Made by a program: the position numbers and the translations under genes
Part shown: positions 1-43,192 of the stretch, piece after piece
Position numbering within the stretch: the first letter of the stretch is position 1
Layout of the letters: each line of letters begins with the position of its first letter
Notes under the pieces: model-generated
What the model saw: the letters and a program-made list of their open reading frames with translations, nothing else
Database searches by the model: none
What the model was told of the DNA's origin: nothing
DNA from: Alphaproteobacteria bacterium CG_4_9_14_3_um_filter_47_13
GTDB taxonomy: Bacteria > Pseudomonadota > Alphaproteobacteria > Micavibrionales > Micavibrionaceae
Reading direction: 5' to 3'
Length of the DNA: 43,192 bases
NCBI GenBank assembly: GCA_002789675.1
Contig: PFTR01000099.1
Coordinates: 1 to 43,192 of the forward strand

Positions 1-643
1 CATCAATTTTAATATGATTTGGAACGGGCATTTTATAACTGGCAATAAAATCATCAATGGTAAAACCAAGACAGGATTGTCTGAAAATATTGGTATTTCT
101 GCCCTCTGCTGATGCAAATTGTCCACCTGTGTTACCGGAAGCGGTAGCCACCATATTCAGATAATCAATTTTTGTTTCCGCACTAAAGGCAATGGGAAAC
201 GAGGTTACAAGATGATCGGCTTTGTTTAGTTCTATGTTTTTGCACAGAACGGCATAATTGGAGGCGGAAGGTTCAAAACAGCAGGTTCTGATCTCTTTTG
301 CGGCAGCGGCATAAATTGTGTAAGCGCCGATATTCGCGCCAATATCCCAGAACAGACTGTCTTTTGCAAAACCATCAATCCAGCGAATGGTCAGAGGCTC
401 CTTGTCCAGAACGCTGCGCCCGCGATAAAGTGACCAGCCGCCCTGTCCCCAGAATTTTATATTTTTCTGGTTTTTCGTTCTAACCTCGATAACAGGCACC
501 AGAGATTCGGCAAGAACACTAAGCATGGTTTGTTTTCTGGCAACACCCAAAGGACTTAACGCTGTTTTCAGGCACTGGCTCATGACATCGGCAATACGGG
601 CATTACGTGTGGCGGTTGATTTTTTTCTGGCGGGTGCGTTCAT
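1..643 (-). CDS. FkbM family methyltransferase (3' part beyond window edge)
   Basis: This reading frame starts at ATG 643 and stays open to base 1, giving 214 residues; the C-terminus lies outside the window. The SAM-binding loop WDIGANIGAYTIYAA lies at about residues 99-113 and is followed by FEPSASNY at 123-130, both typical of FkbM-family methyltransferases, which O-methylate sugars or other small hydroxylated substrates. The visible part ends on IKID, where FkbM proteins usually have their IK(I/V)D motif. The start sits two bases after the stop codon of the upstream sulfotransferase-like gene, so the two are probably co-transcribed. The fold is clear; the substrate is not. The neighbouring glycan genes suggest a surface polysaccharide sugar. 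Confidence 0.85.
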   Translation of the reverse strand, partial: MNAPARKKSTATRNARIADVMSQCLKTALSPLGVARKQTMLSVLAESLVPVIEVRTKNQKNIKFWGQGGWSLYRGRSVLDKEPLTIRWIDGFAKDSLFWDIGANIGAYTIYAAAAKEIRTCCFEPSASNYAVLCKNIELNKADHLVTSFPIAFSAETKIDYLNMVATASGNTGGQFASAEGRNTNIFRQSCLGFTIDDFIASYKMPVPNHIKID

Positions 644-644
644 A

Positions 645-1586
645 TCAATTTTGTGCTTTCATTCTGAATTTTATCATATCGGCAAGGTAACGAATCCATG
701 CCAGAAAATTATAGGGACTCTTTTTTATCTTACCGTTTTCAGCCAGCATAGATAGATAGTTCTGTGTCGCCGGGGTTAAAAATTCTATTTTATCGTCAAA
801 TCTTGTAAAGGCCATTTCATAAGGCGTTATTTTTCCGTAAAGGTCATAGGATTCATGGCGCAGTTCGCAGGATGGGGGCGGCACATCCAGAAAGGCGGCA
901 ATTTTTTGCGCAAGTGTTTCAATCGGGGTATCGAACATATCATCAAAAGCGATATCCATTCCCGGCATCGCGGCGACGGCTTCTTCATATAAGGCGTAGT
1001 CATTATAGCGCATATGCGGAAAAAACTTGATGCGGTTCTTTATTTGCGGATGCAGAAAGGCCTGTGACGCAAGAGAATTAATCCAGCCGGAAAACGGACG
1101 GTGCAGGTGGATCATTCGCACATCGTCAAAATGATTCTGATAGGCCTGATATAAGGCATGATGGTCGTAACGGTGAATGTCGGTGGTGAGTTCGATCTGC
1201 CAGTCGCGGTTGCTGGTCATTTTTTTATAGGTTACGGCATCTTCATAGATGTTGCGACACTGGAAATATAAATCCTGAATAGTGGTGGCGTTTATCTTTT
1301 CTAGGGCCGTTTCGACAGTTTCGTAATTAACGAGGGTGGATGGTTTCTGGTTGTTACGATCCAGAACACTGACTCCGCCGCGCCGCGCCAGTTTTGCATG
1401 TTCGCTGAGCGCGGCCTTCAAACGGATTTGCATCCGGCCCGAGTTCAGGGCTTCTTTCCCCATCAGATAATTGTGCAATTCCAGCTTCCTGACAGGAAGA
1501 TTGGTAAAACCCATTTTCTCGATCAGGCCGGATAAAAGCGTGCTGCCCATCGGTCCGAACGAGTTAATCAGGACAAGTTTCTTCAT
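645..1586 (-). CDS. Sulfotransferase-like protein
   Basis: This is a 313-residue cytoplasmic protein. The N-terminal strand-loop-helix with FGPMGSTLL at residues 10-18 resembles the 5'-phosphosulfate loop that binds PAPS in sulfotransferases. The segment MIHLHRPFSGWINSLASQ at 158-175, with Arg163 and Ser166, resembles the 3'-phosphate-binding motif. A late AFLDVPP segment is also common in bacterial sulfotransferases. The gene overlaps its upstream neighbour by four bases (ATGA) and lies two bases ahead of the FkbM gene, so it belongs to the same minus-strand operon. Sulfation of a surface glycan is the natural inference. The loop lacks the usual basic residue just before Gly-Ser/Thr, so family membership is likely but activity is unproven. 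Confidence 0.6.
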   Translation of the reverse strand: MKKLVLINSFGPMGSTLLSGLIEKMGFTNLPVRKLELHNYLMGKEALNSGRMQIRLKAALSEHAKLARRGGVSVLDRNNQKPSTLVNYETVETALEKINATTIQDLYFQCRNIYEDAVTYKKMTSNRDWQIELTTDIHRYDHHALYQAYQNHFDDVRMIHLHRPFSGWINSLASQAFLHPQIKNRIKFFPHMRYNDYALYEEAVAAMPGMDIAFDDMFDTPIETLAQKIAAFLDVPPPSCELRHESYDLYGKITPYEMAFTRFDDKIEFLTPATQNYLSMLAENGKIKKSPYNFLAWIRYLADMIKFRMKAQN

Positions 1587-2884
1587 AGGCCAAGATCTTT
1601 CATAATTATGTTTTTATAGTGCGCGGCTGTGCGGCCTGTTTCATCTCCGGCGTAGACTTCCTGACAAAGATGCGCCCTGATGTTTTTTTGTGCGGGTTCG
1701 GGGATAAAGGGGGTCTGGCTGTCACGGAATGCTTTGATAGCCTGTATCAACTGCTCTTCCATTTCAAAAACAAGCGCTGATTTTCCTTCATCAAAAACTG
1801 TTTCAATTTTCTGGCAGTATTTTAAAAATCCGGCGGGTTTGTCCAGAAGCATCATGTGATAGGCAATACTTGATCCGGTAAAAACAAGGATATCCGCCCA
1901 TTCAATCAGCAGAGGGGAGGGGATGTCTCCGGCAATAACGGCATGACCGATATCCTCCTTTGGCATAAAATCAAATTTCATACCCCGCGTGTGGGGCTTG
2001 AGTGCCAGTGCGACGCCTTCCATATGCCCCAGTGTCCTGATTGTCTGTTTCAGCTCTTCTACCCTGATCCCGTAAGTGAGTTTGGACAGCATGAAAGCAA
2101 TCTTTGGCTTTCCTTCGGGTAGAATACTCATGGTTTTTTCACGCGGGAAGTGCGGTGGCTGTAAAATATCATGATGCAGTTTTTGCAGCCAGCGCTGATC
2201 CATGCGCAAATTTCCTGCAATTTCATGATGTTCGTCAGGAAAATGACTGGTTGTAATGTTTTTATCCAGTTGTCCCGGTATAAAAAAGCGCCGTGCTTCT
2301 GTTTTTTTGTAAGCCGGCTTTTTATCTCCTGACGGTGTATCTGTTTTATAAATATGATGGCCTGTCTGGATCATATAAACGGGAACATTTTTTTCCTGTA
2401 AAGCAGGCAGGATCGTATCTGTCATATAAGAGCGTCCCGGCTGTGCGTAAACCTCGTCAAGAATGATAACAGCGGGTTTCCATGTGGCGGCAACGTTATC
2501 CAGCCATTTCTGTTTGCCGGAAAAAAGAGATTTGAGGATTTTAAGAGTCCCCACATGGAGAACTTTGAAAGGAAATTCGAGAACATGGCAGGTGCATTTC
2601 TGTCGTTCTGTTGCGGCAGCAGAGGCGACTTTATGCAGAAGCCGCAGATGAAATGGTGCAGGCGCTTTATCAAGGACAGTTTCAAAAGACAGGTTTTTAT
2701 AGCGCGCTTTCATATAAGGCACGGCTTCATGACGCTGCGGTGCTCCTGTGCCGCCATCGCAGGGATAGCCGATAACCCTGACTTTAAAACGATCCTCACG
2801 GGAAAATTCCTCGATCAGAGGAAGTTGCATATCCAGATCGTTATACGCACGGTTTAAAAAAATGATTTCATCCGGTTTTGTCAT
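1583..2884 (-). CDS. Predicted surface-glycan glycosyl/glycerophosphotransferase-like protein
   Basis: This is a 433-residue soluble protein. I do not recognise a named family with certainty. The C-terminal half has KPHTRG near residue 296 and WADILVFTGSSIAYHMMLLD at 329-348. The pattern of an Asp, two Ser and a following Lys-Pro resembles the donor-binding part of CDP-glycerol glycerophosphotransferases and GT-B capsule enzymes, where it closes over the nucleotide-linked donor. The N-terminal half looks like the matching Rossmann-type acceptor domain. It overlaps the sulfotransferase-like gene by four bases and follows the methyltransferase-like gene after nine bases, consistent with one operon. 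A role in building or decorating an exported polysaccharide is inferred from context. Confidence 0.5.
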   Translation of the reverse strand: MTKPDEIIFLNRAYNDLDMQLPLIEEFSREDRFKVRVIGYPCDGGTGAPQRHEAVPYMKARYKNLSFETVLDKAPAPFHLRLLHKVASAAATERQKCTCHVLEFPFKVLHVGTLKILKSLFSGKQKWLDNVAATWKPAVIILDEVYAQPGRSYMTDTILPALQEKNVPVYMIQTGHHIYKTDTPSGDKKPAYKKTEARRFFIPGQLDKNITTSHFPDEHHEIAGNLRMDQRWLQKLHHDILQPPHFPREKTMSILPEGKPKIAFMLSKLTYGIRVEELKQTIRTLGHMEGVALALKPHTRGMKFDFMPKEDIGHAVIAGDIPSPLLIEWADILVFTGSSIAYHMMLLDKPAGFLKYCQKIETVFDEGKSALVFEMEEQLIQAIKAFRDSQTPFIPEPAQKNIRAHLCQEVYAGDETGRTAAHYKNIIMKDLGL

Positions 2885-2893
2885 TTTGCAAAT

Positions 2894-3925
2894 TTATAGG
2901 TTAATCGTAGCGTTTTCTCTGGCATCTACCGTTTGTCCTGAATAATACCATATTTCCTGTCTGGCCTGCTGATCGCCTGTTCTGTTTTCTCCTGCCCAGA
3001 ATGCGGCGTTCTCTCCGGATATATCAAACGAGACCTTATCACCTTTCAGGGTTTTATTGCTTCCCGCGATAAAGCGCCCTGTCTGTCTTTGTTTCAGCGT
3101 ATCATGATAAAATTTTCGTGAAGCATCACATAAAATAATTGTGGGTATAAATTTTTTATATTGAGTTTCGATATCCAGAATTTCTTGCACAATATGATGA
3201 CGAGGGCCGCCATCAATAATGAAAAGCGCTGAAATTGATTTTCCAGCTTCAAGTTCTTTTTTTATGTCCTGAATACCTGCACTTATATAATTATTTTTAT
3301 TGGGAGCCTCTCCAAACTGGTCTTTAATTGTCGGGGCAATGTTCCTGAGGATCAGTTCAAAGTCATTTTTTTTACCGCGCCACTCCCCATTGATGGGACG
3401 GCTGGCAGGGTTTAGAAGATATGTTAATGTGGTAAAAATTTGAAATATAGGTTTCAATAGAGGCCAGAATGATCCTATTTTTCCGCTAAAGCGGCTTTTC
3501 GCATCAGGGGAGAGGCGAAAAAATTCTCCTGTGGATAGGCTCTCCTGCCATAAGGACAGGCGTTGCATTTTTTCCGGTATGTCAATATGACTATTAGCGT
3601 TGATAAAATTATGAATGTCAGACATTGACCATGGCGTTTTATGAAAGGCAGTCTCTTCTAGTTCTGTCTGCTTTAAAATTTCTTCTATACAAATCTGGAA
3701 CCAGTTGAAATTATTTTCCACCGAGATCATGCGGGATTTGGTTTTTATCGCTGCTTTTAAAAAATAAAGGGTAGAAGCACCCATGCCATATTCTACGATC
3801 CAGTCATATTCTTTTGCGATCTCATCCATAATAACTTTTGTGTTATTATCGCTTAACACAGGGCAGGGATCTTTAAAAAAGTCAGCAAGGTTATGTTGAA
3901 CGGGAAGAGATCTTTTCATTGTCAA
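2894..3925 (-). CDS. Methyltransferase-like (Rossmann-fold) protein of unknown substrate
   Basis: This is a 343-residue protein, visibly more AT-rich than its neighbours. Residues 43-58 contain VEYGMGASTLYFLKAA, a glycine-rich loop like motif I of class I SAM-dependent enzymes. ISVENN at 67-72 fits the acidic end of strand 2. FIIDGGPR at 234-241 resembles the late Asp strand used by some glycan-modifying methyltransferases. Between these lies a long insertion (about 90-220) with a hydrophobic patch around 150-172. ATG at 3925 is used; ATG 3919 is an alternative, and neither has a clear ribosome site. It is the first gene of the minus-strand glycan operon. The function is a guess from the fold and neighbourhood. 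Confidence 0.5.
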   Translation of the reverse strand: MTMKRSLPVQHNLADFFKDPCPVLSDNNTKVIMDEIAKEYDWIVEYGMGASTLYFLKAAIKTKSRMISVENNFNWFQICIEEILKQTELEETAFHKTPWSMSDIHNFINANSHIDIPEKMQRLSLWQESLSTGEFFRLSPDAKSRFSGKIGSFWPLLKPIFQIFTTLTYLLNPASRPINGEWRGKKNDFELILRNIAPTIKDQFGEAPNKNNYISAGIQDIKKELEAGKSISALFIIDGGPRHHIVQEILDIETQYKKFIPTIILCDASRKFYHDTLKQRQTGRFIAGSNKTLKGDKVSFDISGENAAFWAGENRTGDQQARQEIWYYSGQTVDARENATINL

Positions 3926-4066
3926 AAGCCTATTTTATTAAAATAACAGCTTATCACAATAAAGAATGTTGTTATTGTATTCACATAGGGAATAGACAAG
4001 CTCTGGCTATTATATTTATAAGTGACAATCATGCAAGCGTGAGATTAATTTTGGAATTATAACCCC
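3926..4066. promoter_or_regulatory. Divergent intergenic spacer, expected to hold two promoters
   Basis: This 141-bp AT-rich spacer separates the minus-strand glycan operon from the plus-strand methyltransferase and must carry start signals for both. On the plus strand GTGACA (4022-4027) followed after 18 bases by TAATTT (4046-4051) is the best but weak sigma-70-like pair. No convincing pair was found for the minus strand. Confidence 0.3.
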
Positions 4067-4738
4067 ATGCCTTTTCATACTGATAAAAATTACACAGACC
4101 GCCAGAGCAAGGCCGCCTATGTCTTTGATAAATATAAAGTGATTCTGTCCGGCAATGTTCTTGATGTTGGTGCAGATAACTGTTATCTGCGCGAGCTTCT
4201 GGGTTCGGGTGTCGGCTATACGGGGATTGGAATCGGCGGGAACCCTGATATCGAGGTTAATCTGGAGAGCCAGACTATTCCTTTTGAGGATAATCATTTT
4301 GACTGTGTGCTGTGTCTGGACGTGCTGGAGCATCTGGATAATATCCACAAAACATTTGATGAGCTCTGCCGCGTCAGTAAAAAATATGTGATTATCTCGC
4401 TGCCGAATTCCTATCGGGATTTTGTCGGGGCGCTGACGGGACCGGAAGCGGCAAAAGCCGTGAATTTCAAATATTATGGACTCCCGGCGCAAAGACCGGA
4501 TGATCGCCATAAGTGGTTTTTTTCTAATTCGGATGCTGATGCTTTTATACGGGCGAAAGCGGCACAGAATAATATGAAGATTGTACAGATCGACAGTGAA
4601 GGCGCAGGAAAAGCCAAAACAGTGCCAAGTGCTATCAAAAGAGCGCTTTTGACCCTTGCCGCAGTTCCCCTGTCGGTGAAGGCAACGGATCTTTATTATA
4701 AAACCCACTGGACCATTCTTGAAAAACAAATGTCATGA
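4067..4738 (+). CDS. Class I SAM-dependent methyltransferase (Methyltransf_11 type)
   Basis: This is a 223-residue protein. Motif I NVLDVGADN spans residues 30-38, an acidic/Asn residue follows near 60, and FDCVLCLDVLEHL at 78-90 is the classic motif with Asp-Val-Leu-Glu-His found in small-molecule and lipid or sugar methyltransferases. The rest matches the seven-stranded fold, and a C-terminal helical tail follows about residue 185. The gene ends in an ATGA overlap with the glycosyltransferase behind it, so the two are translationally coupled. Together with the divergent operon it fits glycan or lipid-carrier modification. The ATG at 4067 lacks a strong ribosome site, with only GGA about 12 bases upstream. 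Confidence 0.8.
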   Translation: MPFHTDKNYTDRQSKAAYVFDKYKVILSGNVLDVGADNCYLRELLGSGVGYTGIGIGGNPDIEVNLESQTIPFEDNHFDCVLCLDVLEHLDNIHKTFDELCRVSKKYVIISLPNSYRDFVGALTGPEAAKAVNFKYYGLPAQRPDDRHKWFFSNSDADAFIRAKAAQNNMKIVQIDSEGAGKAKTVPSAIKRALLTLAAVPLSVKATDLYYKTHWTILEKQMS

Positions 4739-5631
4739 CATCGCTTCTCTTTGTTAGAAAGCCCCAGGTTTATTTGCCGGAAATCAAGGCCTATAAGGAT
4801 TTTCTGGCAAGCCGTTACCCCTTTGTCAAAGTGTCTGAATCGCTGGAACTGGAGGAGCCCTGCTTTGATGATTTTGATATTGTCTGGCATTTCATGGGTT
4901 TTGACAAAGAAGGGAAGGGGCGCTATGTGGTGCATGAATATAACTCCCTTTCCGCGCCCCCTGTTGCAAAACTGAAGAATAGAATTAAAGGCGCTGTCAA
5001 TAAAAGGCCGGATCGCCGGATTTTCCTGAATGCGCGGGTACAGCAGGATTTTGGTTTTAAAGATAACGTTCCGGCGCATCTGCGTGATATGGGAATTGAT
5101 GAAGGTTTTTTTAATATTACAAAGAAGCCTGTCTATGATTTTATTCTCGCAGGGGGACTGAATCGCGGCGCTGTCATAACAAAAGTTCTTGACTGTTTTG
5201 CCAGCGGGGCATTACAGGATGCTTCGATCCTTCTGGTCGGTGATGCCCCGCCGGAGATAGAAGCTAAATATAAAAGCGTAGACAATATCATTCTGAAAGG
5301 TCGCATTGCCTATCAGGATATGCCCTCGATCATTGGGCAGGCGCGTTATGGTTTGAATATCCAGCCGGATATTTATCCGTTTAATGTGCAGACCTCGACA
5401 AAACTGATTGAATATTGCGCTGCCGGATTACCGGTTGTGACAACGGATTACCTATGGATGCGTGATTTTGAAGCGGTACGCGGCGGCAGTTTTTTTAAAC
5501 TGTCTACGCGTATGGATAATCTGTCGCTGGAGGCTGTGCAGAATTTTGACTTTAAAACACCGGATGTCACGATGCTGAAATGGAATCATATTATTGCAGA
5601 ATCCGGCATTTTTTCTTTTCTGGATGAATGA
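4735..5631 (+). CDS. Glycosyltransferase, GT4-like
   Basis: This is a 298-residue protein with a C-terminal GT-B donor domain. Strand DFILAGGLNRG at 135-145 is the usual opening of that domain, ILLVGDAP at 165-172 is the next strand, and TKLIEYCAAGLPVVTTDY at 222-239 matches the E-x(n)-A-x-G-x-PVV signature of family 4 retaining glycosyltransferases, where the Glu contacts the donor ribose. The N-terminal domain is short (about 130 residues), so the acceptor-binding half is reduced. It begins inside the stop of the methyltransferase (four-base overlap). Donor and acceptor sugars cannot be read from sequence. Confidence 0.75.
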   Translation: MTSLLFVRKPQVYLPEIKAYKDFLASRYPFVKVSESLELEEPCFDDFDIVWHFMGFDKEGKGRYVVHEYNSLSAPPVAKLKNRIKGAVNKRPDRRIFLNARVQQDFGFKDNVPAHLRDMGIDEGFFNITKKPVYDFILAGGLNRGAVITKVLDCFASGALQDASILLVGDAPPEIEAKYKSVDNIILKGRIAYQDMPSIIGQARYGLNIQPDIYPFNVQTSTKLIEYCAAGLPVVTTDYLWMRDFEAVRGGSFFKLSTRMDNLSLEAVQNFDFKTPDVTMLKWNHIIAESGIFSFLDE

Positions 5632-5658
5632 GGGCGGTTCTTTTTCTCCGCAAGGGGA

Positions 5659-5687
5659 TTGACAGTTGCCTCTATGACTGTTAGCCA
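5659..5687 (+). promoter_or_regulatory. Candidate promoter for the BatA-type pair
   Basis: A perfect TTGACA lies at 5659-5664 and, after 17 bases, a poor -10 hexamer TAGCCA at 5682-5687. The -35 box is convincing and the -10 is not. It sits 39 bases ahead of the start codon of the next gene. Confidence 0.35.
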
Positions 5688-5725
5688 TAACTTCAATCAT
5701 TATTTAGAGTGGCACGGATTCCGGG

Positions 5726-8011
5726 ATGAAGCTTCGCGATATATTCACATCCAAAACGGCGGCTGTTTGTCTTGCGGCAAGTCTGATGATGGGCACTGGC
5801 ACGGTTTTTGCTGATGAGGCTCCGTCTGTTGATCCACAGCCCCGGACGCAGAGCCAGCCGGAAAATATTGAAACGGCGTTCAATATTGATATCAGTGATC
5901 CCCATTTTTCCTATGGTGTTGTTGGTGGGGTGGGCGGCTTATTCATGCTGCTCTCTCTCTATGGACTGACGCGGAAAAGTCAGGGGGGCGGGCTTCGTTG
6001 TGCAATGGCGCTGGCCGTAACAGGCGCTCTTTTGAATCCGGCAATCCTTATAGAAGATCGCCCGCTGCTGCCAACGGAAGTTGCCGTTATTGTTGACCGT
6101 AGCGCCAGCCAGACTCTGGATGGACGTGATGTCATGACGCAGAATATGCAGGAATCTTTGCTTAAGCAATTGGGTCGTATCGAGGGCGTAAAGATTCATG
6201 TTTTTGATATTGCCAATGATGCCGCAGGCGGTACAAATCTTTTTGGCAGTGTAAAGAATGCAACGGCAGATATTCCGCCCGCGCAACTTGGCGCGGTGTT
6301 TGTCCTGACCGATGGACAGGTTCATGACACGATGATGCGTCTTCCTTTGGGTGATACGCCTTTGCATGCGTTTGTTTCGGGACGTGAGAATGAACAGGAC
6401 CGGCGGATTGTTCTTGAAGAAGCGCCTGCCTTTGGTGTTGTCGGAGAGGATTTCAGAATTAAATTCCGTGTCGTTGACGAGGGTGTTGCGCCGACGCAGA
6501 CAAAAGACATTAAGGTCACAGTCTCGGCTGATGATACTGAAATTGCGACACAAATTGTCACGGCGGGACAGACAACGGAAATGGTCTTTAAAATGCCGCA
6601 TGGCGGCAAGAATATGATTGAAGTCCACGCGGAAATGCTTGATGGCGAGCTGACTGAAACCAATAACCGGATTGTTCTTTCTGTAGAAGGAATCCGCGAG
6701 CGGATGAATGTCTTATTGATGTCCGGCGCGCCACAGACGGGAAACAGGATGTTTCGTGATATTCTTAAATCCGATCCTGCGGTTGATCTGGCGCCTGTGA
6801 ACATCCTTCGTCCTGATAATAAGACGGATGAAACTCCGCTGGGACAGCTTTCGGTGACAGGGCTTTCTGTTGAAAAGTTATTTGCGGAAAAGCTGGAAAA
6901 TTTTGCGCTTGTGATTTTTGACCGCTGGCATAAACAGGGTTTGCTGCCGGATCGCTACTACGAAAATATTGCGTCCTATGTTGAAAAGGGCGGAGCAGTT
7001 CTTGTTGTCAATGATGTTCTCGAGACAACAAATAGAGGCATTCATACTACGCCCATGGCGCGGATTCTTCCTGTGATGCCGGATGGTAGCCTGTCGCAGA
7101 AATTTTATAAAGCGCTTCCGACTGAAATAGGGCAAAAGCATCCTGTCACGCGGAATCTGGTAGAAAATGAACAAAAGACCCCGCTTTGGGGATCATGGTT
7201 GACGCAAATTGGTGCAGAGAAGGTTCATGGTGAAGTCATTATGGAGGGCAGTGGCGGGAAGCCTCTGGTTGTTCTGGGACGTAAAGGAGAAGGCAGGGTT
7301 GCGGAAATCCTGTCGCCTGACTTACATTTGTGGGCACGGGGGTTTGAAGGCGGCGGCCCTTATCAGGAGATGATAAAAAATATTTCACACTGGCTACTCA
7401 AGGAGCCTGCTCTTGAAGAAGAAGCCCTGCGTATCGCAGAAAAGGACGGTGATCTGGTCATTACCCAGCAGACGTTGAAAGATGTTTCTGCGCCCGTGAC
7501 TCTGGTTGCGCCTTCGGGAAAGACGGAAACGGTTACGCTTGCGCAGGAGGCTCCAGGTCTATGGACAGCCAGAATGAAGCCCGGGGAAAAAGGGTTGTAC
7601 CGTGCGGAGCAGGGTGAAAGACACAGCTTTATTTACGCCGGAACGCCCGACCTGAAAGAATGGGGTGTTGTTCGTTCAACTACAGAATTACTGCGTCCTG
7701 CCGTTACAGAAAGCGGGGGCTATATGGCACGTATGGAAAAAGGCTCTGCATCCGAAATTCCGGAAATCAGAATGCAGGGTCCCGGTGCAAAAATGGCAGG
7801 AGATGGCTGGCTTGGCATCCGTAAGAGTGAAGCGGGTTCTTTGCAAAAAGTGGAGCGGATTCCTCTGTTTTCCGGTTTGCCGGGTTTAAGCGTTCTGTTG
7901 TTGCTCTATGCTATGTGGGCAAAAGAAAACGGATTTAAACTGCCGGGGCGGAAAACAGAACATATCACAAAGAAGGAAGGAGCGCCGTTGCAGGACGGCC
8001 CGTCTTTATAA
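5726..8011 (+). CDS. Membrane-anchored von Willebrand A / glutamine-amidotransferase-like protein
   Basis: This 761-residue protein has a cleavable signal sequence (cut likely after VFA at 29) and two membrane helices near 61-80 and 89-107. A vWA domain follows with an intact MIDAS: DRSAS at 124-128 and TDG at 195-197. A Rossmann-like segment beginning near VLLMSGAP (about 335) resembles the class I glutamine amidotransferase fold without an evident catalytic Cys, and a last membrane helix lies near 722-738. This layout matches a large protein usually encoded beside BatA/DUF4159 genes with a MoxR ATPase and a DUF58 protein in Alphaproteobacteria. It lies three bases ahead of the next gene, forming a two-gene unit. 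A role in envelope stress or assembly is inferred from relatives. Confidence 0.7.
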   Translation: MKLRDIFTSKTAAVCLAASLMMGTGTVFADEAPSVDPQPRTQSQPENIETAFNIDISDPHFSYGVVGGVGGLFMLLSLYGLTRKSQGGGLRCAMALAVTGALLNPAILIEDRPLLPTEVAVIVDRSASQTLDGRDVMTQNMQESLLKQLGRIEGVKIHVFDIANDAAGGTNLFGSVKNATADIPPAQLGAVFVLTDGQVHDTMMRLPLGDTPLHAFVSGRENEQDRRIVLEEAPAFGVVGEDFRIKFRVVDEGVAPTQTKDIKVTVSADDTEIATQIVTAGQTTEMVFKMPHGGKNMIEVHAEMLDGELTETNNRIVLSVEGIRERMNVLLMSGAPQTGNRMFRDILKSDPAVDLAPVNILRPDNKTDETPLGQLSVTGLSVEKLFAEKLENFALVIFDRWHKQGLLPDRYYENIASYVEKGGAVLVVNDVLETTNRGIHTTPMARILPVMPDGSLSQKFYKALPTEIGQKHPVTRNLVENEQKTPLWGSWLTQIGAEKVHGEVIMEGSGGKPLVVLGRKGEGRVAEILSPDLHLWARGFEGGGPYQEMIKNISHWLLKEPALEEEALRIAEKDGDLVITQQTLKDVSAPVTLVAPSGKTETVTLAQEAPGLWTARMKPGEKGLYRAEQGERHSFIYAGTPDLKEWGVVRSTTELLRPAVTESGGYMARMEKGSASEIPEIRMQGPGAKMAGDGWLGIRKSEAGSLQKVERIPLFSGLPGLSVLLLLYAMWAKENGFKLPGRKTEHITKKEGAPLQDGPSL

Positions 8012-8014
8012 AAT

Positions 8015-10144
8015 ATGGATTTTAAAAAGGGAACATTAAAATACCTTCATCAATGCGCCGTTGCTGCAGCAATAGCGCTTCCGCTTGTTTTTTCAGCGGT
8101 GGCGATGGCACAGGAAAGTGAATCATCGCCATCTGTTGCCCTGCCTCCGGCGCAGGATTCGTCAACTCTTTCAGTGGGCGATCTTTCTTTTAAGGAACCT
8201 CTGGCTCTGCTTGGACTGGGGACGCTGCCATTATTGTGGTGGCTTTTGAAAGTCACGCCGCCTTTGGCGAAAGAATATGATTATCCGCCCGTTGATCTGA
8301 TCCGCGATTTGGTGAAAACAGAAGAGCCGCCCGCAAAGACTCCGCCATGGAAGATGATTCTCTGTATGACGGCGGCTTCGGCTCTAATTCTGGCTGCCGC
8401 GCAGCCTGTCTATAATCCTGAAGTGCCTCTGGAAGGAAGCAATCCGTTATTGCTGCTTGTCGATAATGGCTGGCGCGCCGGAACAGACTGGGATAAACGC
8501 AAGGAGGAGATGCTGCGTCTTGTCAGTCGTGCCGGAGACGAAAACAGGCGGATTGCTTTTTTAGAGACAGCCCCGCCGGAAGATGGGTCTTCTGTAAAAA
8601 CAAGCGGCTTTCTGACGGCTGCCGAGGCAAGGAAACTTGTCATGGGTATGAAACCGCAGCCGTGGCCTGTTGACCGGAGCGCTGCGGCAAAAGCGGCAGA
8701 GTCTATTGACGAATCTGTTTCGACGGTCTGGCTGAGTGACGGGATGGATAGTGAAGGGACTCTGGATCTGCTTGAAAGGCTTAAAAGCAAGGGCGCGGTA
8801 AAGATTCTTGCCAATGATCATGAGGAATTGCCTCTGCTGCTTCTGCCGCCTGCGCCGGAAGGGGACGATCTGGTTGTCACCGTGCACCGTCCTGCCGCAG
8901 GTATGACCCGAGCCGTGACCCTTCTTGCCAAAGCCGATGATGGTCGTGTTGTGGATCGTAGACAGGCCGTTTTTGATAAAGATGAAACAGAGGCTAACGC
9001 AATCTTTCTCTTTCCCGACGAGATTCGTAACCGGATCACGCAACTGTCTATTGAAGGGCAGGAAAGCGCGGGGGCGGTTGTCCTGCTTGATGAAAAATGG
9101 CGGCATAGACCCGTGGGACTGGTTAGTATTCAGGCACCGGATGCCGGGCATCCTTTGCTTGATGAAACCCATTATGTCAGGCAGGCGCTTCGTCCTTATG
9201 TCGATTTTCACAGTGGCGCAGTCAAGGATCTTCTGGATCAGAAAATAGCCGTGCTTGTCCTGACTGATTCGGCTCTTCTTGAAAAAGAAGATGGCAATCG
9301 TCTTGATAACTGGATTCGCAAAGGAGGCACTGTTCTGCGTTTTGCCGGGGCGCATCTGGCACATGGGGAAAAGCGCGATGATCTTTTTCCTGTCACACTT
9401 CGTCCGGGAGATCGTAAGACAGAAAGCGGATTAATGTCATGGGGTAATGCGGCAAAACTTGCGCCTTTCGAAGTCGGTTCACCATTTCATGGTCTTGATC
9501 TGCCTGATGATATAGAGATCCGGCAGCAGGTTCTGGCCGAGCCTGACGGGCTTCTGGAAGAGCGCACATGGGCAAAACTTACGGATGGAACGCCGCTTGT
9601 TACGGCAGAGCGTAGAGGCGAAGGCTGGCTTGTGCTTGTGCATACCTCTTCTGATCCGGCATGGTCGAATCTGGCGCTGTCCGGTCTGTTTGTTGATATA
9701 TTGCGTACTGTTGTCGCGCATAGTCAGGGTGTGATTGGCGGTAGGGACAAGAACGCGGCGTTGACACCCTGGAAGACACTGGATGGTAAAGGCCATCTGG
9801 GTACAGCGCCTGCGAGTGTTGAGCCTCTGGCATTCCATGCAAAAATATCACCACAAAATCCGCCCGGTTTTTATGGTGATGATAGTGTCCGCAAAGCCCA
9901 TAATCTTGCCGATGCCGTAACGGTTTTTAAACCGCTTCCCCCTTTGCCGGATGGTGTCGAAAGGCAGCCTTTCACCAAAAGTCGTGAAAATGACCTCACC
10001 GGAGAACTATTATTGGGAATGAGTGCTCTGTTGATAATGGATCTTCTGCTTGTTCTCGGGCAGCGCGGACTATTACCGGGGGTCGGCAGAGGGCAAAAGC
10101 CGTCTGTATCAAAACCGGATTACGCTTATACACGCAAGCTATGA
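8015..10144 (+). CDS. BatA-domain membrane protein lacking the usual C-terminal DUF4159 domain
   Basis: This is a 709-residue protein. After a signal-like N-terminus (1-33) it has the BatA signature: helix LALLGLGTLPLLWWLLKV at 63-80, the PP and Asp/Arg-rich linker, and a second helix ending in AAAQPVYNP near 127-136. A vWA-like domain follows, starting at LLLLVDNGW. A final membrane helix near 668-688 is followed by only about 20 residues. In the alphaproteobacterial homologues I remember, this last helix is followed by a DUF4159 domain of roughly 200 residues, and here it is absent. The start lies three bases after the preceding stop. The 3' end overlaps the convergent exchanger gene by six bases. 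Confidence 0.7.
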   Translation: MDFKKGTLKYLHQCAVAAAIALPLVFSAVAMAQESESSPSVALPPAQDSSTLSVGDLSFKEPLALLGLGTLPLLWWLLKVTPPLAKEYDYPPVDLIRDLVKTEEPPAKTPPWKMILCMTAASALILAAAQPVYNPEVPLEGSNPLLLLVDNGWRAGTDWDKRKEEMLRLVSRAGDENRRIAFLETAPPEDGSSVKTSGFLTAAEARKLVMGMKPQPWPVDRSAAAKAAESIDESVSTVWLSDGMDSEGTLDLLERLKSKGAVKILANDHEELPLLLLPPAPEGDDLVVTVHRPAAGMTRAVTLLAKADDGRVVDRRQAVFDKDETEANAIFLFPDEIRNRITQLSIEGQESAGAVVLLDEKWRHRPVGLVSIQAPDAGHPLLDETHYVRQALRPYVDFHSGAVKDLLDQKIAVLVLTDSALLEKEDGNRLDNWIRKGGTVLRFAGAHLAHGEKRDDLFPVTLRPGDRKTESGLMSWGNAAKLAPFEVGSPFHGLDLPDDIEIRQQVLAEPDGLLEERTWAKLTDGTPLVTAERRGEGWLVLVHTSSDPAWSNLALSGLFVDILRTVVAHSQGVIGGRDKNAALTPWKTLDGKGHLGTAPASVEPLAFHAKISPQNPPGFYGDDSVRKAHNLADAVTVFKPLPPLPDGVERQPFTKSRENDLTGELLLGMSALLIMDLLLVLGQRGLLPGVGRGQKPSVSKPDYAYTRKL

Positions 10145-11533
10145 TAATAGGGGAGAAGATGGCCTGGTTTGGGGTGCTTTTTCAACCAGTGTCACTGTAT
10201 TATCGTCATGTCCGCTGCCGTGATGATGGCGGGTTTCCGGCATCACACCGTTATTAAGGGTCAGGGTTGCCAGAACATAGCCTGTGTAGGCGAGCAGGGA
10301 GGCTCCGCCCATCCAGCGGTTGACAGCGCCTTTTGTGGCAAACAGAGCGCCCGTCATGACCGCCGCTGTTCCGATAAAAAATCCGGTATTGAGAAGACCT
10401 TCCTTTGTGGCGATATTAAAGGCATCCGGCACAGGAATGCTGGCAAGGCTGAAATCATTCAATAGACCGGAAGCGCTTAAAATACCGCCTGCAATCAGCG
10501 TATTGACAATACTGCATCCCAGAACATTGCCAATGGCAAGATCGGACTGTTTCTTGCGAATGGCTTCAATACTGATGGCAATTTCGGGCAAAGACGTACC
10601 GATCGCAACAATGAGCGTGCCAATGGTTGCTTCTGTTAGTGTAAAAGCTCCGGCTGCTCCTGTATTAAAGCTTGCGGCAAGATGGCTTCCCCCTTTTACG
10701 ATCAGATTGGCAGCCGCTGCCAGTCCCAGCATCCCGCCGCCGGAAAGGACTGTATTGAGCCATTTGGGTCGGGCCAGCGCCTGTTTTTCTTCTTTATCAT
10801 CGCTGTGATCGTGAAACAGGCAGGAACCGATTTCTTCTTGATGGTGAAGGGTGTGGTCGTGGTCGTGATGATGCTCATGTTTATGCTTTGGTATGGTTTC
10901 ATTTTTAGAAAATAGCCGTCTATGGATATAATAGCCACCCATTCCTAACATGCCGATGCCTGCCAATGGCGAAAAGGCTCCTGCCACAAGCTGCGCTCCG
11001 AAAAGTGCGGCTGTCCCTGCCATCATACAGGTGTTGAATTGCCAGCTTAAATCTTTTGACTTCCCGATCTCCATGACCGCTGCCGGAACGCCCAGAACGA
11101 CAAGCATATGGGCAATGTTCGAGCCTATAATGTTCCCTGTTCCCAGATCCATTGCGCCTTGCAGGGCAGAACCGACAGAAACGAAAACTTCTGGAATGGT
11201 ATTGATACTGCCAATCATAACGCCCAGTGTTCCTGCTGCCATACCCATTTTTTTGCCCATAGGCAGGATATTTTCAATCGTTGTTCTGCTATTCTGTATC
11301 AGAAGCGCCAGTCCGCCTATAAGTGCCGCTCCCGCGCCCCAGGGTGACGTGATAAAGGGGGTCAGGGCTGTTGTACCTATTAATCCTGCCGCGCCCACGG
11401 TTAAAGAAGCGAGCAAGGCCGCGCTCTGGACTTTATTTTCTTTGATATAGCCGGATACCTCCCCGAATATGGTTTTCGGTGGGTGGTGGTTATGGTTGCA
11501 TTTACCATGGTGATGATCGTGGTTATGTGTCAT
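10139..11533 (-). CDS. His-rich CaCA-superfamily cation exchanger
   Basis: This is a 464-residue polytopic membrane protein. Two inverted alpha-repeats identify the Ca2+/cation antiporter superfamily: SINTIPEVF at about 109-117 with NIIGSN at 134-139, and AIGTSLPEI at 310-318 with NVLGCSIVN at 336-344. The Pro-Glu pair in each repeat supplies the ion ligands. Unusually, His clusters sit at the N-terminus (MTHNHDHHHG), in the central cytoplasmic loop (about 216-243) and at the C-terminus (RHHHGSGHD), which suggests binding of zinc or another transition metal rather than only calcium. I chose ATG 11533; an upstream in-frame ATG at 11635 would add a basic, non-conserved-looking 34-residue leader. 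It is divergent from a Cys-rich membrane protein gene. Confidence 0.8.
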   Translation of the reverse strand: MTHNHDHHHGKCNHNHHPPKTIFGEVSGYIKENKVQSAALLASLTVGAAGLIGTTALTPFITSPWGAGAALIGGLALLIQNSRTTIENILPMGKKMGMAAGTLGVMIGSINTIPEVFVSVGSALQGAMDLGTGNIIGSNIAHMLVVLGVPAAVMEIGKSKDLSWQFNTCMMAGTAALFGAQLVAGAFSPLAGIGMLGMGGYYIHRRLFSKNETIPKHKHEHHHDHDHTLHHQEEIGSCLFHDHSDDKEEKQALARPKWLNTVLSGGGMLGLAAAANLIVKGGSHLAASFNTGAAGAFTLTEATIGTLIVAIGTSLPEIAISIEAIRKKQSDLAIGNVLGCSIVNTLIAGGILSASGLLNDFSLASIPVPDAFNIATKEGLLNTGFFIGTAAVMTGALFATKGAVNRWMGGASLLAYTGYVLATLTLNNGVMPETRHHHGSGHDDNTVTLVEKAPQTRPSSPLLS

Positions 11534-11674
11534 GCTGTAAAAAATAATATGTTTTTCATAAATATGCAAGTTTTTTAGGAAATGTCTGTTTTTTTTAAAG
11601 TGAATGCATTTTATCAAGAGTCTTGCAAAAATCATGAAAAGCGACTAAATAAGTAGAAATTGCAGGGAAAAATC

Positions 11675-12079
11675 ATGAAGATTGATCGTATTCAAAAGTC
11701 ACTGAACTGGGCGATTATTGTCTCGGAAACGAGCCATGTCTTCTGTTGTGTGCTGCCAACCTTGTTTAGTATTCTGACGCTGGCGGCGGGTCTGGGTCTT
11801 GTGGCAGCTGTTCCGGCGGGAATGGTCGTTTTGCATGAGACATTACACCATTGGGAAGTGCCGCTGATTTTATTCTCGGGGGTTCTGGTTCTTCTGGGAT
11901 GGGGTATCCATTTTCTGGCGGAAAAGATGGATTGCCACAATACAGGATGCGGTCATGAGCCCTGTGCCCCGAAAAAGAAAAAGGCGGGCGGTGTTTTAAA
12001 AATTGCGACCCTGCTTTTTATTGTGAATGTTAGTATCTATCTGGTTTTTCACCAGGGGCTGGATACACTGCTCCATTAA
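11675..12079 (+). CDS. Small Cys/His-containing membrane protein (MerC-like in layout)
   Basis: This is a 134-residue protein with three to four membrane helices. Adjacent Cys24-Cys25 lie in HVFCCVLP at the start of the first helix, His residues cluster near 54-59, and Cys87, Cys92 and Cys97 with His88 and His94 form a possible metal-binding loop before a Lys run. The small size and the membrane Cys pair recall the MerC group, but I cannot assign it firmly. The start at ATG 11675 is supported by AGGGA at 11664-11668 six bases upstream; a TTG at 11660 is less likely. It is transcribed away from the His-rich exchanger across a 141-bp spacer, suggesting a metal-handling pair. No clear Zur or Fur box was found in the spacer. 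Confidence 0.6.
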   Translation: MKIDRIQKSLNWAIIVSETSHVFCCVLPTLFSILTLAAGLGLVAAVPAGMVVLHETLHHWEVPLILFSGVLVLLGWGIHFLAEKMDCHNTGCGHEPCAPKKKKAGGVLKIATLLFIVNVSIYLVFHQGLDTLLH

Positions 12080-12149
12080 TTTTGTATAGCATTAGTCTTT
12101 CCTTGCTTTCTGAAAAATATAGTCACTTGTATTAAGAGTAAGACATCAT

Positions 12150-12265
12150 CGTCACTCCCGTGGCCTGCGAAGCAGGCTTATCGGCGGGATCTGGGTATGA
12201 GTGCAGTTTTGCTGCACACTTTATTGTTGCCGGATATCTGCCAACGCGGATATCCGGATATGACG
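12150..12265. repeat. Palindromic intergenic repeat element (three hairpins with imperfect terminal inverted repeats)
   Basis: About 116 bp bounded by CGTCACTCCCG (12150-12160) and CGGATATGACG (12255-12265), an imperfect 11-bp inverted pair resembling the widespread TCATTCCCG...CGGGAATGA dispersed repeats. Inside are three perfect hairpins: GCCTGC/GCAGGC (12163-12177, loop of 3), GTGCAG/CTGCAC (12201-12217, loop of 5) and CGGATATC/GATATCCG (12231-12256, loop of 10). It lies just ahead of the lipoprotein promoter and happens to be readable in frame, so gene finders may extend that gene into it. Only one copy is in this window. Confidence 0.65.
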
Positions 12266-12313
12266 GAAATGTCTTATTCTTAATGCAAGTGATTATATAT
12301 CTGATTTCCCTGC

Positions 12314-12342
12314 TTGACAGAATCAATAACATTTGGTATTTA
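12314..12342 (+). promoter_or_regulatory. Sigma-70-type promoter for the lipoprotein gene
   Basis: Perfect -35 TTGACA (12314-12319), 17-base spacer, -10 TATTTA (12337-12342). Transcription would start near 12349, 24 bases before ATG 12373 and its strong ribosome site, which argues against the longer in-frame start at 12160. Confidence 0.55.
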
Positions 12343-12372
12343 CGTAATTTGGAATCAGACAGGAGAGCGCTT

Positions 12373-13398
12373 ATGGGCAAACCGCAGGAAATAAAAAATC
12401 CTCTTTGGGAAAGTGGTAAACGTTTATTAATTGTTGCAGCAATTCTAGGCGGTCTACACAGTTGTATGAAACCGGACATCCATGAGCTGGATGATAATGC
12501 CGCTTATGCGCCGAATGCACTACAGCAGGAATTCATGAAATTGGCTGCGGAAAAATATGACTATCTGGCGCTGGGGGATACGAGCCATAGGCGTCCTGAA
12601 ATAAATTTATTTGCTTTAAATTCCTTATCTGTCCAGGCAATAAGGGATGGTGGTGATAAAAATTTGTTTTTGGAACTTGATCCTTCCAAACAAGATTATT
12701 TTAATGCTCTTTCAGGAAGATTGCCGGGGATACATGCTGATTATTTAGGCTATGGGGCTATGGCCAATTCAATATGCGGTAAGAATAATAAGGAAAGAAT
12801 TAGCAAAAATCTAGCGCAGAGTATTCGCAAAAATAATGATGTCCAGATTATTACGGTTGATCAAAGAGTCGTTCAGAGTAAGAAAACCTCTTTGGACTGG
12901 CAGAATATTCTAGCAGTTACAATTCCTGTTTCTGCTTATTTTGCAGTATATGATTGTATTGATACAAAAGCTTTTATGTTTGAGAGTGATACAGGTCCAG
13001 AAAATATTCTTACCAAGAGTGATGATAAGACTGTGGAGTCGATGCTGGGATATAAAGGGGGGACAATTTTTTATGGCGCAAGTCATTTAAAAAGACATCC
13101 AAAAGAAAATGAATTTAATCTGGTGCAGCTTCTTGATGAAGCCGGAAAATCCGTAGCCGTTATTAATATTTATGTCGATGAAGCGCAGAAAATGGAAAGT
13201 GTAGCGCCTTCAGATGAGCCGGATGCTTACTTTCTGGTAACACCTTCTGAAAATGATCCTGATGGAATTCATATTAATAATCCTGAACTTCAGGATTTAT
13301 ATAATCAGGCTGTTGTAAATGTGGAACAAAAATCTCAACATAAGGCTTTTGATCCTGTTGTGCCTGTCACTCAATTTCTTCCAGAATTAAAATCCTGA
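12373..13398 (+). CDS. Predicted lipoprotein, possible Tiki/EreA/ChaN-like fold
   Basis: This is a 341-residue protein starting at ATG 12373 behind AGGAGAG (12361-12367). A short basic N-terminus, a hydrophobic run 18-27 and the lipobox LHSC (28-31) predict a lipoprotein. The mature part has LALGDTSH at 65-72, NLFLELD at 97-103, an aspartate strand VQIITVD at 156-162 and GGTIFYGASHL at 229-239. A His after an early G-(D/E) strand, an acidic strand next, and a late G-x-x-H are the arrangement of the Tiki-type hydrolase superfamily (TraB, ChaN, erythromycin esterase). This is a fold guess from motif order. The gene is AT-rich compared with its neighbours. It precedes the Ala-rich secreted protein by 98 bp. 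Confidence 0.55.
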   Translation: MGKPQEIKNPLWESGKRLLIVAAILGGLHSCMKPDIHELDDNAAYAPNALQQEFMKLAAEKYDYLALGDTSHRRPEINLFALNSLSVQAIRDGGDKNLFLELDPSKQDYFNALSGRLPGIHADYLGYGAMANSICGKNNKERISKNLAQSIRKNNDVQIITVDQRVVQSKKTSLDWQNILAVTIPVSAYFAVYDCIDTKAFMFESDTGPENILTKSDDKTVESMLGYKGGTIFYGASHLKRHPKENEFNLVQLLDEAGKSVAVINIYVDEAQKMESVAPSDEPDAYFLVTPSENDPDGIHINNPELQDLYNQAVVNVEQKSQHKAFDPVVPVTQFLPELKS

Positions 13399-13496
13399 TA
13401 AGACTGGACATTCAAGAATTCTTACCTACAATCGTGCAGGTTGTGGGAGAGGTTTCCTGCAATTATTTGTAATTATTTCCTAAAGAGGATCATAAG

Positions 13497-14819
13497 ATGA
13501 TAAAAAAACTAATGAGAGGTAAATTCCTTTGCCATCTGGCGATTTTTTCAATGATATTTTCACAGATTGTTCTTCCCGTTTCGCAGGCGCGTGCTGATGA
13601 TGAATGGGAAAAAGGGGTTGCTTATACAAAAATGTTGAAGGACGGTGCCGCAGCAGCATTAGCAGCGGTAGGTGCGGCGGCTTCGGCAAAGGCTTTGGCC
13701 GCGGCTGATCTTGCGGCGGCGAAATTAGCGGCAGATGCTGCGGTGGCAGGAGCTGCCAGTGTAGAAGCGGCAGCCGCTGTCGCGCAGGCAGAAGCAGCCG
13801 TTCTGGCAGCGCAGGCAACATTGGCAGCCGCAACAACAGCGGCGGAGATTGCTCTGGCCGTTGCAACAGGGGCAACGATTGGCACGCTGATCGGGCAGGG
13901 GCTTCGTGGTCTATGGGATTTTTGCTGGGATCCGCTGTGCAATCAGACATTTATAACAGCCGGAAATACTTACGAGTCGATAACGGATCAAGAGCTTGAT
14001 ATCCTTGTTCCAGAGCTGATTCTAATCGGCACAGGCCAGAAAATGACGAAAGAGGATTTCTATAAAGCCGGTGATGCCGGACTTGCCTCATGGAAATTCA
14101 TGGCAGAAGGTGCAGAACTTTTTGTCAATGCCTCGCGGGCTTCGGCTCTGGCAACAGCCGGAAAAGGGACAATTGTTCTGGGTGAGGCCATTCCTGAATT
14201 ACAGCAGGGGCTTAGAGACTATGCGCTAACAATTTCCATTTTTTCAAACGTGCTGAAACAGGCTTCTGTTCCGAACCCGGTGGAAGAAATGAAAGTGGCG
14301 CATGGCCATTATCTGGAAACGGCTGAAAAACTTCTGGGAACACTGGATTCCAATGCAGCAGATTATGCGGTGATCTCTAAAAATCTTGGAGATGCCGGAG
14401 TTGCCTTGGGTAAAGCGGCAGAAAAGCTTCAGGAAGCCAAACCTTCCTTTACACTGGTTGGCGAAGGCGGGATTTTTGTTCCGCTGGAAAAAGGACAGCT
14501 TGAGTCATTTATAAAAGATTGTGACATCAATGGTGAAAAATGCCTGCCACAGGAAGAAATTCTTCTGGCTGACAGGCTTCTAAAAGCCTCCGGTACGCAT
14601 TTCCCGGATATGCCAAGCTTCGGTAAAGCCATTGCTGCCTATGATGCAAAGGGCGCAAGTGAAACGGAACTGGCAATGTTTGGCGAGAAGGGTACGATTG
14701 ATCTTGCCGATATGCTGGCTTATTCAATAGATAAAATGTCTGCTACGGGTTCATGGCTGAATATTGATCTTGCCACGTCCACGCTTGCAAAGGACATCAT
14801 GTCAAAACAGAAGGAATAA
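13497..14819 (+). CDS. Secreted Ala-rich helical protein, function unknown
   Basis: This is a 440-residue protein with a signal peptide (1-33, cut after ARA). Residues 50-125 are over half alanine with regularly spaced Lys, Glu and Asp, predicting one long helix or coiled coil. A glycine-spaced hydrophobic stretch (ATGATIGTLIGQGLRG, about 122-137) could insert in a membrane. Two Cys pairs follow: Cys143/Cys148 in FCWDPLC, and DCDINGEKC near 340-350, which could form disulfides in the periplasm. The remaining helical C-terminus has no family I recognise. AAGAGGA ahead of ATG 13497 is a good ribosome site. It ends three bases before the convergent phosphatase-like gene. Confidence 0.65.
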   Translation: MIKKLMRGKFLCHLAIFSMIFSQIVLPVSQARADDEWEKGVAYTKMLKDGAAAALAAVGAAASAKALAAADLAAAKLAADAAVAGAASVEAAAAVAQAEAAVLAAQATLAAATTAAEIALAVATGATIGTLIGQGLRGLWDFCWDPLCNQTFITAGNTYESITDQELDILVPELILIGTGQKMTKEDFYKAGDAGLASWKFMAEGAELFVNASRASALATAGKGTIVLGEAIPELQQGLRDYALTISIFSNVLKQASVPNPVEEMKVAHGHYLETAEKLLGTLDSNAADYAVISKNLGDAGVALGKAAEKLQEAKPSFTLVGEGGIFVPLEKGQLESFIKDCDINGEKCLPQEEILLADRLLKASGTHFPDMPSFGKAIAAYDAKGASETELAMFGEKGTIDLADMLAYSIDKMSATGSWLNIDLATSTLAKDIMSKQKE

Positions 14820-14822
14820 GTC

Positions 14823-15440
14823 TTAAGGCTTTATATTCCATTCTTTAACGATCCAGTCTCCATCGGTGTGATGCAATACGCAAAGTGCTCCGGTGGAGAT
14901 TTTTATTTTATGGCATTGCAGGAAGCCGTCAAAATCACCTGTGAGATAGGGCGCAAAGCGGGCAATGCCGTTCGAGGTGACAACGAGGACGGTTTCATTA
15001 TCGTCATGGGCGGTGATCTGTCTGGCAAAACCCTGCCAGTTTTTAATAATCTGATCGGGATTGACGTTCCAGCCTTCGGGGACACGGGCTTCTTTAGCCC
15101 AGTCTATCAGAGCCTGCTCTCCAATTCGGGCGATAACGTCAGCTTCGGTTTTATTTTCATCAGGGCCGTAGTCTATTTCATTAAAAATAGCAAGTTGATA
15201 GCAGGCTTGGGGGAATCCGGCCTGTCTGGCGGCGATTTCTCCGGTTTCTATCGTCCGTTTCAGGGTCGAGCTATAGGTGACATCCGGGACAAGATGATGA
15301 CCCTTGAGCCAGTCACCAATGGCACGTGCCTGTTCACGGCCTTTCTCTGTCAAGGGAAGATCAGTGTGTGCCCCTACACGGCGCGGTGTTTCTCCGGCTT
15401 CAAAAGTGTTCCCATGGCGGGCAATAATAAGTGTTGTCAT
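14823..15440 (-). CDS. Histidine phosphatase family protein with the second catalytic His replaced by Asn
   Basis: This is a 205-residue cytoplasmic protein of the phosphoglycerate-mutase-like fold. IIARHGNT at 5-12 carries the phospho-accepting His of the RHG motif. The body has LPLTEKGREQARAIGDWL, typical of the superfamily, and the acid-bearing segment FNEIDYG. The late motif, normally (V/S)-x-H-G, reads VVTSNGIARF with Asn157 (codon at 14970-14972) where the second catalytic His is expected. It therefore may have weak, altered or no phosphatase activity, or belong to a subfamily with this change. It overlaps the O-antigen ligase-like gene by four bases and is translated after it. Confidence 0.75.
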   Translation of the reverse strand: MTTLIIARHGNTFEAGETPRRVGAHTDLPLTEKGREQARAIGDWLKGHHLVPDVTYSSTLKRTIETGEIAARQAGFPQACYQLAIFNEIDYGPDENKTEADVIARIGEQALIDWAKEARVPEGWNVNPDQIIKNWQGFARQITAHDDNETVLVVTSNGIARFAPYLTGDFDGFLQCHKIKISTGALCVLHHTDGDWIVKEWNIKP

Positions 15441-17344
15441 GGTGTTCTATCCTGTTCTTTATTGTAAGTCTGTTCAAGAAAAACAAGCGGTTTAATACGC
15501 TCCATTATCATTGTGTATTCTGTTCTGACATCCGCATTATGCGGATAGGCCAGCCCTGTTTCTAATATGCTGTAAGCACGGGTCACAAGTCCTTTTTTGA
15601 TATAGAGCAGGGCAAGTTCTTCACGGGCGCGGAAATGCATGGGATTTTTTTTGATCGCGTTCTCAAAGGATTGCTGTGCCAGATTTTGTGCTTCAGGCTC
15701 GAAGTCAGGATTGATCTCATTATAAAGCAGGCCGCGTTTGTAATCAATCTCTGCCCATGGCGGATTCATCTGTTCGGCATTATATAACAGTTCGATTGTC
15801 TGGATATAAAGAGACTGCTGTTCCTCCGGTGTAAACAAAGCGGCACTGTTTTTTCCAAGCAAATCTATATAAAAGGCGGCAAGCTGGACTTCGGGATCAA
15901 TGAAGCTGCGTGGTGCCCATTGTTCGGCTTTGTCTATGGCGGTAATGAACTGTTCTGTCATGCCTTGCCGGATCAGGAGCTGGGCGCGAAGAAGGTGATA
16001 TTGCCCCATGGCGCTGGTAATACCCATGAACCCGATGAATCCGGCAAAAGTCAGGGTCATACAGATCATGAAAGGCTTTTGCCAGTGGAGGAGGGTCACA
16101 GGCGCATAAGCTCTATCATTCAGGACTTTGGCGGTGAGATGATACCAGAGTGCCAGCCAGACCCCGATGACAATTAGAATTGGCATCACATAAAGATGGA
16201 ACGTCAGGTGGGTATGCAGAACCAGAGCGAACAGGGCGCAGAAAAGCGCGATAATTCCAGTACGTTCCGGTGATTGTCGCGGTGTCTTTTTAACCGCATG
16301 AATGGTACGCAGCAAAACGACAAAGCAAAATCCATAAAATAAAAGAGGCGCGGCAATCCCCATTTCAACGCCATATTGCAGCGGATCCATATGCGCCCAG
16401 TTTCCTGTGGAGTTATCCGCGCCGGGCAGACGATAGGCAGGAGAGTAAAGATAAAACGTCCCGAGTCCTGTTCCAAACCAGAAATGATCCATAAACATCC
16501 GGCCTGCACTTTCCCAGATGGCGAAGCGGGCAAGGCCGTTACTGTCGGGATTGAAAGAAAAGATTGTGGTGAGTCGGTGTAAATCTGTACTCATACCGAC
16601 AAGCCATAAAATGATAAACGCAGGTATCAGAAGAAACGCGAGCTTCTTCCAGAGGGCAGGGGCGCGTAAAACATAAATCAGAATAACAACGGCAGGAAAG
16701 GCGCCCAGTATGGCACCCCGGCTTCCGGTGGCAAGCAGGGCAGCAAAAAAAAGCAAAGCAAGAGCGCCTTTTATCCATTTATGGTAGGGCGCTGTTTTCT
16801 TGAAAGAAGCCGACAAATAAAGCGCCAGCGCCGGAAGAAAACCAAGATTAATTAATCCTGCAAGATTATTCGGGTTGGGGAGGGGATGATGGGCACGTTC
16901 GCCATAGAGAGTGCTGAAAAACAGGATTTGTATAATTGCCCATGCAGCAAGAGCGGCAAGTGCTGAAAATAATGTCAGGCCAAGGATTTTTACCTGATTT
17001 TCACGATCCGGATTCAGAAGCGCAGAAAAAAAAACCAGAGGGCAGGCAATAACAATAAGATAAGTGACAAGGCTGGCAAAGGGTATATAACTCCATGACA
17101 GACTGAGCGTGACATAAAACCATAGGCAGAATAACAGAATTGCAGCAGGAGAAACGGGAATTTCAAGACCGCGCCCGATTGCAGGAATAATACAAAGGCA
17201 GGCAAAAAGCAGTAAGGCCAGAATAGCCGGTGTATAATGGATGTCCCGGTAGCCCTCGAAAAAAAGGCTGATTGTAAAAGCCACAAGGACGAAAGCAGCA
17301 CCGGGTAGAGCGGAGGGATGAAGAAAAGATTTTATTGCTGTCAT
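15437..17344 (-). CDS. O-antigen ligase / Wzy-like polymerase with C-terminal TPR region
   Basis: This is a 635-residue protein with about ten to twelve membrane helices. The conserved core includes NPNNLAGLINLG near 155, LLATGSRGAILGAF near 203-216 and a periplasmic loop with NWAHMDPLQYGVEMG, all characteristic of the Wzy_C / WaaL superfamily, which transfers or polymerises lipid-linked glycans on the outer face of the inner membrane. The last 150 or so residues are soluble helical repeats (TPR-like, containing NPMHFRAREELALLYIKKG), as in PglL/TfpW-type ligases. The stop overlaps the start of the histidine-phosphatase-like gene. The substrate may be the polymer made by the glycan block at 1-5631, which is an inference. 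Confidence 0.8.
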   Translation of the reverse strand: MTAIKSFLHPSALPGAAFVLVAFTISLFFEGYRDIHYTPAILALLLFACLCIIPAIGRGLEIPVSPAAILLFCLWFYVTLSLSWSYIPFASLVTYLIVIACPLVFFSALLNPDRENQVKILGLTLFSALAALAAWAIIQILFFSTLYGERAHHPLPNPNNLAGLINLGFLPALALYLSASFKKTAPYHKWIKGALALLFFAALLATGSRGAILGAFPAVVILIYVLRAPALWKKLAFLLIPAFIILWLVGMSTDLHRLTTIFSFNPDSNGLARFAIWESAGRMFMDHFWFGTGLGTFYLYSPAYRLPGADNSTGNWAHMDPLQYGVEMGIAAPLLFYGFCFVVLLRTIHAVKKTPRQSPERTGIIALFCALFALVLHTHLTFHLYVMPILIVIGVWLALWYHLTAKVLNDRAYAPVTLLHWQKPFMICMTLTFAGFIGFMGITSAMGQYHLLRAQLLIRQGMTEQFITAIDKAEQWAPRSFIDPEVQLAAFYIDLLGKNSAALFTPEEQQSLYIQTIELLYNAEQMNPPWAEIDYKRGLLYNEINPDFEPEAQNLAQQSFENAIKKNPMHFRAREELALLYIKKGLVTRAYSILETGLAYPHNADVRTEYTMIMERIKPLVFLEQTYNKEQDRTP

Positions 17345-17662
17345 TCTTTGCTTCCGGTTCCGTATTTCTTATAATAAGTGCGATTATAAACTTTGTGAAG
17401 AGTGATTTCATCGTAAAAGATTATAATGGTCAACTGGGATAAAAAGAAATGCTTCCTGAGACCATAAAGCAATGATGTCTTATAAAGCAGGAGTTGATTG
17501 CGAATTGCGCCGCAAGCATCCACACCGCTATAAGAAAAGTGGCATCTTTTTAGCATCCATAGGCGCGACAAAAAAATATCTTTTTCTCAGAAAAAAAATT
17601 AAGGAACCATAATGGTTCTCCTATGTTGACATTGGTGTCTGTTCTGCAGGTGGAGGCATCAA
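17345..17662. other. Divergent intergenic region, no gene seen
   Basis: A 318-bp AT-rich spacer between the minus-strand O-antigen ligase gene and the plus-strand receiver gene. It contains A/T tracts (17571-17600), a minus-strand TATAAT-like box (17383-17388) without a good -35, a weak minus pair TTGACC (17428-17433) / TGAAAT (17405-17410), and the stress-type promoter described separately. A short minus-strand frame at 17341-17571 has no coding features. Confidence 0.5.
17603..17627 (+). promoter_or_regulatory. Candidate EcfG-type general stress promoter with embedded palindrome
   Basis: GGAAC (17603-17607), 16 bases, then TGTT (17624-17627) closely resembles the alphaproteobacterial EcfG consensus GGAAC-N16/17-CGTT. 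It lies 35 bases ahead of ATG 17663. The -35 element is part of the 15-bp palindrome GAACCAT-A-ATGGTTC (17604-17618), which could be an operator. Confidence 0.5.
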
Positions 17663-18277
17663 ATGACATCGCAATATGAAAATATAAATGTTCTGCTGGT
17701 GGGCACTCCATTAGCTGAAGTTGATGAAATTGAAAAAGAGTTGGGGAAAACAATTGATTTGGAGTGCCATCTTTCTGAATGTCCAGATCTTAACGTCTTT
17801 CTAGACAATATAGATGAACAGATATCAGGCATTGATATCATTTTATTGGATCTGGCTTGGGCAGATAGTGCGGATTCAGAAAATTTTTTTAAAATGATAC
17901 AAAAATCGGCACCCGACATGCCAATTGTAGTTTTTACACGCGAGGAAGATCGTCCTCTCGCTCTTTTCATGCTCAATAAAGGTGCGTCCGAGGTAAGAAG
18001 CAGTAGTGGGAAATTTAAAATAAAACCAAATCGTCTGGGGGATCTGATCGAGGACTCTTGGGCAAGACATAAAAATTCTCAAGAAAAAGAGGAAGAGAGC
18101 GCAAAAGATCTTAAAGAGGAACAGGCATTAAGCGCAAAAGATCTTAAAGAAGAACGTATAAAAAGCGCAGAGAATCTCAAAGAGGAGAAAGAAAAAGGAG
18201 CCGAGCGGCTTAAAGAAAAGGATCGGATTATATCTTGGTTAAGCGGAGGATATTCGTTGGAGAGACTCTCGGACTAA
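17663..18277 (+). CDS. Divergent receiver-domain protein with C-terminal 11-residue repeats
   Basis: This is a 204-residue protein. Residues 8-130 fold like a response-regulator receiver: IILLDLAWADS at 59-69 supplies the phospho-acceptor Asp63, PIVVFTREED at 87-96 the conserved Thr92, and NKGASEV the loop before the missing or shifted Lys. The acidic pair normally after strand 1 is replaced by GTP in VLLVGTP (10-16), so metal binding and phosphorylation are doubtful. Residues 146-189 are four near-identical 11-residue units (SAKDLKEE type), forming a charged coiled coil, then ISWLSGGYSLERL. No DNA-binding or catalytic output domain is present. GGAGG at 17652-17656 fixes the start. It stands alone between divergent neighbours and a stress-type promoter. 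Confidence 0.7.
   Translation: MTSQYENINVLLVGTPLAEVDEIEKELGKTIDLECHLSECPDLNVFLDNIDEQISGIDIILLDLAWADSADSENFFKMIQKSAPDMPIVVFTREEDRPLALFMLNKGASEVRSSSGKFKIKPNRLGDLIEDSWARHKNSQEKEEESAKDLKEEQALSAKDLKEERIKSAENLKEEKEKGAERLKEKDRIISWLSGGYSLERLSD
18098..18229 (+). repeat. Four in-frame 33-bp tandem repeats
   Basis: Units at 18098-18130, 18131-18163, 18164-18196 and 18197-18229. The first two share their first 20 bases exactly (AGCGCAAAAGATCTTAAAGA). They encode SAKDLKEEQAL, SAKDLKEERIK, SAENLKEEKEK and GAERLKEKDRI, an 11-residue (hendecad) periodicity. Recent duplication of the first two units is likely. Confidence 0.85.
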
Positions 18278-18303
18278 CCACTGCCCCTCTGGTTCATGGC
18301 CTG

Positions 18304-18348
18304 TTTCTTCTGAAGAAAATTTCTTGTAGATTTTACGGGAAAAATCTA
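18304..18348 (+). terminator. Two AT-rich hairpins downstream of the receiver gene
   Basis: A palindrome TTTCTTC-T-GAAGAAA (18304-18318) and a hairpin TAGATTTT/AAAATCTA with a six-base loop (18327-18348) lie between the receiver gene and the nuo promoter. Neither has a GC-rich stem or a proper T-run, so termination is only a possibility. Confidence 0.3.
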
Positions 18349-18415
18349 TGGATGACAACAGTTGTGGTTTTTTCTATTTTTAAATCGCCACTTATACAAT
18401 TGTGAAAACTTTAAC

Positions 18416-18443
18416 TTGAGGGCTTTCCTTAAAAGGATAGAAT
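18416..18443 (+). promoter_or_regulatory. Candidate nuo operon promoter
   Basis: TTGAGG (18416-18421), 16-base spacer, TAGAAT (18438-18443), about 40 bases ahead of nuoA. It is the best sigma-70-like pair in the 207-bp gap. Confidence 0.5.
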
Positions 18444-18484
18444 AGTTATAAGTGGGATGAAGATAGAGACAAAAAGGGACGATA

Positions 18485-18856
18485 ATGGCATCGCAAGAAT
18501 TTTTACTCGAATATCTGCCGATTCTGATTTTTCTCGGTATCGCCGGGGGGATGTCCCTTATGATGGTTGTCGCCTCATTTCTTGCGGGAAAGCAGAAGCC
18601 GGATGCCGACAAGCTTGCGCCTTATGAGTGCGGCTTTGATGCCTTTATGGATGCCCGCAACCGTTTTGATGTCCGGTTTTATCTCGTGGCAATTCTGTTT
18701 ATTATCTTTGATCTGGAAATTGCTTTTCTGTTTCCGTGGGCTGTTTCGTTAGGAGAGATCGGCTTATTTGGCTTTTGGTCCATGGTCTCGTTTCTGGGAA
18801 TCCTGACTGTCGGATTTATTTACGAATGGAAGAAGGGAGCGCTCGAATGGGAATAG
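18485..18856 (+). CDS. nuoA: NADH-quinone oxidoreductase subunit A
   Basis: This 123-residue subunit belongs to the membrane arm of Complex I and helps form the quinone-site interface. Three membrane helices lie near 9-32, 61-85 and 91-112. The loop between helices 1 and 2 contains [23 protein letters not shown], written here only to note its conserved YECG with the Cys that is exposed in the resting enzyme, at about 43-46. The size and all landmarks are normal for the family. GGGACG ahead of ATG 18485 is an acceptable ribosome site. The 3' end overlaps the unknown gene behind it by ten bases instead of meeting nuoB directly. Confidence 0.95.
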
Positions 18857-19167
18857 CAAAAAAAATGACAGATGAGCAGGCAGAGTATTATTCTCAAAAA
18901 CTGCTTCAGTGTGTCATAAAATGTGAAAAGCTGGTTGAAGCTTTTAATAAGGCTTCCGGGGGGATGCCGGAAGGTTTGGCTCGTGCAATCAGGGTTGCTC
19001 TGTTTCGGGATGATATAGACCAGATTGATAGTGACTTTTTATCTTTGGAAGATGAAATGAAAAATGCGGGTTTTGAGGAGCAATGGAGCGCTGTCATGGA
19101 AAAAAATGGTGTAGGGGATCGCTTGCGAAACGTTTTGGCTGCTGCTTATGAACCGGGTGTAAAATGA
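18847..19167 (+). CDS. Unknown 106-residue protein encoded between nuoA and nuoB
   Basis: This is a small soluble, mostly helical and mildly acidic protein with no signal peptide, membrane helix or recognisable domain. It has two Cys (QCVIKC near 21-26) and an acidic middle ([18 protein letters not shown]). ATG 18847 lies inside the last codons of nuoA behind GGGAGCG, a good ribosome site, and the stop overlaps nuoB's ATG (ATGA), so it is translationally coupled on both sides and clearly a real gene. In most proteobacteria nuoA is followed directly by nuoB. A role in Complex I assembly or regulation is possible, but the sequence gives no direct sign of it. A longer in-frame start at 18736 would read through nuoA in another frame and is rejected. 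Confidence 0.7.
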
Positions 19168-19739
19168 GTCACGATCGTAAAGTCATTGTCGCACCGGATG
19201 CGCCGTTACGAACAAATGTTCCTGTTATTGCACCGGAAGAGCAGGACGTTGTTCCTCAGGCTATAGCAAAGCATCTGGATGAAAAAGGGTTTTTGCTGAC
19301 GCAGGCAGACAGGCTTTTTGACTGGGCACGGACAGGTTCAATGTGGCCAATGACGTTTGGTCTGGCCTGCTGCGCCGTTGAAATGATTCATGCTTATATG
19401 AGTCGCTATGATCTTGACCGTTTTGGTATGATCCCGCGCCCCAGTCCGCGCCAGTCCGATGTGATGATTGTTGCCGGAACGCTTTGTAATAAAATGGCAC
19501 CGGCTTTGCGCCGTGTCTATGACCAGATGCCGGAGCCGCGTTGGGTGGTGTCTATGGGATCCTGCGCCAACGGTGGCGGATATTATCATTATTCCTATTC
19601 CGTGGTGCGCGGCTGCGATAGAATTGTTCCGGTTGATATCTATGTGCCGGGCTGCCCGCCAACAGCAGAAGCACTCGTTTACGGTCTTCTGCAACTCCAG
19701 AAAAAAATCCAGCGTGAAGATACAAGGATGGTTCGTTAA
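19164..19739 (+). CDS. nuoB: NADH-quinone oxidoreductase subunit B
   Basis: This 191-residue subunit carries iron-sulfur cluster N2, the last electron carrier before quinone. The four ligands are visible: adjacent Cys69-Cys70 in GLACCAVEM, Cys134 in MGSCANGG and Cys164 in VPGCPPT. About 35 residues of N-terminal extension precede the conserved core, longer than in the shortest homologues but not unusual. The start overlaps the stop of the preceding small gene. It is followed after two bases by nuoC. Assignment is secure. Confidence 0.97.
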
Positions 19740-19741
19740 TT

Positions 19742-20398
19742 ATGCCTCAGGAAGCCCTTATTGATCTGGCCGAGCATGTCACCGAGAATCTGACAGGCGT
19801 GATTACGGCTCATGAGATTATTCATGGCGAGCTTGTTCTTCATGCCCAACGCGAAAAAATTGACAGGGTTCTGGAGTTTTTGCGGGATAATCGTGAAACT
19901 GTATGCAAGCAGTTGATTGATATTACAGCGCTTGATTATCCACAGCGGGAAGAGCGTTTTGAGGTTGTTTATCAGCTTTTGTCTCTGACGCAGAATCACC
20001 GGGTTCGAATTAAAATCCAGACATCCGAGGATATGCCTGTTCCCTCTGTGACCGGTATTTTTAGCGCAGCAGGGTGGCTGGAGCGGGAAGTCTGGGATAT
20101 GTACGGGATCTATTTTAGTGGTCATCCGGATTTACGGCGAATTGTAACTGATTATGGTTTTGAGGGGCATCCGCTGCGTAAGGATTTCCCGCTGACTGGT
20201 GACGTGGAACTTCGTTATGATGAAACGCAAAAAAGGGTTGTGTATGAGCCTGTGAAGTTGACACAGGATTTCCGTCGGTTTGATTTTTTAAGTCCGTGGG
20301 AAGCCCTGACGGATATTCAGGCACTCCCCGGCGATGAAAAAGGGATGAAGCCTAAAGTTGGATGGACAGATTATCGTGAAGGTAAGACAGGATCCTGA
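19742..20398 (+). CDS. nuoC: NADH-quinone oxidoreductase subunit C (30 kDa)
   Basis: This 218-residue peripheral-arm subunit packs against NuoD. The family signature [20 protein letters not shown] lies at residues 114-133, followed by the conserved G(H)P-LRKDFPL at 142-151 that ends the core. It is a separate gene, not fused to nuoD as in enterobacteria, which agrees with an alphaproteobacterial layout. The stop is one base ahead of nuoD's ATG at 20400. Confidence 0.96.
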
Positions 20399-20399
20399 C

Positions 20400-21611
20400 A
20401 TGAATAAAACAGCAGAAAAAATTGAAATCTCGGAAGAAACGCAGATCCGTCCCTATACAATGAATTTCGGCCCGCAGCATCCCGCCGCGCATGGTGTTTT
20501 GCGTCTTGTGCTGGAAATGGATGGCGAGATTGTTGACCGTGCCGATCCCCATATCGGTTTGTTACATCGGGGAACAGAAAAGCTGATCGAATATAAGACA
20601 TATATGCAGGCGCTGCCTTATTTTGATCGTCTTGATTATGTCAGCCCGATGAATCAGGAACATGCCTTTGCGATGGCAACGGAAAAGCTTCTGGGGATTA
20701 CTGTGCCGGAACGGGCGCAATATATCCGGGTACTATTTTCCGAACTTACACGTATTTTGAATCATATTTTGAATATTACAACATTTGCCCTTGATGTTGG
20801 TGCGATTACCCCTGCTTTATGGGGATTCGAGGAGCGTGAAAAAGGGATGGAGTTTTATGATCGTGTCTGTGGCGCACGGCTTCATGCCAATTATATCCGT
20901 CCGGGCGGTGTGCGTTATGATCTGCCGGCAGGACTTGCCGAAGATATGATGGACTGGTGCGAAAATTCAGTATTGAAAATGATTGACGATCTGGACGATC
21001 TCCTGACAGAAAACCGTATCTTCAAACAGCGTACGGTTGATATTGGGACGGTTAGCGCGGATCAGGCGCTGGATTGGGGGTTTACAGGTCCCATGCTACG
21101 TGGCTCCGGTTGTGCGTGGGATTTGCGGAAGTCACAGCCTTATGAAATCTATGATACGCTTGATTTTGATATCCCCATCGGAAAAACAGGTGATTGCTAT
21201 GCACGTTATTTGATCCGTATGGAAGAGATGCGTCAGTCTGTAAGGCTTATGAAGCAATGTCTGGAAAGGTTACCCCGTGGTGCGGTGATGATTGATGATT
21301 ATAAAATTGTCCCGCCCCCCCGTGCCGAAATGAAAGGTTCAATGGAAGCACTTATTCACCATTTTAAACTTTATACTGAAGGTTTCCATGTTCCTGCAGG
21401 CGAAACCTATACGGCTGTTGAGGCACCAAAGGGGGAGTTTGGAGTCTATCTTGTTTCTGATGGTACAAATAAACCTTATCGTTGCCGTATTCGTGCCCCG
21501 GGATTTTGTCATTTGCAGGGCATGGATTTCATGTCAAAAGGCCATATGCTTGCCGATGCCGTGACAATTATTGGTTCAATGGATATCGTGTTTGGAGAGA
21601 TTGACAGATAG
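20400..21611 (+). CDS. nuoD: NADH-quinone oxidoreductase subunit D (49 kDa)
   Basis: This is a 403-residue subunit lining the quinone pocket together with Nuo[14 protein letters not shown] near 22-34 carries the conserved His residues at the quinone head-group site. [23 protein letters not shown], the [12 protein letters not shown] segment and the C-terminal [10 protein letters not shown] ending are all canonical. ATG 20400, just after nuoC's stop, is preceded by AGGA; a longer frame start at 20358 inside nuoC is not needed. The stop codon is directly followed by nuoE's ATG. Confidence 0.97.
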
Positions 21612-22265
21612 ATGAAAAAACCTTTTGACTTAACGGCCGATTATCAGCCGGACAGTTTTAATTTTAAAGATAAGAAAATGGTTGAAGAAATTCTTGCCCG
21701 TTACCCGAAAGGCCAGGCGCGCAGCGCGATTATGCCCTTGTTAGATCTTGCGCAACGGCAGGTTGGAATGGAGGGCGCAAAGGCTACCCCTCCTTATGGT
21801 GGCTGGATTCCAAGGGCGGCGATGGACGAGATCGCTAATATTGTCGTTCAGCCTCAGGTGCGGGTTTACGAGGTGGCAACATTTTATTCGATGTATAATC
21901 TGGCGCCCGTTGGGAAATATCTGGTGCAACTTTGTACCACCACGCCATGCTGGCTTTGTAATTCCAGTGGTATCGCACAAGCCTGCGAGACACATCTGGG
22001 GATACATCTGGGCGAAAGCACAGCGGACGGATTATTTACACTTGTTGAAGTTGAATGTCTCGGTGCGTGTGTAAACGCCCCCATGGTGCAGATTAATGAT
22101 AATTATTACGAAGACTTAACGCCGGAGCGGATCGTGGAAATTCTGGAGGCCCTGGCTACTGGAAAAGATGTTCCCAAAGGTTCACAGACAGGGCGCAAGG
22201 ACTCTATGGCGTTATCAGGGCCAACGACACTGACAGCACAGGCGAAAAAAGCGGGGATTATGTGA
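21612..22265 (+). CDS. nuoE: NADH-quinone oxidoreductase subunit E (24 kDa)
   Basis: This is a 217-residue thioredoxin-fold subunit carrying the 2Fe-2S cluster N1a in the NADH-oxidising module. The ligands are Cys108 and Cys113 (CTTTPC) and Cys149 and Cys153 (CLGAC). An extra Cys116 (PCWLC) is present where many homologues have Arg or a neutral residue. The C-terminal 40 residues beyond the cluster domain are a low-complexity tail common in Alphaproteobacteria. It starts immediately after nuoD and its stop shares one base with nuoF's ATG. Confidence 0.95.
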
Positions 22266-23548
22266 TGCTGGACGATAAAGACAGAATATTCACAAATCTT
22301 TATGGCTGGGAGCCGTTTCAACTGGAATCGGCACGTAAGCGCGGTGATTGGGATCGCACAGCGGATATTATCAAAAAAGGAAAACCCTGGATTATTGACG
22401 AGATGAAAAAATCCGGTCTGCGTGGGCGGGGCGGGGCAGGGGTTCCGACCGGACTGAAATGGGCTTTTATGCCGGATCCCGAAAAAACCGGAAAACCGCA
22501 TTATCTGGTCATTAACGCTGATGAGTCCGAACCAGGAACTTGCAAAGACCGCGAGATCATGCGCCATGACCCGCATAAATTACTGGAAGGTGCGTTGATT
22601 GCCGGATCTGTGATGGGTGCTCATACGGCTTATATTTATATTCGCGGCGAGTTCTATGATGAAGGCTCTGCGTTAATTGCTGCTATTCATGAAGCCTATG
22701 ATGCCGGATTGCTCGGCAAGAATGCTGCGGGCTCCGGTTGGGATTTTGATATCATTCTGCATCGTGGCGCGGGGGCTTATATCTGTGGCGAAGAAACGGC
22801 GCTTTTGAATAGTCTTGAGGGCAGGAAAGGCGAGCCACGCAATAAACCGCCTTTTCCAGCGATGGCAGGGCTATATGCCTGTCCAACGACTGTGAATAAT
22901 GTTGAAACAATTGCTGTTGCTCCTACAATTCTGCGACGTGGCGGAGGCTGGTTTGCGGGTCTTGGCAAGGATGAAAAAAACACGGGAACGAAGCTGTTCT
23001 GTATTTCCGGTCATGTAAACCAGCCTTGCAATGTAGAAGAAGAAATGGGGATTCCTTTGAAGGAGCTAATCGAAAAGCACGCCGGCGGCGTACGCGGTGG
23101 CTGGGACAATTTGCTGGCAATTATTCCCGGCGGCTCTTCAACACCCTTATTGCCGAAGGGGATTTGCGATCATGTTCTGATGGATTTTGATTCTTTGCGC
23201 GAGGTAAAAAGCGGTCTTGGAACGGCAGGAGTCATCGTTATGGATAAATCCACAGATATTATTTATGCCATTGCGCGTCTTTCTTTCTTCTATATGCATG
23301 AAAGTTGTGGCCAGTGCACACCTTGCCGTGAAGGAACGGGCTGGATGTGGCGGATTATGCAGCGCATGGTCAAAGGTGATGCACGGGTTGAGGAAATTGA
23401 TATGCTGCTGGATATATGCAGTGAAGTAGAAGGCCATACGATCTGCGCGCATGGCGATGCAAGCGCTTGGCCAATTCAGGGACTCGTCCGTCATTTCCGT
23501 CCGGAGATGGAAAGACGGATTATGGAGTATCGCAAGGCTGCTGCGTAA
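22265..23548 (+). CDS. nuoF: NADH-quinone oxidoreductase subunit F (51 kDa, NADH-binding)
   Basis: This is a 427-residue subunit that oxidises NADH through FMN and cluster N3. The glycine-rich [16 protein letters not shown] near 51-66 binds [17 protein letters not shown] near 84-96 and [14 protein letters not shown] contribute to the FMN site, and Cys348, Cys351, Cys354 (SCGQCTPC) with Cys394 (HTICAHGD) bind the 4Fe-4S cluster. ATG 22265 overlaps the nuoE stop by one base; a GTG at 22262 is the alternative. No further nuo gene follows: a minus-strand gene ends 28 bases downstream, so nuoG to nuoN must lie elsewhere. Confidence 0.97.
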
Positions 23549-23576
23549 AAGAGATACCCAAAACCTGGCATGCGCT

Positions 23577-24557
23577 CTAACCGCCGAGTGTACGAGCGTT
23601 TTCTGTGGCCTCGATCAGCCGTGATCTGATTGCCGGATCAAGAGCAGAGTGACCGCCATCAGGAACAACTATATAATCGGCTTCCGGCCAGGCGGCGTGG
23701 AGGCGGTGAGCGGTGAAAATGGGGCAGATCACATCATAACGACCCTGAATAATGGTTGCTGGAATATGACGGATTTTATCAATTCCGTGCAGAAGACTGT
23801 TCTCCGGTGCAATGACTTCATTGAGAAAATAATGTGATTCAAGTCGTGCCAGTGCGAGGGCATGGCTTTTTTGTTCTTCTGTGGTAATTGTCTCGTAGTT
23901 GGGGAAGAGTGAGGAGCATGCCCCTTCATAGAGGCTCCAGCCTATGGCAGCGCCCATTCGTAATTTGTCGTCAGGACTAGTCAGGCGCTGATGATAGATT
24001 TGCAGAAGATCTTTATGGCTTTCTTTTGGGATAATCGCGGAAAATTGTTCCCACGCCTCAGGAAAAATCATTTTCATTCCATAGAGAAACCAGTCAATTT
24101 CCGGCTGCTCCAGAAGAAAAATACCACGCAGGATCATGCTGATGCAGCGGTCGGGGTAGGTCTGGCTATAGGCAAGAGCAAGTGTGCTGCCCCATGAGCC
24201 TCCAAATAAATGCCAGCGTTTGATATGTAAATGATTACGGAGCGCTTCTATATCAGCAACGAGATTCTCAAGAGTATTATCCTCAAGACAGCCAAGCGGA
24301 GAAGATCGTCCTGCGCCACGCTGGTCAAAAATAACGATACGGTAATGATCGGGATCAAAAAAACTACGATGCATGGGAGTGGTGCCAGCACCGGGACCCC
24401 CATGAAGAAAGACAATGGGAACGCCATCAGGATTGCCACACTGTTCCCAATAAAGGGAATGTATATCATTAACTTCGATAAACCCTGTGGAATAAGGGGA
24501 GATCGGCGGGAAAAGCTCAAGAAGTGTCGAGCGTCTGCTAACGTTCCTGCTGGTCAT
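23577..24557 (-). CDS. pip: Proline iminopeptidase (alpha/beta hydrolase, S33)
   Basis: This is a 326-residue cytoplasmic serine peptidase that removes N-terminal proline from peptides. HGGPGAG at 52-58 forms the oxyanion hole, DQRGAGRS at 78-85 is family-typical, and GGSWGS at 119-124 carries nucleophile Ser121. The Asp in GRYDVICP and the His in GGHSA near the end complete the triad. Length and motif spacing match bacterial Pip. It converges on nuoF with 28 bases between the stop codons and follows the nuclease-like gene by 31 bases on the same strand. Confidence 0.92.
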   Translation of the reverse strand: MTSRNVSRRSTLLELFPPISPYSTGFIEVNDIHSLYWEQCGNPDGVPIVFLHGGPGAGTTPMHRSFFDPDHYRIVIFDQRGAGRSSPLGCLEDNTLENLVADIEALRNHLHIKRWHLFGGSWGSTLALAYSQTYPDRCISMILRGIFLLEQPEIDWFLYGMKMIFPEAWEQFSAIIPKESHKDLLQIYHQRLTSPDDKLRMGAAIGWSLYEGACSSLFPNYETITTEEQKSHALALARLESHYFLNEVIAPENSLLHGIDKIRHIPATIIQGRYDVICPIFTAHRLHAAWPEADYIVVPDGGHSALDPAIRSRLIEATENARTLGG

Positions 24558-24588
24558 GACTTGTATACTTAATAAATAAATAAATTAT

Positions 24589-25413
24589 TCATTCGGCCAG
24601 AGTAGCCTTTTCAGAGACATCTGGCAAGATTTCGATCCAGACAGGATCTATGAGTTCGATATAGGGGCCATTGTAATCTTCAACCCACCCCCGCACGCGG
24701 ACATGTTTATTAGAAAATTTCAGAGGATCAATAGCAGCGTTCACTAGTTTTCTTCTGACCTGCGATGGTATGCCAACGGTAAAATCCGTTCGCCAGTCAT
24801 TGCCGAAATTCAGGAAAACTGTATTTTTTGCCATGGCGCTTGCTCGAATTGTCCCTTCGATAATGGCCCAGCCATGCATGGCGCTACCGACAGTTTCCGG
24901 CGTAAGAACGGCATATTTCTCATCTGCCCAAAGGCCACGCTTTTCTTTTCGTGCTATCAACTCCAGCGCCATCATCTGTTCGGCCATCTCAATATTTTGC
25001 GCGGAAGGACGAACACGGGCAAGGCCGTTCTGGATTAAAAGCGCCTGAATCCAGAGGTTGCTATTTTTCTCGGATAAATGAGCAATATGATAGCCCATGC
25101 GGTTCATGCGGCCTTTATCCTTATTTTTATCCTGATAGATCTTCACATACTTTTTAAGGAATGTTTCTTTGAGTAAAGTCATCGCTGCAAGTCCGATTTC
25201 TCCTGTGTCATAAGGAGTCAGATCGGGAATATCAATACCGGAAAGCTGGAGAATACGGCCATCAAGAAGACGTAACCGAAGAGGATCAATGATTTCTTCC
25301 ACCTGCTGCTCTCCGGTTAAGATGAGGGCAGAAAAATCCGCTTCCCCTTGTGCGTGGGCAGATGATATAAAAAAACTTGCCAAAAGAATAATTAGAATTA
25401 AATAGGTCTTCAT
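24589..25413 (-). CDS. Secreted thermonuclease (SNase)-like protein with altered active-site residues
   Basis: This is a 274-residue protein beginning at ATG 25413 with a signal peptide ending AHAQ (22); the longer frame to 25593 would place 60 unrelated residues before that signal. The OB-fold of staphylococcal nuclease follows: LRLLDGRILQLSGIDIPD (about 47-64), a Lys-rich loop ending GRMNRMGYHIAHL and GLARV. In active nucleases the second strand reads VRLxGIDxPE. Here Gln and Asp replace the catalytic Arg and Glu, so cleavage of DNA is doubtful. A second beta domain (about 180-265) follows. The start codon overlaps that of the divergent M48 gene. Confidence 0.65.
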   Translation of the reverse strand: MKTYLILIILLASFFISSAHAQGEADFSALILTGEQQVEEIIDPLRLRLLDGRILQLSGIDIPDLTPYDTGEIGLAAMTLLKETFLKKYVKIYQDKNKDKGRMNRMGYHIAHLSEKNSNLWIQALLIQNGLARVRPSAQNIEMAEQMMALELIARKEKRGLWADEKYAVLTPETVGSAMHGWAIIEGTIRASAMAKNTVFLNFGNDWRTDFTVGIPSQVRRKLVNAAIDPLKFSNKHVRVRGWVEDYNGPYIELIDPVWIEILPDVSEKATLAE

Positions 25414-26890
25414 GATGATTATAGCTTTGCGTCTTTTTTGTTCGAATTTCAAGATATTCTTTCTCGCAGCGGGATTGGTAGCAGGCCTTTCTGGCTGCAC
25501 GACCAATGCCGCGACAGGGCAGCAACAATTTACGGCGCTAATGTCTCCGCAGCAGGAAGCGCAAGTTGGTGCGGACGAACATAGTAAAATCATGAAAACT
25601 TATGGTTTTCTGGAGAATAGTGAAAACCTTCAGGCTTATATCAGTCGTGTCGGTGCAGATGTTGCAGCAAATACCGAACGGACGGATGTTCAGTATAAAT
25701 TTTTCCTTCTCGATGATCCGATGGTTAATGCTTTTGCCTTACCCGGTGGTTATGTCTACGTAACCCGGGGTTTGCTGGCACAAGCCAATAGCGAAGCCGA
25801 GCTTGCCGCTGTATTAGGACATGAAATCGGACACGTGACAGCGCGTCATAGCGCAGAGCGTTATTCACGCGGTGTGGTCACATCGCTTGGTGCTATGGTG
25901 CTTTCGGCTGCGCTGGACAGTAAAGCCGCGACGCAGGCACTGGGTGTCGGGAGTGATCTGTTTATGAAGTCCTATTCGCGGGAGCAGGAAAATCAGGCGG
26001 ATGAACTCGGCCTGCGTTATATGACCCGTAGCTATTATAATCCTTCGGGAATGCCTGCTTTTCTCACTGCTTTAGAAGGAAATACAAGTCTGGAAAGCCG
26101 GATTAATGGTAAAGGATCTACTGGCGGCCCTGACTGGTTTTCGACACATCCTCTCACAGCAGATCGCATCCGGAATACAATCGCTATGGCACGGCAATAT
26201 CCACAGACTGGAACAGTAGAGCGTGATGCTTATCTGAAAATGATTGATGGTTTGATTTATGGTGACAGTGCAAAGCAGGGATTAGTGCGTGACAATGTTT
26301 TTTATCATCCGAAGATGGATTTTACATTCTCTGTCCCGCAAGGATTTTCCATGGTAAATCAGTCAGCGCAGGTTGTTGCTACGGATAAAAGTAGCGGTGC
26401 AGCGATTATTTTCGATGCGGCAGGCATTGCACAAAATCTGGATGCCCTTACTTATTTGCAACAGGTCTGGATGAAAGACGATGTCCCTGCTGCCCGTATT
26501 AATATAAACGGGATGGACGCGGCAACGGCTGGTTTCACCGGAACTGTGAATGGCCGTGCCATGAATATTCGTATTGTTGCTGTTAAATGGAGCGCCAATA
26601 CTTTCTTCCGTTTCCAGATTGCCATTCCGCAAAACGCGCCAGCGACACTGGTTGAAGACTTAAAACGTACAACTTATAGTCTACGTCGGATGACCGCTGA
26701 TGAAAAACGCAATGTCCAGCCTTATAAAATTCAGATTGTTACAGCAGGGGCAGGTGACAGTATCGATTCTCTGGCGCGTCAAATGCCTTACACAGCTTAT
26801 CAGGAAGAGCGTTTTCGTTCTTTGAATGCGCTAATGCCGGAAGAGGCTGTGATAGTAGGACAAAAATATAAGATTATTAGTGTAAGATAA
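25412..26890 (+). CDS. M48 family metalloprotease lipoprotein (BepA/LoiP-like)
   Basis: This is a 492-residue periplasmic zinc protease. A hydrophobic leader ends in lipobox LSGC with Cys29. HEIGH at 137-141 gives the zinc-binding His pair and catalytic Glu, and the third ligand is the Glu of ENQADELG near 190. The C-terminal part contains a beta-rich domain (about 295-425) and a LysM-like end with AGAGDSIDSLARQM, suggesting attachment to peptidoglycan. Such proteases act in outer-membrane protein quality control. ATG 25412 or 25415 starts the gene; both lie over the start codon of the divergent nuclease-like gene, and no strong ribosome site precedes them. Confidence 0.88.
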   Translation: MMIIALRLFCSNFKIFFLAAGLVAGLSGCTTNAATGQQQFTALMSPQQEAQVGADEHSKIMKTYGFLENSENLQAYISRVGADVAANTERTDVQYKFFLLDDPMVNAFALPGGYVYVTRGLLAQANSEAELAAVLGHEIGHVTARHSAERYSRGVVTSLGAMVLSAALDSKAATQALGVGSDLFMKSYSREQENQADELGLRYMTRSYYNPSGMPAFLTALEGNTSLESRINGKGSTGGPDWFSTHPLTADRIRNTIAMARQYPQTGTVERDAYLKMIDGLIYGDSAKQGLVRDNVFYHPKMDFTFSVPQGFSMVNQSAQVVATDKSSGAAIIFDAAGIAQNLDALTYLQQVWMKDDVPAARININGMDAATAGFTGTVNGRAMNIRIVAVKWSANTFFRFQIAIPQNAPATLVEDLKRTTYSLRRMTADEKRNVQPYKIQIVTAGAGDSIDSLARQMPYTAYQEERFRSLNALMPEEAVIVGQKYKIISVR

Positions 26891-26927
26891 ACAGACTGAT
26901 TATTTTTTTAATCTTTAGAATCTCATG

Positions 26928-26933
26928 TATAAT
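26928..26933 (+). promoter_or_regulatory. Candidate -10 box for the phosphatase-fold gene
   Basis: A perfect TATAAT directly preceded by TG lies 70 bases ahead of GTG 27003; no good -35 is seen at the usual distance. Confidence 0.3.
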
Positions 26934-27002
26934 AAAATGATTCTGTGAAGCCTTCGCTTTCACTTTCTCTTCCAGCTTCTTCTTTTTTGGGAAATCCCGA
27001 CT

Positions 27003-27821
27003 GTGCGTATTGCTGATTTTGACACCCGATTTATTTCCTTAGGTACACCAAAACGTATCTGGACAATCTCGGCCATTCATGGTGAAGCACAACGCCTTAT
27101 GGATCTTCATGACGCCCTCCTGGATCTTGTGCGTCCGGGCGATAGAATCGTCTATCATGGCAACTATGTCGGATATGGAGAGCAGCCGTGCGAAACAATT
27201 GATGAACTTTTAACATTCCGCCGTATTTTATTATCCATTCCGGGAATGATCCCGGATGACATTGTCTATCTGCGTGGAGGACAAGAAGAAATGTGGCAAA
27301 AACTACTGCAACTGCAATTTGCGCATAAACCTGCCGATGTTTTACTCTGGATGCTCGGTAAAGGTCTGGCCGGAACACTGGCGTCTTATGAAATCAGTCC
27401 GCATGATGGTATTATCGCCGCGCAAGAAGGTGTGATGTCTCTAACCCGCTGGACAGGAAAAATACGTGATGCCGTACGCAAGCATCCGGGTCATGATATT
27501 TTCAGTACCATCCTCCGTCGCGCCGCCTTTACAGGAATTGAATCTGAATGTCCCCTTCTCTTTGTCCATGCAGGCATAAACCCCGAGCATTCTCTGGAAA
27601 ATCAGGGAGATAGTTTCTGGTGGGGAAATAATGACTTCAATGCTATCCACGTTCCTTATACTCCTTTCCAAAAAGTCATCCGTGGTTTTGATCCCAAACA
27701 TCGCGGTATGAATATTAATGGTGTTACCACAACAATTGACGGCGGTTGTGGCTTCGGCGGTTCTCTTGTTTGCGCCAGCTTTGATAGCAGCGGAAATTTG
27801 CTTGAAACTATACAAACATGA
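27003..27821 (+). CDS. Metallophosphatase-fold protein lacking the metal-binding motifs
   Basis: This is a 272-residue protein starting at GTG 27003. The order of motifs follows the PPP/ApaH-like phosphatases, but each is degraded: GDxHG has become SAIHG (23-27), GDxxDRG has become GNYVGYG (53-59), RGNHE has become RGGQE (91-95) and the late GH motif has become RGFDP (227-231). Only the His of motif 1 and VHAG at 188-191 are kept. The core strands and the closing IDGGCGFGG are well preserved, so the fold is probably retained with a non-catalytic, perhaps ligand-sensing or binding role. It stands alone upstream of rpoH with 216 bp between them. Confidence 0.7.
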   Translation: MRIADFDTRFISLGTPKRIWTISAIHGEAQRLMDLHDALLDLVRPGDRIVYHGNYVGYGEQPCETIDELLTFRRILLSIPGMIPDDIVYLRGGQEEMWQKLLQLQFAHKPADVLLWMLGKGLAGTLASYEISPHDGIIAAQEGVMSLTRWTGKIRDAVRKHPGHDIFSTILRRAAFTGIESECPLLFVHAGINPEHSLENQGDSFWWGNNDFNAIHVPYTPFQKVIRGFDPKHRGMNINGVTTTIDGGCGFGGSLVCASFDSSGNLLETIQT

Positions 27822-27929
27822 TTTCTGCTCCCACTCCTGATAGATAAGCGAATCCCCTTGTGCTGACTTTTTGAGCAAAGAGAGAACCACCTAAATAAAA
27901 ATGGAACTAATTTTTATCCAAAGGGTTTG

Positions 27930-27987
27930 TTCATAGAAAAGCGTATTATCAATTATAAACAGTAAAGAAATGTAACGAATACTGTTT
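27930..27987 (+). promoter_or_regulatory. Candidate rpoH promoter and 8-bp inverted repeat in the leader
   Basis: TTCATA (27930-27935), 18 bases, TATAAA (27954-27959) is a plausible vegetative pair. Overlapping its 3' end is a perfect inverted repeat AAACAGTA (27957-27964) / TACTGTTT (27980-27987) with a 15-base loop, placed where an operator or a leader hairpin could act. The leader to ATG 28038 would be about 70 bases. Confidence 0.35.
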
Positions 27988-28037
27988 TAGTTCGAATTAA
28001 TAATTGAAATCAACGATGTGAGAAAGGTTTTATTGTT

Positions 28038-28916
28038 ATGGCACATATAGATGACTACGAAACCCAAAAGTCCAATCTTGGGTATATACAAACGGCAATG
28101 GATGAACCCATGCTAGAACGTGAACACGAATTGTCACTCGCACGCCGCTGGCGGGACAAACATGACGAAAAGGCTTTGCATGAGCTCGTCAGTTCCTATA
28201 CTCGTTTGGTGATTTCCATGGCTTCTAAATTCCGTAACTATGGATTGCCCATGGGAGATCTGATTCAGGAAGGCAATATCGGTCTTATGCAAGCGGCCAA
28301 CCGCTTTGATCCAGAACGTGAAGTACGTTTTTCGACGTATGCGCAATGGTGGATTCGCGCCGCAATACAGGATTATGTCCTTCGCAACTGGTCAATCGTC
28401 CGCACAGGAACGACAGCTGCGCAAAAATCCTTGTTTTTTAATTTACGCCGTCTGCGTTCCAAAATAGAGCGGGAGAACGAAAGCGAAGGTCTGGCCGATG
28501 ATGATCGTAAAAGAATTGCCAAAAAGCTGAATGTCAAAGTCAGTGAAGTTGAAACAATGGAGGGACGTTTATCCGGTACGGATAACTCTCTGAATACCAG
28601 AATTGGTGAAAATGGTGAAGACGAGTGGCAATCTTTACTAACTGATGAAAATCCCAATCCCGAAGATGTGGTGACGGCTATGAAAGATTCAGAAACAAGA
28701 TCCCGCTGGCTTAAAAAAGCGCTCGGTACGCTTGACAGCCGAGAACAACAAATCATTCGAGAACGTCATTTAAATAATAATGACGTTGTTACTCTGGAAG
28801 ATCTGGGTAAGGAACTTGGGATTAGCAAAGAACGCGTGCGCCAGATTGAAGCCCGCGCCATGGGGAAACTTAAAAGCTCCCTCACTGCACAGGGAAATGT
28901 ACCAGCATTTTTATAA
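28038..28916 (+). CDS. rpoH: RNA polymerase heat-shock sigma factor RpoH (sigma-32)
   Basis: This is a 292-residue group 3 sigma factor. Region 2 is well conserved: GDLIQEGNIGLMQAANRFDP near 74-93 and RFSTYAQWWIRAAIQDYV near 97-114, which contact core enzyme and the -10 element. QKSLFFNLRRLR near 128-139 is the RpoH box that separates heat-shock sigmas from RpoD. Region 4.2 ends in LGKELGISKERVRQIEARA. It directs heat-shock and protein-quality genes. Alphaproteobacteria often carry two rpoH genes; only one is in view. It is convergent with gap. Confidence 0.95.
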   Translation: MAHIDDYETQKSNLGYIQTAMDEPMLEREHELSLARRWRDKHDEKALHELVSSYTRLVISMASKFRNYGLPMGDLIQEGNIGLMQAANRFDPEREVRFSTYAQWWIRAAIQDYVLRNWSIVRTGTTAAQKSLFFNLRRLRSKIERENESEGLADDDRKRIAKKLNVKVSEVETMEGRLSGTDNSLNTRIGENGEDEWQSLLTDENPNPEDVVTAMKDSETRSRWLKKALGTLDSREQQIIRERHLNNNDVVTLEDLGKELGISKERVRQIEARAMGKLKSSLTAQGNVPAFL

Positions 28917-29040
28917 CAGAAAACCAATTGCGAAGGATGACGTGTCGGGACGAAAACACAGACAAGCGGGATGATACAAGCCAACATTTTGTAGCTTAAC
29001 TTTGCCGCAAATCTGTCCAACAAAGTAGGGTCACCTCCTT

Positions 29041-30084
29041 CTACTCGGCGGCTTCTATTTGCTGTGCGTTGCTATAACCGACGGCGTGCATTTTAACGCC
29101 GGTATCGAGCATCCGGTTAGAAAAGCCCCATTCATTGTCGTACCAGCTCATGATCCGCACAAGTTTGCCGTCAATGACTTTTGTGCCTTCCAGCGAGAAG
29201 ATGGAGGAGAGCGGGTTATGATTAAAATCTCCGGAAACAAGCGGTTCGTCATAGCAGCCGAGAATGCCATCCAGATCACCGCCGGAAGCCTCCTGAATAA
29301 TGCTGTTAATTTCCTCTATTGTGGTATCGCGGCTGGCGATGAATTTAAGGTCAACAACGGAGACATTGGGTGTTGGAACACGAATGGACACGCCGTCAAG
29401 CTTGCCATTGAGTTCGGGCAGGACTTTGCCAACGGCTTTGGCTGCGCCTGTTGATGTGGGGATCATGTTGAGCGCACCCGCACGGGCGCGGTGCAGATCT
29501 TTATGCATGGTATCAACAAGGCTCTGGTCGCCGGTATAGCTGTGAATCGTGGTCATAAAGCCGCTTTCAATCCCGATTTTCCGGTGCAGGGCATGAACCA
29601 CAGGGGCAAGGCAGTTGGTGGTGCAGGAAGCGTTGGAAACAATTTTGTGTTCTGCTGCCAGTTTATCGCTGTTCACGCCGTAAACAACTGTTAAATCTTC
29701 ATCTTTGGCGGGAGCGGAGATCAGAACTTTTTTTGCGCCAGCCTCGAGATGTCTGGTGGCTTTGTCGCGGTCGGTAAAAATTCCGGTGCATTCAAAGACA
29801 ATATCAATATCCATTTTCCCCCAGGGCAGGGCAGCGGGGTCGCGCTCCTGTGTGCATTTTACTTTTTTACCATCGGCAATGATGGTGTCTGTGCCTTCGG
29901 TTTTCACATCAAAGGGCGATGTGCCGTGTACGGAGTCATATTTAAGGAGATGCGCGTTTGTTTTGATGTCGGCCAAATCGTTAATGGCAACGATCTCGAT
30001 ATCATCGCGTCCTGATTCGATCCATGCCCTGAAAACCAGCCGCCCGATGCGTCCAAATCCGTTAATTGCTACTTTGACTGTCAT
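29041..30084 (-). CDS. gap: Glyceraldehyde-3-phosphate dehydrogenase, type I
   Basis: This is a 347-residue glycolytic enzyme. [13 protein letters not shown] near 8-20 is the NAD-binding loop, and Asp36 after strand 2 favours NAD over [13 protein letters not shown] at 150-158 carries catalytic Cys154, and the paired His lies in the HSYTGDQ segment. The C-terminal [12 protein letters not shown] is canonical. AAGGAG just ahead of ATG 30084 is a strong ribosome site. It follows tkt on the same strand, as in many Alphaproteobacteria (tkt-gap-pgk), but the inverted-repeat cassette has been inserted between them and pgk is not adjacent. Confidence 0.97.
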
Positions 30085-30109
30085 TTTTTTCTCCTTTTTT
30101 TATTCTATT

Positions 30110-30138
30110 AACGCCAAGGGCGCAAAGTTACGCAAAGT
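30110..30138 (+). repeat. Left 29-bp inverted repeat of the cassette
   Basis: Contains two CGCAAAGT units after AACGCCAAGG. It includes the stop codon of the enclosed gene (TAA on the minus strand, 30128-30130). Mismatches to the other arm are at repeat positions 6, 11 and 21. Confidence 0.85.
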
Positions 30139-30547
30139 TTTTTTGTGACTTTGTCATAGCAATGCGCCGAATTCCATCTTTTAGTGATTTTGTATTAAAG
30201 TTTATGCGTAACCCCAAGGGTTTGTGTGAGAGTTTCAAGTAAGTATGAAGTTGTGCCTCATGGACAGGCAGGATTCTTTCAACAGCTTTCAGCTCTACTA
30301 TAACCTGATTTTCAACTAATAAATCAAGTCTTAAGCCAGATTCTATTGTCAGGTTATCAATTATAACAGGAAGATGTTTTTGTCTTTCTACTTTTATATT
30401 TTTGGCTGTTAAAAAATGAAAAAGACAATTCTCGTAAACGCTTTCCAGCAATCCGGGGCCAAGTTTTGTGTGTATGTAAAAACAGATATCAAGAATATCC
30501 TTTGATATCCTGTTTGTATATGCTGGTATTTCAATGATCCCGGTCAT
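30128..30547 (-). CDS. GxxExxY protein, predicted PD-(D/E)XK nuclease fold
   Basis: This is a 139-residue soluble protein. Residues 32-38 read GLLESVY, the motif naming the GxxExxY family. Asp75 in RLDLLV, then Glu85-x-Lys87 in VIVELKAVE, match the D-x(n)-ExK active site of PD-(D/E)XK nucleases, followed by the family's QLHTYLKLSHKPLGLRINFN region, which is cited here by its ends at about 99 and 118. ATG 30547 is chosen; a longer frame to 30715 would run back through tkt. The right inverted repeat is its whole leader, with only AAAG before the ATG, so translation may rely on read-through from tkt. Function in the family is unknown. Confidence 0.8.
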   Translation of the reverse strand: MTGIIEIPAYTNRISKDILDICFYIHTKLGPGLLESVYENCLFHFLTAKNIKVERQKHLPVIIDNLTIESGLRLDLLVENQVIVELKAVERILPVHEAQLHTYLKLSHKPLGLRINFNTKSLKDGIRRIAMTKSQKNFA

Positions 30548-30576
30548 ACTTTGCGCAACTTTGCGTCCTTTGCGTT
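30548..30576 (-). repeat. Right 29-bp inverted repeat of the cassette
   Basis: Read on the minus strand it holds three CGCAAAG units with the spacing of the left arm. It lies between the tkt stop codon and the ATG of the GxxExxY gene and touches both. Confidence 0.85.
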
Positions 30577-32580
30577 TTATAATCCGGCTTTTGCGGCCAT
30601 GATAATGGCCTCTGTTGTAATGCCGAAATGTTTGAAGAGCTGTTCGGCGGGTGCGGATTCGCCGAAGCTTTTCATGCCGATGAAGATGCCGTGACCACCG
30701 ATCAGATGATCCCATCCCTGACGAATTCCGGCTTCGACGGCGATTTTGATGCTGCCGTTACAGACAAGGCTTTGGTAATATTCGCCGTCTTGCTCCATCA
30801 AGAGATCCATGCATGGAACAGAAACAACACGCGTGGCGACTCCCAGTTTTTCAAGCTGCGTTTTGGCTTCGATTGCCAGATGCACTTCCGAACCGGAGGC
30901 AAAAATAGTGATTTTAGGCTCTTCGGCACAGTCCGAAAGAATATAGGCGCCTTTGGCGCAGAGATTTTCCGGTGTGTTGTCACGTAATGTTGGTAAGCCT
31001 TGCCGTGTCAGTGCCAGAGCGCTTGGGGCATTTTTCTGTCTCAGTGCCAGTTCCCAGCATTCGGTCGTTTCAACCCCGTCACAGGGGCGGAAGACATAAA
31101 GATTGGGAATGGCACGCAGTGCGGCCAGATGCTCCACCGGCTGATGCGTGGGGCCGTCTTCGCCAAGGCCGATGGAATCGTGTGTGAGAACATGAATGAC
31201 ACGCTGCTTCATCAAGGCGGCAAGGCGGATCGCCGGACGGCTGTAATCACTGAATTGCAGGAAGGTGCCGGAATAGGGGATAATACCGCCATGCAGTGTC
31301 ATGCCGTTCATTATGGCGGCCATGCCGTGTTCGCGAACACCGTAATGAATGTATTGTCCGCCGTAATTGTCACGGCTGATCACTTCCGGCCCTTTGATTT
31401 TTGTGTTGACCGAGCCTGTCAGATCGGCAGAGCCGCCGATCAGAAACGGCAAAGCAGGGATTAATGTTTCAAGCACTTTCCCCGAGCATTGGCGCGTGGC
31501 AAGTTTTGGTTTTTCGGAAGCAAAGCGCTCTTTCAGTTCTGCAATTAAAGGGGTAATGATTCCGCCGATATCAGCCGCCAGAACATTTTCAAAATCCCTG
31601 CGGTAGCGGTTCTGCTCTAGAGTGTTTGTCCATTGCCGGAATTCCGTGTGGTTGCGTTGTCCGACCATACGCCAGCAATTCAGGACATCTTTCGGGATTT
31701 CAAAGGCATCATACGGCCAGTCCAGATTTTTCCGCGTTCCTTTTATTTCTTCTGCGCCGAGCGGGGCGCCATGGGAATCGGCTTTCCCCTGTTTCGTCGG
31801 TGCGCCGAATCCTATATGGGTTTTACAGCAGATCAGGCTTGGCGTTTCTGCCATTTGCGCTTTGGCAAGAGCGGCATCAATCTGTGCGGTGTCGTGACCA
31901 TCAATGGTCTGGACACTCCAGCCATAGGATTCAAAGCGTTTTGGCACATCATCAGAATAGGAAAGGGATGTCGGCCCGTCAATCGAGATTCCGTTGTCGT
32001 CATAAAGAACAATTAATTTGCCTAGCTTCAGGTGTCCGGCCAGAGCGCATGATTCATGACTGATCCCCTCCATCAGGTCGCCGTCACTGGCAATCACATA
32101 AGTATTGTGACTAATCAGATCCTCGAACCGTGCGGCCAGAATTCTTTCGGCAAGGGCAAAGCCAACGGCGTTGGAAATGCCCTGTCCCAGAGGGCCGGTT
32201 GTGGTTTCAATACCCATATCGGGCATGATTTCGGGATGGCCGGGAGTCAGGCTGCCGAGCTGCCGGAAATTTTTAATCTGTTCCAGAGTCATTTTCTCGT
32301 AGCCGGTTAAATAGAGCAGGGCATAAAGCAGCATCGAGCCATGCCCGGCGGAGAGAATGAAGCGGTCACGATCCGGCCAGAGGGGATTGCGCGGATCAAA
32401 TTTCAGATATTTGCTGAATAACACGGTGGCAACATCCGCCATTCCCATCGGCATTCCCGGGTGTCCGGAGTTGGCTTTTTGCACAGCATCCATGGATAAA
32501 GCGCGGATGGCATTGGCCATGATTTTAAAGTCATAACCAGCGTCCGTTTTTTTGCTTGCTGTGGCGGTCTGCTTGTTCAT
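30577..32580 (-). CDS. tkt: Transketolase
   Basis: This is a 667-residue thiamine-diphosphate enzyme of the pentose phosphate pathway, moving two-carbon units between sugar phosphates. The N-terminus has [14 protein letters not shown] with substrate-binding His, then [16 protein letters not shown], the ThDP motif starting [12 protein letters not shown] with the closing DDN, and the middle-domain GVREHGM and [22 protein letters not shown] with catalytic His. Length is normal for the family. It heads the tkt-gap unit. Its stop codon directly abuts the inverted-repeat cassette, leaving the coding sequence intact. Confidence 0.97.
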
Positions 32581-32599
32581 TCTGCTGTTCCAGTATTAT

Positions 32600-32629
32600 A
32601 TTATAAAGGTTGAAAATCTTTGGTTACAA
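32600..32629 (-). promoter_or_regulatory. Candidate tkt promoter
   Basis: On the minus strand TTGTAA (32629-32624), 18-base spacer and a perfect TATAAT (32605-32600). This would give a very short leader before ATG 32580. The remaining 219-bp gap to the plus-strand gene at 32800 has AT-rich sequence and a TTGACG near 32713 with no good partner. Confidence 0.5.
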
Positions 32630-32799
32630 TGCATTTGTAAAGCACAAACGTCAATACAGCTTTTCATAGAATCCTGTGATTAAGTCACGTTTTTTTTCAC
32701 AATAATATTGACGAAGGCAGGGCAGACTTGCTAATCACGCATATTCATAAAATTCGTTATTATATATTAGAATTGACTATATGAAGGGATAGGAACGTA

Positions 32800-33003
32800 A
32801 TGGCCATATTTGATGCATTAAATGCGCTGAACCAGTCTCTGCAAAATCTGGAAGCAATCGCCGCCGAGCAAGAAAAAAAAGCATATAAAATCGGACAGAC
32901 AGATTTGTTTTCTGGAACAAGAACATCTCTTGATCCGGCATTAATTGCACAAAAACTGGATATCACGATCGAGCGTGTCGAAAAACTTTTAGCGGAGGGA
33001 TAA
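32800..33003 (+). CDS. Small helical protein upstream of zapA
   Basis: This is a 67-residue cytoplasmic protein. Residues 1-30 form a likely coiled coil (LNALNQSLQNLEAIAAEQEKK is its core, within 8-28), and the C-terminus has a short helix-turn-helix-like end (ALIAQKLDITIERVEKLLAEG). In Alphaproteobacteria a small coiled-coil gene often precedes zapA and may act with it at the division ring. TAGGAA ahead of ATG 32800 is a fair ribosome site. It lies three bases ahead of zapA, and zapA's own ribosome site (GGAGGG) is inside its last codons, so the two are coupled. I cannot name a family. Confidence 0.7.
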   Translation: MAIFDALNALNQSLQNLEAIAAEQEKKAYKIGQTDLFSGTRTSLDPALIAQKLDITIERVEKLLAEG

Positions 33004-33006
33004 ATT

Positions 33007-33369
33007 ATGGCGGAAGTCAGTTTGAATATTCACGGAAAAGAATACGGCATTGCTTGTGATGACGGGCAGGAAAATCGTGTTGTTGAAGTTGGTCAATATG
33101 TTGATAACCGCGCCCGTGATATTGCTTCCGCAGGAGCGGCCAGTAATGAAAATCATTTGTTGGTTTTGACCGCTCTGGTTCTGGCTGATGAAGTCAAGGA
33201 ATTGCGTGACAGTCTGGCAAGCCTGCAGGCAAACGGGAGCCGGAATGCCGTCCCGCCACAGATCGTCTATGAAGGTCTTTCGGAAGCGGAAGAGCGCCAT
33301 ATTGTTGATTCTATCGAACAACTGGCGAATCGTATTGACTCGGTAGCAGAACGTCTTCGCGCTGCCTGA
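33007..33369 (+). CDS. zapA: Cell division protein ZapA
   Basis: This is a 120-residue protein with the ZapA layout: a beta-rich N-terminal head (VSLNIHGKEYGIACDDGQENRVVEVGQYVD-type start, residues 4-34) and a long C-terminal coiled coil after the conserved LLVLTALVLADEVKEL. ZapA binds and bundles FtsZ filaments at the division site. It is preceded by the small helical gene with three bases between. The 6S RNA gene often found behind zapA in Proteobacteria is not here: only 68 bp separate it from the convergent accA. Confidence 0.88.
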   Translation: MAEVSLNIHGKEYGIACDDGQENRVVEVGQYVDNRARDIASAGAASNENHLLVLTALVLADEVKELRDSLASLQANGSRNAVPPQIVYEGLSEAEERHIVDSIEQLANRIDSVAERLRAA

Positions 33370-33437
33370 GATTCTTCTGGTTATCTGCAAAACGGCACCC
33401 ATAACGAGAATACCAGCGGGAGGACGGGCTTAATATT

Positions 33438-34385
33438 TTAAGCGGCGCGTCCCATTTTGAGAAATTTTTCACGGCGTTTCTGTTTTAGTTTAATACCATC
33501 CCACGGAATAAGCGCGTCAAAAGACTTTTCAATATGTCTGGCAACCGCATTAATGGTTTCTTCCTGCTTTCTATGAGCGCCGCCGATGGGTTCGGCGATG
33601 ATACCGTCAATTAATTTCAGGTTATAAAGATCCTGTGCTGTGAGTTTCAGGGCAACGGCGGCATCTTCGGCATGCGTTGCGCTTCGCCACAGGATGGATG
33701 CACAGCCTTCCGGAGAGATAACGGAATAGATCGAATGTTCCAGCATAAAAATTTTATCAGCCGTTGCAATAGCGATCGCACCGCCGGAACCGCCTTCGCC
33801 GATAATTACCGAGACAATAGGCGTTTGAATGCGTAGACAGGTTTCAATAGACTTGGCGATGGCTTCGGCCTGTCCGCGCTCTTCTGCGCCGACGCCCGGA
33901 TAGGCGCCCGCTGTATCAACCAGCGTGATGACAGGGATCTGGAACTGCTCTGCCATGTGCATGAGGCGCTGCGCCTTGCGATAGCCTTCCGGCCTTGCCA
34001 TGCCGAAATTATGCCTGATCCGGCTGTTTGTATCACTGCCTTTCTCATGACCCAGAATAACGCAGGAACGTCCCCGGAATCTTCCCAGTCCGCCCATAAG
34101 TGCGTAGTCCTCGCCAAAATTACGATCCCCGGCCAGCGGAGTAAAATCCTCTATGAAATTACGGACATAGTCTGTGAAGTGAGGACGGTTTTGATGTCTG
34201 GCAACTTGCACTTTTTGCTGTGGTGTCAGTTTGCTATAGGTCTGGATGAGAAGACGGTCTATTTTATTGGTCATACGGGTGATTTCTTCCGAAATATTCA
34301 TATGGTCTTCGCCACTGACATTTCGGAGTTCCGCTATTTTTGCTTCCAGTTCCAGTACCGGCTTTTCAAATTCAAGTTGATTCAT
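33438..34385 (-). CDS. accA: Acetyl-CoA carboxylase carboxyltransferase subunit alpha
   Basis: This is a 315-residue subunit of the enzyme that makes malonyl-CoA for fatty acid synthesis; it pairs with AccD. The N-terminal helical arm (FEKPVLELEAKIAELR) and the crotonase-fold core with the GGLGRFRGRS segment, GMARPEGYRKAQRLM and the oxyanion-forming GEGGSGGAIAI are canonical, as is VISPEGCASILWR. Length is typical. It lies 113 bp behind xerD on the same strand, with no good ribosome site in front of ATG 34385. Confidence 0.97.
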   Translation of the reverse strand: MNQLEFEKPVLELEAKIAELRNVSGEDHMNISEEITRMTNKIDRLLIQTYSKLTPQQKVQVARHQNRPHFTDYVRNFIEDFTPLAGDRNFGEDYALMGGLGRFRGRSCVILGHEKGSDTNSRIRHNFGMARPEGYRKAQRLMHMAEQFQIPVITLVDTAGAYPGVGAEERGQAEAIAKSIETCLRIQTPIVSVIIGEGGSGGAIAIATADKIFMLEHSIYSVISPEGCASILWRSATHAEDAAVALKLTAQDLYNLKLIDGIIAEPIGGAHRKQEETINAVARHIEKSFDALIPWDGIKLKQKRREKFLKMGRAA

Positions 34386-34436
34386 ATTTCATCATAACTT
34401 TTTAAGACATTGAATGTTTAGAGAGAGGCAGTATAG

Positions 34437-34474
34437 AAATAGCGAGCAGAATAATCAAATCCTACCCGCTATTT
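34437..34474 (-). terminator. Hairpin between xerD and accA
   Basis: Perfect 8-bp arms AAATAGCG (34437-34444) and CGCTATTT (34467-34474) with a 22-base loop follow the xerD stop. There is no T-run after it, so it may be a weak terminator or processing site. Confidence 0.3.
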
Positions 34475-34498
34475 TATACGTATTTATTTCAGAACAGT

Positions 34499-35491
34499 TT
34501 ATTTATCCGAGCCTGTTTTGGCCATAGGATGATTGTCTTCAACTGCTTTTTTAGCCATATCGTTAATGATATGGGTGTAAATCTGCGTTGTTGCAATATC
34601 CGCATGACCGAGCATTTTCTGGACGGAACGGAGATCCGCACCGTTGCTCAGAAGATGTGTTGCGAAAGCGTGCCGCAGGATATGCGGACTGACGCGGTCG
34701 GCATCAATCTGTGCTCTGTCGGCAAGATCTTTCAGTAACTGGGCAAAACGCTGGCGTGTCAGATGCCCGCTTTCCGATGTACGGGAAGGGAACAACCATT
34801 GTGCCTGAACATTCTTATCATCATGACCGATAAATTGTTTACGGACATCCTGATATGCTTTCAGAGCTTTTTGTGCCGGTACCGAAATAGGAACCATACG
34901 CTCGCGTCCGCCTTTGCCAGCGACCATGAGAAACTGCATGTCTTCACCAATGGCGGACATTGCCAGACCCACCAGTTCAGAAACGCGCAGCCCTGTCGCA
35001 TAGAGCATTTCCAGAAGGCAAACCAGACGGACGCTATCTGCACCGCCGCCTTGTCCTGCCGTTTTAATCAAAGTTGTTACTTCTGATTCGCTCAGTGTTT
35101 TTGGCAGAGTACGAATTTGCTTCGGGCTTTCGATTGTTGTTGTCGGATCTTCCTTGCGAATGTTCTCCGATACCAGATAACGGTAGAACTGGCGAAGGGC
35201 AGAAAGACGGCGCGCCACCGTTCTTGTTGCAATCTGTGATTTATTCTGACCCTTTACATGGATTTTGTTACCAAGATCTTCAAGATAGGACTTGATCTGC
35301 TCGGTTGTTACATCAACGATTTCTTTCGAAAATGTTTCACGCAGATACAGGCTGAAATCAGCCAGATCCCGCCAGTATGCCTGACGTGTGTTCATTGCTG
35401 CTCCCCGTTCTGTGGTGAGCATATCAAGAAAGGAATCGACCAAAGGATGTAGCTTTGGTTTATCTTTAGGTGGACGACCAGGACGTGCCAT
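34499..35491 (-). CDS. xerD: Tyrosine recombinase XerD
   Basis: This is a 330-residue site-specific recombinase that resolves chromosome dimers at dif with XerC. The N-terminal SAM-like core-binding domain covers about 13-115. The catalytic residues are all present: Arg169 in ATGLRVSEL, Lys193 in AGKGGRERM, His270 and Arg273 in HILRHAF, His296 in LGHADIATTQ and Tyr305 in IYTHI. A Pro/Lys-rich N-terminal leader of about 12 residues is extra. It follows the secreted helical gene by two bases. XerC rather than XerD cannot be excluded by motif alone, though the LSNGADLRSVQ and length favour XerD. Confidence 0.9.
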   Translation of the reverse strand: MARPGRPPKDKPKLHPLVDSFLDMLTTERGAAMNTRQAYWRDLADFSLYLRETFSKEIVDVTTEQIKSYLEDLGNKIHVKGQNKSQIATRTVARRLSALRQFYRYLVSENIRKEDPTTTIESPKQIRTLPKTLSESEVTTLIKTAGQGGGADSVRLVCLLEMLYATGLRVSELVGLAMSAIGEDMQFLMVAGKGGRERMVPISVPAQKALKAYQDVRKQFIGHDDKNVQAQWLFPSRTSESGHLTRQRFAQLLKDLADRAQIDADRVSPHILRHAFATHLLSNGADLRSVQKMLGHADIATTQIYTHIINDMAKKAVEDNHPMAKTGSDK

Positions 35492-35493
35492 TT

Positions 35494-37347
35494 TTAGTTC
35501 TCCTTTTGATTTACATTCATACCCAGCATGACTTCACGAGCCAGAGACCGAGCTTCATTAGTTAGCCCCACTGCTATTAGGCCATCAATTACTTCCCGAA
35601 ACAACCCCGGATATATTTTATCAGGGGGAATATCGCGAAATATAATGGAGCTTAGTAGAACGATTTCACCCGGACGTTGCTCTTTCTTCGCTTTTTCAAG
35701 ATGATCTAATAAGCCAGTATTAGGCATTACATAATCTGAAGAGCTTGTCAAGGGAATATCTTTTTCATAAACGCCATTGACGTTATAATTATGTAATTTT
35801 AAGTTTTTGTCAAGTTTTTCATATGCTATTTTTATAATTTCTTGCTCCTGCAAGCCCAACTTTAAAAAAGATTCAATAAAATCAGGGTCTTCCGTGTAAT
35901 CTTTTTTTGTGGAAAACGTACCGATTTCATAAGCCACAAGTTGTAAAAACGCGCTTTTATCCATTTGTGAAAAATGATTTTGATGTTTATTCCATCTGTC
36001 TCGCCATATTTCAGATAGGGATTCTCCTGATTCTCCCAGAATTTTAAATGCTATTTTTACATCCTGTGCCTTTAAGATTTCAGGATCAAGAGACGCTATG
36101 ATTCTGGCGAAAGGCCAGAGGGATGTGGTTCCGTATTCATGAGCCAGTGCGAAGACTTCGTGCATAATGGCAGCCTGCTCATCGCCTCTGGCGGCATTGG
36201 ATGCAGCGCGATGGAGATAGGGTAAGCGTTCCCATTCTTTGATTGCGCGATATCCGGCAAGCGATGTTCCTTTTTTATTTTTCCCAAAATGTTTTTCAGC
36301 TTTATCTTCATAAAAAAATGTCAGATTTTCTGTTGTTTTTAGCCCGGCATTGACGGCTTTGATCATAAGAAGAAACTCTTGATCCTCTGGCAATGTCGGT
36401 TCTTCCAGGAATAAGGCCAGGGCAAGTAAGGAAGAGTTATCCTGTGCGGCGGGCAATTTTAGAGTGCCAAGATCAAGCCGTCCGGTGGCAGTGAGAGCCG
36501 CCATTTGCAACGAGGTAAGTTTTTGAAAATCCTCTATTTTTCTGGGTTTAAAATGATAATTTTCTTTTTCAACAATAGAGCGGAGTATTGTATCATCGGA
36601 AAAATCGATATTTAAAGTCGCAAGCCGATCAGATTTTCCGGCGGTTTTGGACATAATGTAGGCGCATATTTTTGTCATATGTTGCCAAAAAACAACATCA
36701 CCAAACCTGTTTTGCAAGGATTTTAACTCAAGGCAGCCAAGAGCCGATTCTTTATTGTAAAAAGCAGCAAGAATACCAGCGCGTGCCAAATGCTCGTGAT
36801 ACGGTTCGTCCTGTTGTTTTGAATAAAGGGCAAAGGCTTCTTTATAGAGCCCCATTTCCATTAGTTTTTCGATTCTAAGTGTCGTCAGGTCATAACCGGA
36901 AAGTAATTTTTCATCAGAATCAACAAGGCTGGAATCTGCTTTTGTCAGGAGCAGGCGTTTTGTCAGGATTTGCAATGTGCGGTATTGTGCCATGGCGGGA
37001 ATTTGGGGAAGGTAGGTACGGATCAGGGATCTTTTGCTTCCATGCCATAAATCACGGCCAAGACTGCCTTCGCTTTCTGTCGTTAGCAGTCCCTGCGATT
37101 CAAGTGCTGTAAAGTCTACTTTTAAAGTATTTTGGCTCTCAATTTTTTCTTCTGATGTCGCGCTACTGGCAGATTCGGGCACAGGTTCGTTTTTATTTCG
37201 TACCGATTCATCCGAGATATGATTACTGCCCGCCATACGATCTTCGGCATTATCGCCAAAAGCATTGCCCGGTTTTGCAAGAGTGAAGAACAGAGCAACT
37301 ATAAGCAGAAAAAGGAAAAATCTAATGAGCATCAAAAAATCTCTCAT
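35494..37347 (-). CDS. Secreted helical protein of unknown function linked to xerD
   Basis: This protein of up to 617 residues has a signal peptide (cut near AKPGNAF), a Ser/Glu-rich linker to about residue 75, then nearly 500 residues of helical, TPR/SEL1-like repeats without a catalytic motif I can identify. The start is ATG 37347 or, with GAGAGA about seven bases ahead, ATG 37332. Both lie inside the end of the 47-residue membrane-peptide gene, so the two are translationally coupled. It precedes xerD by two bases. From memory, a large secreted protein occupies this place between aroK and xerD in other Alphaproteobacteria. A periplasmic scaffold role is a guess. Confidence 0.6.
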   Translation of the reverse strand: MRDFLMLIRFFLFLLIVALFFTLAKPGNAFGDNAEDRMAGSNHISDESVRNKNEPVPESASSATSEEKIESQNTLKVDFTALESQGLLTTESEGSLGRDLWHGSKRSLIRTYLPQIPAMAQYRTLQILTKRLLLTKADSSLVDSDEKLLSGYDLTTLRIEKLMEMGLYKEAFALYSKQQDEPYHEHLARAGILAAFYNKESALGCLELKSLQNRFGDVVFWQHMTKICAYIMSKTAGKSDRLATLNIDFSDDTILRSIVEKENYHFKPRKIEDFQKLTSLQMAALTATGRLDLGTLKLPAAQDNSSLLALALFLEEPTLPEDQEFLLMIKAVNAGLKTTENLTFFYEDKAEKHFGKNKKGTSLAGYRAIKEWERLPYLHRAASNAARGDEQAAIMHEVFALAHEYGTTSLWPFARIIASLDPEILKAQDVKIAFKILGESGESLSEIWRDRWNKHQNHFSQMDKSAFLQLVAYEIGTFSTKKDYTEDPDFIESFLKLGLQEQEIIKIAYEKLDKNLKLHNYNVNGVYEKDIPLTSSSDYVMPNTGLLDHLEKAKKEQRPGEIVLLSSIIFRDIPPDKIYPGLFREVIDGLIAVGLTNEARSLAREVMLGMNVNQKEN

Positions 37348-37465
37348 TGTTAATTGTTTTGCTGACGTTCTTCTGTCCTGCAGGGATGTCGGTGATTGTA
37401 AGAAATAGTGTACCGACTGCCAAAAGAAGGAAGACGGCGGCGCTTAGTATAATCACAGCTTTCAT
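37322..37465 (-). CDS. 47-residue single-pass membrane peptide
   Basis: This short gene has a strong ribosome site, AGGAGG (37472-37477 as its complement), six bases ahead of ATG 37465. The product begins MKAVIILSAAVFLLLAVG, a membrane helix to about residue 24, then TDIPAGQKNVSKTINNERF and ends DAH. The pattern of a helix followed by D-I-P-A and a late E-R-F recalls small conserved proteins I remember between aroK and xerD in Alphaproteobacteria (W/T-D-I-P-A-P ... DERF). It overlaps the next gene by 11-26 bases. It is divergent from aroK across 137 bp. Function unknown. Confidence 0.7.
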   Translation of the reverse strand: MKAVIILSAAVFLLLAVGTLFLTITDIPAGQKNVSKTINNERFFDAH

Positions 37466-37602
37466 TATCGGCCTCCTGTGGTAATGGTGGTTTGATTTTG
37501 TTGGGCAATCTTATCCCTTATTTACCCTGAAAATAGGCAAGAATTATATAAAATGCAAGGACAGGATTGTAATTTTAGCCCCTTACATGGCATAAAAGCC
37601 CT

Positions 37603-38184
37603 ATGAGTTCAATTGATGAAGATATGGTAGATGAAATCCGGCGCCTTCTTGATCGTCCTATTTTACTTGTAGGGTTGATGGGGGCAGGAAAGACAAGAAT
37701 GGGGCGGGAAATTGCCAAAGTTCTAAATCTTCCTTTTACCGATTCGGATGATGAAATAGAAAAAGCAGCCTGTATGGAGATTGCCGAGATTTTCGAAAAA
37801 TTTGGTGAACCTTATTTCAGAGACGGCGAACGTCGGGTTGTCAGCCGGTTGCTGGAGCAGGGGCTAGCCGTTATTGCAACGGGGGGCGGGGCTGTTATGA
37901 TGCCAGAGACCGAAGAGGCCATTCGCAATAAAACCCTGTCAATTTGGGTTCGGGCAGAGATGGCGGTTATGGTCGAGCGCACATCTCGCAGAGATAACAG
38001 ACCTTTGCTGCAAAAAGGCGATCCTGAAAAAATTCTGACGGAGCTTGCCGCAAAACGTTACGTCATCTATGAAAAATCTGATATTGTTATCGACAGTCAT
38101 AATGGGCCGGCAGAGGCTATTTTGAATCAGGCTCTGGAAAAAATCCGGAATTTTTTACGCTATGAGAAACGCAGAGCAGGCTGA
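37603..38184 (+). CDS. aroK: Shikimate kinase
   Basis: This is a 193-residue kinase that phosphorylates shikimate in aromatic amino acid synthesis. The P-loop GLMGAGKT lies at 24-31, the shikimate-binding Asp in FTDSDDEIE near 45-53, Arg in YFRDGERRVV, the GGGAV loop near 96-100 and the lid Arg in RDNRPLL. An N-terminal 19-residue extension before the first strand is common in Alphaproteobacteria. The ribosome site ahead of ATG 37603 is poor; ATG 37624 is an in-frame alternative. It is followed by aroB after 21 bases. Confidence 0.95.
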   Translation: MSSIDEDMVDEIRRLLDRPILLVGLMGAGKTRMGREIAKVLNLPFTDSDDEIEKAACMEIAEIFEKFGEPYFRDGERRVVSRLLEQGLAVIATGGGAVMMPETEEAIRNKTLSIWVRAEMAVMVERTSRRDNRPLLQKGDPEKILTELAAKRYVIYEKSDIVIDSHNGPAEAILNQALEKIRNFLRYEKRRAG

Positions 38185-38205
38185 TGATATATTCTGGAGA
38201 CTTAA

Positions 38206-39333
38206 TTGATTAAAAAGAAAACTGTTACTGTTGCTCTGGATAAAAATTCCTATGATATTCATATTGGGCAAGGAATTCTGCGGGATATTGCGGAATGCCT
38301 TCCTGTTGATCTTAAAGACCGCACGCTGTTTATTCTCGCCGATGAAAATGTTTCTAAAATCTATGCACGGCAGGTTTATGACCGTTTGAAAGCAGAAAAA
38401 CCGAAATCAGTTCAATTGATGGAAATGCCCGCAGGGGAACAGACAAAGTCTCTTTCCTCTTTGGAAAAGGTTTTGTCGTGGCTTCTGGATCATGGTGTTG
38501 AAAGAAGCTCTGTTTTATTCGCTGTCGGGGGCGGGGTTATAGGGGATCTGGCCGGATTCGCGGCAGCAACAGTGTTGCGCGGGATCTCTTTTGTACAGGT
38601 TCCCACCACATTGTTGGCACAGGTTGATAGTGCCGTTGGAGGAAAAACAGGCGTGAATATGGTGCAGGGCAAAAATCTCGTGGGTGTTTTTTACCAGCCG
38701 CTTGCGGTTGTCAGTGATATAGAAACGCTGAAAACCCTGCCGAAACGGCAGATTCTTGCCGGCTATGCTGAAATTGTGAAATACGGATTAATTGATGATC
38801 CTTCTTTTTTCATATGGCTGGAAAAAGAGGGACATAATGTTTGTGCGCTTGAGGAGCAGCCTCTTGTCCGTGCCATTGATATTTCCTGCTGTAAAAAGGC
38901 GGAAATTGTCAGAAAAGACGAAAAGGAGCAGCAGGGCATTCGTGCGCTTTTGAATTTGGGGCATACTTTTGGTCATGCGCTGGAGACGGCTTCAGGCTAT
39001 GATAACCGGCTTCTACATGGCGAGGCGGTTGCGGTTGGACTGGTGCTGGCTTTTAGATTGTCATACAGGTTGAGGCTCTGTCCGGAAGAGGATGTGGACA
39101 GAGTTATATCGCATCTAGCGGGCATAGGACTTCCAACGAAAATCAGTATGATTACACCGACTCTTGAGGCCAGTGCCGAGGATCTTATGAGTTATTTTAA
39201 ACTGGATAAAAAATCTTCCAGGGGAGTCGTTACTTATATTGTTGCTGCGGGAATCGGGAAAGCACATATATGCCGCAATGTGCTGGAAGAAGATGTTAAG
39301 GCGGTTCTTGAACATTCGATTGATGGAAAGTAG
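38206..39333 (+). CDS. aroB: 3-dehydroquinate synthase
   Basis: This is a 375-residue NAD- and metal-dependent enzyme for the second step of the shikimate pathway. GEQTKS near 76-81, GGGVIGDLAGF near 107-117, DSAVGGKTGVN near 143-153, LNLGHTFGHALE and LLHGEAVAVG supply cofactor, substrate and metal ligands. The start is TTG at 38206, supported by GGAG (38196-38199) six bases upstream; no suitable ATG lies nearby. It forms an operon with aroK in front and the CorC gene three bases behind. Confidence 0.95.
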   Translation: MIKKKTVTVALDKNSYDIHIGQGILRDIAECLPVDLKDRTLFILADENVSKIYARQVYDRLKAEKPKSVQLMEMPAGEQTKSLSSLEKVLSWLLDHGVERSSVLFAVGGGVIGDLAGFAAATVLRGISFVQVPTTLLAQVDSAVGGKTGVNMVQGKNLVGVFYQPLAVVSDIETLKTLPKRQILAGYAEIVKYGLIDDPSFFIWLEKEGHNVCALEEQPLVRAIDISCCKKAEIVRKDEKEQQGIRALLNLGHTFGHALETASGYDNRLLHGEAVAVGLVLAFRLSYRLRLCPEEDVDRVISHLAGIGLPTKISMITPTLEASAEDLMSYFKLDKKSSRGVVTYIVAAGIGKAHICRNVLEEDVKAVLEHSIDGK

Positions 39334-39336
39334 AAT

Positions 39337-40623
39337 ATGGAAAAAGATATTGTTATCTCTATAGGCGCAATTTTTGTACTGTTATTACTTTCAGCTTTTT
39401 TCTCGGGATCGGAAACGGCTTTGACGGCTGTTTCCAAGGGAAGAATGCATGCTCTGGCCAAAGAAGGAAACAAGCGTGCCGCGCTTGTGAATAAAATCCG
39501 CTCTGAAAAGGACAGGATGATCGGGGCGCTTCTGCTCGGTAATAATCTGGTGAATATTCTTGCTTCGGCGCTGGCAACCAGTGTGATGATCAAGGTTTTT
39601 GGCGAAGCAGGCGTTGTGTATGCCACGCTTGTCATGACACTTCTTGTGCTTGTTTTTGCGGAAGTTCTTCCCAAAACCTATGCATTGCATTTCGCCGATA
39701 AAATGGCGATGGTTATAGCTCCTTTGATACGGGGGGTCACAATTGTTTTTGCGCCGGCTACGGCGATGATTACACTGGTCGTCAGAGGCATTCTGAAGGC
39801 GCTGGGGGAGGATATTTCCAAGGTCTCTGCCGGAAGTCATCTGGAGGTTTTGCGCGGCGTGATTGATATGCATACAGGCCCGGAGGAGGAAACGCAGGAG
39901 CAGCGTGCCATGTTACGTTCGGTACTTGATTTGGAGCATGTTGAGGTCTGTGAGATCATGACGCACCGTAAGAATGTCATGATGGTTGATGCGTCTAAAT
40001 CACAGACGCAAATTGTCGAGGAGGTACTGGATAGCCCTTATACAAGGCTCCCTTTATGGAAGGATGATTTCGATAATATTATTGGCGTTATCCATGTCAA
40101 AATGCTAATCAAGGAACTGCGTGCCCATGAAGGGAATGTCACGACGCCCGATATTGAATCACTAGTGACAGAGCCCTGGTTTATCCCCGAAACAACAACC
40201 CTGTTTGACCAGTTACAGGCTTTCCGTCAACGCCGGGAACATTTTGCCATTGTTGTCGATGAATATGGCAGTTATATGGGCATTGTAACGCTGGAAGATA
40301 TTATTGAGGAAATTGTCGGCGAAATCGAGGATGAAATGGACGAGATTGTTGCCGGTGTACGGAAACAGCCGAACGGGACGTTTCTTGTCGATGGCGATGT
40401 GACAATTCGTGACCTGAACCGTGAATTTGACTGGGATCTCCCGGATGAGGATTATTCAACAATTGCAGGATTGATCCTGCATGAGGCACAGATAATTCCC
40501 GATCCCGGGCAGTCTTTTAATTTCTACGGAATGCGCTTTGATGTTGTGAAGCGCCAGCGGAACCAGATTACCCTGGTGAGGATTACGTCCCCTAAACCGG
40601 TTGAGAAGACAGAAAAAATATAG
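39337..40623 (+). CDS. HlyC/CorC family protein (CNNM membrane domain, two CBS, CorC_HlyC)
   Basis: This is a 428-residue protein. The N-terminal CNNM domain (1-180) has three to four membrane helices with FFSGSETALTAVS near 21-33 and LGNNLVNILAS near 67-77, residues that bind Mg2+/Na+ in CNNM transporters. Two CBS domains follow (about 205-265 and 275-335), where EDIIEEIVGEIEDEMDE marks the end of the pair, and a CorC_HlyC domain (about 345-425) closes it. Such proteins export or regulate magnesium or cobalt. The start is three bases behind aroB without a separate promoter; this linkage recurs in Alphaproteobacteria in my memory. Confidence 0.88.
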   Translation: MEKDIVISIGAIFVLLLLSAFFSGSETALTAVSKGRMHALAKEGNKRAALVNKIRSEKDRMIGALLLGNNLVNILASALATSVMIKVFGEAGVVYATLVMTLLVLVFAEVLPKTYALHFADKMAMVIAPLIRGVTIVFAPATAMITLVVRGILKALGEDISKVSAGSHLEVLRGVIDMHTGPEEETQEQRAMLRSVLDLEHVEVCEIMTHRKNVMMVDASKSQTQIVEEVLDSPYTRLPLWKDDFDNIIGVIHVKMLIKELRAHEGNVTTPDIESLVTEPWFIPETTTLFDQLQAFRQRREHFAIVVDEYGSYMGIVTLEDIIEEIVGEIEDEMDEIVAGVRKQPNGTFLVDGDVTIRDLNREFDWDLPDEDYSTIAGLILHEAQIIPDPGQSFNFYGMRFDVVKRQRNQITLVRITSPKPVEKTEKI

Positions 40624-40655
40624 AGCGTTACTATCTGTTGCCGGAGATCCGCTCT
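40622..40655. terminator. Compound hairpin between convergent CorC and secA genes
   Basis: Outer arms AGAGCG (40622-40627) / CGCTCT (40650-40655) and inner arms ATCT (40633-40636) / AGAT (40645-40648) fold into one interrupted stem in the 48-bp convergent gap. No T-run accompanies it in either direction. Confidence 0.35.
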
Positions 40656-40671
40656 CGCAGCTATGACGTGG

Positions 40672-43192
40672 CTAACCCAAAATTTTGCCGTGGCAGTGTT
40701 TGTATTTATTGCCGCTGCCGCAGGGGCAGGGGGCGTTGCGCTGGGTTTTCCCCCATGTTGCGGGGTCTGTTTTGCTGAATTCCTGTTTTTGCGGAAAGGG
40801 TTTGACGGTGCTGTCTCTGTCCATTTGATAACCGACAGAGCGTTTTTGCTGGACACCCATGCCCATCATGGCCGGATCCTGCCTTGTCTCCTGAGTATTC
40901 CCAAAGGCCGCACGGCGCATAAACAGATGCTTTGAGTCCTGATCAATATTAAATTCCACCAGACTCAGCGTTTCAGTGACGCTTTCCCGCAAATGATCGA
41001 TCATCATTTCAAACATGCCAAAGGCTTCGGCTTTATATTCATTGAGTGGATCACGCTGGGCAAAAGCACGAAGGCTGATACCCTGCCGCAAATGGTCAAG
41101 ATTGAGCAAATGCTCTTTCCAGTGCTGGTCAAGCTTTTGCAGAACCAGACCTTTTTGCAGCTTCTTGTAGATATCAGGCCCCGTATTGGCCGCTTTTTGC
41201 GCCATGAGGGCGTCCGATTGATCAATCATGCGCTCGATAATATCTTCTTCGGTGGTGCCTTCTTCCTTGGCCCATTCTTCTACAGGAAGATCAAGGTTCA
41301 GGATACGCTGTGCCTCGTTCTTAAGGGTGGTGATATCCCATTGTTCGGCATAGGTACGCGGCGGAATACAGCGGTGAACAAGATCTTCAATGGTCGTATG
41401 GCGCATGTCACGGACAAATTCATCAACATCATCGGAGGCCATCATTTCACGGCGCTGGTCATAGATCACCTTGCGCTGGTCATTCATGACATTATCGAAT
41501 TTGAGCAGGTTTTTACGGACATCAAAGTTCATGGCCTCGACTTTGGCCTGTGCCCGTTCCAGTGTTTTACTGATCCATGGATGGGTTAGCGCTTCGCCAT
41601 CGCGCAGCCCGATATGTTTGTGGGCGAGCAGCATCTCCATTTTTTCAGAGCCGAAAATACGCATTAAATCATCTTCCAGAGACAGCAAAAAGATGGTTTC
41701 GCCAGGATCTCCCTGACGACCCGAGCGTCCGCGAAGCTGGTTATCAATCCGGCGGGATTCGTGGCGTTCTGTGCCGACGACAAACAGACCGCCCGCTTCA
41801 CGGACTTTATCATGATCCTGCTTCATTTCGGCACGGATCTGCGCTGTTTTTTCTATTTTTTTATCTTCAGGCCAGCTTTCATCAATTTCTTCCCTGATCC
41901 TCATATCCACATTGCCGCCAAGCTGGATATCTGTTCCGCGTCCTGCCATATTCGTGGCAATGGTGACGGCGCCGGGGCGACCGGCCTGGGAAATGATAAA
42001 GGCTTCCTGCTCGTGGTGGCGGGCATTGAGAACGTGATGCGGAATTTTCTCTTTCTTGAGCTGGGCGGACAGCTTTTCCGATTTTTCAATTGATGTCGTG
42101 CCCAGAAGAATAGGCTGCTCCCGTTTCCGGCATTCTTTAACCAGTTGAATAGCCGCTTCTTCCTTTTCAAGAAGGTTTTTGTATATTTTATCGTCACTAT
42201 CAATCCGCTGGACAGGAACATTGGTCGGGATTTCAACAACGCCTAGTCCGTAAATGTCCATAAACTCCGCAGCTTCGGTCATGGCTGTGCCCGTCATACC
42301 GGCAAGCTTGGGATACATACGGAAATAATTCTGGAATGTAATGGATGCCAGAGTCTGGTTTTCATTCTGGATGGCAACGCCTTCCTTGGCTTCCAGAGCC
42401 TGATGCAAGCCTTCCGAAAAACGGCGACCTTCCATCATCCGTCCGGTAAATTCATCAATAATAACCACGCGCCCTTCGTGGAGGATGTAATCCTTGTCCG
42501 CGAAAAAGAGCTTATGGGCGCGGAGCGCCTGATTAACGTGGTGGACAAGGGAAATATTGTGGGCATCATAAAGATTGCCTTCGGTCAGAAGATTATTCTC
42601 CCTCAGAAGATTTTCAATATGTTCCGTGCCATTGTCGTTAAAGGTGATGGTGCGCATCTTTTCATCAAGATCATAATCGCTCTCGTTCAAACGTGGAATA
42701 ATCTTGTCAACGGCATTGTAAAGTTCGGAAAATGTTTCGGAAGGCCCTGATATAATCAGGGGTGTTCTGGCCTCATCAATCAGAATCGAATCGACTTCGT
42801 CAACGATGGCAAAATGCGGAGGACGCTGTACCATGCTTTCGAGCTGATATTTCATATTGTCGCGCAAAAAATCAAAGCCCAGTTCGTTATTGGTGCCGTA
42901 CATAACATCGGCGGCGTAGGCTTTTTTGCGTTCGGAATCCTCAAGATTGGCTGTAATACCACCAACAGTCAGCCCGAGGAAATTATAAACTTTTCCCATC
43001 CATTCGGCATCACGTTTGGCAAGGTAATCATTCACTGTCACCACATGCACACCCTTGCCGGACAGGGCATTGAGATAGACGGCCAGAGTGGCAACCAGCG
43101 TTTTGCCTTCCCCCGTTTTCATCTCGGCAATTTTTCCCTGATGGAGCGCAAGGCCGCCAACAAGCTGCATATCAAAATGGCGCTGCCCCAGC
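40672..43192 (-). CDS. secA: Preprotein translocase ATPase SecA (N-terminus beyond window)
   Basis: This frame is open to the window edge; 839 residues are seen and roughly 80 N-terminal ones are missing compared with the usual 900 or so. [30 protein letters not shown] (cited here only by its features) opens with the conserved helix and ends in the Walker [22 protein letters not shown] carries the DEVD box, [10 protein letters not shown] belongs to the second motor domain, then the helical scaffold and wing, and the C-terminal zinc motif [13 protein letters not shown] for SecB binding. It drives Sec-dependent export. A start at ATG 43170 would remove the conserved upstream residues and is not the true one. 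Confidence 0.97.

Follow-up and report, generated by a model that had tools for sequence, protein, structure and literature searches.

The window, the 43,192-nucleotide stretch of DNA analysed here, contains an intact gene for a GxxExxY protein of 139 amino acids (30128–30547, minus strand). The gene sits between tkt, which encodes transketolase (30577–32580, minus strand) and is its upstream neighbour in the operon, and gap, which encodes GAPDH (29041–30084, minus strand) and is its downstream neighbour. Exactly as described in the original prediction, the gene is bounded by a 29-nt inverted repeat. The 5′ arm (30548–30576, minus strand), before the gene, holds three CGCAAAG words (30568–30574, 30559–30565 and 30549–30555), and its inverted copy, the 3′ arm (30110–30138, plus strand), holds CGCCAAG (30112–30118) and two CGCAAAG words (30121–30127 and 30131–30137); the arms are complementary at 26/29 positions (90%) and lie 409 nt apart. 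The coordinates confirm two further claims: that the 5′ arm abuts the tkt stop codon and makes up the whole leader of the GxxExxY gene, and that the other arm holds the stop codon of this gene (30128–30130), which falls between two of its words. When the 200 nt upstream of the gene were compared with the reverse complement of the 200 nt downstream, the pair reached an arm score of 43; random placements reached 26 at the 99th percentile, with maxima of 33 and 29 (n = 416 and 476). CGCAAAG by itself is not rare in the window (16 occurrences versus 9.5 expected); the unusual feature is the presence of three words at 9–10-nt spacing at both ends, not the word count. The genome from which the window derives (2.35 Mb in 170 contigs) has one GxxExxY gene, and the genome-wide search for the repeat that had been proposed found the exact CGCAAAG-N3-CGCAAAG pair in the two arms and nowhere else. 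No promoter within the unit exceeded the shuffled expectation, and no known RNA family was found at the locus.

GxxExxY proteins abound, and no function has been assigned to them; the families TIGR04256 and PF13366 are annotated without one, and their definition omits flanking arrays and a recognition code. The window protein matches both the TIGR04256 (GxxExxY) profile (3e-40, 137 bits versus a curated cut-off of 35) and the PF13366 (PDDEXK_3) profile (2e-38, 131.7 bits versus a cut-off of 22). D75 and E85-x-K87 (codons within 30287–30325, minus strand), together with the G32xxE35xxY38 motif, are invariant in two alignments (A1 and A2, with 22 and 37 relatives, respectively), and with these wide margins the proposed PD-(D/E)XK-like character of the protein holds. 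The AF2 model of the protein (pLDDT of 91.8) has lambda exonuclease (E = 9e-4) and SSO0001 (E = 1e-2) as its top Foldseek matches; the TM-scores are modest, at about 0.4–0.47, so the assignment to the PD-(D/E)XK superfamily rests mainly on Pfam and the motif. By analogy with that superfamily, D75, E85 and K87 would be the catalytic residues.

The arms follow a constant grammar across loci: a T-rich edge, (AA)C and usually three words of the form C[A/G]CnnnG or C[A/G]CnnnT at a period of 8–10 nt, mirrored at the opposite end. The words vary between loci, even inside one genome, and both arms of one locus share the word. Agreement at word positions 2, 4, 5, 6 and 7 is 0.94, 0.75, 0.97, 0.96 and 1.0 within loci, compared with 0.55, 0.39, 0.51, 0.81 and 0.82 between loci. 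Linkers between the words agree far less (0.52 arm to arm versus 0.345 for shuffled partners). One GxxExxY subgroup (L009:1034–1414, L013, L040 and L042) has a different arm layout: L009 carries CTCTGCG upstream and CGCAGAG on the downstream complement, so that its words are direct rather than inverted, and no arms were found at L040 and L042.

The GxxExxY family occurs sporadically, in up to six copies, in 33/95 related genomes, most of which are MAGs. Among 73 matches in these relatives (one element counted twice), 57 had an arm score of at least 27, a range in which the background is sparse (1% reach 26), and the same test found arms at 57 of the 80 loci compared across many phyla. With a strict parser, only about half of the elements (107/194 and 36/88) had words recognized in both arms; the others have decayed, lie at contig ends, are arranged in another way or are truly armless. 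These comparisons support the gene and its arms as a recurring unit. The original prediction had stated that GxxExxY genes of other phyla also lie near such repeats, and this was borne out: arms co-vary with the genes, and the words differ by locus. Three divergent GxxExxY paralogues (L071, L072 and L073) have apparently lost the E-x-K motif and have no flanking arms, in keeping with a dependence of the arms on enzyme activity.

Mutual information between words and protein columns singles out residues 12, 15, 16, 19 and 23, which share one face of predicted helix 1 in the AF2 model (residues 9–29; codons 30461–30523, minus strand), our candidate recognition helix. Sequence kinship inflates such covariation, a concern that is lessened by contrasts and blind tests. 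In contrasts between near-relative pairs with differing words, on a tree built excluding the helix-1 columns, no column scored above residue 12 for word position 4 (0.82 versus 0.33) or above residue 15 for word position 5 (0.84 versus 0.28). For position 5, the rule is that T15, or S15 with G, E, D or H at residue 16, goes with G5, and anything else with A5; it was correct at 102/106 loci, compared with 78/106 by nearest homologue. The first 18 hold-out loci were all correct, but they had been seen before the rule took its final wording, and we therefore ran a fresh, preregistered test on new loci from the phylum of a verrucomicrobial genome, using proteins ≤68% identical to any used earlier. 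The rule was correct for 33/36 loci (Fisher, 2e-7), one of the three misses being a protein without its N terminus, and it is valid for the G-ending and the T-ending word subfamilies alike.

For position 4, the rule is that N12 goes with A, D12 with C and E12 with G. It is strong in the first set and in the contrasts, fails for words ending in T and is weak in the new sets, which are small and gave no separate validation (7/9 and 13/17, versus 8/9 and 12/17 for the majority class). A natural experiment in Flavobacterium supports it: among orthologous elements between batD and batE, N12 occurs with CACAAAG, E12 with CACGAAG and Q12 with CACAAGG. The window protein has N12, S15 and K16 (with L19 and F23 on the same face), for which A4 and A5 are predicted (CnCAAAG), as found. 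Judged by this covariation, specific recognition of the word by the protein is strongly supported.

The units are strongly biased in orientation, a feature that had gone unnoticed in the original prediction: among 134 loci, 95 are in sense with both neighbours and 5 are antisense to both (p = 1e-22). The first word mostly lies 0–20 nt after the upstream sense stop codon, so that units start at or within about 20 nt of it, in agreement with the insertion sites that had been proposed. At tkt–gap, the unit is also present in the congener G001 and at L120, and has been kept vertically in at least three species. In most other relatives with adjacent tkt and gap, a short empty spacer, mostly of 9–82 bp, separates the two genes; these are the empty sites that had been suggested as a check. 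At this site, the copy in G019 is decayed and its words are different, and G004 has a gene-less arm pair with CACTAAG words. Between batD and batE, 30 Flavobacterium genomes include intact, remnant and empty states. Arms that recur beyond this locus, empty sites in relatives and covariation of repeats with GxxExxY genes are each the opposite of an outcome that had been named as speaking against the original prediction.

Arms also occur without a gene. In the genome from which the window derives, four arms with the related words CGCAAAG, CGCGAAG, CGCAAAG stand singly; they are of the 3′ type (for example, TTTCAAAAAACTTTGCGTCACTTCGCGTCCTTTGCGTT), with no partner or gene (L004:967–983 and L005–L007:1501–1517, on contigs C87, C94 and C149). 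Three of the four shortly precede a TTGACA-containing stretch. Gene-less mini-elements of about 100–130 bp lie between unrelated operon genes: G001 has many such copies with its own word, and its congeners G002 and G003, which lack the gene, have none. Arms between murG and murC were found only in G001 and, independently and with other words, in G004, the rest of the spacers examined being armless. Solo arrays are enriched in relatives that have a gene of the cognate word (CGCAAAG, p = 0.007; CACTAAG, p = 1e-6). There are counter-cases: G017, G048 and G076 have many CACTAAG palindromes and the cognate gene was not found in them, and in G000 and G046, which do have it, there are no additional exact CGCAAAG arrays. 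In G048 (L355–L358), several gene-less CACTAAG palindromes occupy the loop of a palindrome that resembles a REP (GAAGCAATCCAG...TGGATTGCCGCG), which suggests hairpin-loop insertion or a composite repeat.

The component that disperses is the gene-less arm pair. The original prediction of a minimal mobile or selfish unit stands in so far as gene and arms recur together and gene-less pairs disperse; there was no sign of the gene-bearing unit jumping. No near-identical gene copies within one genome were found among 194 domains, and recent transposition of the gene was rejected on this ground. Target-site duplications (TSDs) were sought at tkt–gap, batD–batE, murG–murC and secD–secF, where spacers are short and flanks diverged; no TSD was resolved, and no exact pair of empty and filled sites emerged. 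GxxExxY records numbered 8 for plasmids, 0 for phages and 1 for viral contigs, a near-absence on which a phage or plasmid vehicle was rejected.

RAYT genes are flanked by inverted REPs, are mostly single copy, have no mobility of their own and co-evolve with their repeats; REP/REPIN repeats are scattered between genes and correlated with a cognate RAYT/TnpA-REP gene (PMC2817692, PMC8266576). As in a REPtron, the gene here lies between inverted repeat copies and has dispersed cognate repeats. The enzyme differs, however, RAYT being a HUH/Y1 tyrosine transposase and the window protein a predicted PD-(D/E)XK nuclease. The REP is a hairpin with a GTAG/GTGG head, whereas the arms here are arrays of C[AG]CnnnG words with degenerate linkers, and the present units are distinguished further by their sense bias inside operons and by the occurrence of several gene copies in one genome, most of them with differing words. 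By membership, the unit in the window is not a REPtron.

On balance, we think it probable, although by no means assured, that the unit in the window belongs to a selfish, REPtron-like system of two parts, a PD-(D/E)XK nuclease and its cognate inverted arrays. The code, the match between arms and gene, the immobility of the gene and the dispersal of arrays are all most simply explained by such a pair. The GxxExxY nuclease would specifically recognize arrays of 7-nt words, three per arm and inverted around its own gene, with residues 12, 15, 16 and 19 of helix 1 reading the variable word positions. Expression would come most likely through read-through from the host operon, which would explain the sense orientation. 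Acting in trans, the enzyme would cut or pair word arrays and so spread or maintain gene-less palindromic copies, placed just after stop codons, where they would do little harm; the gene itself would be immobile, diverging and decaying in place. We infer that the target is DNA rather than RNA, that the arrays are cleaved and that they are mobilized. The unit period of the main type, 8–9 nt, is unlike the 10.5-bp period of DNA and counts against this explanation.

The main rival, by virtue of the parallels with 23S rRNA IVSs and S23-type genes, is a mechanism at the level of RNA, which we hold to be unlikely. The arms would form a stem in the transcript that is cut by the nuclease or by RNase III, the protein would bind its own transcript, and the unit would be selfish or neutral and inserted through RNA. 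In the Coxiella 23S IVS, three tandem heptamers precede an S23p ORF inside pairing inverted repeats, with a cut by RNase III, and the likeness to the present unit extends to the small ORF, the sense of the host transcript and the decaying ORFs (PMC4990558). S23-type four-helix-bundle genes of the relatives (TIGR02436; L108–L114 and L116–L118, for example L109:1430–1870) share this layout of inverted short-word arrays and are mostly in sense with their neighbours, although their word grammar is another (for example, GTTGCAAGATGCAAGTTGCAAG). The S23p fold, a four-helix bundle, is, however, unrelated to that of the window protein, and IVSs are RNase III substrates within rRNA helices, whereas the unit here lies between the protein genes tkt and gap and its words, to judge from covariation, are read by its own protein. 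Arm mismatches show no G-U bias (G-U versus A-C: 35 versus 52 in linkers, 52 versus 55 in words) and linkers agree less than words, so pairing as such does not seem to be the conserved feature. The missing bias makes an RNA stem improbable as the selected feature, a result that bears on pairing and not on the binding of words in RNA.

Regulation alone is less probable still: the protein would bind the words of the leader and those downstream to tune the operon, the unit would be immobile and solo arrays would have been recruited by the host. An arm that is the whole leader and overlaps the ribosome-binding region fits this account, as do the vertical retention at tkt–gap and the lack of recent copies, but the patchy presence, the decayed and gene-less remnants at the same sites, the change of words from locus to locus and the mini-elements dispersed among unrelated operons in one species and not in its congeners do not. 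We strongly doubt that the arms are the terminal inverted repeats of an ordinary transposon, whether of the cut-and-paste or the copy-and-paste kind, or that the unit is a homing endonuclease gene. The small size, inverted ends, short gene-less derivatives and presence/absence polymorphism at orthologous sites are shared with MITEs and insertion sequences; against this stand an enzyme that is not of the DDE type, the lack of recent identical copies and of TSDs (none resolved, the flanks being too diverged), words that differ between loci of one genome, the strong sense bias and the scarcity on plasmids, phages and viral contigs. A homing endonuclease gene would split its own target in a conserved site; the empty tkt–gap sites have no arm words, which leans against this reading. 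Least credible, to the point of being very improbable, is a toxin–antitoxin or defence module in which the arrays would mark self DNA or act as the antitoxin, with the nuclease directed at DNA that carries or lacks them. A nuclease fold would suit such a module, and words within a genome do tend to differ (equal in 1/65 pairs versus 4.2 expected, P = 0.06), as expected if systems must not cross-react; this orthogonality looked striking but is not significant, and we make no claim from it. Gene-less arrays moreover persist without the gene, and no link to defence genes was seen in incidental inspection.

Nothing in the literature searched describes the system; the exact repeat strings led to unrelated papers only, and subscription journals were thinly covered, so that an earlier description is possible. 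We know of no explanation for the short CnCnnnG repeats that are scattered in many bacterial genomes. The REPtron-like pairing of nuclease and arrays suggests that a gene family of ‘unknown function’ and these scattered repeats are tied into one selfish, REP-like system. REPtron-like systems would thereby gain a second class of enzyme, and a compact sequence-reading nuclease domain may become available. We see an even chance that the reading extends further: that GxxExxY genes, which occur in many bacterial phyla and in one archaeal MAG, together by analogy with S23-type genes, drive a class of unrecognized selfish elements that are bounded by arrays and lie in sense inside operons, that their nuclease reads 7-nt DNA words through a short helix-based code, and that many dispersed bacterial repeats of the CACAGAG, CGCAAAG and CACGAAT types derive from them. 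What the family does and where the repeats come from become directly testable questions, and the residue-to-base rule predicts a specificity swap by one change, S15T, from A5 to G5. A further specificity contact is possibly indicated at word position 6, as in the few cases in which words end in ACG instead of AAG (L037, L053, L055, L060 and L173), the usual R or K at residue 49 is lost.
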